This document shows positions 1 to 64,000 of a stretch of DNA of 64,000 nucleotides, piece by piece. Under the pieces are notes generated by a model. It did no database searches. It saw only the letters and a program-made list of their open reading frames with translations, and had not been told where the DNA came from. The DNA is taken from the NCBI RefSeq assembly GCF_900156885.1, contig NZ_FTOY01000009.1:1-64000 (forward strand). The letters run 5' to 3'. The number at the start of each line of letters is the position of its first letter. The stretch's first letter is position 1. This DNA comes from Limosilactobacillus caccae. GTDB lineage: Bacteria > Bacillota > Bacilli > Lactobacillales > Lactobacillaceae. A program made the position numbers and the translations under genes.

Positions 1-51
1 TTATTTAATTTTTTCTATCAGTACTTCTTGACGAAGAGCCTGTGTATACAC

Positions 52-95
52 AAAGCCGGACGATGAACCAAAAAATGGCTCATCGTCCGGCTTTT
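52..95. terminator. Strong hairpin terminator
   Basis: A 15-bp perfect stem (AAAGCCGGACGATGA and its complement) closes a 13-nt loop and ends in a T run. It can terminate in either direction. It probably ends a gene lying to the left of the window, because no convincing coding end is visible in bases 1-50. Confidence 0.85.
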
Positions 96-550
96 AGTTT
101 TAGACTAGGACTTTTTTCCCAGCCTCTTAATTGTTTTAAAATATCCCTTTCGGGTGATAAATAAGCAAAAGGTGCGAAAATGGTGATGGAAATCAAGGAT
201 GGTCAATTATGCTTGTTAACTCTACCGTATCAACAACTAAAAAATTAATAGGCGATAAGTGTTTACCCTCACGAAGTGCGTCACAAAGGCAAACGTATGA
301 AAAATTTATCATTTGTTCGAAAAAACTTATAAAAAATTGAAAAGCATTAATCATTCGTTAAACCTTGATGACTACGGCGTTTATCATTCGCTTACTAAAA
401 AATAGGAAGTGAAAATGGCCGCCGCACGCCTTGCGCTAGTTGCTATTTGCGGTGCGGCCATATAATATTAATAATTGTAATGAATAGCACCCTTGATTGC
501 ACAATCAAGGACGATGTTAGATTAAGTTTTTAAAAAATAGGGGGAAAATC
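96..550 (+). promoter_or_regulatory. Upstream region of the giant adhesin gene
   Basis: There is no gene in this stretch. A candidate promoter is TTGCTA (440-445) with a short 15-bp gap to TATAAT (461-466). An imperfect inverted repeat (415-427 with 452-461) covers this promoter like an operator. A perfect 9-bp inverted repeat with a CA loop lies at 491-510 in the expected 5' UTR. The ribosome site AGGGGGAAAA precedes the ATG at 551. Bases 120-400 are AT-rich and I see nothing else in them. Confidence 0.45.
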
Positions 551-742
551 ATGTTATCGCATAATAACTGGGAAGAACAGATTAAAAAATACGAACCGAA
601 AGAACAACGCTTTACGATTAAGAAGTTAACTGTTGGGGTCGCATCTGTTTTACTTGGTGTAGCATTTGCTGGGGGAACAGCTTCTGCCGATACTGCAAAC
701 GCTAGTGCGGACTCATCTGCCGGCAGCGATTCATCAGACTGA
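551..742 (+). CDS. YSIRK-type signal peptide fragment of the giant adhesin (frameshifted)
   Basis: This 63-codon frame starts at an ATG with a good ribosome site. It encodes a classic YSIRK/G-S signal peptide (IKKLTVGVASVLLG, then the cleavage region TASADTA) and stops at 740-742. The second adhesin at 17115 has nearly the same leader (same MLSHNN start and same IKKLTVGVASVLLG core) but continues without a break into QTDH and the mature protein. Here the matching QTDH codons lie at 735-746 in the next frame. This is therefore the N-terminus of the following gene, separated from it by a +1 frame change near 730-740. It could be a real mutation or a one-base sequencing or assembly error. Confidence 0.85.
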   Translation: MLSHNNWEEQIKKYEPKEQRFTIKKLTVGVASVLLGVAFAGGTASADTANASADSSAGSDSSD

Positions 743-3700
743 CCACCAGTTAGTCTTAAACTCGGCTAATGCATCATTGAAGAACGCAACTGCTGCTAAC
801 CAAAGCAACAATGCTTCAGCAGCTGTTCAAAACCCGGCAGGGGACATCAATGCTACGACGGCTAATGATTATGAAGCGGCAGTTAAGGCAGCAATGGATG
901 CTAATGCTACGGCGGCAAAAACAACTAATCCAACAACAGAAAATCAAGCAACCACGCAAGCAGCCGACAATAACAACGCGACTGCTGATAATGTTGAAAC
1001 ACAAAACTTTAATGTTCCAACGGCTGACGTCGCAGGGGACGTTAATTACGCCAATGCGTTCCAAAGCTTGATGTTATTTGCATCACCACGGAATTTCCAG
1101 AATAATGACAGTGCAGTTGACTTAGCTAACTTCAATCCAACGATTAATTATCAAAATCCATATACAAACAATAATGTGTACGGGGTTTCGATTCCTGAAA
1201 CGCAATATGCATATTCCGCTGCTATTGATAAAAAGAACGGAAACAAAGTCTTAGTTTGGACTACTGACAAAGCTAATCCGGGACAAACTTTATACTTCTA
1301 CGTTGGCTCAACGTTAGCCGCAACTATCAATGCAACTGATAAGCGTACACAGGGATTTAATGTTAACATTTACAACACTAATGATCCTTCATTCTACCAA
1401 GGTGGGCATTACACTTACGATTATACTAAGGCTAGAAAAGCCGTTGGTGGTTATACCTTCTATCTTAACAATGTTAAAGGTATTGATGGGTCTAAGGTTA
1501 ATAATGGTATTTCTGGGAACTTTAGTCGCGGTAATTCAAACATGGTTTTCCAGCGAATGGATGGCTCAGGAGACCTCTACAACACCAATCCAACGTCAAC
1601 TTCATGGACTTCAGTTAGTGCCTTAGCACCAACTGAGGTTACTCAACATATCTACTATGTAAATGCAGATACTGGTGAGCTAATGGCAACCAAAGAAGCA
1701 ACTGGATTGTCTGGTCAGAAGTACAATTTGACAACCAGTGCTGCTCCTGAGAATGTTACTTGGAAAGGTAGTCAGTATAAATTAGTTGACAGTAGTCAAG
1801 CTAGCGATAAGGCAATGAATACTGTCTTGGCTACGAACAATGGTGTAAATATTACTGCTAAAAGTGTTGCTGATGCCCCTCTTAAAGGGACATTAGGTCA
1901 ATTTAGACCAGGTAATATTTATTCTTCAGTTGTTAATTACGGTCAAGGTGTATTGTTCATTCAAAAGGGACGAATTCCAGATGCTGATAGGAATATTCCT
2001 GAAGGGACAACAGACTCCAATGCTTACGAACTGCATGTTGCTGATCAGCCAGGTGTAGGTGGAAGAAATACTGTAAACGGTGACCTTAAGCCTAATGGTT
2101 TTATGGGATCGGGTGGTTTGAGTAGTGTCTACTTTAGACCTGGTGATGAAGTCGGTGGTGCAATTCAGGGTGGTACCGGGATGCACAAGAATACGTTCAC
2201 CCCTGGTAACCAAGACATTGTTCTCTTCTATAAAGGAGCCCCTCAACCAGTAGAAAACAAGGTTAGTGGAACAATTACCTACATTGATGATACGGATGGC
2301 ACAGTGTTAGATGCTAGAAGTATCGGTGAGGGTAATGTCGGTGATCTGGTTTCCTACAACTCTAAAAATGTGATTCTCCACTATGAGGGACTGCACTACA
2401 AGAAAGTAAAAAGCAACTTTACTGACGGTAGTACGACGTTTAAGCAAACTGGGAATGATTATGAAGTTCACTTTGTACATGCTACTCAAGACAATACTGA
2501 AACCCGCGATGTAAAGCGGACTATCAACTATGTTGGTAAAGAAAGTCCAACTTCCCAACCTACTCCAGTACACGGTGCACCAAATGGTGGGACTAGTTAT
2601 CAACAAACAGCATCCTTTACGCGGACCAATACGACTGACCTTGTAACAAACACAGTAAAATATGGTCAGTGGAGTGCGAATGGTAGCACTACATTTGCAG
2701 CAGTTCCATCAAACTTGCCACAACAAATTGGCTACGACAAGGTTGATATTCCATCAGTGGGGAGTATCCAAGTAACCCCTGATACGCACATTAGTCCAAT
2801 TACTGTTACCTATACTAAGAACCCGGCACCAGTTAGTGTATACAAGCAAGGTAATACCGAAACCAAGACTGTTAAGCGGATCATTAACTACTACGACCGG
2901 GAAACAGGTGCCAAGATTCCGGCAAACTTGATCAACCAAAACCCAGTAACGCAAGAAGTTACTTTTACGCGTAACCAGGTTCTTGACGGTCAAGGAAACG
3001 TAATTGGTTACGGTAAAGTTGTTAATGGTGGTACTAACTTCGTTCCGCAAGATTGGCATGATCAATATGGGCAAAGTGTCGCTAGTTTTGATGCTAAGCG
3101 GTCCCAAGACTTAAGTGCTAATTCCTACACTGCCGCAGAATATCTTGATGGTAGTAGTGCTGAAATTGTTGCGGCAAACCAAAACGTTACTGCTAATACT
3201 CCTGATGAAACGATCAACGTATACTATGGTCACCAAAAGAAAAACGTTACGAGACAAGAAAGTGTAAAGCGGAACTTCCACTACATCTTTACTGATGGGA
3301 CTAAGCCGAGTGATCACCTGGTTCCTACTGCAACCCAGACTGTTCAATTTACAGGAACTGCTGTTAAGGACATGGTTACCGGTGTTACTGGTCCAACAAC
3401 TTGGGCGCCATCAACTGGTTACTTAGTCGCAACAGCTGCGCAACCAGTTGCGGGTTATGACATTACTGGTAATGTCAACGCAAACCCAGATGGTAGTACT
3501 AATAATATTGCGGTACAGCCTGGATCTAGTGACATTGACGTTACGCTTGTTTACACGCCACAAAAACCAGCTCCAGTTACTCCACAACGGGCAACCGTTC
3601 AAATCATTGATAAGACTGACAACAATAAGCTTCTTACCACATTTAATAATGATCATGGTGAAAAGGGGAGTCAGATTAGCTTTGATGGTCAACCAGCAAC

Positions 3701-6700
3701 CTTACAATCACTTCTTAACAGTGGTTACAAGCTTGACAGTGCGGTTGATGACACCAACGGTAACGCCGTTTCAATTGCAAACGGCAACACAATTACCTTC
3801 CCAGCATTTGATAGCAATGACAACAATGTTCAAAGCTTCAAGATTTACTTAGTTCACGGCACTCACACCAATACAACTAAGGACACTAACCAAGCACTTG
3901 TTCACTACATTGTTGCTGATGGAAAGGTTGATGCACCTGCTGATAATGTTCAACATGTAACCTGGACAAAGACGGATACAGTTGATGACGTTACTGGAAA
4001 GGTTACGGAAGGTACTTGGACTCCTGATAAGACCTCATACGGTAAGGTAACTACACCAGCCTTACCTGGTTACACTACTGATACCCCAGAAGTAAAAGCA
4101 ATCACGGCAGTTCACGGGGTTAACCCAGTTAATGTTGTTGTCTACAATCCAGCACCTGTTGAAGCACAAAAGGCAGACTTAACTGTTTTCGACAAGAAGA
4201 CTGGTAAACAATTGAACGTCTTCACCAATTCTGGTAAGGCGGGTGAACCAATTGCCTTTAGTGGTGCTGACGGTTACGTTAACAACTTGACTGCTCAAGG
4301 TTACGTAATTGATAGCTTTGTAAACGATGCAAACCAGCCTTCTACACCTGGTTCTTACAGCGATATTCGTTACGATAACTATGACAATGATGCTAAGGCT
4401 GACCAGCACTTCAAGTTATACTTAGATCACCAAACTGAAGAAGCAACTGAACAAAAGCAGACAACATCAACTGTCCACTACAAAGTTTCTGATGGCGCGG
4501 TTCCTGCACCAACAGATAATGTCCAAACCATTAACTGGACACGTCCAGGAACTAAGGATAAGGTAACTGGCGAATTTACCCCAACTGGTAACTGGACTAC
4601 TCCTGACCAATACAACAATGTCCAAACTCCACCATTGGAAGGATACACTGCTGATCGGGATAACGTTCCAGGACCAGTTCCTAGTCCTAACGAAAACCCA
4701 GAAACAACTGTTACTTATACACCAAAGGCTCCAGAAGCAATTACCTACACTGCAACTCCTGAAGTACGGACTGTTACGTGGACGATTAACTATTACGACC
4801 AAGTAACTGGTGAAAAGATTCCTAACGAATTGATTGCTGGTAACCCAACTACGCAAACTGTTCAAATTACCCGGAACCACGTTGTGTCATCAACTGGTCA
4901 AGACATGGGTTACGGAACAGTAAGTGCTGATGGTAAGACATTTACCAAGGCTGCTGGTGATGGCTGGAATACTGCAGACTGGGCTGAAGTTGCTTCGCCA
5001 GACTTAACTAAGGCTGGTTACACTGCACCAGACAAGGCTAATGTTGCTCATGTTCAGGTTAACTCATCAACGAAGGACCAAAATGTTGACGTATACTACG
5101 GTCACCAAACCGAATTAGTTACGCCACAAGATCCGAAGAACCCGAACACTCCAGTTAACCCTAATGACCCACGGCAGACACCATCAACTTACCCAGGTGG
5201 CTTAACTGCTAACGACTTACAGCAGACCGTTGTTCGTCACATTAATTACGTTGGGGTAAACAGTGATGGAACGAAGACCGCAGTTAACGGTGCGCCTGAT
5301 GGCAAGACTAGTTACGACCAATCAGTAACCTTCGAACGGCAAGCAGTTATTGATAAGGTAACTGGTGAATTACTTGGTTACGATACTAACGCTAATGATA
5401 AGAAACCAACTGTTACAACGACTGATGCCGATCGGGCATGGATGCCTGCTACGGCAACCTTTGACAGTGTTCGTTCACAAACACCGGCTAGCGTTGTAGA
5501 CAAGGATGGTAAGGCATTTGACCTTGTTGACATTTCTAGCGTAGATTCAATGACCGTTAACCCTGGCCAAGTAGTAAAGGATGTTACTGTAACCTACAGC
5601 CACACTCCTGAAGTTAAGCAGGGTAGCGTAACGGTTGTCTTCCATGACGACACTACTAACTCTACTATTCCAAATGTAGGTACTAAGACTGGTACTCAAG
5701 AAACTGGTACTCCTGTAAATTACACACCAAACAGTGACTTAACTACGCTTGAAAACGAAGGTTACGTATACGTTGGTCAAGATGGCAACATCCCATCAGA
5801 AGTTCCTGACGGTAACAAGACCATTACGATCCACGTTAAGCACGGTGAAGTTCCGGTAAACCCTGAAACTCCAGGTAAGCCAGATCAACCACTTAACCCT
5901 AATGATCCACGGCCAAAGGAAGATCAACCGAAGTACCCAGCTGGTTCTGATGTTGTGACTAAGGACATCACACGGACCATTCACTACGAAGGTGCAGACC
6001 AATACACTCCAGATGATGCTTCACAAACGGTTCACTTTGAAGCGAAGGGTGTTCTTGATAAGGTAACCGGTGAATGGACTACTCCACTTGCTTGGAGTGC
6101 GGACCAAAACTTTGATGCTAAGAGAACGCCAAACATTCCTGGCTACCACGTGGTAAGTGTTGACCGTGACACGACTGACAACAAGAATGTTAACGGTGCA
6201 ACTGTAAATCACGCTGATTCAAACTACACCGTTACTGTTAAGTACGCTAAGGATGAAACTCCAGTTAAGCAAGGTAGCGTAAACGTTGTCTTCCATGACG
6301 ATACCGATAACGTTACTATTCCAAATGTTGGGCTTAACACTGGCGACCTCGAAACTGGTACTGCAGTAAACTACACACCAAACAGTGACTTAACTACGCT
6401 TGAAAACGAAGGTTACGTTTACGTTGGTCAAGATGGCAACATCCCATCAGAAGTTCCTGACGGTAACAAGACCATTACGATCCACGTTAAGCATGGTGAA
6501 GTTCCGGTAAACCCTGAAACTCCAGGTAAGCCAGACCAACCACTTAACCCTAACGACCCACGGCCAAAGGAAGACCAACCGAAGTACCCAGCTGGTTCTG
6601 ATGTTGTCACTAAGAGTGTTACGCGGACGATCCACTACAGCGGTGCTGGCGAATACACTCCAGATGACGCTTCCCAAACGGTTAACTTCACTGCTAAGGG

Positions 6701-9700
6701 TGTCCTTGACAAGGTAACTGGCGAATGGAAGACGCCATTAGCATGGTCAGAAAATCAAAGCTTTGACGCTAAGAGAACGCCAAACATTCCTGGCTACCAC
6801 GTGGTAAGTGTTGACCGTGACACGACTGACAACAAGAATGTTAACGGCGCAACGGTTGACCACAATGCTAGTGACTACACGGTTAATGTTGTTTACGCTC
6901 CGGATGTTGTTGACCAACACTTAACTGTTAAGTTCTACGACGACACAGATAAGAAGGCATTGTCAAGCTACGACAAGGCTGTTGATGGCCCTGCTGGCAC
7001 TGACCTTAACTACACCACTCAAGCTTCAATCACTGAACTTGAAAACATGGGTTACGAACTGGTTAGCGATAGCTTCACTGCGGCTAACTTAGACGGCAAG
7101 ATGCCTGCTAATGGTGGTAACTACGAAGTTCACTTGGTTCACAAGACCACGACGGTTACACCAAAGGATCCTGGTAAGCCAGGCGAACCAGTTGATCCAA
7201 ACAACCCAACTGGTCCAAAGTATCCAAACGGAACGGCCATTGATAACTTGCAAAAGCAAGGAAAGATGACAGTTACCTACGTCATTGACGGTAATGATGC
7301 TAACAAGCCAACTGCTCCAGAAACACAAACCCGGGATATTACCTTCACGAAGGAAATTACCTTTGATCAGGTAACGGGTGAAATCCTTAAAGATTCTGGT
7401 TGGAATGTTGATAGTCAAACTTACCCAATTATTAACAGTCCAGCAGTTGAAGGCTACACACCAAACGAAAACTATGTTGGTGGGAAGACCGTCAACGTCA
7501 CTGATACTAACTTGAACGTTGACTACGTAGTTCACTACACGAAGAACGCTGAACCAGTTGATAATACTCAAAAGGCGAAGGTTGTTTACCAAGATGTAAA
7601 TAATCCAGACAAGGTTATCGAACTTGCCACGGATGATTCTGCAAATATTAATGGTCTTTCTGGTCAACCAGGCGACCAAATTAACTACAGCACGACTGAC
7701 CGGATCAAGGAATTTGAAGCGAAGGGTTACGTTCTGAAGAACAACGGCTTCCCTGTAGGTGCCGCCTTCGATAACGATAACGCTAGCGACCAAATCTTCT
7801 ACGTAACATTTGTTCACGGAACAACGCCGGTTAACCCTGACAATCCAGGTCCTAACTACACGAAGGATGAGTTACAAAAGACCATCACGCGGACCATTCA
7901 CTACGTAGGTGCTGATAAGAATCCAGCAGATGTTCACCAAACAGTATCATTTACTGCTAATGGTGTCCGGGACACGGTAACTAACGAGATGGTTGAACCA
8001 TTGACTTGGTCTGCTGATCAAACATTTAACAACCAAATCACACCAACTGTTTCTGGTTACCACGTTGAAAGCGTCGACCGTGACTCAACTGATAACACTA
8101 ACGTTAACAGTGCACCAATTTCCCACACTGGCAGTGACTACACCGTTACTGTTAAGTACGCTAAGGATGCGGAACCAGTTAAGCAAGGTAGCTTAACGGT
8201 TGTCTTCCATGACGATACTACTGGTCAAGATATTCCAGGTTACGGGACAACAATTTCTAGTCAAAAGGTTGGGACGACAGTAGAGTACAAGTCACAAGGT
8301 GATTTGACTAAGCTTGAAAACAAGGGTTACGTTTACGTACCAACTGATGGCGACACTGTTCCAACTGAGATTGCTGAGGGTGACAAGACCATTACTATCC
8401 ATGTTAAACATGGTACTCGTCCAGTAACCCCAGAAAACCCAGCTGACCCTAACCAACCAGTTGACCCAACTAAGCCAGGGACACCAACACCGGTTGACCA
8501 ACACCTTGGCAAGACTGACTTACAAAAGACGATTACCCGTGATGTAACTTACGTTTACACTGACGGTCAAAAGTCTGCTCAGCCAGTTCACCAAGAAGTT
8601 TCATTCAAGGGTGAAGGGACGATTGACTTAGTAACTGGTAACCTCGTTAACCTCAACGACGATGGCTCAATCAAGGATCAACGTGGTTCAATCACTTGGA
8701 ACGAAACTAGTCAAAACCTTGCGGATATTCCAGCAATTGATACGACTGGTTACGAAATCACCGGTGTAAACAGTGAAAACTCATTCGCTAACGTTGATCG
8801 CCAAACTGGTGCAATCAGTAGTCAGAGCGTTACACCACAAAGCGGTAACATTTCAATCCAAATTACCTTAACACCTAAGGCAACGCCGGTTGAAACTACC
8901 CGTGGTTCAATTACGTACATTGATACAACGACTGGTAAGACCCTTGAAACTGCTAACTTTGGTGGTCCAGTGGGCGATGCAATCGACTACAAGACTGGTG
9001 ACCGGATTAAATTCTATGAAGGCCTCGGTTACAAGTTAGTATCAAATAACTTTAATGATGGTTCACAAACATTCAACCAGGATGCATCTAAGAACGTCTT
9101 TGAAGTTAAGTTGGCCCATGACACAGTTCCGGTAGATCCAGAACACCCAGGTTATGGTTACGACGAGGCTGCCTTACAAAAGACGATCACCCGTGATGTA
9201 ACTTACGTTTACGCAGATGGGACGCAAGCTGATACACCAGTTCACCAGGAAGTTTCATTCCATCGTGAAGGAATTGTCGACAAGGTTACTCATCAATTTG
9301 TAACGGTTACGGTTGACGAAAACGATGGGACAGTTACCCTTACTCCTGTTGCCGGCCCTAACTGGGTTGTTGATGGTAGTGACAGTTATGGGGCAACGAA
9401 GTCAATTGACTTGACGACTAACCACATCGTCAACGTTGCTGAAGTTAACACGAACGCAGCTGTTGACCGGACTAACGGTAGTGTTGCAGCTGAAACTGTT
9501 ACACCAACCAACCAGAACAGTAAGATTGTTATTACCTTAGATAAGAACGTGGTTAACGACCAGAACGCAATGGTTGTTTACCGTGATGTTGATAACAATA
9601 ATGCAGTCATCGCCCAATCTGACAACTTGACTGGTAAGCCAGGTGACAAGATTAACTACAGTACTGAGAATACGTTGAAGGACCTTACAAACAAGGGTTA

Positions 9701-12700
9701 CGTATTAGTAACTAACGGCTTCGATGGTAACGGAGAACAACCAAGCTTCGATAATGATGATAAGAAGAGTCAAATCTTCTACGTTGACTTGAAGCACGGT
9801 ACTCGTCCAGTAACGCCAACGGACCCAGTTGATCCGCAACACCCAGTTGACCCAGATCATCCAGATAACCCAGCTAACAAGGATCCACAACCAGGATTAA
9901 CTGCTACCGACTTGCAAAAGACGGTTAACCGGGACTTCACTTACAACTTCACTGATGGTACCAGCCACCCAGAAGTTCAAGAAGCTACCCAAACGGTAAC
10001 CTTCACTGGAACTGCCCACATTGACAAGGTAACTGGTCAATTAGTAACGGTTGACGGCCAAGGCAATGTTACTGGAAAGGGCCAAGTAAGTTGGGACAAG
10101 ACGAGCGACAATTTAGCTAGTGTTGCCGCTAAGAATGTGCCAGGTTACCACGTCGTTTCTACCCAAAACGCTAACGTTAATGGTAGTGTTGACAACTTGA
10201 CAGTTAACCCTAACTCTGGGGATGTTCACGTCGTAATTACTTACGCACCAGACGTTCCTGCTGCTGAAACAGTATTTGGTACACAAACTGTTCACTACGT
10301 TGACCAAAACGGTCATAAGTTAATGGATGACAGCATCAACAGTACGTTCACCTTCACGAAGAACAGTGAGACTGGTAATAAGTGGAATGCTAATGAGCAC
10401 AAGTACGCTGATGCCACTGCTCCAGCAATTCCTGGTTATGAAGCTGACAACCAAGTATACGAAGGTCAGATTGGTAAGCCAAGTGATCCTAATAAGGAAA
10501 TCACGATCACTTACCACGTAGTTCAAAACGACCAGAACGCAATGGTAGTTTACCGTGACATTGATAACCATAATGTAGTCATCGATCAATCTGACAACTT
10601 GACTGGTAAGCCAGGCGACAAGATTAACTACAGTACTGCACAAACGTTGACGGACCTTGAAAACAAAGGTTACGAATTAGTAACCAACGGCTTTGATGGT
10701 AACGGGGCACAACCAACCTTCGATAATGATGATAAGAAGAGTCAAATCTTCTACGTTGACTTGAAGCACAAGACTGTTCCGGTAACGCCAGAAAATCCTA
10801 ATGGTTATGACAAGACTGACTTGCAAAAGACAGTTACCCGGACGGTTGAATACCAGTACGCTAATGGTAACCCAGCCCACGAAACAGTAACGCAAACAGT
10901 TAACTTTAGTGGTAAGGGTACTCTTGATAAGGTAACTGGTAACCTTGTTAACCTTAATGATGATGGTTCAATCAAGGACCAATACGGTAAGATTACTTGG
11001 GACAGTGACAGCAAGGATCTCAATGCTATTCCGGCAGTTACAATTCCGGGCTACTACGTATCAAACGTTCGTGGCCAAAACACGAGTGCAACTATTAACT
11101 CAACTACTGCTGAAATTGGCGGTGAAACCGTTACGCCTGATAGCAAGAACGGGATAATCACGATTGTTTACACCAAGTCACCAGAAGTTCCAGTTTCTGC
11201 TAGTGGTTCATTGACCTACATTGATGACACGACAGGAGCACACATTGGTAGTGCAAGCTTCAGTGGTAATGTTGGCGACTTGATCAACTACACGACGGCA
11301 AGCACAATCCAGAACTTCGTAGCACAAGGCTACAAGCTTGTTTCAAACGACTTCAATGATGGTACGCAAGTTTACGACAAGGATTCAGCAAAGAACACCT
11401 TTGAAGTTCACTTGGTACATGACACAACTCCAGTAAATCCAGAAAACCCAGGTTACGGCTACGACAAGACGGACCTTGAAAAGACGGTTACCCGTGATGT
11501 AACTTACGTCTACGCAGATGGTTCACAAGCCGCTGCCCCTGTTCACCAGGAAGCTTCATTCCGTGGTGAAGGAACGATTGACAAGGTTACTCATCAATTA
11601 GTAACGGTTAAGGATGGTAAGATCACTGGTGCTGGTGAGATCACTTGGACTGCTACTGGCGACAACTTCGCTGCTACTGATTCGATTGATACGACTAAGT
11701 ACCACATCACTAAGATCTCTGTAAATGGTACTAACGCAACAGTTAACCAAGATACCGGTGTTGTTTCAGGTGAAACAGTAACGCCAAACTCTAACAACAG
11801 TAAGATTGTTATTACCTTGGCTAACAACCCAATCAACGATCAAACAGCAATGGTTGTTTACCGTGATGTTGATAACCACAATGCGGTCATCACGCAATCC
11901 GGGACGTTGACTGGTCAACCAGGTAGTGACATCAACTACAGCACTGCTAACCAACTCAAGGCCCTCGAAGAACAAGGTTACGTATTAGAAAGCAACGGCT
12001 TTGATGGCAACGGAATGAAGCAAACCTTCGATAATGATGATTCGAAGAGCCAAATCTTCTACGTTGACTTGAAGCACGGTACGAAGGACATTACGCCAAA
12101 TACTCCTGATCCAGATCATGGATTCACGAAGGAAAGTTTGACCAAGACTGGTACGCAAACAGTTATTTACACTGGTGCGGGTGAAAAGACGCCAAAGGCC
12201 AATGTTACAAACATTACCTTTGAACACACGCTGACGATTGACAAGGTAACTGGTAAGGTTACTAAGGACAAAGGTTGGACACCAGCTAGCCAATCTTACA
12301 CGAAGATTGAAACGCCAACGGTTGATGGCTACACAGCTGACAAGAGCGTTGCTGGTGGTGAAACAGTTACGATTAACCCAACAACTGGGAACGGTGAAGT
12401 TAACAAGACATACGTTGTTAACTACACCAAGAACCCTGAGACACCGGTTGTTAATAACCAAAATGCCCAGGTTCGCTACATTGACCAAGACAACAACAAC
12501 TCCTTGATCACTGCTTCAAATAACTTGAGCGGTAAGCCAGGTTCAGCAATTGATTACAGCACTGCTAATACCATTACTGAGCTTGAAAACCAAGGTTACG
12601 AACTCGTTTACGATGGCTTCACTGGTAAGAACGCAACGTTTGATAACGATGACAGCACAACGCAAACATTCGACGTTGTCTTGAAGCACAATCACACCAC

Positions 12701-15700
12701 AATCACACCAAACAACCCAGGTAAGCCGGGTGAACCAATCAACCCTAACTACCCTGACGGTCCTAAGTGGGAAAGTGGTACGGATAAGGACAGCTTGACG
12801 AAGGTCGGTACCCAAACCGTTCACTATGTTGGCGCCGGTGATAAGACACCAGCCGACAAGACCAGCACGGTCGAATTCAACCACAGCATCACTTACGACA
12901 ACGTAACTGGTAATGTTGTTGAAGACAACGGTTGGACACCATCAAGCAAGACTTACCATGTTGTTGATACGCCAGTAATCGATGGTTACACAGCTGACAA
13001 GGTTTACGCTGGTGGGGAAACAGTTAACGTTACTGATGGCAACATCGACCGGAACTACACTGTTACCTACACGCCAACACCAGTAACCCCTGCAACTGTC
13101 CAAGGTCAAATCACGTACATCGATGACACGACTGGTGAAAACTTGAGTACGAATGTCTTCAGCGGTAAGGTTGGTGACCAAATCAACTACACCACTGCTG
13201 AAAAGATTAAGAACTACGAGAGTCAAGGTTACGTATTTGTATCTAACAACTTCAAGGATGGCAACGAAACGTTTGCCCAAAGCGGGAACGTCTTTGAAGT
13301 TCACTTGAAGCACGGTAGCCAAGACATCACGCCAAACAACCCTGATCCAGATCATGGCTTCACGAAGGAAAGTTTGACGAAGACTGGTACCCAGACAATT
13401 GTCTACACTGGTGCGGGTGAAAACACACCAAATAACAACGTCACAAACGTTACCTTTGAACACACGCTGACGATTGATACGGTAACTGGTAAGGTTACTA
13501 AGGACAATGGTTGGCAGATCAACGGTGACAACTACAAGGCGGTTAATACGCCAACGGTTGACGGTTACACGCCTGACCAACTCACTGCTGGTGGGGTTGA
13601 AGTAACTCTTAACCCGAAGACTGGTGAAGGTGACCTTAATAAGGTTTACACCGTAACTTACACTAAGAACGAAACGCCAGTTACCCCAGTAACTCCTGCC
13701 AAGGAACAAGGTAACATTACCGTTACTGTTCACGACGTAACGACTGGTCAAGACTTGCCACAATACGGTAAGACTAGTGGTAGCCAAGACGAAGGTACTT
13801 CCTTCAGCTACGACAAGACTGGTACGATTACTGAATTGACCAACAAGGGTTACAAGGTAATCAACCCAGACGTAACGATTCCTAGTGAAATTACCAAGGG
13901 TAGTCAAAACGTAATCATCTACGTTGAACACAACACCACGACGATTACGCCAAACGACCCAGGTAAGCCGGGTGAACCAATCAACCCGAACGACCCAACT
14001 GGTCCTAAGTGGCCTACTGGAACTGACCAAAACAGCTTGACGAAGGTTGGTACCCAAACGATTCATTACGTTGGCGCCGGAGACAACACTCCACAAGATA
14101 GCGTAACGACCGTTGAATTTGGTCACACCATCACTTACGACAACGTAACTGGTGAGGTTGTTACTGACAATGGTTGGACACCATCAAGCCAGACTTACAC
14201 GACAGTTGGTACCCCAACGGTTGATGGTTACACACCAGATAAGTACTTTGCTGGTGGTGACACGGTCAACGTTACTGACAACGACATCGACCGGACTATC
14301 ACGGTTACTTACACCAAGAACGAAACGCCTGAAACGCCGGTAACACCGGTAACGCCAGCGGTAGTTCAAGGCCAAGTAACGTACATTGATGACACGACTG
14401 GTGAAACCTTATCTACTGACAGCTTCAGTGGTAAGGTTGGTGACCAGATCACTTACACCACTGCTGGTAAGATCGGTACTTACGAAGGTCAAGGTTACGA
14501 GTTAGTATCCAATAACTTCAGTGACGGTAACGAAACATTTGCCCAAGACGGCAACAGCTTCACCGTTCACTTGAAGCACACAACGACGACCGTAACGCCA
14601 AATAACCCTGATCCAAAGCATGGTTACACGAAGGACAGCTTGACTAAGACTGGTACCCAAACGGTTATCTACAACGGTGCTGGTGACAAGACTCCTGGCA
14701 AGAATGTGACAACGATTGAATTCGGCCACAGCCTTGTGATCGACAATGTTACTGGTGAAGTTGTTGAAGACAACGGTTGGACACCATCAAGTCAGACTTA
14801 CACGACAATTACCACGCCAACAGTTGATGGTTACGATGCTGACCAGCCAAGCGTTGGTGGGGAAACGGTAACGATTGACCATGATGGTAACGGTGATATC
14901 AACAAGACTTACGTTGTAAATTACACTAAGCATGAAACACCAGTTACACCGGTAACGCCAGTTCAAGCTGACCAAACTGCAAAGGTTCAATACATTGACC
15001 TTGACAGCAACAACGCAGTAATTACTGAGTCTGGTCAATTGACTGGTAAGGCGGGCGATGTTATTAACTACAGTACTGCTGACGAAATTGCCAACCTCAT
15101 TAACCAGGGCTACGTCCTTGAAAATGATGGCTTCCCAGCAGGTGCAGCCTTCGATAACATCGACGGTAATGAACAAATCTTTACTGTCAGCTTCCACCAC
15201 GGTCACACTCCAGTTAACCCTAACAACCCTGGTAAGCCGGGTGAACCAATCAACCCTAACTACCCAGATGGTCCTAAGTTCCCACAAGGTTCTGACCAAG
15301 TAACGAAGGACGTTACCCGGACGATCACTTACGTTGATAACAACGGTAACCAACTTCACGAACCGGTTGAACAAACTGCCCACTTCACTGGCGAAGGGGT
15401 CCTTGACAAGGTAACTGGTCAATGGATTACCCCAATCGACTGGAGTGGTGATGGCAACTTAGCAGGGCAGAAGACGCCAACGGTTGCTGGTTACCATGTA
15501 ACTAACATCAGTCGTGATGGTGACGGTGAAAACATTACTGGCGTAACAGTTACTAACGATGATAGTGACTACACTGTCACGGTAACTTACACCCGGGATG
15601 TACCTGTCAACCCATCAACCCCTGTATTGCCGGTAACGCCACAGGGTGGTGATGACGAGACTGTCAAGAACGAAACTAAGACGACGACCTTCACGGTTCA

Positions 15701-16487
15701 CTACGTTGGTGCCGGTAATAACAACCCTGGTGACAATGTTCAAACCGTTGAATGGCACCGGACAGTTACTGTTGACGATGATGGGACAGTAACTAGCGCA
15801 ACCCCTTGGACCACTGATGATGGCTACAGCAATGTCAATACCCCTGTTGTTGAAGGCTACCATGCAGACCGGGCAGCAGTTGACGCTCCACAATTGACCC
15901 CAGATGGTAATAGTGAAGCAACGGTTACTTACGCACCAAACGGTCACATTATCCCAGTTGACCGCAACAACAACCCAATCCCAGGTGCTGAGCAACCAGT
16001 TTACACAACTGACCCGAGTGATCCAACTAAGGCATTGGGCGACGAACCAGTACCAACGATTCCTAGTTACACTCCTGAACAGGAAACGGTAACACCAGCC
16101 AACCCTGGCATTGATACACCGGTTATTTACGACCAGAGCACTACGCCAGTTACGCCGGTAACTCCAGAACAGCCTTCAACACCAACTGATGATGGTGATA
16201 AGACTCCTGAAGAACCAGCAACAACGCCTAGTGACAATGGTGAAGAAGCTACCCCAGAAACACCAGCAACCCCTACTGGTGAAGATGAAGTAGCTCCACA
16301 ATCACAAGAAACTGTAACGCCAAGTGTTAAGAACACTGCCGCACAACCTGCTGCTAAGCAGGAAGCAAAGACGTTGCCACAAACTGGTAACGAAGACACG
16401 AATGTTGCAGAAGTAATGGGATTAGCCGCATTAGGCCTTACTGGCTTACTTGCTGCTGGCAAGAAGCGCCGGAAGGAAGAAGAATAG
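666..16487 (+). CDS. Giant Mub-type mucus-binding LPxTG adhesin, body in a shifted frame
   Basis: This is a cell-wall-anchored adhesin expected to bind mucin glycans. The frame is open from 666, but homology to the signal peptide is only restored from about 735 (QTDH), so the TTG at 666 is not a credible start. The conceptual joined protein would be about 5310 aa. After a spacer rich in Ala and Asn, residues about 140-530 form a non-repetitive N-terminal domain. The rest is alternating MucBP/Mub-B1-like units (Y-I-D-D-T-T-G, ending V-x-L-K-H) and Mub-B2-like units (T-x-T-I-x-Y, then D-K-V-T-G). I count roughly 18 and 24 by eye. Pro-rich linkers of the PGKPGEPINPN type separate them. The C-terminus has LPQTG (16374-16388), a hydrophobic helix and KKRRKEEE, so a sortase A substrate. 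Codon use is uniform, with many AAC, GGT and CCA codons. If the frameshift is real, the protein would not be exported. Confidence 0.9.
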   Translation: MLGEQLLPILQTLVRTHLPAAIHQTDHQLVLNSANASLKNATAANQSNNASAAVQNPAGDINATTANDYEAAVKAAMDANATAAKTTNPTTENQATTQAADNNNATADNVETQNFNVPTADVAGDVNYANAFQSLMLFASPRNFQNNDSAVDLANFNPTINYQNPYTNNNVYGVSIPETQYAYSAAIDKKNGNKVLVWTTDKANPGQTLYFYVGSTLAATINATDKRTQGFNVNIYNTNDPSFYQGGHYTYDYTKARKAVGGYTFYLNNVKGIDGSKVNNGISGNFSRGNSNMVFQRMDGSGDLYNTNPTSTSWTSVSALAPTEVTQHIYYVNADTGELMATKEATGLSGQKYNLTTSAAPENVTWKGSQYKLVDSSQASDKAMNTVLATNNGVNITAKSVADAPLKGTLGQFRPGNIYSSVVNYGQGVLFIQKGRIPDADRNIPEGTTDSNAYELHVADQPGVGGRNTVNGDLKPNGFMGSGGLSSVYFRPGDEVGGAIQGGTGMHKNTFTPGNQDIVLFYKGAPQPVENKVSGTITYIDDTDGTVLDARSIGEGNVGDLVSYNSKNVILHYEGLHYKKVKSNFTDGSTTFKQTGNDYEVHFVHATQDNTETRDVKRTINYVGKESPTSQPTPVHGAPNGGTSYQQTASFTRTNTTDLVTNTVKYGQWSANGSTTFAAVPSNLPQQIGYDKVDIPSVGSIQVTPDTHISPITVTYTKNPAPVSVYKQGNTETKTVKRIINYYDRETGAKIPANLINQNPVTQEVTFTRNQVLDGQGNVIGYGKVVNGGTNFVPQDWHDQYGQSVASFDAKRSQDLSANSYTAAEYLDGSSAEIVAANQNVTANTPDETINVYYGHQKKNVTRQESVKRNFHYIFTDGTKPSDHLVPTATQTVQFTGTAVKDMVTGVTGPTTWAPSTGYLVATAAQPVAGYDITGNVNANPDGSTNNIAVQPGSSDIDVTLVYTPQKPAPVTPQRATVQIIDKTDNNKLLTTFNNDHGEKGSQISFDGQPATLQSLLNSGYKLDSAVDDTNGNAVSIANGNTITFPAFDSNDNNVQSFKIYLVHGTHTNTTKDTNQALVHYIVADGKVDAPADNVQHVTWTKTDTVDDVTGKVTEGTWTPDKTSYGKVTTPALPGYTTDTPEVKAITAVHGVNPVNVVVYNPAPVEAQKADLTVFDKKTGKQLNVFTNSGKAGEPIAFSGADGYVNNLTAQGYVIDSFVNDANQPSTPGSYSDIRYDNYDNDAKADQHFKLYLDHQTEEATEQKQTTSTVHYKVSDGAVPAPTDNVQTINWTRPGTKDKVTGEFTPTGNWTTPDQYNNVQTPPLEGYTADRDNVPGPVPSPNENPETTVTYTPKAPEAITYTATPEVRTVTWTINYYDQVTGEKIPNELIAGNPTTQTVQITRNHVVSSTGQDMGYGTVSADGKTFTKAAGDGWNTADWAEVASPDLTKAGYTAPDKANVAHVQVNSSTKDQNVDVYYGHQTELVTPQDPKNPNTPVNPNDPRQTPSTYPGGLTANDLQQTVVRHINYVGVNSDGTKTAVNGAPDGKTSYDQSVTFERQAVIDKVTGELLGYDTNANDKKPTVTTTDADRAWMPATATFDSVRSQTPASVVDKDGKAFDLVDISSVDSMTVNPGQVVKDVTVTYSHTPEVKQGSVTVVFHDDTTNSTIPNVGTKTGTQETGTPVNYTPNSDLTTLENEGYVYVGQDGNIPSEVPDGNKTITIHVKHGEVPVNPETPGKPDQPLNPNDPRPKEDQPKYPAGSDVVTKDITRTIHYEGADQYTPDDASQTVHFEAKGVLDKVTGEWTTPLAWSADQNFDAKRTPNIPGYHVVSVDRDTTDNKNVNGATVNHADSNYTVTVKYAKDETPVKQGSVNVVFHDDTDNVTIPNVGLNTGDLETGTAVNYTPNSDLTTLENEGYVYVGQDGNIPSEVPDGNKTITIHVKHGEVPVNPETPGKPDQPLNPNDPRPKEDQPKYPAGSDVVTKSVTRTIHYSGAGEYTPDDASQTVNFTAKGVLDKVTGEWKTPLAWSENQSFDAKRTPNIPGYHVVSVDRDTTDNKNVNGATVDHNASDYTVNVVYAPDVVDQHLTVKFYDDTDKKALSSYDKAVDGPAGTDLNYTTQASITELENMGYELVSDSFTAANLDGKMPANGGNYEVHLVHKTTTVTPKDPGKPGEPVDPNNPTGPKYPNGTAIDNLQKQGKMTVTYVIDGNDANKPTAPETQTRDITFTKEITFDQVTGEILKDSGWNVDSQTYPIINSPAVEGYTPNENYVGGKTVNVTDTNLNVDYVVHYTKNAEPVDNTQKAKVVYQDVNNPDKVIELATDDSANINGLSGQPGDQINYSTTDRIKEFEAKGYVLKNNGFPVGAAFDNDNASDQIFYVTFVHGTTPVNPDNPGPNYTKDELQKTITRTIHYVGADKNPADVHQTVSFTANGVRDTVTNEMVEPLTWSADQTFNNQITPTVSGYHVESVDRDSTDNTNVNSAPISHTGSDYTVTVKYAKDAEPVKQGSLTVVFHDDTTGQDIPGYGTTISSQKVGTTVEYKSQGDLTKLENKGYVYVPTDGDTVPTEIAEGDKTITIHVKHGTRPVTPENPADPNQPVDPTKPGTPTPVDQHLGKTDLQKTITRDVTYVYTDGQKSAQPVHQEVSFKGEGTIDLVTGNLVNLNDDGSIKDQRGSITWNETSQNLADIPAIDTTGYEITGVNSENSFANVDRQTGAISSQSVTPQSGNISIQITLTPKATPVETTRGSITYIDTTTGKTLETANFGGPVGDAIDYKTGDRIKFYEGLGYKLVSNNFNDGSQTFNQDASKNVFEVKLAHDTVPVDPEHPGYGYDEAALQKTITRDVTYVYADGTQADTPVHQEVSFHREGIVDKVTHQFVTVTVDENDGTVTLTPVAGPNWVVDGSDSYGATKSIDLTTNHIVNVAEVNTNAAVDRTNGSVAAETVTPTNQNSKIVITLDKNVVNDQNAMVVYRDVDNNNAVIAQSDNLTGKPGDKINYSTENTLKDLTNKGYVLVTNGFDGNGEQPSFDNDDKKSQIFYVDLKHGTRPVTPTDPVDPQHPVDPDHPDNPANKDPQPGLTATDLQKTVNRDFTYNFTDGTSHPEVQEATQTVTFTGTAHIDKVTGQLVTVDGQGNVTGKGQVSWDKTSDNLASVAAKNVPGYHVVSTQNANVNGSVDNLTVNPNSGDVHVVITYAPDVPAAETVFGTQTVHYVDQNGHKLMDDSINSTFTFTKNSETGNKWNANEHKYADATAPAIPGYEADNQVYEGQIGKPSDPNKEITITYHVVQNDQNAMVVYRDIDNHNVVIDQSDNLTGKPGDKINYSTAQTLTDLENKGYELVTNGFDGNGAQPTFDNDDKKSQIFYVDLKHKTVPVTPENPNGYDKTDLQKTVTRTVEYQYANGNPAHETVTQTVNFSGKGTLDKVTGNLVNLNDDGSIKDQYGKITWDSDSKDLNAIPAVTIPGYYVSNVRGQNTSATINSTTAEIGGETVTPDSKNGIITIVYTKSPEVPVSASGSLTYIDDTTGAHIGSASFSGNVGDLINYTTASTIQNFVAQGYKLVSNDFNDGTQVYDKDSAKNTFEVHLVHDTTPVNPENPGYGYDKTDLEKTVTRDVTYVYADGSQAAAPVHQEASFRGEGTIDKVTHQLVTVKDGKITGAGEITWTATGDNFAATDSIDTTKYHITKISVNGTNATVNQDTGVVSGETVTPNSNNSKIVITLANNPINDQTAMVVYRDVDNHNAVITQSGTLTGQPGSDINYSTANQLKALEEQGYVLESNGFDGNGMKQTFDNDDSKSQIFYVDLKHGTKDITPNTPDPDHGFTKESLTKTGTQTVIYTGAGEKTPKANVTNITFEHTLTIDKVTGKVTKDKGWTPASQSYTKIETPTVDGYTADKSVAGGETVTINPTTGNGEVNKTYVVNYTKNPETPVVNNQNAQVRYIDQDNNNSLITASNNLSGKPGSAIDYSTANTITELENQGYELVYDGFTGKNATFDNDDSTTQTFDVVLKHNHTTITPNNPGKPGEPINPNYPDGPKWESGTDKDSLTKVGTQTVHYVGAGDKTPADKTSTVEFNHSITYDNVTGNVVEDNGWTPSSKTYHVVDTPVIDGYTADKVYAGGETVNVTDGNIDRNYTVTYTPTPVTPATVQGQITYIDDTTGENLSTNVFSGKVGDQINYTTAEKIKNYESQGYVFVSNNFKDGNETFAQSGNVFEVHLKHGSQDITPNNPDPDHGFTKESLTKTGTQTIVYTGAGENTPNNNVTNVTFEHTLTIDTVTGKVTKDNGWQINGDNYKAVNTPTVDGYTPDQLTAGGVEVTLNPKTGEGDLNKVYTVTYTKNETPVTPVTPAKEQGNITVTVHDVTTGQDLPQYGKTSGSQDEGTSFSYDKTGTITELTNKGYKVINPDVTIPSEITKGSQNVIIYVEHNTTTITPNDPGKPGEPINPNDPTGPKWPTGTDQNSLTKVGTQTIHYVGAGDNTPQDSVTTVEFGHTITYDNVTGEVVTDNGWTPSSQTYTTVGTPTVDGYTPDKYFAGGDTVNVTDNDIDRTITVTYTKNETPETPVTPVTPAVVQGQVTYIDDTTGETLSTDSFSGKVGDQITYTTAGKIGTYEGQGYELVSNNFSDGNETFAQDGNSFTVHLKHTTTTVTPNNPDPKHGYTKDSLTKTGTQTVIYNGAGDKTPGKNVTTIEFGHSLVIDNVTGEVVEDNGWTPSSQTYTTITTPTVDGYDADQPSVGGETVTIDHDGNGDINKTYVVNYTKHETPVTPVTPVQADQTAKVQYIDLDSNNAVITESGQLTGKAGDVINYSTADEIANLINQGYVLENDGFPAGAAFDNIDGNEQIFTVSFHHGHTPVNPNNPGKPGEPINPNYPDGPKFPQGSDQVTKDVTRTITYVDNNGNQLHEPVEQTAHFTGEGVLDKVTGQWITPIDWSGDGNLAGQKTPTVAGYHVTNISRDGDGENITGVTVTNDDSDYTVTVTYTRDVPVNPSTPVLPVTPQGGDDETVKNETKTTTFTVHYVGAGNNNPGDNVQTVEWHRTVTVDDDGTVTSATPWTTDDGYSNVNTPVVEGYHADRAAVDAPQLTPDGNSEATVTYAPNGHIIPVDRNNNPIPGAEQPVYTTDPSDPTKALGDEPVPTIPSYTPEQETVTPANPGIDTPVIYDQSTTPVTPVTPEQPSTPTDDGDKTPEEPATTPSDNGEEATPETPATPTGEDEVAPQSQETVTPSVKNTAAQPAAKQEAKTLPQTGNEDTNVAEVMGLAALGLTGLLAAGKKRRKEEE
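5620..6899 (+). repeat. Near-identical 651-bp tandem repeat inside the giant adhesin
   Basis: Two successive Mub modules are almost identical at the DNA level, with a period of 651 bp (217 codons). For example, ACAGTGACTT occurs at 5731 and again at about 6382, followed by more than 200 bases with only scattered differences. The other modules in the gene are far more diverged, so this is a recent duplication or gene-conversion event and a likely site for copy-number change. Confidence 0.85.
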
Positions 16488-16536
16488 TTATCACTATTCA
16501 ACTTAATGGCGGGGATGATGATTCTCCCTAAATAAG

Positions 16537-16575
16537 AAGCCGCTGACAAATCATTAGGTTTGTCGGCGGCTTTTT
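16537..16575 (+). terminator. Terminator of the giant adhesin gene
   Basis: A 14-bp stem (AAGCCGCTGACAAA pairing with TTTGTCGGCGGCTT, one mismatch) with an 8-nt loop and a following T5 run. It starts 50 bp after the adhesin stop codon. Confidence 0.9.
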
Positions 16576-17114
16576 GTATTTAAATAATAATTGCTTATCA
16601 CCAAGTAAATTAAAGTGGAATTGGATGTTGGGGATGACGAAAAAACGTTGATATATCAATGCTTTGTTTGCGGATTAATCAATGTGAAACGAGAACGGGA
16701 TGCTAGTTACTCGTTGCTTATATAGTGATAAAATGAAACTTGCTAATTGATGGAGTTGTGTAAAAGTGGATGGGTGGGTTCAGCTTGCTAACCCGTTGTC
16801 TTTCCTGGGCTTTAGTGAATTGTGATGATTAAAAAATGATAACTTAAAAAGAAGAAATGATTGCGAAAAATAGATGAAGATTGTATCATATGTAAGAAGA
16901 AATAATTTAATTTTTTTAAAACTTTTTTACCTGTTTAGTTATTGAGTTATCAACGTTTTACCTATTCTTATTAAAATGCTGATAAGCGAAAACGCGAAAC
17001 TCCTGTTGATTTAAAAACTAATAACCTTATATTAGATAGTAAAGAGAGGTTATGGGAGCTCATAAATATCATAACTATTCATTGTTATCTAATGATTAAG
17101 GGGGATAAAAGGAT
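16576..17114 (+). promoter_or_regulatory. Promoter region of the second adhesin gene
   Basis: A long AT-rich gap without a gene. A candidate promoter is TTGATT (17006-17011), 16 bp, TATATT (17028-17033), placing transcription start near 17040. The ribosome site AAGGGGG (17098-17104) precedes the ATG at 17115. A 12-bp palindrome, TTGATATATCAA, lies at 16648-16659. I see nothing recognisable in 16660-16990. Confidence 0.5.
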
Positions 17115-20100
17115 ATGCTATCTCATAATAATTTACAAGAACAAATAAACAAAAGTGAACCTACCAAGCAACGCTTTGCAATTAAGAAGTTAACTGTTGG
17201 TGTTGCTTCTGTATTATTAGGGGTTACTTTTGCTGGTACTGCTTCAGCCGACACTGCTGACACTAACGCAAACTCAGGTGCAGACAACGACGGCGCAGGC
17301 CAAACCGACCACACGTTAAACCTTGCTAATGCCAAGAGTGCAACAATGAAGCAAGCTCCTATTGCTGATAATTTACAAGCAACGGTAGCAAATCCTGCTG
17401 GTAACGTGACTACCCCGGTAGCAAGTGGGTATGAAGATGCGGTTGATAAGGCCGTTGGTGAAGCAATGGACAATGCTTCAGCAGCCATGGCCGCTAATAA
17501 GAATGATCAACAGGCAACGGTTTCTGATAAGGATGCAGAAGAGACAGTTGCAAAGACAGAGGTCTTCTTACCAACCACAACCCCTGCTGCTGACCACGCA
17601 ATCAACACCCTGGCGGATCAAAAAGTTCAGGCAAGCAAGAAAGTTAACAATAATGTAACCCAGACTTACAGCATTAAGGTGACAGCTGTTGATGATCTAA
17701 CTGGTAAGGCACCGGTAACTTCCAACTACGCCTTTAACTATAACTTTAAGAATGGGGTCTACTCCGCTAACCTAAAGGACGGTTCAAACACTTATTCATT
17801 TGGGACTGCCCCAACTGGTTACAAGTTGTTGAATCCGGAAATCTTACAGGACAACTTCTTGATGAAGGACAATATGGGGGTTGTTAACGGTAAAGACGTT
17901 GACATTACCTTACACTATGCACCGATCTCACCAATTTTGATTTACTACGTTGATGAAGACTCCGGTGAAGTATTATCTACTTCATCCGTTGGTGCAAATA
18001 CATCTAGTACCGCTAGTCAAGCATACCTTGCTGGCGACCCAACAGCCGTCGGTCCTTCGAAGTTCCGGGCCGCTGCAATTGATATCCCAGGTTACGTGCT
18101 GGACGGTAATGAATACCAAATCGAAAATTATACTAACGTGCAGTCAAAGGGTAACTTGAACTACCAAAAGGTTACTTTTAAGTATAAGAAGATCATGGAC
18201 AACCAGAACCCGAAGGATAGCCAAAAGGGTTCCGGTGCCCAATACGGAGAATACTTCGGTCCTGAATGGAGTACGATTGATCCGGCTGATGTATTCCAGG
18301 TTTCTGGTGTTCAGGGGATGAAGTACCAAAACGAACAAAACGGTGACGTTGAGGCGCGGATGGACGCGGTAATCAACAAGTACAAGAACCAGGGTTACAC
18401 CTACGTTGGTACTTTTAACTACCACCAAAACGATGATTACTACAACTGGAACGAAGCATCAACCGCGTTAAACCTTGTACCAAACAAGCCGGTAACGGTG
18501 CAATTCATTGACGAACAGGGGAACAAGTTAGCTGCTAACGAAACGATTGCCTTTAACCATGACAACCCCGACCAAACGAATAACGGGATTAACCCTGATA
18601 AGCACTTCTACTCAAAGGGTGAATGGAAGGCAACACCAAAGGAATTTGCTGGCTACACCCTGCGGACAACATACGGGGCAACCAATGGACAATTTACCCC
18701 TTACGCTTACGTGGTAACGTTTGAATACGCTAAGCAAGCCAATGCAGAAGTTAAGTACATCGATGATACAACCGGTGACCAACTCCACGCTGATAACCTC
18801 GATGGTTTCGTCGGTGACAAGATTGATTACTCAACGGCTAACCGTATTGCTAACTACGAAAATGACGGTTATGTCCTTGTTTCAGATAGCTTTGGTAAAG
18901 ACGGTCAGACTTATCAGGATGGCAGCAATGTCTTTGAAGTTCACTTGAAGCATGGGACCCAGCCAATTAACCCAATGAAGCCTGGCAACTTCGCTGTTAC
19001 TGATCTGCAAAGCGATGTTACCCGGACGATTAACTATGTTAACGAACAAGGTGAAAAGGTTGCTGACCCGGTATCACAAGCAGTTCACTTTGATGCTAAC
19101 GGGATCGTTGATAAGGTTACTGGTAAATTGGTAACGATTGATGATAAAGGCAACATTACTGGTAAGGGTGAATTAACTTGGACTCCAGCACAATCCGTTG
19201 ATGGGGTTGTTTCACCAGCGATTGACCGGATGCACGTGGTAAAGGTTAGTCAAGATGCTGACGGGAACAACGTTAAGGGTGTTTCGCTCAACCATGATGA
19301 TAAGAGCTACACCGTTACTGTAACTTATGCTGATAACGGAACGACTGAAGAAAACGCCCAAAACATCCCAGCTAGTCAAACCGTGCACTTCGTTGACGAA
19401 GCCGGCAACGAGCTAGTCAAGGACAACGTTCAAACTAGCGAGTTTGTGCGGACAGCTGATGTAGTTGATTCAACAACTGGTGACATAATTACTGAAGGAA
19501 AGTGGAACGAAACTAGCCACGTCTTCGGTGAAGTTAACGTGCCGGTAGTTAAGGGCTACGTTGCTAAAGTAAAGACTGCTGGTGGCTTGGAAGCAACGAC
19601 TGATGAGCCAAACGTTGAAATGACGGTTGTTTACCACAAGGTTGGGAAGATCGTTCCAGTTGACCCATCTGGCAACCCAATTCCAAAAGCACCAACACCA
19701 GACTATCCAAATGATCCGGAAGACCCAACGAGCGTAACGCCAGATCAAAAGGTACCGGACGTTCCTGGTTACGTACCTTCAGTCCCAACGATCACGCCAG
19801 AAAATCCAACAAAGGATACTGAGGTCGTTTACAACCAAATTCAAAACGCCGACTTAGTAATCGTTGACCAGGATAACGGCAGCAAGCAAATCGTTGCTGA
19901 CGGTGTAACGACGAAGTTCGCTGATTCTGGAATTGAAGATAACGAAATTAAGTTTAACGGGATTGCCGACGCAATTAATGCCCTTGAGGCAAAGGGTTAC
20001 GTTTACGTTGACTCGACCTTTAAGACTGGTGACAAGTTCGACGGCGATGGTGAAACTGACCAACACTTCACGATTACGATGAAGCACGGTAGTCAACCAG

Positions 20101-22595
20101 TTAACCCTCAAAACCCAGGTAAGCCTGGTGAACCAATCAACCCGAACGACCCAGAAGGTCCGAAGTACCCAGCCGGATCAGACCAAGTAACGACTGATGT
20201 TACCCGGACGATCGAATACGTTGATAACAATGGTAACCAGATTGCTGACCCAATTGATCAAACTGCCCACTTCGAAGGTAATGGGGTACTTGATAAGGTA
20301 ACCGGTGAATGGATCACCCCAATTACCTGGACTGGTGATGGTGACTTAGCTGGTGCGAAGACGCCAGTAGTAGACGGCTACCACGTAACTGGTGTAAGTG
20401 GTGACAGTAAGGACAACGTTAACGTTGATGCGACAACTGTTGACCACGGCACTGACAGCTACAAGGTTACGGTAACCTATGCACAAAACGGTAAGATCGT
20501 TCCAGTTGACCCATCTGGTAACCCAATTCCAGGTGCACCAACACCAACTTACCCAACTGATCCAAGTGATCCTGCAAAGGTAACGCCAAACGAACCAGTA
20601 CCATCAGTTCCAGGCTTTACCCCATCAACGCCAACTGTAACGCCACAAAACCCTGGTGTTGATACTCCGGTTGTCTACAACCCAATTATCAACGACCAGC
20701 ACGCAACGGTAACTTACATTGACGATGATACTAACAAGACCCTTGATATCGCTAAGTTGACTGGTAAGCCTGGTTCAACCAGTGACTACCGGACAGCTGA
20801 CACGATCAAGAACTTTATCAACCAAGGTTACAAGTTAGTAAGCAATGATTACCCAGCAAACGGGGTTGTCTTCGATGATGATGACAGTGTTGACCAAAAC
20901 TTCACGGTCCACTTCACACACACGACAACGGACTTCAACCCGAACAACCCAGGTAAGCCGGGCGAACCATTGAACCCTAACTACCCAGAAGGGCCAAAGG
21001 TAACCAATGATGACGTTGATTACCAGCGGGACGTAACGGCAACGGTTCACTACGTTGGTGCCGGCAATAATAACCCGGCTGACAATGTCCAAAATGCTCA
21101 ATGGACGCGGACAATCACCGTTGATAACGTAACTGGTGAAATCGTTAAGAGCACGGAATGGCTCAGCAACAAGGATAGCTACGATGCCGTTAAGACCCCA
21201 GTTGTCGACGGCTACTACGCTGACCAGGCACAAGTGGACGGCCACAAGGTAACATTGGAGAACCAAGAATCAACTGTAACGTACGCACCAAACGGTAAGA
21301 TCGTGCCAGTTGATCCCCAAGGTAACCCAATTCCAAATGCGCCAACACCACAGTACCCAACTGATCCAAGCGACCCAACGAATGTAACACCAAATGAACC
21401 GGTACCATCAATTCCTGGTTACACACCTTCTGTACCAACGGTAACACCACAAAACCCTGGTGTTGATACCCCAGTTGTTTACACGAAGGACACGGTTGTA
21501 CCAAAGCCAGAAAGTGAACAAAGTGCGGTTGTTAACTACATCGACCAAGATAATAACAACGCCCAAATTGCAACGTCTGGTAAGTTGACTGGTAAGTTAG
21601 GGGAGAAGATCGACTACAGTACCGCTGATACGATTAAGGCCCTTGAAAACCAAGGTTACGAATTAGTAACGGATGGTTTCCCAGCAGGCGCAACCTATGA
21701 CAATGATGACGATGTTGAACAAGTCTTCACCGTTGTCTTGAAGCATGGTCACGCCCCAGTTGGCCCTAACAATCCACACACCCCAGGTACACCAATCAAT
21801 CCTGGCGAACCGGACGGACCAAAGTGGCCATCAGAAGATAATTACCAGAAGGAATACACTTCAACAGTTCACTTCGTTGACAACAACGGTAACAAGTTGA
21901 GTGACGATGATACTCAATATTCAACTTGGGGCCGGACATTGATCATCGACAAGGTTACTGGTGAAATCACCAACCCAGATGAAAACTGGACTTCTGACAA
22001 GGACAGCTATGACGCTGTTAAGGTACCGGTAGTTGATGGCTACGTAGCTGACAAGGCGGTAGTTCCAGCTAAGAAGGCTGTTCAAGAAAACCTTGAAGAA
22101 ACAGTTACCTACAGTCAGATTGGTAACATCGTCCCAGTTGACCCTAGTGGCAACCGGATCCCTAATGTCCCTGTTCAACAATACAAGAACGACCCAGCAG
22201 ATCCAACGAAGGTTCAACCAGACGAAAGTGTTCCAGAAATCCCTGGCATGACACCAAGTGTAACAACGGTAACGCCAGTTAACCCAACTGAAGATACGCC
22301 AGTTGTTTACACGATGCCAACGCCAGTAACGCCACAGACGCCAAGCGAACCAGCTGAACCGGCTAAGCCAGCTGAAGAACCAGCTAAGCCTGCACCAAAG
22401 GCACCGGCAACGCCACAAAAGGAAGCTACTCCGGCTCCTGAAAAGGCTGCGCCAGCCCCAGCTGCTCAACCAGCCGCTAAGACATTGCCACAAACTGGGA
22501 ATGAAACTAGTGACTCCGCTGCCGCCTTAGGCCTTGCTGCCCTTGGCTTATCTGGCATGTTGGTTGCTGGTAAGAAGCGCCGCAAGGAAGACTAA
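17115..22595 (+). CDS. Mub-type LPxTG mucus-binding adhesin (1826 aa)
   Basis: Cell-wall adhesin, paralogue of the preceding giant gene and intact from signal to anchor. Residues 1-50 are a YSIRK-type signal peptide (IKKLTVGVASVLLG, cleavage near TASADTA). Residues about 50-180 are an Ala/Asp-rich spacer, and about 180-540 a unique N-terminal domain with no family I can name. From about residue 543 come MucBP-like units (AEVKYIDDTTG and relatives, about four) alternating with Mub-B2-like units (T-R-T-I-x-Y-V then D-K-V-T-G, about five). Four linkers carry the sequence I-V-P-V-D-P-x-G-N-x-I-P. The C-terminus is Pro/Ala-rich, then LPQTG (residue 1791), a hydrophobic helix and KKRRKED. Its own promoter and terminator make it a single-gene unit. 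The closeness of signal, repeats and anchor to the 5' neighbour indicates tandem duplication followed by repeat expansion or loss. Confidence 0.93.
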   Translation: MLSHNNLQEQINKSEPTKQRFAIKKLTVGVASVLLGVTFAGTASADTADTNANSGADNDGAGQTDHTLNLANAKSATMKQAPIADNLQATVANPAGNVTTPVASGYEDAVDKAVGEAMDNASAAMAANKNDQQATVSDKDAEETVAKTEVFLPTTTPAADHAINTLADQKVQASKKVNNNVTQTYSIKVTAVDDLTGKAPVTSNYAFNYNFKNGVYSANLKDGSNTYSFGTAPTGYKLLNPEILQDNFLMKDNMGVVNGKDVDITLHYAPISPILIYYVDEDSGEVLSTSSVGANTSSTASQAYLAGDPTAVGPSKFRAAAIDIPGYVLDGNEYQIENYTNVQSKGNLNYQKVTFKYKKIMDNQNPKDSQKGSGAQYGEYFGPEWSTIDPADVFQVSGVQGMKYQNEQNGDVEARMDAVINKYKNQGYTYVGTFNYHQNDDYYNWNEASTALNLVPNKPVTVQFIDEQGNKLAANETIAFNHDNPDQTNNGINPDKHFYSKGEWKATPKEFAGYTLRTTYGATNGQFTPYAYVVTFEYAKQANAEVKYIDDTTGDQLHADNLDGFVGDKIDYSTANRIANYENDGYVLVSDSFGKDGQTYQDGSNVFEVHLKHGTQPINPMKPGNFAVTDLQSDVTRTINYVNEQGEKVADPVSQAVHFDANGIVDKVTGKLVTIDDKGNITGKGELTWTPAQSVDGVVSPAIDRMHVVKVSQDADGNNVKGVSLNHDDKSYTVTVTYADNGTTEENAQNIPASQTVHFVDEAGNELVKDNVQTSEFVRTADVVDSTTGDIITEGKWNETSHVFGEVNVPVVKGYVAKVKTAGGLEATTDEPNVEMTVVYHKVGKIVPVDPSGNPIPKAPTPDYPNDPEDPTSVTPDQKVPDVPGYVPSVPTITPENPTKDTEVVYNQIQNADLVIVDQDNGSKQIVADGVTTKFADSGIEDNEIKFNGIADAINALEAKGYVYVDSTFKTGDKFDGDGETDQHFTITMKHGSQPVNPQNPGKPGEPINPNDPEGPKYPAGSDQVTTDVTRTIEYVDNNGNQIADPIDQTAHFEGNGVLDKVTGEWITPITWTGDGDLAGAKTPVVDGYHVTGVSGDSKDNVNVDATTVDHGTDSYKVTVTYAQNGKIVPVDPSGNPIPGAPTPTYPTDPSDPAKVTPNEPVPSVPGFTPSTPTVTPQNPGVDTPVVYNPIINDQHATVTYIDDDTNKTLDIAKLTGKPGSTSDYRTADTIKNFINQGYKLVSNDYPANGVVFDDDDSVDQNFTVHFTHTTTDFNPNNPGKPGEPLNPNYPEGPKVTNDDVDYQRDVTATVHYVGAGNNNPADNVQNAQWTRTITVDNVTGEIVKSTEWLSNKDSYDAVKTPVVDGYYADQAQVDGHKVTLENQESTVTYAPNGKIVPVDPQGNPIPNAPTPQYPTDPSDPTNVTPNEPVPSIPGYTPSVPTVTPQNPGVDTPVVYTKDTVVPKPESEQSAVVNYIDQDNNNAQIATSGKLTGKLGEKIDYSTADTIKALENQGYELVTDGFPAGATYDNDDDVEQVFTVVLKHGHAPVGPNNPHTPGTPINPGEPDGPKWPSEDNYQKEYTSTVHFVDNNGNKLSDDDTQYSTWGRTLIIDKVTGEITNPDENWTSDKDSYDAVKVPVVDGYVADKAVVPAKKAVQENLEETVTYSQIGNIVPVDPSGNRIPNVPVQQYKNDPADPTKVQPDESVPEIPGMTPSVTTVTPVNPTEDTPVVYTMPTPVTPQTPSEPAEPAKPAEEPAKPAPKAPATPQKEATPAPEKAAPAPAAQPAAKTLPQTGNETSDSAAALGLAALGLSGMLVAGKKRRKED

Positions 22596-22727
22596 TTAAT
22601 GTTGAACAAATAAAAGTTATGCGGAGAGTTGTGGTTAATTGATGAAGGTTTATTGCAAAGGCTTAACAACAATGCAATGGATATAGTGGCTTAACGATTC
22701 ATAGCAACAAACTCGACGCATAAAAGC

Positions 22728-22758
22728 AAAGCCTCGTGAACTTTCACGAGGCTTTGTT
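22728..22758 (+). terminator. Terminator after the second adhesin
   Basis: A perfect 12-bp stem (AAAGCCTCGTGA and its complement) with a 4-nt loop and a T-rich tail, about 130 bp after the stop codon. Confidence 0.88.
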
Positions 22759-22852
22759 ATGTCAGTGATTACAAGCGACAATCGCTGCTGGCTTAGGATT
22801 GTGCTCGCTTTATTTCTTGCAAGACATAGTTAATTGTGATTGCTGAATGTGA

Positions 22853-23009
22853 TACAATAGACTACGAATGTGTTGTGGGCAGGTGGCTCACAATTTAATG
22901 GCGGAGAACGTAGCCGAAGTAATGGATGGGTTTGCCAATGACCTAATCTAACTTAAAGCTCGACCATCGAGCATCGTTCAGATTTAAATGATGAAGGAGT
23001 TTTTATACT
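22853..23009 (+). promoter_or_regulatory. efp promoter and structured 5' leader
   Basis: An extended -10 (TGATACAAT, hexamer 22853-22858) with a weak TTAATT at -35 starts a leader of about 145 nt. The leader contains three compact hairpins: 22873-22893 (8 bp including one G-U, 5-nt loop), 22958-22972 (perfect 6 bp, 3-nt loop) and 22973-22991 (ATCGTT with AATGAT). The ribosome site GAAGGAG follows. No terminator-like element is visible, so any control would act on translation or stability. I cannot match it to a named RNA family. Confidence 0.5.
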
Positions 23010-23567
23010 ATGATTCAAACAATCGATTTGAAAAAGGGCATGGTTTTTGAACGTGACGGTAAGTTATTAAAGGTTCTACAAATCAACCACCACAAGCCAG
23101 GTAAGGGTAACACTTTGATGCAAATGGACATCCAAGACCTTCGCTCAGGCTCAATCGTTCACACGACGATGCGTCCTTCTGAAAAGGTTGAACAAGTTAA
23201 CGTTGACAAGCGTAACGCACAATACCTTTACGATGAAGGTGACTCAGCTGTCTTCATGGACCTTGAAAGCTACGAACAATACAGCTTAAACCATGAATTG
23301 CTTGGTGATGACAAGAACTACCTTGTTGAAAACATGAATGTTATCTTAAACTTCGTTAACGGTGACATCATCGGTGTTGAATTACCAACAACAGTTGAAT
23401 TGACTGTTCAAGAAACTGAACCAATGATCAAGGGTGCCACTATTGATGGTGGTGGTAAGCCAGCAACAATGGAAACTGGTTTAGTTGTTAACGTTCCTGC
23501 ATTTATCAAGAACGGTGACAAGTTAATCATCAACACTACTGATGGTAGTTACAAGTCACGTGCCTAA
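23010..23567 (+). CDS. efp: Translation elongation factor P
   Basis: EF-P enters the ribosomal E site and speeds peptide-bond formation at polyproline stretches. The 185-aa length is standard. The N-terminal KOW-like domain covers about residues 1-65, with the tRNA-contacting loop HHKPGKGNT. Lys32 sits where Bacillus EF-P carries its 5-aminopentanol modification. Two OB-fold domains follow, ending with the conserved NTTDGSYKSRA. It is a single-gene unit with its own leader and terminator. Its proximity to two adhesins with very Pro-rich linkers may be coincidence, but translating such linkers is the kind of task that needs EF-P. Confidence 0.97.
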   Translation: MIQTIDLKKGMVFERDGKLLKVLQINHHKPGKGNTLMQMDIQDLRSGSIVHTTMRPSEKVEQVNVDKRNAQYLYDEGDSAVFMDLESYEQYSLNHELLGDDKNYLVENMNVILNFVNGDIIGVELPTTVELTVQETEPMIKGATIDGGGKPATMETGLVVNVPAFIKNGDKLIINTTDGSYKSRA

Positions 23568-23579
23568 TTATTAGGCTGG

Positions 23580-23614
23580 AAAGCTCTCTTTGCGGAAGCA
23601 GGAGGGCTTTTTTA
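23580..23614. terminator. Terminator between efp and the convergent yolD-like gene
   Basis: The stem AAAGCTCTC / GAGGGCTTT (23580-23588 with 23602-23610) is followed by a T run. It overlaps the last codon of the convergent gene ending at 23612, so efp and the polymerase operon meet here. Confidence 0.75.
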
Positions 23615-23770
23615 TTTGTCCTTTTTATTTTCCCGTTCTTCCTTGCGGATTGCGGCGGTGTGTTCAGAAAGGAGAAAACCACCCCATTTGATCTTGCCTC
23701 GGTCATGGTAATAGTACTTGAAAAAGGTCTCGGCGACCCGGTCTGCTTCTGCTGGTGAATAAAACTTCAT
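23612..23770 (-). CDS. Small YolD-like protein (52 aa)
   Basis: Start chosen at the ATG (complement of 23768-23770), directly after the stop of the 107-aa gene (one base between them), which suggests coupled translation. The longer open frame upstream is an overlap with that gene and is not used. The segment HDRGKIKWGGFLLSEH matches the D-R-G-x-I-K-W-x-x-x-x-L-x-E-H signature at the start of YolD-family proteins, which typically sit beside Y-family polymerases (UvrX/UmuC) in Firmicutes. At 52 aa it is about half the usual YolD length and ends in a charged tail (KEERENKKDK), so only the N-terminal YolD segment is present. Role is inferred from family and context: an accessory to translesion synthesis. 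Confidence 0.75.
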   Translation of the reverse strand: MKFYSPAEADRVAETFFKYYYHDRGKIKWGGFLLSEHTAAIRKEERENKKDK

Positions 23771-23771
23771 G

Positions 23772-24095
23772 TTACTTAACCTCCTCATAAAGAATTCGCC
23801 GTTCCTGGCGGGGGAAATTAAGGTATTCAAAGGTGAATTGGTAGGACTGACGGATCGCTTTGAGGACGACGAGCAGGTCGTCAAATGAACAATCCTGTAA
23901 TCGTAGGAGCGGGAGCGACTTGCTGAATGTCCGTGGTGGCTGGATGTTGAAAAAGAGACTATAACCGTTATCTGGATGGTAGTGGTTAATTGAAATCCAG
24001 TAGCGGGTTCGGGGGATATTTGTAAAGCTATTGTCAATCCGGGTTAAGGCGTTATTAATTTCCTTATTCAAAGCTGTTGCCACCACTGTGACCAC
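23772..24095 (-). CDS. Uncharacterised 107-aa protein in the Y-family polymerase operon
   Basis: Its start overlaps the end of the polymerase gene by 32 bp, and it is followed after one base by the YolD-like gene, so all three are probably one SOS-regulated mRNA. The protein has no signal peptide or membrane segment and is a mixed alpha/beta soluble protein. It includes TRYWISINHYHPDNGYSLFF and a C-terminal REQ-rich stretch. It may replace the C-terminal half missing from the short YolD-like partner, but I do not recognise the sequence and cannot assign a function beyond the operon. Confidence 0.7.
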   Translation of the reverse strand: MVTVVATALNKEINNALTRIDNSFTNIPRTRYWISINHYHPDNGYSLFFNIQPPRTFSKSLPLLRLQDCSFDDLLVVLKAIRQSYQFTFEYLNFPRQERRILYEEVK

Positions 24096-25359
24096 CTACC
24101 AATCCACTACGGGCGATGAATGTTCCGCCAGGTTTAAGACTATTGGCCCGCATGATTGCGGTCTTGCCAAATCGCCGCCGGATCTCATCCATTACGTCCT
24201 CCACCTTGACTTTATCTTGGCGCGGTGAGCTAAAAATATCGAGCTGCTCGCCATACCGGCTAGTAAGTCGTGTCACGGAAACACCAATGTGGCGGACAGC
24301 GGCGCCTTCTTCCCAGTATTTGTCGAATAGGTAGAGGAGTTGTGCAGTGATCTTGTCGGTCTCGGCGGTCGATGTGCTGAGTTTAAGGGAGTGAGCGAAG
24401 CCGGCACCGTACCTATCTTGAATACTTAGGGAGTAGCCGATTGAAAGGTAGACCCCACCGGCCTGTTTGTTATGGGCCCTTAACCTGGAACAGATCTGTG
24501 CACCAAGTTCCTTGATTACGACTTCGATCTCGTCTTTTTGACAGTAGTCACGGGGAAGAACCTGCGAGTTGCCGATGCTCTTATCCCGTCTTAATACCTG
24601 GGTGTGCATGTTAGTCCGGTCAATCCCCCAGGCGGTCGCGTAAAGCTGGGTCCCCATCAGCCCGAGCTTTTCTTTGAGGAGGTATGGGTCAGCATTCGCA
24701 AGTTGATGGATATTATGGATGTTGAGGGCGGCTAACCTTGCGGCAGTCCGGTGATTGATCCCCCAAATATCGGTGATATCAGCAATCGGCCAGATCTTAT
24801 TGGGGACGGTATCGTAAGTAATGACCCCGATAAATTCGGAATTATGCTTGGAGTATATATCCAGGGCAATCTTTGCCTGGAGGGGGTTGTTACCAAGGCC
24901 AACGGTCGTAATGAGGTCTAAGCGTTCCTTTACCTCGTGCTGGATCCGGCGAACGACCTGGAGAATATTATTGCCAAAGAGGCGCCAGGAGTGGGTCAGA
25001 TTAAGGATCGACTCGTCAATCGAATAGGGAATCAGGTCCTCATCGGCCACGTATTCGCGAAAGATATTGTTGACCGCGATATTGCGCTCAATGTAAAGGT
25101 TCATCCGTGGGGGGACAACTAATAGACGCTTGTCATTAGGAAGGTCGCGCCGGCGGTTGACATTGGAGATGTTAAACATCCGCTTGGCGGCGGGGGAAGA
25201 AGCGAGCACGAGACCCCCATTAGTGTTGGCGGCTTCGGACATGACCACTAGCGGAGTCGTCAAAGGGTCAAGTCCCCGTGCCGTACACTCAACCGTCGCG
25301 TAAAAAGACTTATTATCAATAACTAGGTATACCCCGGTTGGTTCCTGTGAGTAATCCAT
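24064..25359 (-). CDS. Y-family translesion DNA polymerase (UmuC/UvrX type)
   Basis: Error-prone polymerase that copies past DNA lesions. Start chosen at the ATG complementary to 25357-25359 (protein MDYSQEP) because GAGG sits 8 bases upstream; upstream in-frame codons lie within the promoter. The 431-aa length fits the UvrX/UmuC-like subgroup. Catalytic residues are visible: Asp15 in YLVIDNKSFYATVE, and Asp115-Glu116 in YSIDES. The finger segment with ASSPAAKRMFNISN and the helix-hairpin-helix WGINHRTAARL (about residues 220-235) are also present, and the C-terminal little-finger domain follows. It is the first gene of a three-gene operon and its promoter carries two LexA boxes. This subgroup is often found on plasmids and prophages as well as chromosomes, but no mobile element is visible here. 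Confidence 0.92.
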   Translation of the reverse strand: MDYSQEPTGVYLVIDNKSFYATVECTARGLDPLTTPLVVMSEAANTNGGLVLASSPAAKRMFNISNVNRRRDLPNDKRLLVVPPRMNLYIERNIAVNNIFREYVADEDLIPYSIDESILNLTHSWRLFGNNILQVVRRIQHEVKERLDLITTVGLGNNPLQAKIALDIYSKHNSEFIGVITYDTVPNKIWPIADITDIWGINHRTAARLAALNIHNIHQLANADPYLLKEKLGLMGTQLYATAWGIDRTNMHTQVLRRDKSIGNSQVLPRDYCQKDEIEVVIKELGAQICSRLRAHNKQAGGVYLSIGYSLSIQDRYGAGFAHSLKLSTSTAETDKITAQLLYLFDKYWEEGAAVRHIGVSVTRLTSRYGEQLDIFSSPRQDKVKVEDVMDEIRRRFGKTAIMRANSLKPGGTFIARSGLVGGHSGGNSFE

Positions 25360-25370
25360 AACCTTCACCT

Positions 25371-25427
25371 CGAACATTTGTTTGCAGCAATAGTATATCA
25401 TGGGAACGAGTGTTCGTAAATGGTCAA
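25371..25427 (-). promoter_or_regulatory. SOS promoter of the polymerase operon with two LexA boxes
   Basis: Reading the minus strand, TTTACG (-35), 17 bp, TATACT (-10) drives the polymerase gene. A perfect LexA/DinR box GAACGAGTGTTC (25404-25415) fills the spacer. A second box with one mismatch, CGAACATTTGTTTG (25371-25384), lies just downstream of the -10. The consensus used is the Gram-positive CGAACNNNNGTTCG. Confidence 0.88.
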
Positions 25428-25450
25428 TTTAAATTAAATGGAAAATAAAA

Positions 25451-25478
25451 ACGCACCGTGGAACTTTCCATGGTACGT
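25451..25478 (-). terminator. Terminator of the GNAT gene
   Basis: An 11-bp imperfect stem (ACGCACCGTGG with CCATGGTACGT) followed on the minus strand by a T-rich tract, 8 bp after the stop of the acetyltransferase gene. Confidence 0.7.
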
Positions 25479-25485
25479 CTAATAA

Positions 25486-26016
25486 TTACTGAATCAACCA
25501 GCCGAGTGGCCACGAGAACCATTCGAAGACCTTATCGACTTTTTGCTGGTTGATCTTTTTGTTGGTTGCTAAAACCTGAAAGGTGACTTTTTCTTCCTTA
25601 AATAACTTTGGCGTTGGGAAAAAGCCATTTTTCCTGTAAAACCGCATCCGCCGCAACCGCTGCTGGTTATTAGCAGCCTGTGGATTTGGTTGTTCGACGT
25701 CGAGAACCAGCGAGTCTTGAGGGTAGAGATGGCGGATCGCATTAATGATCCGACTCCCATACCCTCGTGAGCGCACCTGGTCGTTGACGGCAAGGTAGAG
25801 GATATAGTGCATCCCGTGGCTGTGGATGACGTAGGCAAAGCCGATGAATTGCTCGTGGTCATAAAAGGCCATGAAGTCGGCCTGGCGGTACTTGCTCTTG
25901 AGCATTAACCACATCCAGGGTTCCCGTTCATACTTGGGGAAAGCACGCATATACAATTGTTTTACTTGACTATATTCTTTTAAACTCAACCTCACGGGCT
26001 GTATGTCTAAATCCAA
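25486..26016 (-). CDS. GNAT-family N-acetyltransferase (176 aa)
   Basis: Acyl-CoA-dependent N-acetyltransferase of unknown substrate. The start is a TTG with AAGGAG 9 bases upstream. The acetyl-CoA pyrophosphate-binding loop is V-R-S-R-G-Y-G-S (motif A, about residues 81-88), preceded by the beta strand YILYLAV and followed by LVLDVEQPN and the motif B segment RMRFYRKNGF. It is a single-gene unit with its own terminator, and its start lies about 120 bp from the start of the divergent SOS operon. The family assignment is firm; the substrate cannot be read from the sequence. Confidence 0.88.
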   Translation of the reverse strand: MDLDIQPVRLSLKEYSQVKQLYMRAFPKYEREPWMWLMLKSKYRQADFMAFYDHEQFIGFAYVIHSHGMHYILYLAVNDQVRSRGYGSRIINAIRHLYPQDSLVLDVEQPNPQAANNQQRLRRMRFYRKNGFFPTPKLFKEEKVTFQVLATNKKINQQKVDKVFEWFSWPLGWLIQ

Positions 26017-26071
26017 AAAATATCACTCCTTATGAATAACCATTTTACCAGAAAGCAAAGCAATAAACAAT

Positions 26072-26100
26072 TTGCAGATGAACACTTGTTCTGTTATAGT
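26072..26100 (+). promoter_or_regulatory. SOS promoter with perfect LexA box
   Basis: TTGCAG (26072-26077), 17 bp, TATAGT (26095-26100). The spacer holds GAACACTTGTTC (26080-26091), which matches the GAAC-N4-GTTC LexA core exactly. The downstream genes should therefore be repressed by LexA and induced by DNA damage. Confidence 0.88.
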
Positions 26101-26132
26101 AAATGGAGCTTGTTAATACGGAGGAATGACAG

Positions 26133-27134
26133 ATGGAAAAGATTATTGCCCTTACCCACCAGCAACGTGAAGAGATCTTACGGCAGTTAACCGCTGCGCA
26201 GGTTGAAGCACTCGGTGATTTTACCCGGTACGCAATGCTTTCCCGTTTCCATACCCGTCACTACCTTGACCAGACTGATTGGCAGTTTGAGGGGATGGTA
26301 GTTGACCCGTGGTACCGGCGTAGTCATGACCACCGGGGAGAAAACTTGTATTGTGATTGTGGGCGCCGGTTGAAAAACCAGTTTATCCTGCGCTCCCGGT
26401 CGACTGGTCGCCGGCTATTTCTGGGGATTTCCCATTTCCAGCAGCACGCTAGTATTCCCGCTAAGGTGGCCCGGGAGATCCAGCAGGGGATAAACGAGAT
26501 CAACCTATACATGGACAGCATCTTGCTTGAGTATCGCGCTGGTCAGCGTTTTCCTGGGCAGCTTTTTCAGGAAGTGGTTGACCAGCAGGGATTTAAGCAC
26601 CGGGAGAGCACCCTATTATACCAACGGTGCAATCTCTTCAAAGAAGTTGACCTTCCCCTTCACCAGCAGGACATGGCAGAACTACGGGCCCTTTACCAGC
26701 AGGTCCAGGCAGGGCAACGACAACGGCTGACCAAGGCAGAAATTCGTGAAATCCTAGCAGGCATTGTTGACGATTGGCGACAAATCGACCAGCAGATCAG
26801 TTCCTTTAACTATGACTTGCGGCAGATGGGGTTAGGGGTACAGGCGCTTCACCGGATAAAGAGTAACGCGGTCAATTATGCCCTCCAGCGCCGGAAAAGT
26901 CGCTTCTTTGTCAGCGAATATAAGCAGTTATTAGGGTTAACCTTGACCAAGGCGCGCAGTCAGCTAGCGATCAAGCTTCGTCAATTATCCTTTTACCTTC
27001 AGCTGATGACGACAGTTCCAACAGCACGGATAAAGTGTATGCAGGCACAACAAACCCTACTTGCGCACCAGGTTAAGCTTACCAAGTCCCATTTCTTTGG
27101 GCTTGAAGAGGCAAAACGCCTGTTAAATAATTAG
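26133..27134 (+). CDS. Uncharacterised protein with CxC and HxxxH motifs, SOS-controlled
   Basis: A 333-aa soluble protein I do not recognise. The N-terminal third has a possible metal or knuckle motif, Cys74-Asp-Cys76-Gly followed about 25 residues later by His101-x3-His105 (ISHFQQH). This resembles short zinc-binding folds. The remainder is helical and rich in Gln, Arg and Leu, with likely coiled-coil segments (about residues 170-300). It is the first gene of an operon with a HerA-like ATPase 61 bp downstream, and the promoter has a perfect LexA box. The pairing and regulation suggest a role in DNA repair or in defence of damaged DNA; that is inference. It has no transmembrane segment or signal peptide. 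Confidence 0.85.
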   Translation: MEKIIALTHQQREEILRQLTAAQVEALGDFTRYAMLSRFHTRHYLDQTDWQFEGMVVDPWYRRSHDHRGENLYCDCGRRLKNQFILRSRSTGRRLFLGISHFQQHASIPAKVAREIQQGINEINLYMDSILLEYRAGQRFPGQLFQEVVDQQGFKHRESTLLYQRCNLFKEVDLPLHQQDMAELRALYQQVQAGQRQRLTKAEIREILAGIVDDWRQIDQQISSFNYDLRQMGLGVQALHRIKSNAVNYALQRRKSRFFVSEYKQLLGLTLTKARSQLAIKLRQLSFYLQLMTTVPTARIKCMQAQQTLLAHQVKLTKSHFFGLEEAKRLLNN

Positions 27135-27195
27135 ACTTTTGGCGAAGCACTCGTCATAATAAAAGGGTTAGTAGCAGATAGGAGAGGAGCGATTG

Positions 27196-28371
27196 ATGGC
27201 AGTGGAAACATTTGTGTTTGAAAAGTTATTTGGTGATGACCAGCGCCAAGTTGTGTTAGATAGTACCCTTCGCCACCACCTGTTAATTGTGGGGCAGACA
27301 GGGAGTGGGAAAACAACGACCACCCTGTCCTTGCTTGACCAGCTACAACATATGAGCCAGACGACGATCGTCTTTGACCCGACTGGCGAATACGCCCAGC
27401 TGCCCAATGCCGTGACTTACCGCCTGGGGGACAATGCCTATTTAGAAGCCGGAATGTTGACAGCGAGTGAGCTTCAAGAAGTTCTCCAGTTAAACTTACA
27501 GAACCAACTGCGTGCTAAGTTTCAGCAGGCAATTGATGCGCTGTGCATTCAGCACAATATTAATAACCAGCAGGGCGCTTATAAGAAAATTAACTTGCCG
27601 ATTGCGGACTACCAGGAAAAGCTTGCGCAGCTAGGGACGTGGACGAGTGATTACCGGATCCAGGACCTCTTTGACCAGCTGATTGAAGAATTTATCATCC
27701 CGTATGAGGATGAACGGGCAGACTACCAGCTATTGGGGCAGCAGTATAACCGGCAGGCAATTAGCGCTGCTTGGGATGACCTGGCAAGCTTACGTGAACG
27801 GCTGGCTAGTACAATGTTTACCACAATTTTTGATACGAAGGCTCACCCAGGGACGTTTAAGACCGAGTTAAATTTTGTCTTAAAGATGTTTCTTAACCAC
27901 AAGAGCAGTCACCGCACATTAGTGATTGACCTTTCGCTCCTGAAAAATTATGAAAATAGCCAGCGGGCCATCATCTCCTTTTTGCTGAAGAAAATCTTAC
28001 GGATGCGGCTCCAGACACCGCGTGAGTTACCGGTCAACATTGTGATTGATGAGGCGCACCGTTACCTGCCACGAGACGAACGCCGCTTAGCAGATAATGG
28101 CATTTTCCAGGTCTTGCGGGAGGGGCGGAAGCTACACCTCAAGATGATTTTGACGACCCAGTCACCGCTCGATTTACCGGCCCGGCTACGGTCACAGTTT
28201 AGTAATGTCGTCATTCACCGCTTGGCGGCCGGGGATGAAGTGGCGAGCCTGCCCGGGTTGACGACTGTGGCTAAGAAATTGGACCAGTTGCAAACCGGCT
28301 ATGCCTTTTTGAAAACACTCGGCAACCCAGCCGTCGCGGTGACGGTCAATCCCCCGCAGTGGTGGAGCTAA
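27196..28371 (+). CDS. HerA/VirB4-like ATP-binding protein (DUF87 type)
   Basis: Hexameric DNA-translocase-like P-loop ATPase. Start taken at the ATG (27196) with AGGAG six bases upstream, rather than the in-frame TTG three bases earlier. Walker A is GQTGSGKTT (residues 33-41), followed by the typical FDPTGEY. Walker B is VIDEAHRY (Asp285, Glu286). The arginine-finger region is REGRK and the sensor is LTTQSP. The 391-aa length is compact and lacks the N-terminal HAS barrel of classical HerA. No NurA nuclease gene is adjacent; the partner is the CxC/HxxxH protein upstream. It is the second gene of the LexA-boxed operon and is followed by a strong terminator. A function in processing damaged DNA is plausible but unproven. 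Confidence 0.88.
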   Translation: MAVETFVFEKLFGDDQRQVVLDSTLRHHLLIVGQTGSGKTTTTLSLLDQLQHMSQTTIVFDPTGEYAQLPNAVTYRLGDNAYLEAGMLTASELQEVLQLNLQNQLRAKFQQAIDALCIQHNINNQQGAYKKINLPIADYQEKLAQLGTWTSDYRIQDLFDQLIEEFIIPYEDERADYQLLGQQYNRQAISAAWDDLASLRERLASTMFTTIFDTKAHPGTFKTELNFVLKMFLNHKSSHRTLVIDLSLLKNYENSQRAIISFLLKKILRMRLQTPRELPVNIVIDEAHRYLPRDERRLADNGIFQVLREGRKLHLKMILTTQSPLDLPARLRSQFSNVVIHRLAAGDEVASLPGLTTVAKKLDQLQTGYAFLKTLGNPAVAVTVNPPQWWS

Positions 28372-28376
28372 GATTG

Positions 28377-28414
28377 AAAAAAGAGGTTGGCAAAAGAACT
28401 TACCAACCTCTTTT
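28377..28414. terminator. Bidirectional terminator
   Basis: A perfect 12-bp stem AAAAGAGGTTGG / CCAACCTCTTTT with a 12-nt loop, between the HerA-like gene and the convergent ybjQ-like gene. Confidence 0.9.
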
Positions 28415-28423
28415 CGAATAGCA

Positions 28424-28735
28424 CTACTTAAACTTAACTGCCGTTCCGTACGCGACGACAGACTGCATATCATTGCTGATGGAGCCGGAATCAAAGCGCA
28501 TCATTACGACCGCATCAGCGCCCTTCTTACTTGCTTCATCGGTCATCCGTTGGATTGCTTTTTCTCGTGACGTCTGCAACATCTTGGTATAACCCTTGAT
28601 TTCACCGCCGACGATATTTTTCAGGCCGGCGCCGAAATCACTAATGAGGTTTCGTGACTGGGTGGTTACCCCAAACACTTCCCCGATTACTTCATAGTCA
28701 TGTCCTGGAACGTTTTCCGTGGTGGTAATTAGCAT
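28424..28735 (-). CDS. YbjQ family protein (UPF0145)
   Basis: A 103-aa protein of the YbjQ/UPF0145 family, which forms pentamers of the heavy-metal-binding-like fold; its cellular role is unknown. The family signatures are the start [11 protein letters not shown], the middle segment [22 protein letters not shown] and the end [11 protein letters not shown]...VVAYGTAV. A good ribosome site (AAAGGAGG) precedes the ATG. It is a single-gene unit that ends at a shared terminator. The name is secure and the function is not. Confidence 0.93.
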
Positions 28736-28797
28736 AATTGTTTCCTCCTTTAGTTGTGAATGATATCACTAGTACGGCTTTGCTAATTGTGAGCGAA

Positions 28798-28841
28798 ATC
28801 ACTGATCGTTCAGTCATTGAAAATACTGGTATATCAGTGAT
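28798..28841. repeat. Inverted repeat upstream of the ybjQ-like gene
   Basis: ATCACTGAT (28798-28806) and ATCAGTGAT (28833-28841) form a perfect 9-bp inverted repeat, and the similar TGATATCACT lies at 28761-28770, near the gene start. Possibly an operator for the ybjQ-like gene. Confidence 0.35.
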
Positions 28842-28911
28842 AGAATCGAAAATTAACACAAAATAGCCGAAAATCCTTTAAAAATAAATGAACCAATTCA
28901 CAATCTTGTGG

Positions 28912-28917
28912 TATAAT
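28912..28917 (+). promoter_or_regulatory. Extended -10 promoter of an orphan transcript
   Basis: TGGTATAAT is a strong extended -10 element; the -35 region (TGAACC at 28889-28894) is weak. It drives a short unit with no open reading frame of note, described in the next entry. Confidence 0.6.
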
Positions 28918-28921
28918 ATGG

Positions 28922-29081
28922 GCTAACGAGTTGAAAGGCTCGTTAGAAAACATGAACAATAACGACTGTTGAAACAATAAACATATCCCTTTATCCAATT
29001 AACATCAAAACGTAATTTGTTTCTCATACAGTCACCGAAATTAAAGCTAGTTCCAACTTCATCCTTGGAATTGGCTTTTTT
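28922..29081 (+). ncRNA. Candidate small RNA (about 160 nt)
   Basis: The transcript would start with a perfect 8-bp hairpin (CTAACGAG 28923-28930 with CTCGTTAG 28939-28946) and end at an intrinsic terminator (29045-29076, 12 bp with G-U pairs, then T5). Between them is about 100 nt of AT-rich, probably single-stranded RNA. No credible ORF lies inside, and the next gene is convergent, so this is not a 5' leader. It does not show the long 6S-type rod or tmRNA/RNase P signatures, and I cannot name it. Bases 28740-28890 hold only the ybjQ promoter side; 29082-29214 hold nothing I can identify. Confidence 0.5.
29045..29081 (+). terminator. Terminator of the orphan transcript
   Basis: The stem AGCTAGTTCCAA / TTGGAATTGGCT (12 bp including G-U pairs) with an 8-nt loop is followed by TTTTT. 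Confidence 0.8.
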
Positions 29082-29214
29082 GTTTTTCAAAAGTAATCCA
29101 GAACCAGTGAGTATCCCCCTAACTTAATTTTAAAAGGAAAAGCGGTTTAAAGCAAAAATGAGGCTTTACCCCCACTAACCAGTGGAAATAAGGCCTCATT
29201 TGCTGTTTGTTTTA

Positions 29215-30987
29215 TTAAATCAAGTGCTGCTCTTTCATTATTTGACCAATCCAGTTCTTCTCCAGCTTTTTCAAGATTGGCTGACTAACTACCTTTGGAA
29301 TCGGGAGATCAAGGTCTTCGATTGGCTTCTTATCGTTCATGTAGTACATTGCCCGCATCAGTTCACGGATGTCGTAAACGGAATTGAATACTTCGGGAAC
29401 CCCCCGGTCAACGTTGAGGAGACTGTAGACAGCTTCCATTGCGGTCCGGACAGAGTATTCCGTCGTGAAGACTGTGTCGCGGGTTGGTGATTCGGCAAAG
29501 TTACCGATAAAGGCAAGGTTAGCAGAGCCCTCTGGGACAACTGCTGGCCGGTCACCCTTAACCCGTGGCATAAAGTAACTGGTAATAAATGGCATGTAAA
29601 CAGGAACGGTATTGATTGATTCTTCCTTTGTCAGTTCGTCAATCAGTGCGTCAGGAACACCGAGGTGGTAGAGCCATTCCTTGGTGATTTCTTCACCGGT
29701 ACAGTCAACAATCCGTTTCTTGATGTAGTTACCTTCCGTATCGGAGTATAGGCCGTAGATCCAGACAATCGTTTCGTTGTCCTTTTGGTTCTTAAAGTGT
29801 GGTTGACGGTGAATTGTCCAGCTCAGCATCCAGTTGGAGTCAGTCACGGTGATGATTCCACCAGTATTGACCTTACCGTCGTGGAGGCTCCGCTTAGTCA
29901 GCCGTTCGATGTATGGCTCAACTTGAGGATTCTTGACGGTTGCAGTGGCGGAAACGAACCAGCTCCGGTCGGGGAGGTTCTTGCAGAAGACATCCGGGTG
30001 CCCAAAGGCTGGTGACTGTTCAGCGATGTTTTCCCATAGCTTCCAGCTGCCGCCAAGCTTGTGGTTTGGCTGGGCAACCTCATGGTGACTACCATAAGTA
30101 GAGCTTTCGGTGATCGAACCGTTAGTGACAAAAACGATATCATCGTCAGTCAGGTCGATTGATTTATCTTCACCACCCTGGGTCAGCAAGATCTTCTTGG
30201 CGTGCTTTTCGCCGTCCTTCGTGTCAACTAAGACATTCTTTACCTGGGTGTCATATTCAAATTGAACCCCGTGATCCTTAAGGTAGGCAAGGAGTGGCTT
30301 GGTCATTGACTCGTACTGGTTGTACTTGTTGAACTTGAGGGCCGTGAAGTCTGGTAAACCATCGATGTGGTGGATAAACCGCATTGCATACCGCCGCATT
30401 TCAGCCAGTGAGTGCCATTTTTCAAAGGCAAACATCGTTGACCAGTATGTCCAGAAGTTGCTCTTGAAGAAATCATCGGAGAAGTAGTCGGCGATTGTCT
30501 GGTCACCAAGGTCTTCTTCAGGAGTTAAGATCAGCTTCATCAGTTCCTTCGTCGATTTGCCAAGAAGGTACTTGCCATCAGTTGGCAATTCGTTACCCCG
30601 CTTGTAAGTTAGCCGACAATTAGAACTGTTGGGGTCATCCTTGTCGAGCCAGTAGTATTCGTCGAGGTATGATGCGCCGGGAACCTCTAGTGATGGGATT
30701 GACCGGTACATGTCCCACATACACTCAAAGTGGTTTTCCATTTCCCGCCCACCACGGGTGACAAAACCAATGGCTGGACGGTCCTCACCATCTAGTGAAC
30801 CACCGGCAATTGGGAGTTCTTCAAAAACATGAATATTTGCTCCTGGTACTTGTGCATCGCGAACCAGGAAAACAGCGGCCGACAGCCCCGCAAGACCAGC
30901 ACCAACAATATAGGCGTGTTTGTTATCAACGCCTGCTGGCTTTCGGGGGCGGGCAAACGCTTCGTAGTTTCCGTTGGAGTAATACAT
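29215..30987 (-). CDS. ohyA: Oleate hydratase (myosin-cross-reactive antigen family)
   Basis: FAD-dependent enzyme that adds water to the cis-9 double bond of oleic or linoleic acid to give 10-hydroxy fatty acids, detoxifying unsaturated fatty acids. Start chosen at the ATG giving MYYSNGNYEAF, since GGGGA lies a few bases upstream and the resulting 590 aa is the usual family length; the upstream in-frame ATG would add eight residues. The dinucleotide-binding motif GAGLAGLSAAVFL is at about residues 30-42. The conserved catalytic-loop region FVTRGGREMENHFECMWD is intact, as are FAFEKWHS and the C-terminal FIGNFAESPTRDTVFTTEYS. It is a single-gene unit with no clear regulatory site recognised. 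Confidence 0.97.
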   Translation of the reverse strand: MYYSNGNYEAFARPRKPAGVDNKHAYIVGAGLAGLSAAVFLVRDAQVPGANIHVFEELPIAGGSLDGEDRPAIGFVTRGGREMENHFECMWDMYRSIPSLEVPGASYLDEYYWLDKDDPNSSNCRLTYKRGNELPTDGKYLLGKSTKELMKLILTPEEDLGDQTIADYFSDDFFKSNFWTYWSTMFAFEKWHSLAEMRRYAMRFIHHIDGLPDFTALKFNKYNQYESMTKPLLAYLKDHGVQFEYDTQVKNVLVDTKDGEKHAKKILLTQGGEDKSIDLTDDDIVFVTNGSITESSTYGSHHEVAQPNHKLGGSWKLWENIAEQSPAFGHPDVFCKNLPDRSWFVSATATVKNPQVEPYIERLTKRSLHDGKVNTGGIITVTDSNWMLSWTIHRQPHFKNQKDNETIVWIYGLYSDTEGNYIKKRIVDCTGEEITKEWLYHLGVPDALIDELTKEESINTVPVYMPFITSYFMPRVKGDRPAVVPEGSANLAFIGNFAESPTRDTVFTTEYSVRTAMEAVYSLLNVDRGVPEVFNSVYDIRELMRAMYYMNDKKPIEDLDLPIPKVVSQPILKKLEKNWIGQIMKEQHLI

Positions 30988-31161
30988 GAAAATTTCCCCT
31001 TTCCATTCCATAAAAACAGCAACTAATCTCCATCTCTATTGTAGCGCTTTCATCTATGGAAAGCTCGTAAATAGGACTACTTTGCGTAAGTGTATCAAAA
31101 TGAGGTCAGCGCTCCCGGCCTTTTCCAATAAATCAAGGGTACAGAATTTATAAAAAACGCT

Positions 31162-31167
31162 TATAAT
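31162..31167 (+). promoter_or_regulatory. -10 of the ktrB-ktrA operon
   Basis: TATAAT at 31162-31167 with a poor -35 match. AAGGAGGGG precedes the GTG start at 31203. I see no riboswitch-like structure in the short leader. Confidence 0.4.
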
Positions 31168-31202
31168 TAGTAGAGTAACGATAAAAAAAGGAGGGGCGAA
31201 TA

Positions 31203-32546
31203 GTGATTGAAATAAATAACCATAAGTACTCATTTCCGAAAATTCTTACTTATGGTTTCTTGATTGTGATCTTTATGGGAACAGTCTTGCTATCATTGCC
31301 TTTTGCTACTAAGCCGGGGGAAACGACTACTTTTATGACCGCCTTCTTCACTTCAACGAGTGCTACCTGTGTGACGGGGTTGACGCTGGTTAGTACAGCG
31401 ACCCACTGGACGATTTTTGGTCAGATCGTCATCGCAATGCTAATCGAAGTTGGTGGACTGGGGTTCATGACCTTTGCCGTAATGATGTCATTAATCGTTC
31501 GGCAGCGGATGCGGATGTCGACCCGTTTATTGACGCAGGAGGCCCTTAACCTCGACCACCTTTCCCAACTAAGCGTGGTCTATTTAATTATCCGTCTGTC
31601 GCTGTTGATCCAGCTTGCAGGCAGCATCTTTTTATTTTTTGACTTTTACCCGCGCTACGGTCTAAAAAAGGGGCTATGGTTTAGTATCTTCCACTCCATT
31701 TCGGCCTTTTGTAATGCGGGGTTTGACTTATTTGGCAACAGCATGGAAAACTACGCTAACGACCCGTACATGCTTTGTGTATTGGCAGTCTTAATTATCG
31801 CTGGTTCGCTGGGCTTTTTAGTATGGAAAGACATCCTCGGCTACCATCGCTACCACCGTTTGTCCTTGCATACCCAGCTGGCCCTGCGGACGGGGGCGGT
31901 ATTATTTGTCTTATCGCTGGTTGTTTATTTCATTACTGAGAAAAACCTTTCCCAGCTGAGTGACAAACTTTCTGCTTCCCAGCGGGCCCTTAATACCATC
32001 TTCATGGCAATTACTCCCCGGACGGCCGGGTTGATTACGTTCCCGTACACCGACCTTAGTGCCGCCGGAATTGCCTTTACCGTGATCTTGATGTTCATCG
32101 GGGGGACACCAGGGTCGACTGCTGGTGGGGTTAAGACGACAACGATTGGGTTGCTGACGATCCAGAGCTTTGCGACCTTGCGGGGGAGAAAAGATACGAA
32201 CTTTGCTCACCGGCGGTTTACGCAAGAAAATATCTTCCGGGCCTTGACCTTACTATTTATGGCCCTATTTATCCTGTTAGTGGCGGTCTTACTCCTTGTT
32301 GAGACCCAGGATTTGCCAAAGCATGACACGCTAGCTTACGTTACGTTTGAAGCGGTGGCGGCTTTCGGAACGACCGGGATTTCACTGGGGATTACCCCGA
32401 ACCTTAATTTACTTGGGCAACTGATTATCATGTTCTTGATGTTTGTTGGCCGGGTGGGGATTTACACCGTGATGTTCTCAATTTTAAATGCAAATACGAA
32501 TGTGAAGAGCTACCGTTATCCAGAGGAGAGTGTTTTGATTGGCTAA
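31203..32546 (+). CDS. ktrB: Potassium uptake channel subunit KtrB (TrkH/KtrB family)
   Basis: Membrane subunit of a Ktr-type K+ (or Na+-coupled K+) uptake system. The GTG start has AAGGAGGGG upstream. The 447-aa length and four repeated M-P-M units are typical. The four filter loops can be seen: TSATCVTGLT, ISAFCNAGFD, ITPRTAGL and AAFGTTGIS; the third lacks the canonical central glycine pattern, as is common in the family. About eight transmembrane helices. The stop overlaps the TTG start of ktrA by 8 bp, giving coupled translation of channel and gating ring. Confidence 0.95.
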   Translation: MIEINNHKYSFPKILTYGFLIVIFMGTVLLSLPFATKPGETTTFMTAFFTSTSATCVTGLTLVSTATHWTIFGQIVIAMLIEVGGLGFMTFAVMMSLIVRQRMRMSTRLLTQEALNLDHLSQLSVVYLIIRLSLLIQLAGSIFLFFDFYPRYGLKKGLWFSIFHSISAFCNAGFDLFGNSMENYANDPYMLCVLAVLIIAGSLGFLVWKDILGYHRYHRLSLHTQLALRTGAVLFVLSLVVYFITEKNLSQLSDKLSASQRALNTIFMAITPRTAGLITFPYTDLSAAGIAFTVILMFIGGTPGSTAGGVKTTTIGLLTIQSFATLRGRKDTNFAHRRFTQENIFRALTLLFMALFILLVAVLLLVETQDLPKHDTLAYVTFEAVAAFGTTGISLGITPNLNLLGQLIIMFLMFVGRVGIYTVMFSILNANTNVKSYRYPEESVLIG

Positions 32547-33207
32547 AAAGGAAAGTTATGCAGTTATTGGCATTGGACAATTTGGGGCGGCAATCTGTGA
32601 ATCCCTAGTTCAGGCTGGCCAAGAAGTGCTGGCAATTGATGCCAATGAGGAAGTCGTCAACGAATTTGCTGGTTCAGTGATGCGGGCTGTTATTGCTGAT
32701 GCCCAGGATGAAGATGCCTTGCGTGATCTTGATATTGGGAGTTTTGACCATGTCTATATCTCAATTGGGAAAAACGTGGAAGCAAGTATTATGGCGACGC
32801 TGATTGCCAAGGAATTAGGCGCGCCGGATGTAATCTGCCGGGCGGAAAACGTCAACCATGCCCGGGTCCTTGAACGAGTGGGGGCCGACATGGTTGTCCG
32901 GCCAGAGCACGATTTGGCCAAACGGCTGATCTTCCAGCAGCTTAACCCGAGTGTCGTTGACTACGTGACCCTTAGTAAAGAAGTGACGCTTGCGGAAGTC
33001 AACATCAACAATCCAAAATTTTTCGGGAAGACCCTCGATGACTTAGACTTCAGAAATCGTTATAATGTCAACGTTATTATTATTGTAAGTAAGGATGACG
33101 AGATTAATCAGATGCCCCAGGCAAATGACATCATTCAACCCCACGATAAGATTACCGTGGTGGGAAGCCTGAAAGACATCCGGAAATTAAACGATATTGT
33201 TAGTTAA
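32539..33207 (+). CDS. ktrA: Potassium uptake regulatory subunit KtrA (RCK domain)
   Basis: Cytosolic RCK protein that forms an octameric ring under KtrB and gates it with nucleotide binding. The start is TTG, overlapping ktrB. The Rossmann motif is G-I-G-Q-F-G (residues 11-16), with the acidic residue of AIDANEE binding ribose. The TrkA-N domain runs to about residue 130, then a linker and a TrkA-C domain (about 140-222) that in KtrA proteins binds c-di-AMP. Whether this one binds c-di-AMP cannot be read from the sequence. Confidence 0.95.
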   Translation: MAKKESYAVIGIGQFGAAICESLVQAGQEVLAIDANEEVVNEFAGSVMRAVIADAQDEDALRDLDIGSFDHVYISIGKNVEASIMATLIAKELGAPDVICRAENVNHARVLERVGADMVVRPEHDLAKRLIFQQLNPSVVDYVTLSKEVTLAEVNINNPKFFGKTLDDLDFRNRYNVNVIIIVSKDDEINQMPQANDIIQPHDKITVVGSLKDIRKLNDIVS

Positions 33208-33228
33208 TGGTGATAGGAGAAGAGAGAA

Positions 33229-33924
33229 TTGAAAAAACACCAAGTGGCTACTATTAACGGCCTGTTAGCAATCATCCTGGCGGTTGCGGGTGTCGTGCTC
33301 GCAGTCAAGACAAGATGCTATTGGCACTTGCTATGGGTGATCGTCTTATTGTTTAGCGGAATAACCACCCTCAACGCTGCGTTACGGGGCGAACAGGCTA
33401 TTTGGCGCCAATTATTAACTGATACGGCGGCGACCGGTCATGTGCAGATCCTGGACCTTGGTGATGGCGGGGATGTTCCCCTGCTGACCATTGCCCAGGG
33501 ACTAGCAGCTCCCGGGAAGGTTACTGAAATCAGTGGCAGTGATGATGAAGAGCAGGCAATCAAGGGGATGAAGGGCCTCAAGGAAAAGGTGCAAAAAGCA
33601 GCACTAGCTGACCGGGTTGACCTGGTTAACGCAAGTATGTTTAACATGCCCTTTACGGACCATAGCTTTGATTACGTGACCTTTAGCTATACCCTGCAAG
33701 AAATCACCCCTGCAATTACGCGGGGCCGGGCTTTACAGGAGGCAGCGCGGGCACTATCTGCCCAGGGGACACTCTTGATCGTTGATACCGGGGACTTTAC
33801 GCGGATTAAGGCCGTACTTGCTAATATTGGTTTCAAAGATATTCGTATTAAGAATGCCGGCATTAATGGCTGGTGGAGCGGTCCCTGGCGGCCAACTAAG
33901 ATTATGATCGCCAGGCGTCGGTAA
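33229..33924 (+). CDS. Membrane-associated class I SAM-dependent methyltransferase
   Basis: The TTG start is preceded by AGGAGAAGAG. Two hydrophobic helices (about residues 8-28 and 33-50) anchor the protein. The methyltransferase domain begins with ILDLGDGGDVPLLTIAQGLAAPGKV, a motif I in which the usual GxGxG is altered to G-D-G-G-D, then SGSDDEEQ (motif II acid), NASMFNMPFTDHSFDYVTFSYTLQEI (motifs III-IV) and a closing FKDIRIKN strand. It resembles UbiE/MenG-type or phospholipid methyltransferases, but the substrate is unknown. It lies 21 bp after ktrA and may be cotranscribed with the potassium genes. The terminator downstream is shared with mntH. Confidence 0.8.
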   Translation: MKKHQVATINGLLAIILAVAGVVLAVKTRCYWHLLWVIVLLFSGITTLNAALRGEQAIWRQLLTDTAATGHVQILDLGDGGDVPLLTIAQGLAAPGKVTEISGSDDEEQAIKGMKGLKEKVQKAALADRVDLVNASMFNMPFTDHSFDYVTFSYTLQEITPAITRGRALQEAARALSAQGTLLIVDTGDFTRIKAVLANIGFKDIRIKNAGINGWWSGPWRPTKIMIARRR

Positions 33925-33995
33925 ATACCGCGAGCCGCTGTTGATGAACTTATGACGATAATAAAATTTTTTGTTGCCCGCCTAAAGAAGGCTGC

Positions 33996-34045
33996 AACTA
34001 CAAAATCCCGCGACGTGATAATGCGTTGCGGGATTTTGTAGTTAA
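33996..34045. terminator. Bidirectional terminator
   Basis: A long stem (16 perfect base pairs AACTACAAAATCCCGC and complement, extended further by an internal mismatch) between the methyltransferase gene and the convergent mntH. It overlaps the mntH stop codon. Confidence 0.88.
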
Positions 34046-35346
34046 AATAGCACTAATAAATTTAAGCCGGTGACCAGACTAGCGAGGAGATAACCAAGAA
34101 TTGTTTGCCAGCTGGTATTGGCGTGAGGACCCATCATTTTTTTGCTCCCGGTCAATGCGACCAGTGGGTATAGCGTAAATGGCAGGGCAATACTTAAGAT
34201 CACTTGGGCATAGATGATCAACTGTTCAAACTGTTCTTCGTCAAAGTTGATGATAAAGCCGATGATTAAGATTGGAACAAGGGTTACTGCCCGGGTTAAC
34301 AGCCGCCGTTGCCACAAGGGGAGGCGGATGTTGATAAATCCTTCCATTACGATCTGCCCGGCAAGGGTACTGGTAATCGACGAAATGAGGCCGGTAATCA
34401 ATAACGCGAAGGCGAAGAGCCAGCTCATTAGCGGACTGGCAAGGTCACCAACAACCTGGGGATTGCGCAGCCCGACGAAGACATCTTCTAAACTACCGAG
34501 GCTGGCAGAATGAAAGAAGAGGGTTCCACCAAGGATCAGGAGCAGGGCGTTGACAATAAAGGCCGCAAACAGGTGGATCAACGAGTCCCAGTTAGCAAAA
34601 CGGAGCGTTTCGCGGACCTGTTTTGCGTCATGATCATCGTAGCGCCGGCTTTGGGCAAGGGATGAATGGAGGTAGATGTTATGGGGCATGATTGTTGCGC
34701 CGACAATCCCAAGACTCAGCAGCAGTTCACTGTGGTTGGTGAAGATCACCGTCCGGGGAAGGAAACCGTCCATAATTGCCGTAAAGTGGGGATGGGCACG
34801 GCAAACCTCAACCGCGAAGATGATCCCAACGGTAAGGATTGCGGCAAGGACGATAAATTCAATCCGCCTAATGCCGAAGTGAAGAAATAAGAGCACGATC
34901 AACACGTCCGCGATAGTGAGAAGCACCCCAATGACCAGGGGAAGCTTGAATAACATGTTGAGGGCAACCGCGGTTCCCACGACCCCGGTGAGGTCGGTTG
35001 CCATCATTGCGACTTCGTTGAGCAGCCAGAGAATGATGCGGAAAGGTTTCGTTACGTGGTCCGCAATTGCTTGGGCAAGGTCCGTCCGGGTTGCGACCCC
35101 GAGTTTGATTGCTAAGGACTGCATGAACATTGCAATCAGAATCGCCGTCAGGAGAATGACCAGTAGCTGGTAGCGGTATTGGCTACCGCCAGCTAGTGAG
35201 GTTAACCAGTTCCCCGGATCCATGTAACCGACCGCGACGAGGGCGCCCGGGCCACTGTAAGCGAGAAATTTTTGCCAGAATGCGCTCTGGTAGACATTTG
35301 GCACGGCGACACTAGCATTGATTTCATCGAGACTCTTGCGTTTCAT
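34042..35346 (-). CDS. mntH: Mn2+/divalent metal transporter, Nramp family
   Basis: Proton-coupled Mn2+ uptake carrier in the membrane; manganese is the main antioxidant metal of lactobacilli. At 434 aa with about eleven helices it matches the family. The metal-binding DPGN of TM1 is at residues 43-46 (YMDPGNW) and the TM6 M-P-H motif is in IMPHNIYLHSS. The ATG overlaps the hemH stop (TAATG), so translation is coupled to the ferrochelatase gene. No MntR-type operator was recognised ahead of the operon. Confidence 0.96.
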   Translation of the reverse strand: MKRKSLDEINASVAVPNVYQSAFWQKFLAYSGPGALVAVGYMDPGNWLTSLAGGSQYRYQLLVILLTAILIAMFMQSLAIKLGVATRTDLAQAIADHVTKPFRIILWLLNEVAMMATDLTGVVGTAVALNMLFKLPLVIGVLLTIADVLIVLLFLHFGIRRIEFIVLAAILTVGIIFAVEVCRAHPHFTAIMDGFLPRTVIFTNHSELLLSLGIVGATIMPHNIYLHSSLAQSRRYDDHDAKQVRETLRFANWDSLIHLFAAFIVNALLLILGGTLFFHSASLGSLEDVFVGLRNPQVVGDLASPLMSWLFAFALLITGLISSITSTLAGQIVMEGFINIRLPLWQRRLLTRAVTLVPILIIGFIINFDEEQFEQLIIYAQVILSIALPFTLYPLVALTGSKKMMGPHANTSWQTILGYLLASLVTGLNLLVLF

Positions 35347-36284
35347 TAGTGCGCCTCTTTTTCTTGCGCCAGCGTTGCTAAAAACTGGGCAAACGCTGGA
35401 TCATCGTTAAGCGACGGAACAACGTCAAGGTTATCCCCACCGTTTTCCCTGAAGGTCTGGTAGTTTTGGACCTTGTCTTCCTCAAGGGTTTCTAGGCAGT
35501 CAGCGACAAAGGAAGGAGCCGCGATAAGGATGTTGCGGTGGCCGAGCTGAGCCTCGCTTAGGAGGGTGTTTTTTAGGTAAGGCTTAAGCCAGGGCATTGG
35601 GCCAAACTTTGACTGGTAGACCATCTTAATCTTGTCAGCGGGGATAGCGAGCCGGTTGACCAGCTCAGCAGTCGTCCGTTCAGTCTCGTCCTTATACGGG
35701 TCGCCGTGCTTGACCATCGCTGCTGGAATCCCATGGTAAGAAATTAATAGCTTGTCATAGTTACCCTTGTCCCAGGCGGTTTGGATATGCTTAGTGAGGA
35801 CTTTGAGATAGCCTTCTTCGTCCGCAAAACGGTCAATAATCTGTGCTGTCGGGTCAGCAGCCGTTACCTTGTCAATGATTGACTGCGTCGTACTCTTGGT
35901 GAAATGGGGAAAGAGGGCAATCACGGTTAATTGCTCGCACCTTTGTTTCATTTCCCTAATTGTGTCGCCAATCGTTGGCTTTCCATAGGTCATTGCCATC
36001 TGGACTTTCCAATCGGGTAACATGGCTTGTACTTTTGCCGTTAGCCGGCTGGTATGAACGATTAGCGGTGACCCTTCATCCAGCCAGCAGTTGCGGTAAA
36101 AGGTCGCTGAACGCCACGAGCGCATGGGAAGGATGATGCCCCGTAGTAGTGGCTGCCAAAATGCAGGTGGCATCTCAATAACGTTGCGGTCACTGAGAAA
36201 TTCGGTGAGGTAGCTCTTCACATCAGGGGTGGTTGGGGTGGCGGGTGAGCCTAAATTAACAAGTAACAGTCCGTGTTTTTTCAT
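35346..36284 (-). CDS. hemH: Ferrochelatase (coproporphyrin or protoporphyrin type)
   Basis: Inserts Fe2+ into a porphyrin ring; in Firmicutes the substrate is usually coproporphyrin III (also called CpfC). At 312 aa it is full length. Conserved features are the N-terminal LLLVNLGSP, the catalytic His in SYHGIP and the acidic metal-site motif FVADCLETLEE near the C-terminus. It is the first gene of a two-gene operon with mntH. Lactobacilli generally lack the rest of haem synthesis, and no other pathway gene is in the window, so it may act on imported porphyrin. A haem-dependent DyP peroxidase lies at 50.2-51.1 kb. Confidence 0.93.
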   Translation of the reverse strand: MKKHGLLLVNLGSPATPTTPDVKSYLTEFLSDRNVIEMPPAFWQPLLRGIILPMRSWRSATFYRNCWLDEGSPLIVHTSRLTAKVQAMLPDWKVQMAMTYGKPTIGDTIREMKQRCEQLTVIALFPHFTKSTTQSIIDKVTAADPTAQIIDRFADEEGYLKVLTKHIQTAWDKGNYDKLLISYHGIPAAMVKHGDPYKDETERTTAELVNRLAIPADKIKMVYQSKFGPMPWLKPYLKNTLLSEAQLGHRNILIAAPSFVADCLETLEEDKVQNYQTFRENGGDNLDVVPSLNDDPAFAQFLATLAQEKEAH

Positions 36285-36424
36285 AAAAATAGCTCCTAAA
36301 AATCAATTATTCTTATTTTACAGCATAAATTCTTAAGATGAAAAAAATGTGTTTTCCGTTTTTTTACGTATTTAAATAATAGGACGACTAATTTGTCCGA
36401 ATTTACTATAATGGAGTTATCAAG

Positions 36425-37276
36425 ATGAAAACTGATAAAACACGCCAACACTACCTCCGAAAACTGGAAGAACGCTGGGATAAGATGACGATTACCAGCG
36501 ACCCACTGTTTGGGCTAGTAATGGAAAATGAGCAGATTTGCCACGGACTGATCCAACGCGCGATTCCTGAGATTACGGTTACAAAGATCAAGCGGATTGA
36601 AACGCAAAAAGACATCAGTAGTTACGGACTTGATCGGAAGGTGCGTTACGATGTTTATGTTGAAGATGACCGCGACCGCATCTATGTGATTGAGATGCAG
36701 ATGGTAAACCAGCATAATTTGCCAGCGCGACTGCGTTATTACCAGGAACAAATCGATAGTGAGTTGCTTATGCCAGGGGATGATTACCAAAAGCTATTAA
36801 ATTATCCCACCTATGTCATTATGTTCTGTAACTTTGACTATTTTCAGCGGGGCTGGGCCAAGTACCAGTTCGATTTTGCCTGTACTCGCGATCGCCAGCT
36901 TAAATTGGGCGACAACCGCACCGTAGTTGTCTTTAATGCGACGGCTAACACGTTTGCAGAAGATGAACCAATGCGTAACTTTCTCCAGTTGATGCGCAAT
37001 CAGGTGGTTGCTAATGATAACTTTGTCCAAACTATTCAAAATGAGATTAAAAAAATTAAGCAAAGTCCAGAAAGGAGACGAGGGTTTATGAAATTTGAGC
37101 TAGATTTAATGGATGCGCGGCGGGAAGGATTTAACGCGGGCCGTGAAGACGGGATCAGAGAGCTTATCCAAAGCCTCCGACAAGCCAATTTTCCTGATGA
37201 TGATATCAGAAAAAGCTTAATGAATGGCTTCCATCTGACTGCTGAACGGGCACAGGAGTACCTTCACCGCTATTGA
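36425..37276 (+). CDS. Rpn-family / PD-(D/E)XK nuclease-like protein
   Basis: A 283-aa protein of the Rpn group (recombination-promoting nucleases, annotated as PD-(D/E)XK nuclease family transposase). The start KTDKTRQHYLRKLEERWDKMTITSDPLFGLVM contains the conserved D-P-x-F-x-x-V segment. The catalytic core is visible as YDVYVED followed by YVIEMQM (the D...ExQ variant of D...ExK). The C-terminal part is helical with REGFNAGREDGIRELIQ. Family members cause DNA cleavage and recombination in vivo in E. coli; no IS ends flank this gene. TATAAT (36408-36413) lies just upstream. Confidence 0.85.
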   Translation: MKTDKTRQHYLRKLEERWDKMTITSDPLFGLVMENEQICHGLIQRAIPEITVTKIKRIETQKDISSYGLDRKVRYDVYVEDDRDRIYVIEMQMVNQHNLPARLRYYQEQIDSELLMPGDDYQKLLNYPTYVIMFCNFDYFQRGWAKYQFDFACTRDRQLKLGDNRTVVVFNATANTFAEDEPMRNFLQLMRNQVVANDNFVQTIQNEIKKIKQSPERRRGFMKFELDLMDARREGFNAGREDGIRELIQSLRQANFPDDDIRKSLMNGFHLTAERAQEYLHRY

Positions 37277-37286
37277 TAAAATAAGG

Positions 37287-37315
37287 TTGACAACTTACTT
37301 TTAGAAAGTTATTAT
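37287..37315 (+). promoter_or_regulatory. Promoter of the cysteine leader and cysteine synthase gene
   Basis: TTGACA (37287-37292), 17 bp, TATTAT (37310-37315), a near-consensus promoter. Transcription should start near 37322, about 28 nt ahead of the leader peptide ATG. Confidence 0.85.
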
Positions 37316-37349
37316 AGTGATAATTTGATTAGAGGAGGATTAACCAAAG

Positions 37350-37433
37350 ATGAACAACTACTTTGCTAAGGCGAATACTTGTTGTTGTGAATCGCGTCTT
37401 ATGCGACTCACTCTTTGGTATTCTCATTTTTAA
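37350..37433 (+). CDS. Cys-Cys-Cys leader peptide (27 aa)
   Basis: A short ORF with a consensus ribosome site (AGGAGG at 37333-37338). It encodes MNNYFAKANT followed by three consecutive TGT cysteine codons (37380-37388), then a Leu- and Arg-containing tail, and stops at 37431-37433. Thirty bases later an intrinsic terminator (37463-37503) precedes the cysteine synthase gene. This is the layout of a ribosome-mediated attenuator whose control codons match the end product of the downstream enzyme. The peptide itself probably has no role beyond regulation. It is too short for usual gene finders and I recognise no named family. Confidence 0.8.
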   Translation: MNNYFAKANTCCCESRLMRLTLWYSHF

Positions 37434-37462
37434 CTGAATTACTGAAAGATTGATTGCCACAT

Positions 37463-37503
37463 AAGGCGTAGATTCAAGGAATCCTTGGGTTTACGCCTTT
37501 TTT
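37463..37503 (+). terminator. Leader terminator (attenuator) before the cysteine synthase gene
   Basis: A continuous 17-bp stem with a few G-U pairs (37463-37479 with 37483-37499), a 3-nt loop and six Ts (37498-37503). The segment 37394-37403, just after the Cys codons, can form 10 bp (two of them G-U) with 37460-37469, the 5' arm of this terminator, as an antiterminator. The competing local hairpin 37392-37406 would hide that segment. Confidence 0.85.
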
Positions 37504-37534
37504 GCTGCCTTTTATTAGGAAGAAGGAGAAAATA

Positions 37535-38449
37535 ATGTTAGTGGAAAATACTTACGAATTAATTGGTCATACCCCCTTAATGCACTTGCCGATGAAGACG
37601 CCGAATAATGTTAACATCTATGCAAAATTAGAAATGTTTAATCCTGGCGGTAGTATCAAGGACCGGCTGGGGATTGCCCTTATCCAACGGGGAATCGCTA
37701 GTGGCAAGGTCAATGAGCAGACGACGATAATTGAACCGACAGCAGGTAATACTGGGATTGGAGTTGCCCTTGCCGCTCTGAAATATAAGTTAGCGGTGAA
37801 ACTAGTGGTGCCAGAAAAATTTAGTTTTGAAAAGCAAACCTTAATGCGGGCGCTAGGGGCTGAGGTGGTCAATACCCCAAGTGCGGCAGGGATTGAAGGG
37901 GCAATTAAGCGGGCAAAGGAACTTGCTAAGCAGGTTGGCAACGCCTACCTTCCCTTGCAATTTGCGAATACGGCTAACCCGGATGTATACCGAAAGACGC
38001 TTGGCCCGGAAATTCTAGCGGACCTAGATAACCGGCCGCTTGCTGCCTTTGTTGCTGGCGCAGGAAGCGGGGGCACCTTTGCTGGGATCCAGCGGGCCCT
38101 GCAGGATGCCTACCCAGAAATTCAGGGCTATGTTGTTGAACCAGCTGGCTCTATCCTTAACGGTGGCCCTGCCCATTCCCACCGGACAGAGGGGATCGGG
38201 GTTGAGTTTATTCCACCCTTCTTTAAAGGTTTGAATTATGCCGGCGTGAAAACGATTAGTGATGATGATGCCTTTTACTACGTTCGCTGGGCGGCAAAGA
38301 ATCTTGGCTTGTTCATCGGGAGTTCAAGTGGGGCAGCACTAGCAGCAAGCTTACAGGTGGCAGCAACGTTGCCTGCCGGGGCAAACCTTGTGACAGTCTT
38401 CCCAGATTCGAGTGAGCGGTACCTAAGTGAAAATATTTACGAGAAATAG
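37535..38449 (+). CDS. cysK: Cysteine synthase / PLP-dependent beta-replacement enzyme
   Basis: PLP fold-type II enzyme that makes cysteine from O-acetylserine (or a related activated serine) and sulfide. Start set at the ATG of [14 protein letters not shown], with AAGGAG upstream; the longer open frame upstream belongs to the leader. At 304 aa it has the usual length. PLP Lys42 is in [10 protein letters not shown], the substrate loop is PTAGNTGIG, the phosphate-binding Gly-rich segment is [11 protein letters not shown], and SSGAALAAS is near the C-terminus. It is also similar to cystathionine beta-synthase-like enzymes of lactobacilli. Expression is probably set by the Cys-codon attenuator just upstream, which supports the cysteine assignment. 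Confidence 0.9.
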
Positions 38450-38451
38450 TG

Positions 38452-38568
38452 ATGAACATCTTGCATTATTTAACAAAACAAGCCTATTTAAAGGAGGAGC
38501 CGCCAACGACGAAAAAATGGTGGGGACAAAGGTTTATTTTATGGTTAAAACAAATCCACTCCTGTTAG
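38452..38568 (+). CDS. Possible small protein (38 aa) after cysK
   Basis: The ORF begins two bases after the cysK stop. It is basic, with a Trp-rich C-terminal half (TKKWWGQRFILWLKQIHSC) that would be amphipathic. There is no clear ribosome site, so it would depend on coupling to cysK. An isolated AAGGAGGAG (38491-38499) within it has no well-placed start codon. It may be chance. Confidence 0.3.
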   Translation: MNILHYLTKQAYLKEEPPTTKKWWGQRFILWLKQIHSC

Positions 38569-38642
38569 TGTGAACCCAAACTTATTATTTTCCATTTTGC
38601 CCGTTTCTTACTATAATCGAGGAAGATGAAAGGATGCGATAG

Positions 38643-39182
38643 ATGATGAAGATCGTTGTATTGACAGGGAGTCCTCACCACCCGGGAAGTTCTGAAAAAC
38701 TGGCGGATGCCTTTATTAAGGGCGCCCGTGAAGCTGGAAATGAAGTTTACCGCTTTGATGCGGGACGGCGGACAAGTGAGTTTTCATTGATTCAGCTAGA
38801 AGACAACCATCCAGGGCAAGAAGTGGCGATTGAGCCAGCCGATGTTGTGACTAACGAAGTGATGCCTAAGTTATTGGCTGCTGATATGGTGGTTCTCGTC
38901 AGTTCCCTGTATTATTACGGAATGAACGCAGCACTGAAGGCGGTAATCGACCGCTTCTACCACTGGAACCATGAGTTACATGGCGACAAGAAGGCAATTA
39001 CGCTGGTTAGCGGCTATGGGCAAGAAGACGCCTTTGCTTCGCTTAAACTATACTTTGAGCAACTCTTCCGCTACATGCGCTGGGAACGTGTAGGCGGTGT
39101 GCTCGCTGCTGATGCTTGGAATGAAGAAAAACTTGCCAAGCACATTGACGAAGCGTACCAGCTTGGTAAACAAGTAAAATAA
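38643..39182 (+). CDS. NADPH-dependent FMN reductase / flavodoxin-fold protein
   Basis: A 179-aa flavodoxin-like oxidoreductase. The FMN phosphate loop is TGSPHHPGSSEKLA (about residues 8-21), and the second flavin-binding segment VSSLYYYGMNAALKAVIDRF (about residues 93-112) is typical of the NADPH:FMN reductase/iron-sulfur flavoprotein group. It has no iron-sulfur cysteines. A -10 (TATAAT, 38612-38617) lies upstream, so it is probably a separate unit from cysK. The substrate is unknown; quinone or disulfide reduction is possible. Confidence 0.88.
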   Translation: MMKIVVLTGSPHHPGSSEKLADAFIKGAREAGNEVYRFDAGRRTSEFSLIQLEDNHPGQEVAIEPADVVTNEVMPKLLAADMVVLVSSLYYYGMNAALKAVIDRFYHWNHELHGDKKAITLVSGYGQEDAFASLKLYFEQLFRYMRWERVGGVLAADAWNEEKLAKHIDEAYQLGKQVK

Positions 39183-39193
39183 ATACAATTAAA

Positions 39194-39236
39194 AACGCCA
39201 CTAAATTAGTAAGCAAGTTACTAGTTTAATGGCGTT
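39194..39236. terminator. Bidirectional terminator
   Basis: A long stem (AACGCCA, interrupted TAAA, TTAGTAA pairing with complementary segments; 39194-39212 with 39218-39236) between the FMN reductase gene and the convergent lipoprotein gene. Confidence 0.8.
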
Positions 39237-39257
39237 ATTTAGTTCGGAGATATTTTT

Positions 39258-39956
39258 CTAAAGAAGGTGAGGGGATGCCGATCGTCCACCCTGTTGATTA
39301 ATAATGACACTCATATCATCAATATCTTCATCATCTTCAGTAGTTTCGTCGTTTTCACCTTCATCATCACTATCATCAGCCTCGTCATCGGAATCCGCCG
39401 TGCTTTCACTATCATCCGGATTATTGCCATCCTTCAAATTTTGGGCAGCCGCGTCAACGCTTTCTTTGTCGGCAGATGACGAGTAGAACTTGTCTTCAAG
39501 TTCTTTTAACGACACAGTGGAAGAAGTGTACTGCGCCTCTGCATCACTCGTCCCAGCACTATCCATTTGATAAATTGTCACCTGGTCACCATTGACGCTA
39601 AAGGAAATCGTGCCGACGGTCGAACCGGCGCTAACCAGGTAATCCCCATCATTACCGTTATTGTTATCGCCAGTATTAGTACTAAAGTATAGTTCTTCGC
39701 TGCCGGCACTTTTACCGAATACTTCTTCGTAAGCCAGGATCCCGATTACCCGGGGGTCACTAACGGTAGTGGTGCTAGAAGTAGTGGCACTGGACGACTT
39801 CTTGCTGGCGGCGCTCCTTAGAACATGCTTTTGTGATGAACTGCTGGTTTGGCTTGTTGATGAAGAACTAGCAGCGTTATCACTGCTACTGCTTTCACAA
39901 GCGGCAAGTGAACAGCCAGCAAGGACCGTTGCAGCAATTGTGATTAGTTTTTTCAT
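39258..39956 (-). CDS. Ser/Asp-rich surface lipoprotein
   Basis: A 232-aa lipoprotein. The signal peptide ends in the lipobox L-A-A-C (Cys19), followed by a long Ser/Thr linker. A globular domain follows (about residues 65-165, beginning DPRVIGILAYEEVFG, with YLVSAGSTVGTISFSVNGDQVTIYQ). The C-terminus is extremely acidic (runs of D and E, about residues 175-215). I recall similar Ser-rich lipoproteins in L. reuteri under the name Lreu_0056-like, but I am not certain of that match. The gene lies 21 bp after the LPxTG gene on the same strand, so the two are probably one operon. Function unknown. Confidence 0.8.
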   Translation of the reverse strand: MKKLITIAATVLAGCSLAACESSSSDNAASSSSTSQTSSSSQKHVLRSAASKKSSSATTSSTTTVSDPRVIGILAYEEVFGKSAGSEELYFSTNTGDNNNGNDGDYLVSAGSTVGTISFSVNGDQVTIYQMDSAGTSDAEAQYTSSTVSLKELEDKFYSSSADKESVDAAAQNLKDGNNPDDSESTADSDDEADDSDDEGENDETTEDDEDIDDMSVIINQQGGRSASPHLL

Positions 39957-39977
39957 TACTTCCTCCTCGAAAAATTA

Positions 39978-41225
39978 CTAGAATTTGCGCTTCCGGCCGA
40001 AACCAAACATGGTGGCGAGGGTAATCAGTCCCAAGCCAAGGCCAGCAGCAACGGCGCCATTCTGATTACCGGTTTGTGGTAGGCGCGCTTGCTTAACTGG
40101 TGAAACCGGTGCTGTGCTAGGTGAAATTGTTGACTTAACAGCAACGGTGCTAGTAGTCGTTGTTGGCATAGTAGTAACCTTAGTCGGTTGGGGAGCAGTT
40201 TGTGGTGCCTGCTGCTGAACTGTTGTTGACCTAGCTGGCGTTGTTACCGGAGTTGGTGTACTTTCAGCAGTCTGGTCTTCAGAATTAGTAACCGGTTCGG
40301 CAGGCTGGTTATTCTTGGCCGCATATTCTTTTTGCAGGGTCTCATATTTAGCATTCCATTGAGCAATGATGTGCTTCATGTATGGCGTATAGAACTTAAC
40401 ATCGTATTCGGAATCGCCTGGGAACATCGTCAACTGCACGATGTGACCGGTAATATCATCCCAGTCTTGGAAGCCTGGCAAGTCATAAAAGCGTGTGTAG
40501 TCAGAGTCACTGAGCTTAACGTTATCACCACCATAATAGTCAGCAATATGCTTGAATTGCTTTACTAAGTCAGTGTATTCAGCCGGAGCCTTGTAAGTTT
40601 CTGGCTGCCCCTGAAGAAGCTTAATCTCATGGTCGAGCCAATCAATGTAAAATTGGTCGTCTTGTGGCACTTCCTTGACAGCAGTCCGCAGTGGCAGACC
40701 ATAATCTGGCGTTGGCAGGGTGCCGGATTCACCATCCTTGTAGGTGTAGTTACTGATCATGTCTAAACTATAGTTAAAGTTTTGCACGTTTTTACGTAGG
40801 CCTTCGGGGTTGGCGGTAATGATTTCATTTCGCGCATCATTAGCTTCATAGAGCTTTTGCGCCAAGGCTGGTGAGAATTGGCTCGTTGGTTTGGTCGAAA
40901 AACTTCCTAAACCGTTTCCGCCCATAAAGGGAATCCCATCGCTACTAAATGTCTTGCGTGCTAGATCATAATTTGCTTCATAAGCTTTTTGATACTGAGC
41001 TTGCTTTTGGGCTTCGGCTTGGTCCAAAGCTGCCGGGTCAATCACTTGCTCCTTGGCTTGACTAGGCGCTGCTGAATTAGTCGCGCTTGTCGTTTGCGTC
41101 GGCTGGGTTTCCGCTGGGGCGGTGGTATCAGCACTTGCAACGGTGTTATCCAGCGCAGCGGCGGCAGTTAATGACATTCCTAAAGCAACACTAGTATATA
41201 AGATTTGACGAATATGTTTTTTCAT
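39978..41225 (-). CDS. LPxTG-anchored surface protein of unknown function
   Basis: Start taken at the ATG giving MKKHIRQILYTS, with AGGGAGA upstream; the in-frame TTG two codons earlier is less likely. A signal peptide (cleavage near VASADT) is followed by a Gln/Ala-rich helix, a unique globular domain (about residues 80-310, rich in aromatic and Asp residues), a Thr/Pro-rich wall-spanning stretch, then LPQTGNQ, a hydrophobic helix and GRKRKF. Sortase A substrate. The domain is not one I recognise. Its promoter region contains the paired TTTACTGAA repeats shared with the response-regulator gene, so it is a likely target of that two-component system. Confidence 0.85.
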   Translation of the reverse strand: MKKHIRQILYTSVALGMSLTAAAALDNTVASADTTAPAETQPTQTTSATNSAAPSQAKEQVIDPAALDQAEAQKQAQYQKAYEANYDLARKTFSSDGIPFMGGNGLGSFSTKPTSQFSPALAQKLYEANDARNEIITANPEGLRKNVQNFNYSLDMISNYTYKDGESGTLPTPDYGLPLRTAVKEVPQDDQFYIDWLDHEIKLLQGQPETYKAPAEYTDLVKQFKHIADYYGGDNVKLSDSDYTRFYDLPGFQDWDDITGHIVQLTMFPGDSEYDVKFYTPYMKHIIAQWNAKYETLQKEYAAKNNQPAEPVTNSEDQTAESTPTPVTTPARSTTVQQQAPQTAPQPTKVTTMPTTTTSTVAVKSTISPSTAPVSPVKQARLPQTGNQNGAVAAGLGLGLITLATMFGFGRKRKF

Positions 41226-41294
41226 AATCAAAATCTCCCTAATAAAAATTTATAAACTAATGATAAGTAAATCCAGATATAAAGGGAATGCTTT

Positions 41295-41355
41295 TTCAGT
41301 GAAGGACACTGAGCTTCAGTAAATATTTACTGAAGGTAATCGGCGTTTACTGAAA
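41295..41355. promoter_or_regulatory. Repeat cluster between the LPxTG gene and the zinc-ribbon gene
   Basis: Two direct copies of TTTACTGAA(G/A) at 41326-41335 and 41346-41355 have a 20-bp period. An inverted copy CTTCAGTAAA at 41315-41324 makes a perfect 22-bp palindrome with the first copy (41315-41336), and a weaker copy TTCAGTGAA is at 41295-41303. The same element with the same period lies upstream of the LytTR regulator gene. Probable binding site for that regulator, serving divergent promoters. A possible plus-strand promoter is TTTACA (41361-41366), 17 bp, TACGAT. Confidence 0.7.
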
Positions 41356-41420
41356 AGCGGTTTACAAGGATAAACACCCAACGTACGATAATTACCGAAA
41401 TAAATGAGGAGGATTAATTT

Positions 41421-42155
41421 ATGGATAAGTTTTGTCCACAGTGCGGAAGCAAGATCGCGAAGACCGCTAAATTTTGTCCACACTGTGGTTATGATTTTTC
41501 TGTACGGGTGAAGACCGCGCCTGCAAAGCACCAGTCAGTTAAGCCCCAAAAGAAAAGTGGCGTGATGAAAAAACTGGTTATCCTTGCAATGATTATTGTG
41601 GTTGTCGTGGCTGCTGGCGCTTATGTTATGGATCGCGAAAACAGTAGTGCTAGTCAATCGGCAACAAGTAGTGCAGCTAGTTCTTCGGCAACGCCTGCTG
41701 AACATTCAGTAAGTAGTTCGTCTACATCCGCTTCATCTGAGCGAAAGAGTGGCGAGAAAATTTCTTCAGATATTGGTCCCAAAGGAAGTGCAGCAGCCGT
41801 AACTTATTTTGCTTCGCGGAATAATGTTGATGGTTGGTCTGATATGACTAAAAGTGGGAATTTGGAAGTTGACTTGTCGACTGATGATGACCTATTAGAT
41901 TGCTTGGCAAAAAAGGGACAGGAAATGGCTTATATAGTGTCTGATAATGGTGAGTCAGGTGATCGTAAACTTGTTTACACGATTGATGAGGACAACACGA
42001 TTAATATTTATTCTTTACCAGCTGATTATGATGTGGATACTGTGTACACGCCGGCTAAGAGTGTTGCAAAAGATGAAATGATTAATCAGATTAATAAAGA
42101 TCATTATGCGGCCGCCGTCAAGAATATGACGAATAATGTTTCAATTGAACAATAG
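41421..42155 (+). CDS. Single-pass membrane protein with double zinc-ribbon N-terminus
   Basis: A 244-aa protein. The N-terminal zinc ribbon has four Cys in two CxxC pairs (FCPQCG and FCPHCGYDF, residues 5-24). A basic linker is followed by one transmembrane helix (about residues 50-69), a Ser/Ala-rich linker and an extracellular C-terminal domain (about residues 110-240) with no recognised family. This zinc_ribbon_2-plus-TM layout is common in Lactobacillales envelope genes of unknown role. It is first in an operon with the next zinc-ribbon gene (20-bp gap), behind the repeat cluster. Confidence 0.8.
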   Translation: MDKFCPQCGSKIAKTAKFCPHCGYDFSVRVKTAPAKHQSVKPQKKSGVMKKLVILAMIIVVVVAAGAYVMDRENSSASQSATSSAASSSATPAEHSVSSSSTSASSERKSGEKISSDIGPKGSAAAVTYFASRNNVDGWSDMTKSGNLEVDLSTDDDLLDCLAKKGQEMAYIVSDNGESGDRKLVYTIDEDNTINIYSLPADYDVDTVYTPAKSVAKDEMINQINKDHYAAAVKNMTNNVSIEQ

Positions 42156-42175
42156 AATTAGAGAGGAATTTAATA

Positions 42176-42952
42176 ATGAAGTTTTGCCCAAATTGTGGAA
42201 ATAAGTTGCAGCCAGGTGATAAGTTTTGTGAAAACTGTGGCTATAAGTTAACAGCTAATAATGAAAGTAGTGCCAAAGAAACTAAAGCGGTTAACCAAGA
42301 AAAGCCTGCTCCTCAAGTTAAGAAGAGAGAAGAAGTAAAGCATGAGGCACCTGCTACGCCTAAAAACAGGAGTACAAAGGATCGTTCTAATAAAGAAGAT
42401 GCAAATACTAATGAAACACTAGTAAAAGCAAAAGCAAAATTGAAGGAAATTAGTAATAATATCGATATTGAGAAAGTAAAGAAGGAGGCACGGAACAACC
42501 CCAAGAAATATGGCCTTATTGGTGTAGTTGTTATAGTTGCTTTAATTATTCTAGGAAATGTTATCCATAATGTTCAGATGCAACCTGATCATGCTTTGGT
42601 TAATAAACCATATGTAATGACGATGAATACGAAGACAACAACGCAAGGCTGGTTTACTAACAAGACAGACAATAATACTGGAAGTATCACCGTTTATCTA
42701 GATAGCGGAAAGAAGAAATTGTATGCTGGGAAAACAGCGAGCGAAGCAAAGGAGAATGCTAAGAATGATGAAGTAGGCGGTAGCTATACTTTAAGTGATA
42801 GTACGCTTAAGGTTTCAAGTGGCGATGATATTATGGGGGACATTCAAATTAATAATATCCATCGGTCTGGCGATGAATATGTTGGAAATATACAACCGAT
42901 AAGCCAAGACGATATGAAGATCAGTGGTACTGTAACTTTCCGGAAAGCATAG
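42176..42952 (+). CDS. Second zinc-ribbon membrane protein
   Basis: A 258-aa protein with the same plan as its upstream neighbour: MKFCPNCGN...FCENCGYKL (four Cys), a long charged linker (about residues 25-110), a transmembrane helix (about 114-131) and an extracellular domain. That domain (TTTQGWFTNKTDNNTGSITVYL and GTVTFRKA) looks like a small beta-rich sensor or lipocalin-like fold, but I cannot name it. The two proteins share only the ribbon and topology, so they are not a simple recent duplication. Confidence 0.8.
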   Translation: MKFCPNCGNKLQPGDKFCENCGYKLTANNESSAKETKAVNQEKPAPQVKKREEVKHEAPATPKNRSTKDRSNKEDANTNETLVKAKAKLKEISNNIDIEKVKKEARNNPKKYGLIGVVVIVALIILGNVIHNVQMQPDHALVNKPYVMTMNTKTTTQGWFTNKTDNNTGSITVYLDSGKKKLYAGKTASEAKENAKNDEVGGSYTLSDSTLKVSSGDDIMGDIQINNIHRSGDEYVGNIQPISQDDMKISGTVTFRKA

Positions 42953-43060
42953 GAAAGATATTCATACGCTAAGGATGGACGATCTGTTGGAATATATAAG
43001 TACTGGATGTTGTTGCAAAAGCTAGTTTTCCGATTTAATCTAGTCAGCATTTAAACCATA

Positions 43061-43095
43061 AAAAAGGTTCGCAAAAAAAATGCGAACCCTTTTTA
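43061..43095. terminator. Bidirectional terminator
   Basis: AAAAAGGTTCGCA / TGCGAACCCTTTTT with an A7 loop. It separates the zinc-ribbon operon from the convergent histidine kinase gene. Confidence 0.88.
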
Positions 43096-44454
43096 CTTTT
43101 CAATCTTATAAATTACAATTTGCTGTTCCAACCAGTGGTCACTAGCACTGCGGTTATTGTGGATGAACGGGTAACGGGCGAGAATTGACCGTAAGTTCCG
43201 TAAGCCGAGACCGTGGTGGCTAGTGGTGAGGACACCGCTAAAATGACCACTGAGTTTGCTAAGGTCAACTTGCTCTTCCGCAGTGGTATTAGCGATCACG
43301 ATGACCTGGCGTTCCTGGTCATTAAAGAAACTAAAATTAATCTGTGGCTTAGCCGCTTTGGTGGCCGCATTAATGGCATTATCAAAGAGGATTGAAATGA
43401 TCCGCAACATATCCGTAACTTGGACGTGGCGGTCAAGTTTAATTGGTTTTTCGACCTCAATTTCGACGGTGATTCCCTTATCAATCGCCTGCATTGTCTT
43501 ACTGTAAACCAAGCTTTTAATTTCTAAATCCTTCACGTCCGCCAACCGGCCCAAGACACTAGTTTGCGTTTCAACATTGGCGTTAGTTGGGATGACGACC
43601 CGCTTGAAAATATCACTGACTTGGTCGATGTTTTTATTTTCGACAGCATCGCTTAAACTGAGTAAGATATTCTTATAATCATGCCGGAAGCGGCGTAATT
43701 CGTCGTACATTGCTTCGATGTGGCTGGTATAGTGGGCGAGGTTAGTGAGCTCGATTTGCTGGCTCTGGATGAGCATTGACTTTTCGATACTTCGCGTAGG
43801 CAGGGTGATTGCCAAAAGATAGCCAATAATATAAGCAGCAAGGATCACTAAGTACATTGGGATCGTCACCTTAATCAGTGACAGGGCAGTGGAGGTTCTA
43901 AAGATGGGGAAGAATGCCGCAATTAGGTTAACTCCCCAGGCATAGACGGGCCATTGCTGCACGACCAGTTGATTATAGCGGTTGATGGGCTTGCTGATTT
44001 TCTTGATTATTAAGAGAAAGGTACCGATAGTAATCAGTGGTGCGACAAAGATGGAGTAGACAAGTGAAGTCCAAAACGGACTGGCATTTAATGGCATTTC
44101 AATTGTGAACTGGTAGATCCGAAACCACACCGAGTTAATTAACTGGTAAAAAACGTAGGTAAAGATGAATATTGCACTGATCGTATTAAAGGATACTGAC
44201 CGGTTGAAGCCGAGAAAGTAGATAATTAGCAAGGCAAGTATAAGGTAGATTAAAAAGCCAATTGTGCTCGGAATCCCAATTGATGCTAGTAGGACCAACA
44301 ACACCTGGGTTAAAACCGGTAGCTTCCGGTTGAGTATCTTTTGAAAGGCAAGAATGATAAAATACCCAGTAATAAACCAGAAGTAAAAGTTAAATAAGTC
44401 CATGAGGAGCGTCTGCTGGTAAGTAGTACTCCACGGTGCGATAAAAAATAACAA
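43093..44454 (-). CDS. AgrC-like sensor histidine kinase (GHKL)
   Basis: A 453-aa membrane kinase. The start is a TTG with AAGGAGG eight bases upstream. Six or seven N-terminal helices (residues about 1-220) form the sensor region, typical of peptide-sensing AgrC/ComD/PlnB kinases. The phospho-acceptor His258 is in RRFRHDYKN. The ATPase has N box ILFDNAINAATKA and G box GLGLRNLRSIL. No AgrD/AgrB or double-glycine peptide gene is visible nearby. Its probable partner, the LytTR regulator, is on the same strand but separated by a gene on the opposite strand. Confidence 0.92.
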   Translation of the reverse strand: MLFFIAPWSTTYQQTLLMDLFNFYFWFITGYFIILAFQKILNRKLPVLTQVLLVLLASIGIPSTIGFLIYLILALLIIYFLGFNRSVSFNTISAIFIFTYVFYQLINSVWFRIYQFTIEMPLNASPFWTSLVYSIFVAPLITIGTFLLIIKKISKPINRYNQLVVQQWPVYAWGVNLIAAFFPIFRTSTALSLIKVTIPMYLVILAAYIIGYLLAITLPTRSIEKSMLIQSQQIELTNLAHYTSHIEAMYDELRRFRHDYKNILLSLSDAVENKNIDQVSDIFKRVVIPTNANVETQTSVLGRLADVKDLEIKSLVYSKTMQAIDKGITVEIEVEKPIKLDRHVQVTDMLRIISILFDNAINAATKAAKPQINFSFFNDQERQVIVIANTTAEEQVDLSKLSGHFSGVLTTSHHGLGLRNLRSILARYPFIHNNRSASDHWLEQQIVIYKIEK

Positions 44455-44488
44455 TTAAAAAGCCTCCTTAGAAAGTGAGAATGATGAA

Positions 44489-45172
44489 ATGAAAAGTTCA
44501 GCGAATCAACCAGATAACCCGGCAGAGAAACCGGGATACCAGCAAGGTGATCGCGCAGTTACAAATAATATCCAGGGGATTAGCTGTCCCAAATGTGGGA
44601 CGGTCAATCCGGCCGGCACGATCCACTGCCTAAATTGTGGGACAATTCTTCCCCAGAAGAAGCAAGCGCCAGTACAAATGGCGGTTGTCCACAAGCCAAG
44701 CAAGAATACCCTCGTGACCCTTGCGTTAATCATCGGGCTTGCGCTAGTTTTTATTATTTCTTATGGTCTAAAGACGAATAATAATACCGGGTTTATCCCC
44801 CACATGATTTACCGCTATCAAGTGACCTATTACGATCGAAATCATCAACGGATAAAGGACCAGTATATTGTCGCCGATTACCCAAAGAATAAAAAACAAG
44901 CGGTTCGCTATTTGCTCTATCCAAATCGTGAACAAACGAAAAGTACTAGCCTGAAAGGTTTTAACCATGATTACCAAAAGTATCCAACTCGACGGCTAGC
45001 CTATCGTAGTACCCGCCCACACACGAACAGTACGATGTTATGGGGAAAATTATACTTTCACGACAATGAGTATGTTCATTTTTACCAGAGCAAGAATGGG
45101 CGCGACGGGAAGTGCCGGGCCTCAAATGATCCGCGGATCCGCTATTACCGCTTTTCTGTATTTCGTGGCTAA
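44489..45172 (+). CDS. Zinc-ribbon membrane protein located between kinase and regulator genes
   Basis: A 227-aa protein. The zinc ribbon ISCPKCGTVNPAGTIHCLNCG (about residues 31-50) precedes a single transmembrane helix (about 73-93) and an extracellular basic domain rich in Tyr, Arg and His (YRYQVTYYDRNHQRIKD). It lies on the plus strand between two minus-strand two-component genes. It starts 34 bp from the kinase start and ends 4 bp before the regulator stop. It is the third protein of this topology in 4 kb, which suggests the signalling system and these proteins act together. Confidence 0.78.
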   Translation: MKSSANQPDNPAEKPGYQQGDRAVTNNIQGISCPKCGTVNPAGTIHCLNCGTILPQKKQAPVQMAVVHKPSKNTLVTLALIIGLALVFIISYGLKTNNNTGFIPHMIYRYQVTYYDRNHQRIKDQYIVADYPKNKKQAVRYLLYPNREQTKSTSLKGFNHDYQKYPTRRLAYRSTRPHTNSTMLWGKLYFHDNEYVHFYQSKNGRDGKCRASNDPRIRYYRFSVFRG

Positions 45173-45176
45173 GTGA

Positions 45177-45911
45177 TTACTCGGCCACGATTAGGCGCAA
45201 TAGGCTGCGTAAATGAAGTTTACTTACCGGGCAGGCTGCGCCGTTGTAAAAATGGATGATCCCCGCTCGCGTGTCAACATCTTTAACCTGGTAGGGGTTA
45301 ATTAAGTAACTACGGTGGGCACGGAAAAAACGGCTGTCCATTTTTTCAATGTCGTGTAAGTTATAATTAAGCTGCCGTTGGTGGTTATTGACTGTATTGA
45401 GGATCGCCGAGTGTGAATTAGTGGAGTTGGTTTCAAAGTAATTAATATTCATAAAATCAATATTAATCGTGTTTGAGTAGTCCTTATAACTAAATGGCTG
45501 ACTATAGTTGTTAGTCGCAATCTTTGCTAAGACTTGCTTGATATCACTGCGCAACTCCTCATAGATATTACCGTAATCTTTGGCGATAAAGTCGAGGGCA
45601 CTCACGCGGTACTTATATGTCTGGTATAAGAACTCGTCGTGAACGGTGATAAAAATCAGCGTTGCTAGTTGATCATGGCTCCTAATTTTCCGACTAAAGG
45701 CTAGCCCAGCATCCTTGATCCCGTCGATTTCTAAGTCGAGGATGTAAAGGTTATCGACACTAGGAACTGGAAGGGATGCTTTTAGCTCTTCAATCGTGGT
45801 AAAGGGATGGATCGAGCAAGTGACCGTAAATTCCTCACTAATCCGTTGAACGTTATCTTTAATTTGTTGTAATTGAACAGGATCATCTTCCAAAATAAAG
45901 ACATTTAACAT
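45177..45911 (-). CDS. LytTR-family response regulator (AgrA/ComE-like)
   Basis: A 244-aa transcription factor. The receiver domain has the acidic pocket E8-D9-D10, phospho-acceptor Asp59 in YILDLEIDG and a conserved Thr/Lys region (FITVHDEF, AKDYG). The C-terminal LytTR DNA-binding domain (about residues 140-244) contains RFFRAHRSYLINP, the typical signature. LytTR regulators bind pairs of roughly 9-bp direct repeats about two helical turns apart, and such pairs lie just upstream of this gene and at 41.3 kb. It is probably autoregulated. The cognate kinase is the gene ending at 43093. Confidence 0.94.
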   Translation of the reverse strand: MLNVFILEDDPVQLQQIKDNVQRISEEFTVTCSIHPFTTIEELKASLPVPSVDNLYILDLEIDGIKDAGLAFSRKIRSHDQLATLIFITVHDEFLYQTYKYRVSALDFIAKDYGNIYEELRSDIKQVLAKIATNNYSQPFSYKDYSNTINIDFMNINYFETNSTNSHSAILNTVNNHQRQLNYNLHDIEKMDSRFFRAHRSYLINPYQVKDVDTRAGIIHFYNGAACPVSKLHLRSLLRLIVAE

Positions 45912-45932
45912 TTCTGATTCCTCACAATAATA

Positions 45933-46037
45933 ATTATATTCTCAAATATATCATCGCCGATTACTGAAATAAAAGTAATTTTACTGAAAAACAGAAGAAA
46001 AACGCGAACGCTGAAATAAAAGGGAGAACACTGAAAA
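45933..46037 (-). promoter_or_regulatory. Regulator promoter with two pairs of 20-bp-period direct repeats
   Basis: On the plus strand, TTACTGAAA-like motifs occur at 45961 and 45981 (20-bp period) and again at 46008 and 46028 (20-bp period; ACGCTGAAAT and ACACTGAAAA). In the direction of the regulator gene they read TTTCAGTAA and end 22 bp before a TATAAT -10 (45933-45938), with no good -35. This is typical of an activator-dependent LytTR promoter. Confidence 0.75.
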
Positions 46038-46074
46038 AAGCTGACCAGCAATTAATTGCCGGCCAGCTCTTTTT
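46034..46074. terminator. Terminator of the YeiH-like gene
   Basis: A stem of about 13 bp around AGCTGACCAGCAATT and its complement, with T runs on both sides. It begins immediately beside the last repeat of the regulator promoter and overlaps the yeiH stop. Confidence 0.8.
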
Positions 46075-47101
46075 AAAAGAATAATTTACTCATAATAATC
46101 ATAAATACTAATAGGCATGTTGAACTGATAGCTGCGGCACCGAAAACCGCGCCACCGCGCTTGAAGATCACCTTGAAGTTAACGGATAAGCCGAGAGCTG
46201 CCATTGCCATCCCTAAGAAAATGTAAGCAGCCTGGACGAGGGCATCCAGAAAGCCCGCTGAAAACGGGAGGAAGGTTCCTAAGATACTAGTTAGGATAAA
46301 ACCACCTAAGAACCACGGAATTGGCAGCTTCTTTGGCTCCTGGGTATGCTCTTCTTCACTTTCCTTCACTAGGCGGTGTTGGTACCAGTAACCAACGATG
46401 AGGGCCACGGGCGCTAAGAGAAGAACCCGGGATAACTTCATGATCAAGGCATTATCGAGGCTGCCAGTCCCAAAGGCACCACCAGCAGCAACTGCATGGG
46501 CGATTTCGTGCAAGGAACCTCCCGCGACAACCCCAAATTGCGGGTCAGTCAACCCTAGCAATGGCTTGATCCCAATTTCAATTAGGGTGAAGACAGTTCC
46601 CATTACGCAGACTACGGCAACGGCTAAAACTTCATTTTCCCGCTTGCGTTCTTCATCAGTAGTTTCAATCTGAGGAGAAACACCCATTACCGCGGCGGCA
46701 CCACAGACACCACAACCGCAGGCAGAAAGGATCGCCAACTCATCTTCTGCCCCGAACTTCTTGCTTAACCAAAAAGTTAAACAGATTGTCCCGGTAACGC
46801 CGACTGCTGCAACCAAAATGGTTTTGACCCCGGCAGCGGCCAAGGTCTCTAAGTTAAGACGGAAACCCAGCATAATAATTCCGAGTCGTAAAAACTTATT
46901 TGAGATAAAGCCAATTCCGCCCTTTGCTTCTTCCTGGAGCTTTGCCGGGGTGAGTTGCATTGCAATCCCCAACAACAAGGCGATTACCAGTGCCCCGATA
47001 ACCTTAACGTAAGGTAGCTTGGCAAGGAGTACCCCCGCAACTGAACAAATCAAAGTCATCACGGCAGCGAGCCAGAATGACTTTTTCTTTATAATTGCCA
47101 T
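46073..47101 (-). CDS. YeiH/UPF0324 family putative sulfate exporter
   Basis: A 342-aa integral membrane protein with about ten helices. Family features are GIMLGFRLNLETL, the conserved SACGCGVCGAAAVMG segment, and GGSLHEIAHAVAAG. The family is annotated as a putative sulfate exporter, but direct evidence is thin. It has its own terminator and probably forms a single-gene unit. Confidence 0.9.
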   Translation of the reverse strand: MAIIKKKSFWLAAVMTLICSVAGVLLAKLPYVKVIGALVIALLLGIAMQLTPAKLQEEAKGGIGFISNKFLRLGIIMLGFRLNLETLAAAGVKTILVAAVGVTGTICLTFWLSKKFGAEDELAILSACGCGVCGAAAVMGVSPQIETTDEERKRENEVLAVAVVCVMGTVFTLIEIGIKPLLGLTDPQFGVVAGGSLHEIAHAVAAGGAFGTGSLDNALIMKLSRVLLLAPVALIVGYWYQHRLVKESEEEHTQEPKKLPIPWFLGGFILTSILGTFLPFSAGFLDALVQAAYIFLGMAMAALGLSVNFKVIFKRGGAVFGAAAISSTCLLVFMIIMSKLFF

Positions 47102-47279
47102 AAAATAATCAATCCCCTATTATAAAATAAATAATGTCATGTTTCACTTTAGCAAACTTTTAATAATAAACAAGGGTAATCGGTGATAAAAGCCCTTACA
47201 GCTTGCAAAAAAATGTGATGAAGGATAAAAATAGTCATAATGGTGATTATCAGTAAAACTAGGCAAGTGAGGTAAGAGA

Positions 47280-47996
47280 ATGAAGATTGACAATGTAAAA
47301 CTTAAGCAACCGTATTCGTCCCTAGATATTTACCATAGCAACACGGATGAGCCGTTACCAGCGATTGTGATCCTGCCGGGCGGTAGTCACAATAAAATCA
47401 TGGAGCGAGATTCTGAGCGGGTTGCCTTGACCTTTGCGACCCATGCTTGGCAAGCTTTTGTTGTCCGCTACCCAGTTGTTGAGCACCGCAACTACCAAGC
47501 GGCAAAGGTTGCGGTTGCCCAGGCATTTGACTATATCGTTGCCCACGCTGGTGAACTAGCCGTTGATGTTAACCGGTTGGGGATCATTGGCTTTTCTGCT
47601 GGCGGTCAACTGGCAGCTGCTTATAGTAACCGACCAGATACCCATGCAAAGTTTGTGGCGCTTGGTTATCCAGTCATCCAGCCAACGATTGATGAGCGCA
47701 TGCAGGTGATGACGGAAAACGTCGCAACATTAGTAAATGATAAAACGCCTGCTACCTTTATGTGGGGATCAAATAAGGATGAACTAACCCCCTTTGTTGA
47801 TCATTTACAGGTGTATGCAGATGCATTGGCAAAATATAACGTTCCGTTTGAGCTGCATCAGTTTAGTACTGGTGGTCATGGAATGGCGCTGGCAAATAAG
47901 TATACCGGGATTGTCAACTTTAACCGGGTGGATGAACATATGGGAAAGTGGTTCCCGTTGTTTCTTGACTGGTTAAAGGAACTACAGTTGATATAG
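47280..47996 (+). CDS. Alpha/beta hydrolase (esterase, BD-FAE/Aes-like)
   Basis: A 238-aa cytosolic hydrolase. The oxyanion loop is LPGGSH (about residues 31-36), the nucleophile is Ser in GFSAGG (about 102-107), and the catalytic acid and His are in NKDELTPF (about 160) and STGGHGMA (about 197). This matches carboxylesterases acting on short acyl or acetyl-xylan-type esters. The substrate cannot be told. No signal peptide. A terminator follows. Confidence 0.9.
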   Translation: MKIDNVKLKQPYSSLDIYHSNTDEPLPAIVILPGGSHNKIMERDSERVALTFATHAWQAFVVRYPVVEHRNYQAAKVAVAQAFDYIVAHAGELAVDVNRLGIIGFSAGGQLAAAYSNRPDTHAKFVALGYPVIQPTIDERMQVMTENVATLVNDKTPATFMWGSNKDELTPFVDHLQVYADALAKYNVPFELHQFSTGGHGMALANKYTGIVNFNRVDEHMGKWFPLFLDWLKELQLI

Positions 47997-48000
47997 CAAA

Positions 48001-48034
48001 AAAAAGCGGACCCCCCTGTGGGTTCGCTTTTTTG
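48001..48034. terminator. Bidirectional terminator
   Basis: AAAAAGCGGACCC / GGGTTCGCTTTTTT with a 6-nt loop, between the esterase gene and the convergent GNAT gene. Confidence 0.88.
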
Positions 48035-48469
48035 TCAGAGTGCGTCATGGACCATCTTAACATGGGGCGTAAAGGCATGAACAAAAGGCTTGCCAACAGT
48101 GGTAAAGCCAGCTTTTTGATAGTAGCCTTCAACCTGTGCTTGTGCTTCAATTTCAATTTTATTTCCCGGGAAATATTGCTTGATTGTCGCCATGATTTGG
48201 TCCAGGAGGTCATTTCCCAAGCCAGTTCCCCGGTATTCTGGCGCGATAACGACACGGCCAAAGGTAACATGACCTTCGGTAGCAAACACGCGGGCATAGC
48301 AGACTAGCTGGTCATCAATCATGTTCATGATGTGGACTGCTTGGCGGTCATGGTAGTCGACATCATTGAGCGGACGGTGCTGTTCAGTGACGAATACCCG
48401 TCCCCGTAAGTAGTAGATGTTAAAAAGATCTGTCGTTGTTAATTGTTGAAATGTCTTTGTTTTCCACAT
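48035..48469 (-). CDS. GNAT-family acetyltransferase (ElaA-like)
   Basis: A 144-aa acyltransferase of the ElaA/GNAT group. YYLRGRVFVTEQ near the N-terminus is characteristic, followed by FGRVVIAPEYRGTGLGNDLL (acetyl-CoA loop R-G-T-G-L-G) and IEAQAQVEGYYQKAGF (motif B). Substrate unknown. It lies 11 bp downstream of the ABC-F gene on the same strand, so it may be cotranscribed with it under the same attenuator. Confidence 0.9.
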   Translation of the reverse strand: MWKTKTFQQLTTTDLFNIYYLRGRVFVTEQHRPLNDVDYHDRQAVHIMNMIDDQLVCYARVFATEGHVTFGRVVIAPEYRGTGLGNDLLDQIMATIKQYFPGNKIEIEAQAQVEGYYQKAGFTTVGKPFVHAFTPHVKMVHDAL

Positions 48470-48480
48470 AAGGAAGCTCC

Positions 48481-49950
48481 TTAAATATTAATTTTCCTTG
48501 TGGCAATTGTATCAATAAAGTGGCGGTCGTGCTCAATAATTAGCATCGGTGGCCGGGATTGTTTGATAAGCTGGATTAGCTGCTCCTGGTTATAAGTGTC
48601 GAGGTAGTTTAGGGGCTCGTCCCAGATGTAGAGGTTGGCTGGTTGGGCGAGTGAACGGGCAAGTTCGACCTTCTTTTGTTGTCCCATGCTCATGTCCTGG
48701 ATGGGGACAGTGAAAGTTTCGCGGGCCATTCCCAGCTTACGGAGAAGGTTAAGCAAGTCATCATAACGGAGATGGTTACTTTTAGCAAATTCTTTTAGCG
48801 TCCCCTGGTTATCTGAATAATGTTGGCGGACATAGCTAATCATTAGCTTATTGCTAATAGTAATTGTTCCGGTTTGTTCCCCAGCAAAAGTGCCCCTGAT
48901 TGCTTGGATTAGGCTTGACTTGCCACTCCCGTTATCACCGGCCAGGATGACTTGGTCGTGCGGGCTGATTTGTAAGGAGAGATTACGAAATAATGGGTGA
49001 CCAGGATAGGCGAGGCTGAGCTTATCGATGGTCAACAGCCGCTGCTGGTGGGTCGGCAAAGCATTGATTGTTAAGGGGACAATTTTCTCAATGTCTGTTA
49101 ATAGTCCCTGCCGGTCAGTAATCGCTTTATCAAGCCGGCCTTTCATCTGGGTAGATTTTTTCATCATTTTAGCAGCTTGATGGCCGATAAAACCCTTATC
49201 AGCATGCGAGTTATTAACTTTCTCATGCTCTGCTTTCTGTGCCCATTGCTGCTTTAATTGCTGTTGCTGTTTTAGTTGGTGGATCTCTTGCAGTAAGTGA
49301 TTATTTTGATTGATGGCGTGACGATCACGATTTTGCTTTTGGTCAAAGTAATCTTGGTAGTTTCCCTGTTCGAGAATTAATTGGTGCTGTTCAATCACGA
49401 GGGTATGGTCGATGATTTGGTCCAGGAAGACTTGATCGTGGCTGGTGATGATAAAACCAGTTTTTTGCTGGTGAAGGTAGTCAGCGATTAACTGGCGGCC
49501 ATGTTGGTCAAGGTGGTTGGTTGGCTCGTCTAGTAGGGGGAAGGCGCCATCCTGGGCGAATAACGCTGCCAACATCACCCGGGTCTGTTCACCACCACTG
49601 AGAGTGTTAAATGGTTGCCAGATCAGGGCAGGGTCGGTTGCCATTAGGTTTAGTTCACTTTCAAGTTGCCATTGCTCAAGCTGAGGAATGGCGGCAGTAA
49701 GGTTGTTCCATGTCAGGTCGGTTGCGTCAGTAACCCCAAAAGGATAGTAGGAAAAGGTCACGGGCGTTTGAATTTTGCCTTGGTAGGGGAGTTTTCCCTG
49801 CAAAATCTTCAGTAAAGTAGTTTTACCCCGCCCATTTCTCCCCAGCAAGCCAAGCTTCCAACTACTATCAAGGCTGAGCTGGCAATGGTTGAATAATTCT
49901 TTTTGCCCTGGATAGGCAAAGCTTAGATTGTTAATTATAATTGGTTCCAA
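48481..49950 (-). CDS. ABC-F ribosomal protection ATPase, Lsa-like
   Basis: A soluble twin-ATPase ABC-F protein that binds the ribosomal E site; Lsa-type members protect against lincosamides, streptogramin A and pleuromutilins. Start proposed at TTG (complement of 49948-49950, protein EPIIINNLSFAYPG), since AAAGGA lies ten bases upstream; the open frame extends to a GTG at 49977 inside the leader terminator. Walker A motifs are GRNGRGKTT and GDNGSGKSS, with signatures LSGGEQ and the degenerate MSMGQQ. The first Walker B is LLDEPTNHLD and the second is IWDEPLNYLD. The linker between the domains is long, Gln-rich and coiled (about residues 200-290), as in resistance-type ABC-Fs. Whether it confers resistance is inference from family. 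Confidence 0.9.
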   Translation of the reverse strand: MEPIIINNLSFAYPGQKELFNHCQLSLDSSWKLGLLGRNGRGKTTLLKILQGKLPYQGKIQTPVTFSYYPFGVTDATDLTWNNLTAAIPQLEQWQLESELNLMATDPALIWQPFNTLSGGEQTRVMLAALFAQDGAFPLLDEPTNHLDQHGRQLIADYLHQQKTGFIITSHDQVFLDQIIDHTLVIEQHQLILEQGNYQDYFDQKQNRDRHAINQNNHLLQEIHQLKQQQQLKQQWAQKAEHEKVNNSHADKGFIGHQAAKMMKKSTQMKGRLDKAITDRQGLLTDIEKIVPLTINALPTHQQRLLTIDKLSLAYPGHPLFRNLSLQISPHDQVILAGDNGSGKSSLIQAIRGTFAGEQTGTITISNKLMISYVRQHYSDNQGTLKEFAKSNHLRYDDLLNLLRKLGMARETFTVPIQDMSMGQQKKVELARSLAQPANLYIWDEPLNYLDTYNQEQLIQLIKQSRPPMLIIEHDRHFIDTIATRKINI

Positions 49951-49977
49951 AATATCAGAATCCTTTCTTAAGGACAC

Positions 49978-50012
49978 AAAAAAGGCCTACCACTCCAGGT
50001 AGACCTTTTTAA
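49978..50012 (-). terminator. Leader terminator ahead of the ABC-F gene
   Basis: On the minus strand, AAAAAGGTCTACC / GGTAGGCCTTTTTT with a 6-nt loop (one mismatch) ends about 28 nt before the proposed start codon. Its 5' arm can alternatively pair with the upstream segment at 50065-50071. Confidence 0.85.
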
Positions 50013-50125
50013 ATTGGAGCCACTACGCCCTAATTTACTTATTGATCAACGATTGAATAATAATTCTACCCAGAGCACCCCTCCTGTGTCGGTCACAGTA
50101 GTCGATGCAATTAACTTGTGTAGAA

Positions 50126-50137
50126 TTAAAACTTCAA
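50126..50137 (-). CDS. Three-codon leader ORF (Met-Lys-Phe) of the ABC-F attenuator
   Basis: On the minus strand an excellent ribosome site AGGAGGG (50146-50152) stands 8 nt before TTG-AAG-TTT-TAA. The stop codon is the first part of a 9-bp stem (TAATTCTAC, 50120-50128, with GTAGAATTA, 50061-50069). A ribosome stalled here would break that stem and free GGGTAGA to pair with the terminator arm. Start codon assignment (TTG, or ATT one base earlier out of frame) is uncertain. Confidence 0.6.
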   Translation of the reverse strand: MKF

Positions 50138-50167
50138 TGGTTGATCCCTCCTAAAATTATTGAAACT

Positions 50168-50196
50168 AATATAACAAGTCGGACAAGAACTGTCAA
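50168..50196 (-). promoter_or_regulatory. Promoter of the ABC-F leader
   Basis: Reading the minus strand, consensus TTGACA (50191-50196), 17 bp, TATATT (50168-50173). It sits just after the stop of the DyP peroxidase gene and gives a leader of about 210 nt before the ABC-F start. Confidence 0.85.
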
Positions 50197-50199
50197 TAA

Positions 50200-51144
50200 T
50201 TACTTGAATTCCCCTTCAGCGATTTGGTCAAGTAATGGCCGGGAAGGGATGAAGAAGAGCTGGCCGCCTAAAATATCAGAGAATGAGAGTAGGTAGTCGT
50301 TCTTTTCCAGCATATTTTCCAGCATCTTCTTAGTTACGTTCCAGTGCCGAGCGTAACCGATGAAGTAGGTCCCGGTATTGTCAGACGCAGGGTCGGAGTA
50401 TGGGACATTCATCCGGACAATCTTTTGTTCAACCCCGTCAATCGTTGCCTGTGAAGCAACGTTGTGAGCGTTCTTGAACTTTTCTTGTTCACTTAATTCA
50501 AGGTCAGAGAACTTCTTCCGGCCGACCGCTTTTTCTTGGTCTTCAGTCGTGAGCTTGTTCCAGATATCCATTTGGTGACGCCACTTTTGCGCAAAGGCGT
50601 ATGACCCATTCACAAATTGAGGGTCTTCGTCGCCGATAATTGCGTAATCAGCAGCATCTTGTGGTTCAGGATTTTCTGTTCCGTCGATAAAGCCGATAAT
50701 TGCCCGTCCTTCAAAGTAGCGGAAGCCCTTGGTCTCATCGACAACTGTCGTAATGTCCTTAATGAAGTTCATTAATTGGGCCATAAATTCGTAAACAACG
50801 GCCTCGTCATTTGCCCGGACATGGATGAAGAGGTCACCCTTGACGGCTGGCATCTCATACTTGGGGCCGGTAAGGGTTTCGTAGTCTTCTAGTTCTTTTG
50901 GTTTCGGTGCATTTGGGAATAAGTAGTCCCAAGCAGCATTACTAAAACCAAGACTGACCTTTAAATTACCCTTGTTATCACGAATACGTAGTGAGCGGGT
51001 AATTGCTTGGAAACGATCAACAAATTCTTGAATTGCTTCTTGATCCTTTGCTTGATCTTCCCGCTTTAATTCTAAAACAGTGAATTGAACATGTTCCCCG
51101 GCATCTTTCCAGACGTCTTGGGCCTTATTTGGATCCATAACCAT
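50200..51144 (-). CDS. DyP-type haem peroxidase
   Basis: Dye-decolourising peroxidase of the YfeX/EfeB-like class, 314 aa. The distal GxxDG motif is G151-F-I-D154-G155 (IIGFIDGTENP). The proximal His is probably that in KNAHNVAS, followed by the conserved VRMNVPYSD. No Tat or Sec signal, so cytosolic. It needs haem, which lactobacilli usually obtain from outside; a ferrochelatase gene is in this window at 35.3 kb. The ribosome site AGGAGGAG precedes the ATG. A possible -10 TATAAT lies about 50 bp upstream. Confidence 0.94.
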   Translation of the reverse strand: MVMDPNKAQDVWKDAGEHVQFTVLELKREDQAKDQEAIQEFVDRFQAITRSLRIRDNKGNLKVSLGFSNAAWDYLFPNAPKPKELEDYETLTGPKYEMPAVKGDLFIHVRANDEAVVYEFMAQLMNFIKDITTVVDETKGFRYFEGRAIIGFIDGTENPEPQDAADYAIIGDEDPQFVNGSYAFAQKWRHQMDIWNKLTTEDQEKAVGRKKFSDLELSEQEKFKNAHNVASQATIDGVEQKIVRMNVPYSDPASDNTGTYFIGYARHWNVTKKMLENMLEKNDYLLSFSDILGGQLFFIPSRPLLDQIAEGEFK

Positions 51145-51325
51145 AGATGTTCTCCTCCTTAAAATTAGGCATTATGCTTACACTTTTTATTATAACATTC
51201 TTTTTCAGAATACTAATAATCTTATAATTAAGACAGTCAATTACTTATTGTTCGTTGAAGCCGCTTTCTAGGAAGGATAGAATAGAACTGTAGTTAATTT
51301 TTTTAATACAGAAGGGGTGAGGATT

Positions 51326-52849
51326 GTGCAAAACGCACAGGCTGAAAAGAAGAAACGGCGCTTTCATATGCCGTCCGCTTTTACGACGCTATTTTTAATT
51401 ATCGTCATTATTGCAATTTTAACGTGGATTATTCCGGCGGGGACATATTCGACTGACAAAGCTGGCAACATTATTTCCGGGACATATAAGACGGTGGCAA
51501 ACAAGCCGCAGGGAATTTGGGATGTCTTCATGGCGCCAGTGATCGGAATGGTTGGTAACGATGCGACCGATGGGGCGATTTCGATTGCCCTCTTCATCCT
51601 GGTTATTGGGGGCTTTTTAGGAGTCGTCAATAAGACGAACGCCCTCAACCAGGGGATTGGTGCTGTTGTCCGTCACTATAAAGGACGGGAAAAACGGTTA
51701 ATCCCGGTGCTGATGATTTTATTTGCCCTTGGTGGATCATCATTTGGGATGGGGGAAGAGACGATTGCCTTTTACCCATTGCTGATTCCAGTGATGATGG
51801 GGGTTGGCTTTGACTCCCTGGTTGCGGTAGCGATTGCCCTTGTTGGGACGCAGGTCGGCTGTTTAGCTTCCACCGTTAACCCGTTTGCTACCGGGGTTGC
51901 TTCGCAGACACTTAATATCACACCTGGGGATGGTCTGGTATCGCGGGTCATCCTCTTGATCATCACGACCGCCATTTGTATCTGGTATGTTTACCATTAC
52001 GCTTCCGTGATTGAAAAGGACCCGACAAAGTCATTGGTCTATGCGCAGCGCGAGGAAGACGAGAAGCGGTTCTTGGGTAATGATAGTGCAGAAGATAACG
52101 ACTTTAAGATGACCAAGACCCAAAAACTGGTCATTTTCCTCTTTGGGTTGACCTTCTTTATCATGATCCTAGGCTTAATTCCGTGGACAAACCTAAATAG
52201 TCACTGGACGATCTTTGAAAAATTCACCAAGTGGCTGGTTAATATTCCATTTCTTGGCAACCTGGTTGGCCACGATATCGAACCGCTGGGGACATGGTAC
52301 TTCAACGAAATTACGATGCTCTTCTTGTTCATGTCCGTGATCATCATGGCGGTCTGCCACATGAAGGAAGGCGAATTTATCGATGCCTTCATGGACGGAA
52401 TGCGGGACTTCTTAAGTGTTGCAATTATCGTTTGTGTTGCCCGGGGAATCCAGGTAGTAATGAACGATGGGATGATTACCGCAACGATCCTTCACTGGGG
52501 TGAGTCTGGATTATCAGGCTTATCGCGGAGTGTCTTTATCATCTTGACTTACATTTTCTACATCCCAATGTCATTCTTGATTCCATCGACATCTGGATTA
52601 GCTGCAGCGACGATGGGGATTATGGGACCACTCGGCCACTTTGCCCACGTTCCTAGTAGCCTTGTTATTACCGCTTACCAAGCGGCATCCGGTTGGGTTA
52701 ACTTTATTACCCCAACTTCCGCGGTTGTAATGGGGGCGTTAGCGATTGCCCACGTCAACATCAGCATTTGGTGGAAATGGACGTTTAAGCTGATGGTTTA
52801 CCTATTTATTGCCATTTGTTTGTTCTTAGGAATCTCAGCGATCTTATAG
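51326..52849 (+). CDS. YfcC/ArcD-family membrane transporter
   Basis: A permease of 507 aa with about twelve helices, in the YfcC family (C4-dicarboxylate/basic amino acid antiporter superfamily). The start is taken as the GTG at 51326, with AAGGGG eight bases upstream, rather than the GTG three codons earlier. Conserved features are FGMGEETIAFYPLLIPVM, TVNPFATGVAS and FLIPSTSGLAAATMGIMGPL. It lies 9 bp upstream of a dipeptidase gene in one operon, so it may carry a peptide or amino acid that the enzyme handles. Confidence 0.85.
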   Translation: MQNAQAEKKKRRFHMPSAFTTLFLIIVIIAILTWIIPAGTYSTDKAGNIISGTYKTVANKPQGIWDVFMAPVIGMVGNDATDGAISIALFILVIGGFLGVVNKTNALNQGIGAVVRHYKGREKRLIPVLMILFALGGSSFGMGEETIAFYPLLIPVMMGVGFDSLVAVAIALVGTQVGCLASTVNPFATGVASQTLNITPGDGLVSRVILLIITTAICIWYVYHYASVIEKDPTKSLVYAQREEDEKRFLGNDSAEDNDFKMTKTQKLVIFLFGLTFFIMILGLIPWTNLNSHWTIFEKFTKWLVNIPFLGNLVGHDIEPLGTWYFNEITMLFLFMSVIIMAVCHMKEGEFIDAFMDGMRDFLSVAIIVCVARGIQVVMNDGMITATILHWGESGLSGLSRSVFIILTYIFYIPMSFLIPSTSGLAAATMGIMGPLGHFAHVPSSLVITAYQAASGWVNFITPTSAVVMGALAIAHVNISIWWKWTFKLMVYLFIAICLFLGISAIL

Positions 52850-52858
52850 GAGGATATT

Positions 52859-54193
52859 ATGACTAAAATTATTACTGAACACGACCAGCAGGCTGCAGTG
52901 AAGGCTCTTGAACGCATTATCGCTGTGCCATCATATAACGCACCAGCAGCTGATGGGGCGCCATTTGGCCAGGGAATTCGCAATGCCCTTGATGAAATGA
53001 TGAAAATCTGTGAGGAACTAGGTTTTAAGACCTACGAAGATCCAGATGGCTACTATGGTTATGCCGAGGTCGGATCCGGTGAGAAGATTTTTGGGGTCAT
53101 CTGCCACCTCGACACCGTTCCCGCTGGCGACCTAGCCAAGTGGGATCAGGATCCGTTTAAGGGGACCGTGGTCAATGATGCCATTTATGGCCGGGGAGCC
53201 CAAGATGATAAGGGACCTGGTATTGCGGCCTTGTTTGCAGTGAAGGCGCTGATGGACCAGGGTTACCACTTTAACCAACGGATTCGCTTCATCTACGGAA
53301 CGGACGAAGAAATCCTTTGGCGGGGAATTGACGAATACAATAAAAAAGAGTCCCCAATTGATAGCGGGATTTCACCGGATGCAGAATTCCCCGTAACCTA
53401 TGCCGAAAAGGGACTCCAGCAGTCATACCTAGTTGGCCCCGGAACTGATCAGCTAAAGATCAGCTTAAAGAATGCCTTTAATGCGGTGCCAGACCAGGCG
53501 GTTTACGATGGACCACGGCAAGACGAAGTAAAAGCGGCCCTTGATAAGCATGGCTTTGAATACACGAGTGATGACAAGCAAATTACGGTTCTTGGCAAGG
53601 CCGTCCACGCAATGCTTGCCCCCCAGGGTACCAACGCGGTGCTTCGCTTAGCCATTGCCCTTGACGAAGTCTTTGACTTTAAGCCATTAGACTTCATCGG
53701 CAAACTCTTTAAGGAAGATGCTACGGGAAGTAATGTTCTCGGTGAAGTCAAGGATGAGTCTGGCCAGTTAACCTTCAACATCTCAAGCTTAGAAATCAAC
53801 AAGCAGGAGACCCGGATGCAAATTGACATGCGAATTCCGGTAACAATTGACCGCGATGACTTGGTTGACCAGCTAAGCAAGAAGGTCGCCCCATACGAGC
53901 TAAAGTATGAGCACTACGACTACTTAGCGCCACTATATGTGCCAAAAGATAGCGCCCTGGTTCAGACCCTGATGAAGGTTTACAAGGAAGAAACTGGCGA
54001 CCAGGATGCCCAACCACAAATCTCTGGTGGGGCCACCTTTGCCCGGACGATGAATAATTGTGTCGCCTTTGGGGGGATGTTGCCAACAACGCCTGATTAC
54101 ATGCACCAGGCAAATGAACAATGGCCGCTCAAGGACATGTTTAAGACAATGGAAATCTATGCCCACGCGATTAAAGAATTATGTACGGACTAA
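52859..54193 (+). CDS. M20 family (Sapep/PepV-like) metallodipeptidase
   Basis: A 444-aa cytosolic dinuclear metallopeptidase releasing amino acids from dipeptides. Metal ligands and catalytic residues appear in HLDTVPAGD (His and Asp), GRGAQDDKGP (bridging Asp) and YGTDEEILWRG (catalytic Glu and metal Glu). The C-terminal ligand His is in PDYMHQANE. The lid domain lies at about residues 190-350. It is the second gene of an operon with a YfcC-type permease, followed by a strong terminator. Specificity within the Sapep/PepV group cannot be read. Confidence 0.93.
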   Translation: MTKIITEHDQQAAVKALERIIAVPSYNAPAADGAPFGQGIRNALDEMMKICEELGFKTYEDPDGYYGYAEVGSGEKIFGVICHLDTVPAGDLAKWDQDPFKGTVVNDAIYGRGAQDDKGPGIAALFAVKALMDQGYHFNQRIRFIYGTDEEILWRGIDEYNKKESPIDSGISPDAEFPVTYAEKGLQQSYLVGPGTDQLKISLKNAFNAVPDQAVYDGPRQDEVKAALDKHGFEYTSDDKQITVLGKAVHAMLAPQGTNAVLRLAIALDEVFDFKPLDFIGKLFKEDATGSNVLGEVKDESGQLTFNISSLEINKQETRMQIDMRIPVTIDRDDLVDQLSKKVAPYELKYEHYDYLAPLYVPKDSALVQTLMKVYKEETGDQDAQPQISGGATFARTMNNCVAFGGMLPTTPDYMHQANEQWPLKDMFKTMEIYAHAIKELCTD

Positions 54194-54208
54194 TAACTAA
54201 ATAAAGAA

Positions 54209-54246
54209 GGCGCCCCGCAAACATTAAATTTGCGGGGCGCCTTTTG
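54209..54246. terminator. GC-rich terminator
   Basis: A perfect 13-bp stem (GGCGCCCCGCAAA and complement) with a 7-nt loop and T4 after it. It ends the dipeptidase operon and may also stop the convergent sucrose operon. Confidence 0.9.
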
Positions 54247-54247
54247 C

Positions 54248-54306
54248 CTTGAAATAAGTTATATAGAGAGAGTTAATTAAATGGAAAGGAATCAACTTAT
54301 TTCAAG
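54248..54306. repeat. Perfect 13-bp inverted repeat with long spacer
   Basis: CTTGAAATAAGTT (54248-54260) and its exact complement (54294-54306) are separated by 33 bases. It lies in the 3' region of the sucrose operon without a T run, so it is not a standard terminator. Function unknown. Confidence 0.6.
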
Positions 54307-54327
54307 TGAAGAGAGATTATTATTGAA

Positions 54328-55785
54328 TTACTTTTGTTCCATTACTACTTCACCGTTAGCAGTAACTGTGAAGGTCTTGTTTGCGGCGTCAGCGTCAAGG
54401 ACAGCAACGTTCTTACCATCTTTGTCCTTCCGGGTGATCTTGATCGTCGTGTCAGTTGGTGTTTCAACTTCGATTGAACCCTCAAGATCAAAGGCAGCAA
54501 ACTTGTTCCGCCATGCAAGGAGGTCTAAGAGGTTCTTAACAACTGGCCGTTGAACTTCTTCAGCAACTTCTTCCTTAGTGTAGTAGTGACGGTTGATGTT
54601 CCGACCTTCCTTGGTCTTTTCAAGCAAGTCAAGGTCGTTAGAACCGGCAAGTAAACCAACGTAGTAAACCATTGGAATACCAGGGGCAAAGATTTGGAAT
54701 GCCCGGGCAAGTAAGTATGACTTGTCATTATCACCTAATGCGGAGTAGTAAGTAGAGTTAATTTGGTAGATGTCCAAGTTGTGGTATTCAGCACTGGAGT
54801 ACTTCCGCTTAACGTTAGCACCAACCTTGTATAATTCGTTTGATGCGTATTCAATTTCGTCATCAGTCAAGATATCCTTGGCATCAACAACCCCGATTCC
54901 GTCGTGCGTATCAAGAGTGGTGAATTGCTTCATTGGGCTCATCTTCAACCACTTAGCAAGGCGGTTAGTCTTACCAGAGTAAAGGGTGTAAAGAGTGGTC
55001 ATTGGTAAGGTAAAGTCGTAAATGAAGAAGTTGTGGGCAGAAATCTTTTGCGGAATCGTGTAGTGTTCGTGGATTTCTGGCAAGATGATGGCCTTGTATG
55101 GGGCCAAGATGTCTTGAACTTCATTTAAGAGGTCCCAGATTTCTGGTTCAACGAAGAAGTCGTTTGTGCCCACCTTCTTAACGGCGTAGGCAAAGGCATC
55201 AAGACGGATCATGTCAGCCCCGTGCTTAACCATGTCAATCAAGGTTTCCTTAAAGAATTCGTTTGCCACCTTGCTCTTAACGTTGATGTCGATTTGTTCT
55301 TCACCAAACGTATTCCAGAGGTGTTCCTTGGTGCCATCATCAAAGACAATTTCTTGTTCAGGAGCCTTATCTTTCCGCTTGTAGATCAAGTCAATATCTT
55401 CTTGGGTTGGACGGTTCTTACCAGCCTTTTCCCAGAACTTTTCCCACCGGATGAAGAAGTCGTTGTACTTAGAGTCATCGTGCTTCTTCTTGAAGTCTTG
55501 GTACATTTCAGACTTCTTTGAGATGTGGTTGATCATGAAGTCAAACATTAAGTAGTAATCTTCACCTAATGCTTCAACATCACTCCAGTCACCGAAGGCG
55601 GAGTCAACAACATCATAACGGTAAGGGGCAAAACCACGGTCACCAGTTGATGGGAAGAAAGGAAGCAGGTGAACACCACCGATAGCGTCACCAATGTATT
55701 TCTTTAATACTTCATGTGTTTCTTTGATGTTCTTACCCATTGAATCAGAATAGGTGATTAACATTGCTTTGTTTTGAATTGGCAT
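54328..55785 (-). CDS. gtfA: Sucrose phosphorylase (GH13_18)
   Basis: Cytosolic enzyme converting sucrose and phosphate to glucose-1-phosphate and fructose, saving ATP. At 485 aa it matches the lactobacillus/streptococcus enzymes. The nucleophile is Asp196 in RLDAFAY, the acid/base Glu237 in PEIHEHY, and the transition-state Asp is in TLDTHDGIG. The start [15 protein letters not shown] is typical. It lies 20 bp downstream of the MFS transporter gene, forming a transporter-phosphorylase operon driven from the twin-operator promoter at 57.1 kb. Confidence 0.95.
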
Positions 55786-55805
55786 AATAAAACCTCCAAA
55801 TTAAA

Positions 55806-57023
55806 TTAGTTAGCTTTCTTAGAATGACGAGTTGCGAGAAAAATAATCAAGGCGATCACAATTAGCATTACCCCGTAGATTGGGAATGGGGCTGCTAAAT
55901 CCATCCCGCTGAGTGGCCGTCTCATCAGACGGTTCATCCATTCAGCAATGGTTGGGGAGAAGAATGCTCCAAAGTTAAACCCAATCAGGACCATTGAAGT
56001 AACAAGTGGTTGCCGCTTAGCAGGTGCCAAGTCCGGTAATAAGTTGAAGATCAATGGAGAAACTAATTGCAGTGGGAAACCGATCAGGAGTAACCCAATC
56101 ACCAGCATGACGAAGTTGCCATTTGCAAAGGCAAACAAGAAGTTTGAAATTGCCATTAGGCCCAGGCCAAGGTAAACGGTGTTGAAACCAAGAACCTTAT
56201 TGATTGAGCCGTAGAAGAGGCCACCGAGCGTTGCCCCGATCAACATAAGTGACAAGAACATTGATGAGCCAGTGTAGTCCGCCCCCTTGATGGCAACGGC
56301 TAAACCTGGGAAACGGTTTTCCATCCCCACGTAGTCAACAACAAGTAGGAATGCAAAGAGGACAAGTAGGTACACCGTTGGGCTGATCTTCTTAATTGGT
56401 TGATCTTCTTCAGTGATTTCATCAGCGAGGTCATCTTCAGCAACATTGTTGTCTTCAGCCTTGCTGTCATCAGGAACTCGGATGGCAAAGAAGAAGAGAA
56501 CAACGAAGGCCAAAATATAAACGGCAAATGAAGCATGCCAGCCAGCGACACTAAGGATCAAGCCGGCGATTGCCAGCGTACATGCCTGACCGATTTGTTC
56601 GGCGGCAGCCCGCCAACCAAGCATTTGTGCCCGGGTCGTGCCCTGATACCAAACGGAGATCATTGAGATGGCTTGGGAGTTGTACAAGCCAAATCCAGCC
56701 CCTAACACTAACCGTGAAATTAAAATTGTCAGGTAGTTGCTAACAAAGAGTGGAACAATTCCGGCAACACCAACGATTGTTACCCCGGCCATGATGATCT
56801 TCTTGTCAGAAATATTGAACCACTGTTGAAGCAGTGGTGATAAGACAACGAAAATCATTACAGCAAATGATGGCGTGGTAACTAAGTATTCCGACTGTGT
56901 CTGCGTGATGTTGAGCGCAGCCTTCAATTGTGGTAAGGAACCCTGAATGGCGTAAGCACTCGTAACCATGAATGAAACTGACAAGAAAGCCAATTTCGTA
57001 ACAAGTGAATTTTTGTTATTCAT
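55806..57023 (-). CDS. MFS transporter of the sucrose operon
   Basis: A 405-aa major facilitator protein with twelve helices and a charged, acidic central loop (about residues 185-215, DDSKAEDNNVAEDDLADEI). The N-terminal half carries a typical MFS TM1-TM4 region including SRLVLGAGFGLYN. It is the first gene of an operon with sucrose phosphorylase, so uptake of sucrose or an oligosaccharide is likely by context. The sequence alone does not prove the substrate, and sucrose import by PTS is not indicated here. Confidence 0.85.
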   Translation of the reverse strand: MNNKNSLVTKLAFLSVSFMVTSAYAIQGSLPQLKAALNITQTQSEYLVTTPSFAVMIFVVLSPLLQQWFNISDKKIIMAGVTIVGVAGIVPLFVSNYLTILISRLVLGAGFGLYNSQAISMISVWYQGTTRAQMLGWRAAAEQIGQACTLAIAGLILSVAGWHASFAVYILAFVVLFFFAIRVPDDSKAEDNNVAEDDLADEITEEDQPIKKISPTVYLLVLFAFLLVVDYVGMENRFPGLAVAIKGADYTGSSMFLSLMLIGATLGGLFYGSINKVLGFNTVYLGLGLMAISNFLFAFANGNFVMLVIGLLLIGFPLQLVSPLIFNLLPDLAPAKRQPLVTSMVLIGFNFGAFFSPTIAEWMNRLMRRPLSGMDLAAPFPIYGVMLIVIALIIFLATRHSKKAN

Positions 57024-57055
57024 AATATAAGTAGTTACCCTTTCTGTAGGATTAT

Positions 57056-57126
57056 TGACAAACGTTTATCATTTTCTGTACGACCATAATATACAATGTT
57101 CACATATAAATGTCAAACGTTTATCA
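57056..57126 (-). promoter_or_regulatory. Sucrose operon promoter with two LacI-type operators
   Basis: On the minus strand, TTGACA (57111-57116), 17 bp, TATATT (57088-57093). Operator 1, TGATAAACGTTTGACA (57111-57126), overlaps the -35. Operator 2, TGATAAACGTTTGTCA (57056-57071), lies in the 5' UTR. Their centres are 55 bp apart, so one tetramer could bridge them. The shape fits a LacI-family repressor (ScrR-like), but no such gene is in the window. Confidence 0.85.
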
Positions 57127-57284
57127 AAACTTTTTTGGCTAAAACTGTAATCCATTACATCCCCTTCCTGATGCACTTGCTATGAAAATGTCAATGAAAG
57201 CTTTCCCCGCCAGCTCTCGTTACCATTATACCATTTTCGTGAAAGTGATCACAAAAGTAAAAGGATTTAAAATGAGGGGACAAA

Positions 57285-57325
57285 AAAGCAGCAATGAATG
57301 CAAACTTACAAATCATTGCTGCTTT
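57285..57325 (-). terminator. Terminator of the serine hydrolase gene
   Basis: AAAGCAGCAATGA (57285-57297) pairs with its complement (57313-57325), giving a 13-bp stem followed by a T run on the minus strand. Confidence 0.85.
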
Positions 57326-57340
57326 CGGGGTGACGCGCGC

Positions 57341-58138
57341 TTAATTTAAAATCGGTTTCGTTACCCGGGCTAATTGTTCAATTGTCTGCTGACCAGCGGC
57401 CATTGATTGGTTCTTATCCGTGTAGACGGCGATTGTGTAATCTGTCCCGTTATTATTCTTGATGTAACCAATACTATTAACAATCCATTCGTTGCTACCG
57501 TAGTCTAGCCAACCATTTTTAATGGCGAAGTTGTCACTACTTGCGGAGATTCCCCATGTCTGGTCACTTTCAACGTGGGTCATTAAGTTGCGAATCTCTG
57601 CTTGGTCAGCGCTCGACAGGATTTGTGACTTATAGAAAATGTTGTTTAATAACTTAACCTGGTCCTTGGGGGTGGTGACAGTAAGTCCCCAGCTGCGATT
57701 AGCCTTGGAGTCCTTCATCCCAAACTGGTCAAAGGTCTTTTGGAGTCCTTCTTTGCCGCCGAGATAGTTCTCAAACAACTCACTCGTTGAGTCGTTGTCA
57801 CTTTGCTCAATCATTTTTTTGGCGAGGCTTTCCTGGTGGCTAGATAACGGTCCCTCTTGATTTGCCAGTATTCCGGCAAGGATGCTGACCTTCACAGTAC
57901 TTGCCGTGCGGAACTGGTGGTTCGGGGCGTTAGACGATGTATAGATCTCGTGCGTCTTCGGTGAATACACCGCAATACTGATGTTATTGTTTGATGTATA
58001 GATAATCTTGTTCCACGATGATTTAAGACGAGCACTAGTTGACGTATAATGGTGAACGCCCAGCAAGACAAGGATTATAAGGATAATTATGATAATAATT
58101 TTACCGCGACGATGGTGGCGGTGTTGTGATCTTTGCAT
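57341..58138 (-). CDS. Membrane-anchored serine hydrolase, beta-lactamase class A-like fold
   Basis: A 265-aa protein with one N-terminal anchor (residues about 13-28, very Ile-rich) after a His/Arg-rich start. The penicillin-binding fold motifs are S80-T-V-K83, S113-D-N115 and K207-N-G209 (in place of KTG). The omega-loop Glu of true class A beta-lactamases is not evident. It is therefore more likely a cell-wall peptidase or an inactive relative than an antibiotic-hydrolysing enzyme. Similar proteins are common in lactobacilli. Single-gene unit. Confidence 0.85.
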   Translation of the reverse strand: MQRSQHRHHRRGKIIIIIILIILVLLGVHHYTSTSARLKSSWNKIIYTSNNNISIAVYSPKTHEIYTSSNAPNHQFRTASTVKVSILAGILANQEGPLSSHQESLAKKMIEQSDNDSTSELFENYLGGKEGLQKTFDQFGMKDSKANRSWGLTVTTPKDQVKLLNNIFYKSQILSSADQAEIRNLMTHVESDQTWGISASSDNFAIKNGWLDYGSNEWIVNSIGYIKNNNGTDYTIAVYTDKNQSMAAGQQTIEQLARVTKPILN

Positions 58139-58330
58139 TTGCTAAACCTTCCTAATTAATAATTAGTGTACCTATTTAATGATACAAGTTAATTCGAAAA
58201 AAGAAAGGAACAATTAGGCAATTTAATGAAAAATAAGGATTTACTGGAATTGTTATCAAATCGTCACACTATTTTCGATTGTAATACGATATGATGATTA
58301 GGTGTGAAAAAGGAGACAGTAGAAGTTAAT

Positions 58331-59584
58331 ATGAAGAGAATTAAAAAATTAATTGTCAAATTATTATTAGTAGTCGCAACGATTAACGTCAGCTTGGCAG
58401 GGTTAGCCGGATTAGCGCCCGTTCATGCTGATGATGCACCGGCCTTTGGGATGGATGCCCGGGCTGCCTACGCCATTGATGCACAGAGTGGGCAGGTGCT
58501 GTACCAGAAGAACGCGACGAAGCTTTACCCGATTGCCTCAGTGATTAAGATCTTGACGTTAGGGGTCATTGAGCAAGACATCCGTGACCACAAGATGAGC
58601 TGGGACCAAAAGATCAAGATTACCCCAGAAGTCGCTAAGATGGCTGGTGACTGGCATTTTTCTAATGTGCCCCTTAATGCGGGCGAAGAATATACCGTTC
58701 GCCAGTTAGTCGATTCGATGATGCTGGTCTCGGCTGATGGGAGCACGGAGGCACTTGCGTTGGCTGATGCTGGTTCAACGGCCGCCTTCAATAAGAAGAT
58801 GCAGGCATTTGCGAAGAAGGCCGGGGTCACTGATGCAAAAATCTACAACATGATCGGCCTCCCGAACGGCGATTTGGAAAAACACAAGCTTAAAGGGGTC
58901 GACAAGGATGCCGAAAACTTGTTGTCTGCCAAGGATGTGGCCTTGATTTCAAAGTACCTCGTTGAAAAATACCCTGAGACGCTGGAAATCACCAAGCAAA
59001 AATTTGCTAATTTTGATGTTAGCAGCGAACAGCAGTACTTAATGACGAATGTTAACGCCCTCTTGCCACAAAACGGCTTTGCCCCGAAGAGTGGGGAGAT
59101 TGACGGGCTAAAGACGGGGAATACCGACCGGGCCGGAAAGTGTATCGTCACTACCGGGACCTTTAGTGGGCGGCGGATAATCCTTGTTGCGCTCCACACC
59201 AAGGGCGAGTGGAACGACCAGTCGAAGATGCAGCAAGATTTCTACAACAAACTCGCTGACGAATACCAGCCAGTAACAGTTAAGAAGCTGGCCGACTTAT
59301 CAGGCAAGCTGGCAAAGGTAAAGGTTGCTGACGGTAAAGATAAGAAGACAACGAAGCTGAAGCTAGCAAAAGAAACGACCGTCTGGCTGCCTAAGAACAT
59401 GACCTTAAAGCAGACCAAGCCCACGCTAAAGCTGGATAAGCAGTATGACCAAAATGGCAAATTACGGGCACCGGTGAAGAAGGGCCAGCAGGTCGGCGTC
59501 GTTGAACTGCAGATCAATGGCTTGCCAACAATGACTGTCCCAGTAACTGCAACGCAGACGATTAAGAAGGATTCACTTTTCTAA
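58331..59584 (+). CDS. dacA: D-alanyl-D-alanine carboxypeptidase (PBP5/DacA family)
   Basis: Trims the terminal D-Ala from peptidoglycan stem peptides. Start set at the ATG before KRIKKLIVK, which gives a normal signal peptide (cleavage near VHADDAPA, about residue 33); the in-frame GTG at 58304 is the alternative. The catalytic serine motif is S70-V-I-K73, and the third motif KTG is in DGLKTGNT. The second motif reads S134-A-D136, where most family members have S-x-N. A PBP5 C-terminal domain (about residues 310-400) follows, and the end TIKKDSLF lacks the strong amphipathic helix of E. coli PBP5. Its terminator has been split by an IS3-family insertion. Confidence 0.93.
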   Translation: MKRIKKLIVKLLLVVATINVSLAGLAGLAPVHADDAPAFGMDARAAYAIDAQSGQVLYQKNATKLYPIASVIKILTLGVIEQDIRDHKMSWDQKIKITPEVAKMAGDWHFSNVPLNAGEEYTVRQLVDSMMLVSADGSTEALALADAGSTAAFNKKMQAFAKKAGVTDAKIYNMIGLPNGDLEKHKLKGVDKDAENLLSAKDVALISKYLVEKYPETLEITKQKFANFDVSSEQQYLMTNVNALLPQNGFAPKSGEIDGLKTGNTDRAGKCIVTTGTFSGRRIILVALHTKGEWNDQSKMQQDFYNKLADEYQPVTVKKLADLSGKLAKVKVADGKDKKTTKLKLAKETTVWLPKNMTLKQTKPTLKLDKQYDQNGKLRAPVKKGQQVGVVELQINGLPTMTVPVTATQTIKKDSLF

Positions 59585-59646
59585 ATTGATACAAAAAAGC
59601 GCTGGAGAAATGAAGTGCAAGACAAAAGTTAGACAAAATTAAATTA

Positions 59647-60543
59647 TTAAGCTACTAAGGTGTGATTCCGGTATTCAACTGGAGTCATGCCTTTTGTTTT
59701 TAAGGTTATTCTGACATTGTTAAAATACTCTACATATTTTTGCGCAAGCTCGGTTAATTCCGCGATGTCTTTACATGGTGGGAAACCAGCCAGTAATTCA
59801 GTCTTGAATAAGTGAAAGAAACTTTCAACTGGTGCGTTATCTAAGCAGTTTCCTTTGCGCGACATGCTTTGAATAAACTGATGCTCGGCTAATTTTTGGG
59901 TATAGTAACCTAACTGATAGTGCCACCCTTGATCTGAATGAATGATTGGGTGAGCGGCATCAGGTAAATTGTTAATTAATTCTTTTAGTGTTCGTGTAAT
60001 TAGATCCTTATTCGGGCTATTGCTAATCTGAAGGGCCAGAATTTCTTGACTAGCTTCATCAATCATTACTGAGATGTAAGCCCATTGACGATCTGCTAAG
60101 CGAACCTGTGTTACATCAGTATGGATAACACGGTAAGGTCGTTTCTCATTGAATTTTTGTTTCAATTTATTATCCGCAATTTTACCAATCGTACCCTGAT
60201 AAGATGAATATTTACCATTACGATGGCGATTATATAAACTTACTTGAATGTTTAATTCGTGCATTAACTTGCGAATCGTATCACCAGACAAGTGTATTCC
60301 TAATTTATCTAGTTCCATTTGAATACGACGATAGCCCGCGATCCAACGCCCGCGAAACTGAAATCGCTGCGCGATTTGAAGAATCACTTTCTTTACTTCA
60401 GTATATTTATCATGATGATTAGCGATTCGGTTACGTTCATCATGATAGGTTGCCTTGGGCAGTTCGATAGCTTTGAGAATATCGCCAACCTTATAACGTT
60501 GTTTCTTTGGGCGTTGCGATTGATCGTCCCTGATCTGATCCAC
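59647..60543 (-). CDS. IS3-family transposase OrfB (DDE domain)
   Basis: The 298-aa catalytic part of the transposase. The integrase core has the first Asp in VIHTDVTQV, the second in IHSDQGWHY and the Glu in NAPVESFFHLFKTE, about 35 residues after it (D-D-35-E). An N-terminal HTH_21-like segment precedes it. A GTG start overlaps the orfA stop (TAGTG), but the usual product is a fused OrfAB made by -1 frameshifting on the A7 run (60591-60597) in orfA. The frame downstream of that run is open into orfB. Confidence 0.93.
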   Translation of the reverse strand: MDQIRDDQSQRPKKQRYKVGDILKAIELPKATYHDERNRIANHHDKYTEVKKVILQIAQRFQFRGRWIAGYRRIQMELDKLGIHLSGDTIRKLMHELNIQVSLYNRHRNGKYSSYQGTIGKIADNKLKQKFNEKRPYRVIHTDVTQVRLADRQWAYISVMIDEASQEILALQISNSPNKDLITRTLKELINNLPDAAHPIIHSDQGWHYQLGYYTQKLAEHQFIQSMSRKGNCLDNAPVESFFHLFKTELLAGFPPCKDIAELTELAQKYVEYFNNVRITLKTKGMTPVEYRNHTLVA

Positions 60544-61076
60544 TATTTGGGTTTTCTTTCTGGCTTTGAGGGTCCGAACAGGGACAGCGATTTTTTTAAG
60601 ATATCCCGCTCCAACTTGGTATCGTAAAGTTCTTGATTTTTCTTCGCTAATTCTTCCTTCAATCGTTCTAACTCACTTTTATTGGCGAGTTGACGAACCT
60701 GCTTCTTAGTATGTTTCACTTTAGACGGCCTACCTTTCGGGTGAGGCTTCAAGGCTGTAATGCCGTCTCGCGCAAATTGTGAGCGCCAAGTAGAGATTTG
60801 AGCTACTAAAATATCAAATCGAGACGCTACTTCAGCCATTGATTCCTCATGAGTTTGGTAGTAGTCTATCACATTTAATTTAAAATCAGTGGTGAATGTT
60901 CGTTTGTGTTGACGTTTTTTAAGTGCGTCGACACCGCTCAGCTGGTATCTTTGTACCCATTCAGCGATACGTCGTTCACTAATTTTATATTTTTTACTTA
61001 AATCATAAGTACTTTGAGAGGTTGAAAGGTATTCATGGACGATTTGGGCTTTCAGTTCCGCTTTATATTTGGTCAT
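60543..61076 (-). CDS. IS3-family transposase OrfA
   Basis: The 177-aa DNA-binding part of the IS transposase. Start taken at the ATG of MTKYKAELKAQIVHEYL. It has two helix-turn-helix segments (about residues 15-45 and 60-95: SEVASRF-like AEVASRFDILVAQISTW) and a leucine-zipper coiled coil (about 135-165, LERLKEELAKKNQEL). The A7 slip site is in codons for DILKKSL (60591-60597 on the plus strand). Confidence 0.92.
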   Translation of the reverse strand: MTKYKAELKAQIVHEYLSTSQSTYDLSKKYKISERRIAEWVQRYQLSGVDALKKRQHKRTFTTDFKLNVIDYYQTHEESMAEVASRFDILVAQISTWRSQFARDGITALKPHPKGRPSKVKHTKKQVRQLANKSELERLKEELAKKNQELYDTKLERDILKKSLSLFGPSKPERKPK

Positions 61077-61159
61077 ACAAAAAAGTGCCTCCACAATCAT
61101 TAGACTTTTGTCTAACAATTGTAGGGCACTTCAAAAATCTCCGGCGCTTTTTTATATCG

Positions 61160-62197
61160 TTAGTATTCAACGTGCCATTTGATGGTGCAGGTCTTTTCTT
61201 CACCAGGATGGAGGCTGATGTCACCAAATTCTGGATGGTGCGGGGCATCAGACAGGGTCTGTGCTTCCATTGCTAAACCGAGGTGGGGATGAACTTGCCC
61301 GTGGTTGTAGACGGCAACGTCATCAGAGTTCATCGTGTACATCACAAGAGCATTCCGGTCAGAGTAAAGGGTCATCTTCCGGCCACTTTCTGGGTCCTCA
61401 AGAGTTGCAACCGGCTTGGTCAAGCTGGGAACAACCTCCCAGATATCGTCAAAACCGTTTTCCTTGGTGTCCTTCATTTGTTCAAGGGCATCGCCAAGCT
61501 TAGTTGGGGTGCTAAAGTCAAACGGGGTCCCTTCGTTGGCAATCTTTTCACCAGTCGGGATCTTCCCCTCGTCAACGGCCAAGTGATTTGCGGAGTTGAC
61601 ATAGAGCTTGAGTTGGTCAACTGTCTTAACATTAGCAGCGGCCATGTTCCAGTAGGTATGGTTAGTGGGGTTGAATAGTGTATCGGCATCAGAGCTAGCG
61701 CTAAACTTGAGGCTTAAGAAGTCATCGTTATTAAGCGTGTAGGTAGCCGTTACGTGCATCTTACCAGGGTAAGTGTCAATTTCTGGTGTCAGGGTTAGGC
61801 TGAGGGTGATTGACAATGCGTTGTCGGTAACTTGCGTACTGTCAACATGCCAGATATGACTGTAAAAGCCATTTGTCCCGCCGTGAAGGGCATTCTTACC
61901 TTCATTTTGTTCGATGTGGTATTCCTTACCATTAATAGTAAATTCACCATCACCAATTCGGCCTGCGACCCGACCAATTAAGCGGTTCGTGCAAAAACCG
62001 TTGTTTGTAAAGTCATCAAGGTTTTCGGTCGTTAAGACCATATCCGCCTTACCGCCGTCTTTTGTTGGAACCTTAAATGATTGGAGCAAGCCGGCAAAGT
62101 CTAAGACTGCTGCCTGTACCCCGTTATCATTGGTCAAGATGTACTTAGTAACTTTCTTTCCTTTATATGTGCCAAAAGGAACTTTAGCAATTTCCAT
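61160..62197 (-). CDS. galM: Aldose 1-epimerase (mutarotase)
   Basis: Interconverts alpha and beta forms of galactose and glucose. Start set at the ATG of MEIAKVPFGTYKGKKV, with GAGGAGG upstream; the open frame runs 29 codons further but has no ribosome site. At 345 aa it is standard length. Conserved features are NRLIGRVAGRIGDGEF, catalytic His in LHGGTNGF and FNPTNHTYWN, and Glu in AMEAQTLSDAPHHP. A cre-like site (62270-62283) lies upstream, so catabolite repression by CcpA is likely. Confidence 0.95.
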   Translation of the reverse strand: MEIAKVPFGTYKGKKVTKYILTNDNGVQAAVLDFAGLLQSFKVPTKDGGKADMVLTTENLDDFTNNGFCTNRLIGRVAGRIGDGEFTINGKEYHIEQNEGKNALHGGTNGFYSHIWHVDSTQVTDNALSITLSLTLTPEIDTYPGKMHVTATYTLNNDDFLSLKFSASSDADTLFNPTNHTYWNMAAANVKTVDQLKLYVNSANHLAVDEGKIPTGEKIANEGTPFDFSTPTKLGDALEQMKDTKENGFDDIWEVVPSLTKPVATLEDPESGRKMTLYSDRNALVMYTMNSDDVAVYNHGQVHPHLGLAMEAQTLSDAPHHPEFGDISLHPGEEKTCTIKWHVEY

Positions 62198-62269
62198 AAT
62201 ATATAGCCTCCTCAAAGTAAGCGCTTTAATTGCAAGTCCTATTTTACCACACTTTGTTAGCAAAATAAG

Positions 62270-62283
62270 TGCAATCGTTTGCA
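62270..62283. promoter_or_regulatory. Probable CcpA cre site upstream of galM
   Basis: TGCAATCGTTTGCA, read on the minus strand as TGCAAACGATTGCA, matches the cre consensus TGNAANCGNTNNCA. It lies about 75 bp before galM and near the promoter of the divergent small gene, whose -10 is TAAAAT (62311-62316). A second partial box, AAGCGCTTTAATTGCA, is at about 62219-62234. Confidence 0.8.
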
Positions 62284-62354
62284 CGAAAAGAAAAATTTAA
62301 AAATTGTGGTAAAATTTAGCTAGAAAAGGCAAAATAAAAAGTGGGGTGCGTTCA

Positions 62355-62528
62355 GTGGCGGAAAGTAAGTGGGAAAAGTTTAAACGGTCGTTCAATAAGA
62401 ACTTTATTGATTTTTTAATGATCTTTGCAGCAGAAGATCGCTTTATTCACCAGCATAAGAAGCGGAGCAGTCAGATTAAAGAGCTAGACCGCTACGGTGA
62501 AGAAAAAACGGAAAATGAAAATAAATAG
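62355..62528 (+). CDS. Small hypothetical protein (57 aa)
   Basis: Start taken as the GTG at 62355 with GGGGTG six bases upstream; the GTG at 62346 is an alternative. The protein is highly charged, with a central hydrophobic-aromatic segment FIDFLMIFAAEDRFI and a basic, helical C-terminus (HQHKKRSSQIKELDRY). No family recognised. It is monocistronic, with an extended -10 (TGGTAAAAT) upstream and a terminator after it, and it is divergent from galM. Confidence 0.65.
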   Translation: MAESKWEKFKRSFNKNFIDFLMIFAAEDRFIHQHKKRSSQIKELDRYGEEKTENENK

Positions 62529-62530
62529 GT

Positions 62531-62573
62531 AATAAGCATCAACTCCATTCGCTGAAGATGATGCTTATTTTTT
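62531..62573 (+). terminator. Terminator of the small hypothetical gene
   Basis: An 11-bp stem AATAAGCATCA / TGATGCTTATT with a 17-nt loop, followed by T6. Confidence 0.8.
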
Positions 62574-62913
62574 ATCGGCTGAATTGGAAATGTAATGATG
62601 GATTATTAATAAGTATAACGTTTAGCAATTTAAATAACCGTCAAACCGCTAACTGAAAAACTTAATTAATGATAAGTGAATGATAATTTTTTGGATACAA
62701 AATGACTGTTTGAGTGCGAAATAAATAAAAAATATTCTTTAAATTTATGGAATGATTATTGCTATAAGCTGAATGAAGGCGTTTTTTTTTTTTTTTATCC
62801 TTGATCGATCGAAAGATAAATAAAAACGCCTTGAAAGTGACGGATGGATTACTTAGAATGAGAATGTTGATAGATGCAATTCTTTTTAGAGTTAATTTAT
62901 GGGAGGATTATTT
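62574..62913 (+). promoter_or_regulatory. Upstream region of the coiled-coil surface protein
   Basis: No gene here. The notable element is a run of 15 Ts (62782-62796) inside an inverted repeat AAGGCGTTTTT / AAAAACGCCTT (62776-62786 with 62822-62832). A GATCGATC palindrome sits in its loop (62803-62810). TTGATA at about 62867-62872 may be a -35. The ribosome site GGGAGGA precedes the ATG at 62914. Confidence 0.45.
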
Positions 62914-64000
62914 ATGAGCAATAATCAAATGCATTACAAGATGTACAAAGCAAAGAAAAGCATTGTATACGCAGGATTAATGACCACTGCTACTTTGGCA
63001 GGGCTTACTTTAGCAAACGTAAACACAACGAACGTTCACGCTGATGCAGCCCAACCTGCAGTAGTCGCTACTACACAAGAAAACCAGGCAGTTGATCCAG
63101 TATCTGCTGCACAAAAGAACGTTGATGAAGCTAGCACCGCAGTTGACAACGCTGAAAAGGCAGTTGTTCCTGCTAAGGACGCTAATGACGCTGCACAACA
63201 AAATGTGACAGATGCGAAGAACACTGCCCAAACAACTGCAAAGAATGATGTGAATACTGCTAATGACGCAGCAAACACTGCATTTAACGGTTACAAGGAT
63301 GCTCAAGCAACTGCTGATAGTACTACTAGTATCTCAACCAGCATTGCTAATTCATACGATCAATTTAAGAACGGTAACACTGACAACGCATTGAACGCCG
63401 CTCAACAAGCAGTTACTACTGCTCAAGATCTTTACGGATTCAACAGCTCACAAGTACAAACTGCACAAAACGTAATTGATGCAATCAACAAGTACCAACA
63501 AAACCCAACTGTTTCTAACAAGGATGATGCAGTTAAGGCCCTTACTACTTACGAAGCTTACGCTAATGACCAAATCAAGGCCGCTCAACAAGCAGTTAAC
63601 GATGCCCAAGCTAACCAAGATAAGTTACAAAAGGAACTCGACGTAGCCCTTGCTGCACAAAAGAACGCCAAGACTGCGCTTGACAACGCTAAGTTAGCTA
63701 CTAACCTCGACGCATTAAAGAAGGCTTACGAAGAAGCTTCAGCAAATGCCGCTAAGGCAACGAGTGCACTTAATGATGCTAATAATAAATTGCAAAAAGC
63801 TCAAGATGCTTGGAATACAGCACGGAATAATCAAACAAAAGCTGCTGAAAAGTTAGGTACTACTAACCCAGACATGGCTGCATTGCAAAAGGCTGTTACT
63901 GCGGCTGATGCCCAAGTAAAGTCAACTAAGGCTGATTTAGATGATGCTAATGCTGGCCTTAAGAATGCAACTACCAAGCATGATAATGCACTTAATAATC
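62914..64000 (+). CDS. Coiled-coil surface protein, 3' end beyond the window
   Basis: The open frame runs from the ATG at 62914 past the window end (362 codons visible). The signal region has K-M-Y-K-A-K-K-S-I, a variant of the KxYKxGKxW signal motif, then a hydrophobic helix and cleavage near NVHADAAQ. The visible mature protein is almost all alpha-helical: long Ala/Asn/Asp/Lys heptad repeats (AAQKNVDEASTAVDNAEKAV and similar), as in SEC10/PgrA or M-like streptococcal surface proteins. A wall anchor or further domain would lie beyond the window. Expected on the cell surface, probably as an adhesin stalk. Confidence 0.85.
   Translation, partial: MSNNQMHYKMYKAKKSIVYAGLMTTATLAGLTLANVNTTNVHADAAQPAVVATTQENQAVDPVSAAQKNVDEASTAVDNAEKAVVPAKDANDAAQQNVTDAKNTAQTTAKNDVNTANDAANTAFNGYKDAQATADSTTSISTSIANSYDQFKNGNTDNALNAAQQAVTTAQDLYGFNSSQVQTAQNVIDAINKYQQNPTVSNKDDAVKALTTYEAYANDQIKAAQQAVNDAQANQDKLQKELDVALAAQKNAKTALDNAKLATNLDALKKAYEEASANAAKATSALNDANNKLQKAQDAWNTARNNQTKAAEKLGTTNPDMAALQKAVTAADAQVKSTKADLDDANAGLKNATTKHDNALNN

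Follow-up and report, generated by a model that had tools for sequence, protein, structure and literature searches.

The window, a 64,000-nucleotide stretch of a Limosilactobacillus caccae contig, carries a cysK-type gene preceded by a short and strongly structured leader region. The parts of the locus are as follows.

37287–37315, forward strand: promoter, TTGACA-N17-TATTAT, with 11 of 12 matches to the consensus.
37333–37338, forward strand: Shine-Dalgarno sequence AGGAGG of the leader open reading frame (ORF), 11 nt ahead of the start codon, which is rather far.
37350–37433, forward strand: leader peptide ORF of 27 codons, MNNYFAKANTCCCESRLMRLTLWYSHF*, with its ATG at 37350; kept in relatives.
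37380–37388, forward strand: three Cys codons, TGT TGT TGT, the putative sensor, read from the sequence; the Cys run is kept in relatives.
37389–37409, forward strand: hairpin 1:2 (GAATCGC / GCGACTC), predicted to hide the antiterminator segment; −5.6 kcal/mol, z −2.3.
37389–37403, forward strand: antiterminator segment 2, which pairs with 37460–37475, from covariation, a swap test and folding.
37460–37475, forward strand: antiterminator segment 3, which overlaps the 5′ arm of the terminator, from covariation, a swap test and folding.
37463–37503, forward strand: intrinsic terminator of 17 bp with T6; hairpin at 37463–37499, T6 at 37498–37503.
37329–37350 with 37412–37433, forward strand: possible helix hiding the leader Shine-Dalgarno sequence, from folding and from own-versus-swapped pairing at 63 loci.
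37535–38449, forward strand: cysK-type PLP enzyme (cysteine synthase / cystathionine β-synthase group), the putative regulated gene, from profile and structure matches.

The first-pass annotation of this DNA had described the promoter, the AGGAGG, the 27-codon ORF, the TGT triplet and the 17-bp terminator with its T6, and each lies exactly where it had been placed. The pairing it drew between 37394–37403 and 37460–37469 also forms as described, with 10 bp of which two are G-U, and can be extended by a further 5 bp (37389–37393 with 37471–37475). When the RNA in front of a waiting ribosome is folded, the antiterminator runs inward as a long composite stem (37403–37423 with 37436–37457). The leader RNA (37322–37508) has a folding energy of −61.1 kcal/mol, whereas its shuffles average −37.2 (z −6.0), and the terminator likewise folds far better than its shuffles (z −7.3). 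In the region scanned, neither promoters (3 found, 4.8 expected) nor terminators (2 found, 3.3 expected) exceed chance by count alone, so the evidence that carries weight is conservation and covariation. The gene immediately before the leader, at 36425–37276, encodes an Rpn-family nuclease/putative transposase (TIGR01784); at one other locus (L193) a similar-looking gene lies, by eye, downstream of cysK instead.

The product of 37535–38449 had been named cysteine synthase. The gene is indeed of the cysK type, but the name is a loose one: the closest solved structures are 5b1h and 5b1i (both labelled cystathionine β-synthase), 5xw3 and 6ahi, the labels among them comprise cystathionine β-synthase, O-acetylserine lyase and cysteine synthase, and the product scores under the TIGR01139 cysK cut-off. 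The nearest cysK relatives of this gene are in Limosilactobacillus, at 84–86%.

An orthologous cysK was found at E 1e-80 or better in 105 of 396 genomes of the family, at 106 places; eight more places from a genus search brought the set to 114 loci, and the upstream regions of all were read. A strict scan of 560 nt, requiring a Shine-Dalgarno-like site and an ORF of under 60 codons with two adjacent Cys codons, found a Cys-run leader before cysK at 109 of the 114 Lactobacillaceae loci, compared with 3 on the opposite strand and a mean of 7.0 over ten shuffles. Three adjacent Cys codons occur at 73 of the 114, against none on the opposite strand and 0.2 in shuffles. Loss of the Cys triplet or the ORF in relatives had been named as grounds for abandoning the proposal, and the element is conserved at these 109 loci. 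All 109 strict matches have, in the interval from leader to gene, a hairpin followed by a T-rich tail, its energy being −9.9 kcal/mol or better throughout and −15 or better in 105; with one shuffle per locus as the control, 8 reached −9 and none reached −15. Run upstream of 12 paralogous cysK genes, the scan gave a single chance match. Three of the five strict-scan misses show a leader by eye: Cys-Cys-Cys leaders are present in L042 and L045, where the ribosome site is weak, and in L130. A fourth, L104, lies at the end of a contig and has 112 nt of upstream sequence, and in the fifth, L006, cysK stands behind another gene, with no leader found and no Cys-Cys-Cys run within a further 3.6 kb upstream.

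Between genera much of the remaining leader sequence varies, but the Cys run persists. At L319 (G007:C238) a stop codon directly follows Cys-Cys-Cys and the downstream RNA pairing is, by eye, retained, which suggests that the peptide beyond the Cys run may not be needed. L322 (G280:C108) reads Cys-Cys-Ser where others read Cys-Cys-Cys; its terminator arm is less regular, and it is perhaps a decaying copy. At several loci (L003, L031, L032, L197 and L321) a short inserted element with a hairpin of its own replaces the outer part of the terminator directly after segment 3; L006 also has a copy of it.

A set of 80 named loci, which overlaps the family loci, yielded leaders by scan in 63. These come from Limosilactobacillus, Paucilactobacillus, Loigolactobacillus, Companilactobacillus, Lactiplantibacillus, Lacticaseibacillus, Lentilactobacillus, Secundilactobacillus, Ligilactobacillus, Weissella, Periweissella, Oenococcus and Tetragenococcus, together with Listeria grayi. 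The 17 named loci lacking a scan match comprise nine from Bacillales (L255–L258 and L260–L264, 0 of 9 by scan), five more distant relatives (L266–L270, one of them Staphylococcus; 0 of 5 by scan), L204 and L249, with roughly 90–130 nt of upstream sequence each, and L209, where a leader is visible by eye. Because the scan finds it in neither the nine Bacillales nor the five more distant relatives, the element is not general to this enzyme. At L016, from another family of the order, there is no leader. We took a further family (G042) to be Enterococcaceae because its L299 leader equals that of a named Enterococcus faecalis record. From 105 genomes searched there, 48 matched and 30 loci were read. 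A leader with a Cys run is present at 29 of the 30, together with a terminator-like hairpin; the exception, L288, has by eye a leader in which Cys is encoded once. Both leader and terminator are plain to see in this family, and the antiterminator pairing is weaker. In E. faecalis NZ_CP143580.1 (L303:2274–2411) the annotation lists the leader ORF as a hypothetical protein of 45 residues, WP_002355203.1, which is better described as a putative leader peptide.

A conserved, strongly structured 5′ leader with a terminator before cysteine genes could also belong to a metabolite- or tRNA-binding riboswitch, either a T-box or an unknown class, in which the Cys-rich ORF would be incidental; indeed, the available part of PMC6004538 reports a Cys T-box before a transporter on a Lacticaseibacillus paracasei plasmid. 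We regard this as very unlikely here. No Rfam family matches at gathering score in the window or at the leader in 20 relatives' loci scanned over their whole length, so T-box, S-box and other known RNA families were rejected, and the Cys run persists through an otherwise variable leader. The T-box model (RF00230), which finds 24 places in the organism's own genome, has no match in the cysK leader or at the second copy of the element described below. Sub-threshold matches to STnc320, SNORA14 and TeloSII_ncR30 (E 0.12 to 4.4) were treated as chance. The suggestion that lactic acid bacteria have here a solution different from their usual T-boxes and regulators is supported in that no T-box or Rfam match was found there. 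To this is added that the element is not isolated, being present before this cysK group at nearly all Lactobacillaceae loci read, before a cystine-type transporter and, in Enterococcaceae, before the cysK group again.

To examine the antiterminator, we took segment 2 and arm 3 from the 109 family loci, giving 99 distinct pairs, or 63 after a redundancy cut. Across the 63 pairs, a segment forms a duplex of −21.9 kcal/mol on average with its own partner versus −15.3 with swapped partners, and this own mean was not matched in any of 5000 permutations. For 12 of the 63 leaders no other partner does better than the own one, whose mean fractional rank is 0.10; L002, L039 and L005 would pair better with about 30, 32 and 47, respectively, of the 62 swapped partners. 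Class I, chosen by its leader peptide pattern, comprises 38 of the 114 loci and 34 distinct sequences, whose terminator arms were aligned independently. In a fixed register of 13 pairs, 92.3% of cells are paired and 43 cells are double changes; slid registers give 28–50%. In 2000 permutations of the arms, with kinship left in, none reached the observed pairing (maximum 84.8%) or the number of double-change cells, while at least one reached 10 double-changed pairs and 35 reached the number of pair types. The first-pass annotation had proposed testing whether the antiterminator pairing covaries in relatives, and compensatory changes on both sides are present at 10 of the 13 pairs in the 34 class I sequences.

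These pairings also bear on translation attenuation, in which the leader would gate the ribosome-binding site of cysK, as cited for mycobacterial poly-Cys leaders and described for cysteine genes of Mycobacterium smegmatis in the available part of PMC13236596. Since the terminator-like hairpin stands between leader and gene in all strict family matches, and since the alternative pairing uses the terminator arm, we consider such a mechanism exceedingly improbable. A DNA-binding regulator acting on the promoter, with the terminator setting a fixed level only, would leave the Cys codons and the covarying antiterminator unexplained. The promoter spacer is very similar within a Limosilactobacillus subgroup (ACTTACTTTT...), and PMC6004538, in the part at hand, names regulators of the LysR type for sulfur genes in streptococci and in Lactococcus lactis. 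The best promoter-like match ends 27–34 nt upstream of the leader start at 23 of the 29 loci printed, but by eye the 29 promoter-like sites have no common spacer motif across genera. A promoter operator was rejected on this ground, and we hold regulation from the promoter alone to be highly improbable, while a regulator may act together with the attenuator.

The leader Shine-Dalgarno sequence may itself be folded away by late leader sequence. At the 63 loci, the own helix averages −13.1 versus −11.3 kcal/mol for swapped partners, with none of 5000 permutations reaching this, and one locus (L011) has 13 adjacent base pairs. The own partner is best in 4 of 63 only, and this second helix is accordingly put forward as a weaker claim than the pairing of segments 2 and 3.

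We then modelled how the position of a ribosome on the leader might affect these alternatives in the window. When the ribosome was represented as a mask at Cys12 and Cys13, the ribosome-binding-site helix closed around it, which is implausible, so the RNA ahead of the ribosome was folded alone, with assumed footprint edges from +11 to +15. With Cys11 in the A site, the computed antiterminator probability is 0.82–0.93 over all five edges. With Cys12 it is 0.03–0.92, antitermination being predicted at most edges; with Cys13 it is 0.00–0.54, predicting hardly any antitermination; and with Glu14 it is 0.00 at every edge. Once the ribosome is placed at the stop codon, the RNA behind it is predicted to form hairpin 1:2 with a probability of 0.98–0.99. 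In computed folds with no ribosome, the ribosome-binding site of the leader is folded away and the terminator forms. When the RNA is full-length, the terminator is the minimum-energy fold in all five states tried, a stalled ribosome included, and antitermination must therefore be kinetic, occurring during RNA synthesis. When the ribosome is masked at the stop codon and the RNA ends at 37479, the antiterminator (8 of 9 pairs) takes the place of hairpin 1:2 in the minimum-energy fold, which pairs across the ribosome; with RNA to 37475 or 37508, hairpin 1:2 is present.

Taken together, the locus has a short ORF with a start site and a Cys run, a terminator between leader and gene, an antiterminator that covaries and shares an arm with the terminator, downstream genes in the cysteine pathway and, in computed folds, an antiterminator freed by a waiting ribosome. 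We conclude that the region upstream of cysK is very probably a cysteine-responsive, ribosome-mediated transcription attenuator, and that its tiny Cys-codon gene probably lets the cell turn cysK on only when cysteine is short. When Cys-tRNA is sufficient, the leader would be translated to its stop codon and hairpin 1:2 would form behind the ribosome; segment 3 would then be free to build the terminator, and transcription would stop ahead of cysK. When Cys-tRNA is scarce, the ribosome would wait at the first or second Cys codon and cover the 5′ half of hairpin 1:2, leaving segment 2 free to capture segment 3, and the polymerase would read into cysK. Should no ribosome load, the ribosome-binding site of the leader would stay folded away, the terminator would form and the gene would be off. 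Leader-peptide (ribosome-mediated) attenuation is a classical mechanism, and the Escherichia coli trp attenuator comprises a leader peptide, a 1:2 hairpin, a 2:3 antiterminator and a 3:4 terminator, with its ribosome-binding site partly folded away. Likened by description, the present element has the same layout, with Cys codons where trp has Trp codons.

The same genome carries a second Cys-Cys-Cys attenuator outside the window (L161, G000:C4:52983–53122). Downstream of it lie a cystathionine γ-synthase/lyase-type gene and then a cystine-type ABC permease, ATPase and binding protein, named by similarity with best matches under curated cut-offs. This second copy came from a covariance model (R1) built from 12 genus sequences, which matches in 38 of 395 genomes of the order, members not being counted from its weaker matches outside the family. 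A 31-base leader pattern with up to three mismatches occurs at 33 places in 28 of the 396 family genomes, and the reversed control pattern at none. Of the loci whose next gene is not this cysK, ten were read; the protein that follows resembles, by eye, the cystathionine-type enzyme in seven and the transporter permease in two, and the tenth, L318, has no ORF within the limit. In two genomes of one genus (g54; L165 and L166) the element precedes a transporter alone, the L165 permease having been scanned, and in one genome (L163) it precedes a metA-like gene and, by eye, a second cysK. At L167 (G099:C1:344400–348400), an additional stretch of about 1.2 kb, which may be an insertion element, separates the terminator of the second attenuator from the operon.

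From these loci we draw a broader reading, which we think has an even chance of being correct: that Lactobacillaceae and Enterococcaceae share an undescribed class of Cys-codon attenuator running a cysteine regulon, with a second gate in which the leader hides its own ribosome-binding site. The regulon would cover cysK and cystathionine genes, serine acetyltransferase, a cystine-type transporter and, in one genome, a homoserine acyltransferase. Such a class would be a widespread alternative, within the order, to Cys T-boxes and DNA-binding cysteine regulators. The second gate would allow few ribosome entries per transcript, and an untranslated leader would mean that the genes are off.

A link to measured expression comes from L. 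paracasei, whose cysK-ctl-cysE genes are studied for the sulfur flavour of cheese (PMC6004538, from the part available). In strain FAM18149, the same text gives higher expression of cysK2-ctl1-cysE2 in cysteine-deficient than in methionine-deficient medium, with Ct values for ctl1 of 21.4 and 25.7, respectively. It further describes high 5′-UTR coverage, a terminator AAGGGCGCGAAA-N16-TTTCGCGCCCTT and no T-box, and calls the mechanism yet to be discovered. On plasmid pW56 of L. paracasei W56 (L301), an operon annotated cysM, metB, cysE carries MMSQSMFNAINCCCRTTRFWRCSAC followed by the AAGGGCGCGAAA-N16-TTTCGCGCCCTT terminator, a match read in W56, the published strain being FAM18149. The palindrome of PMC6004538, for which Liu 2012 is also cited, is thus the same as the terminator of the element in L301, and expression is higher when the medium is deficient in cysteine. 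The available text names no leader ORF, Cys codons or antiterminator for that palindrome, whereas the present element has all three. The attenuator offers a testable answer to how L. paracasei cysK-ctl-cysE responds to cysteine (PMC6004538).

Several systems, known to us from parts of their reports, resemble this one. The uORFC-8-2 motif before cysS in Rhodobacterales, proposed to act by Cys-tRNA-sensing transcription attenuation, combines a short leader ORF containing tandem Cys codons with RNA stems and a terminal terminator (PMC8632094). It differs, as likened by description, in belonging to Alphaproteobacteria and to a Cys-tRNA synthetase gene, whereas the present element is from Lactobacillales and precedes genes for cysteine synthesis and cystine-type uptake. 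Mycobacterial and actinobacterial leaders likewise carry runs of Cys codons before cysteine genes (PMC1262725, PMC13236596). Their upstream regions, in the mycobacterial case, have no conserved terminator hairpin according to the accessible part of PMC1262725, and the title of Canestrari 2020, cited in PMC13236596, describes their leaders as leaderless; here we find a terminator/antiterminator switch and a Shine-Dalgarno start. Within Firmicutes, leader-peptide attenuation is described as seldom reported (PMC2965389 and PMC5794164, in part). The Leu-rich ilv-leu attenuator of Staphylococcus aureus (PMC5794164) and the His leaders of hisS/hisZ in bacilli (PMC2965389) are examples for other amino acids and genes, again likened by description, and branched-chain leaders predicted in Lactococcus and Streptococcus, also Lactobacillales, are cited in the portion of PMC5794164 at hand. 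In the literature searched, whose coverage left most subscription journals outside, we recognised no report of a Cys attenuator in Lactobacillales. The element is a widespread addition to known ribosome-mediated attenuation.

The regulation of such cysteine genes in lactic acid bacteria had previously been left unexplained, and the codons and pairings set out here could be tested by a handful of point changes. A textbook mechanism in an unusual place, the attenuator looks like the usual switch for this group of cysteine genes in food and gut lactobacilli and in enterococci.
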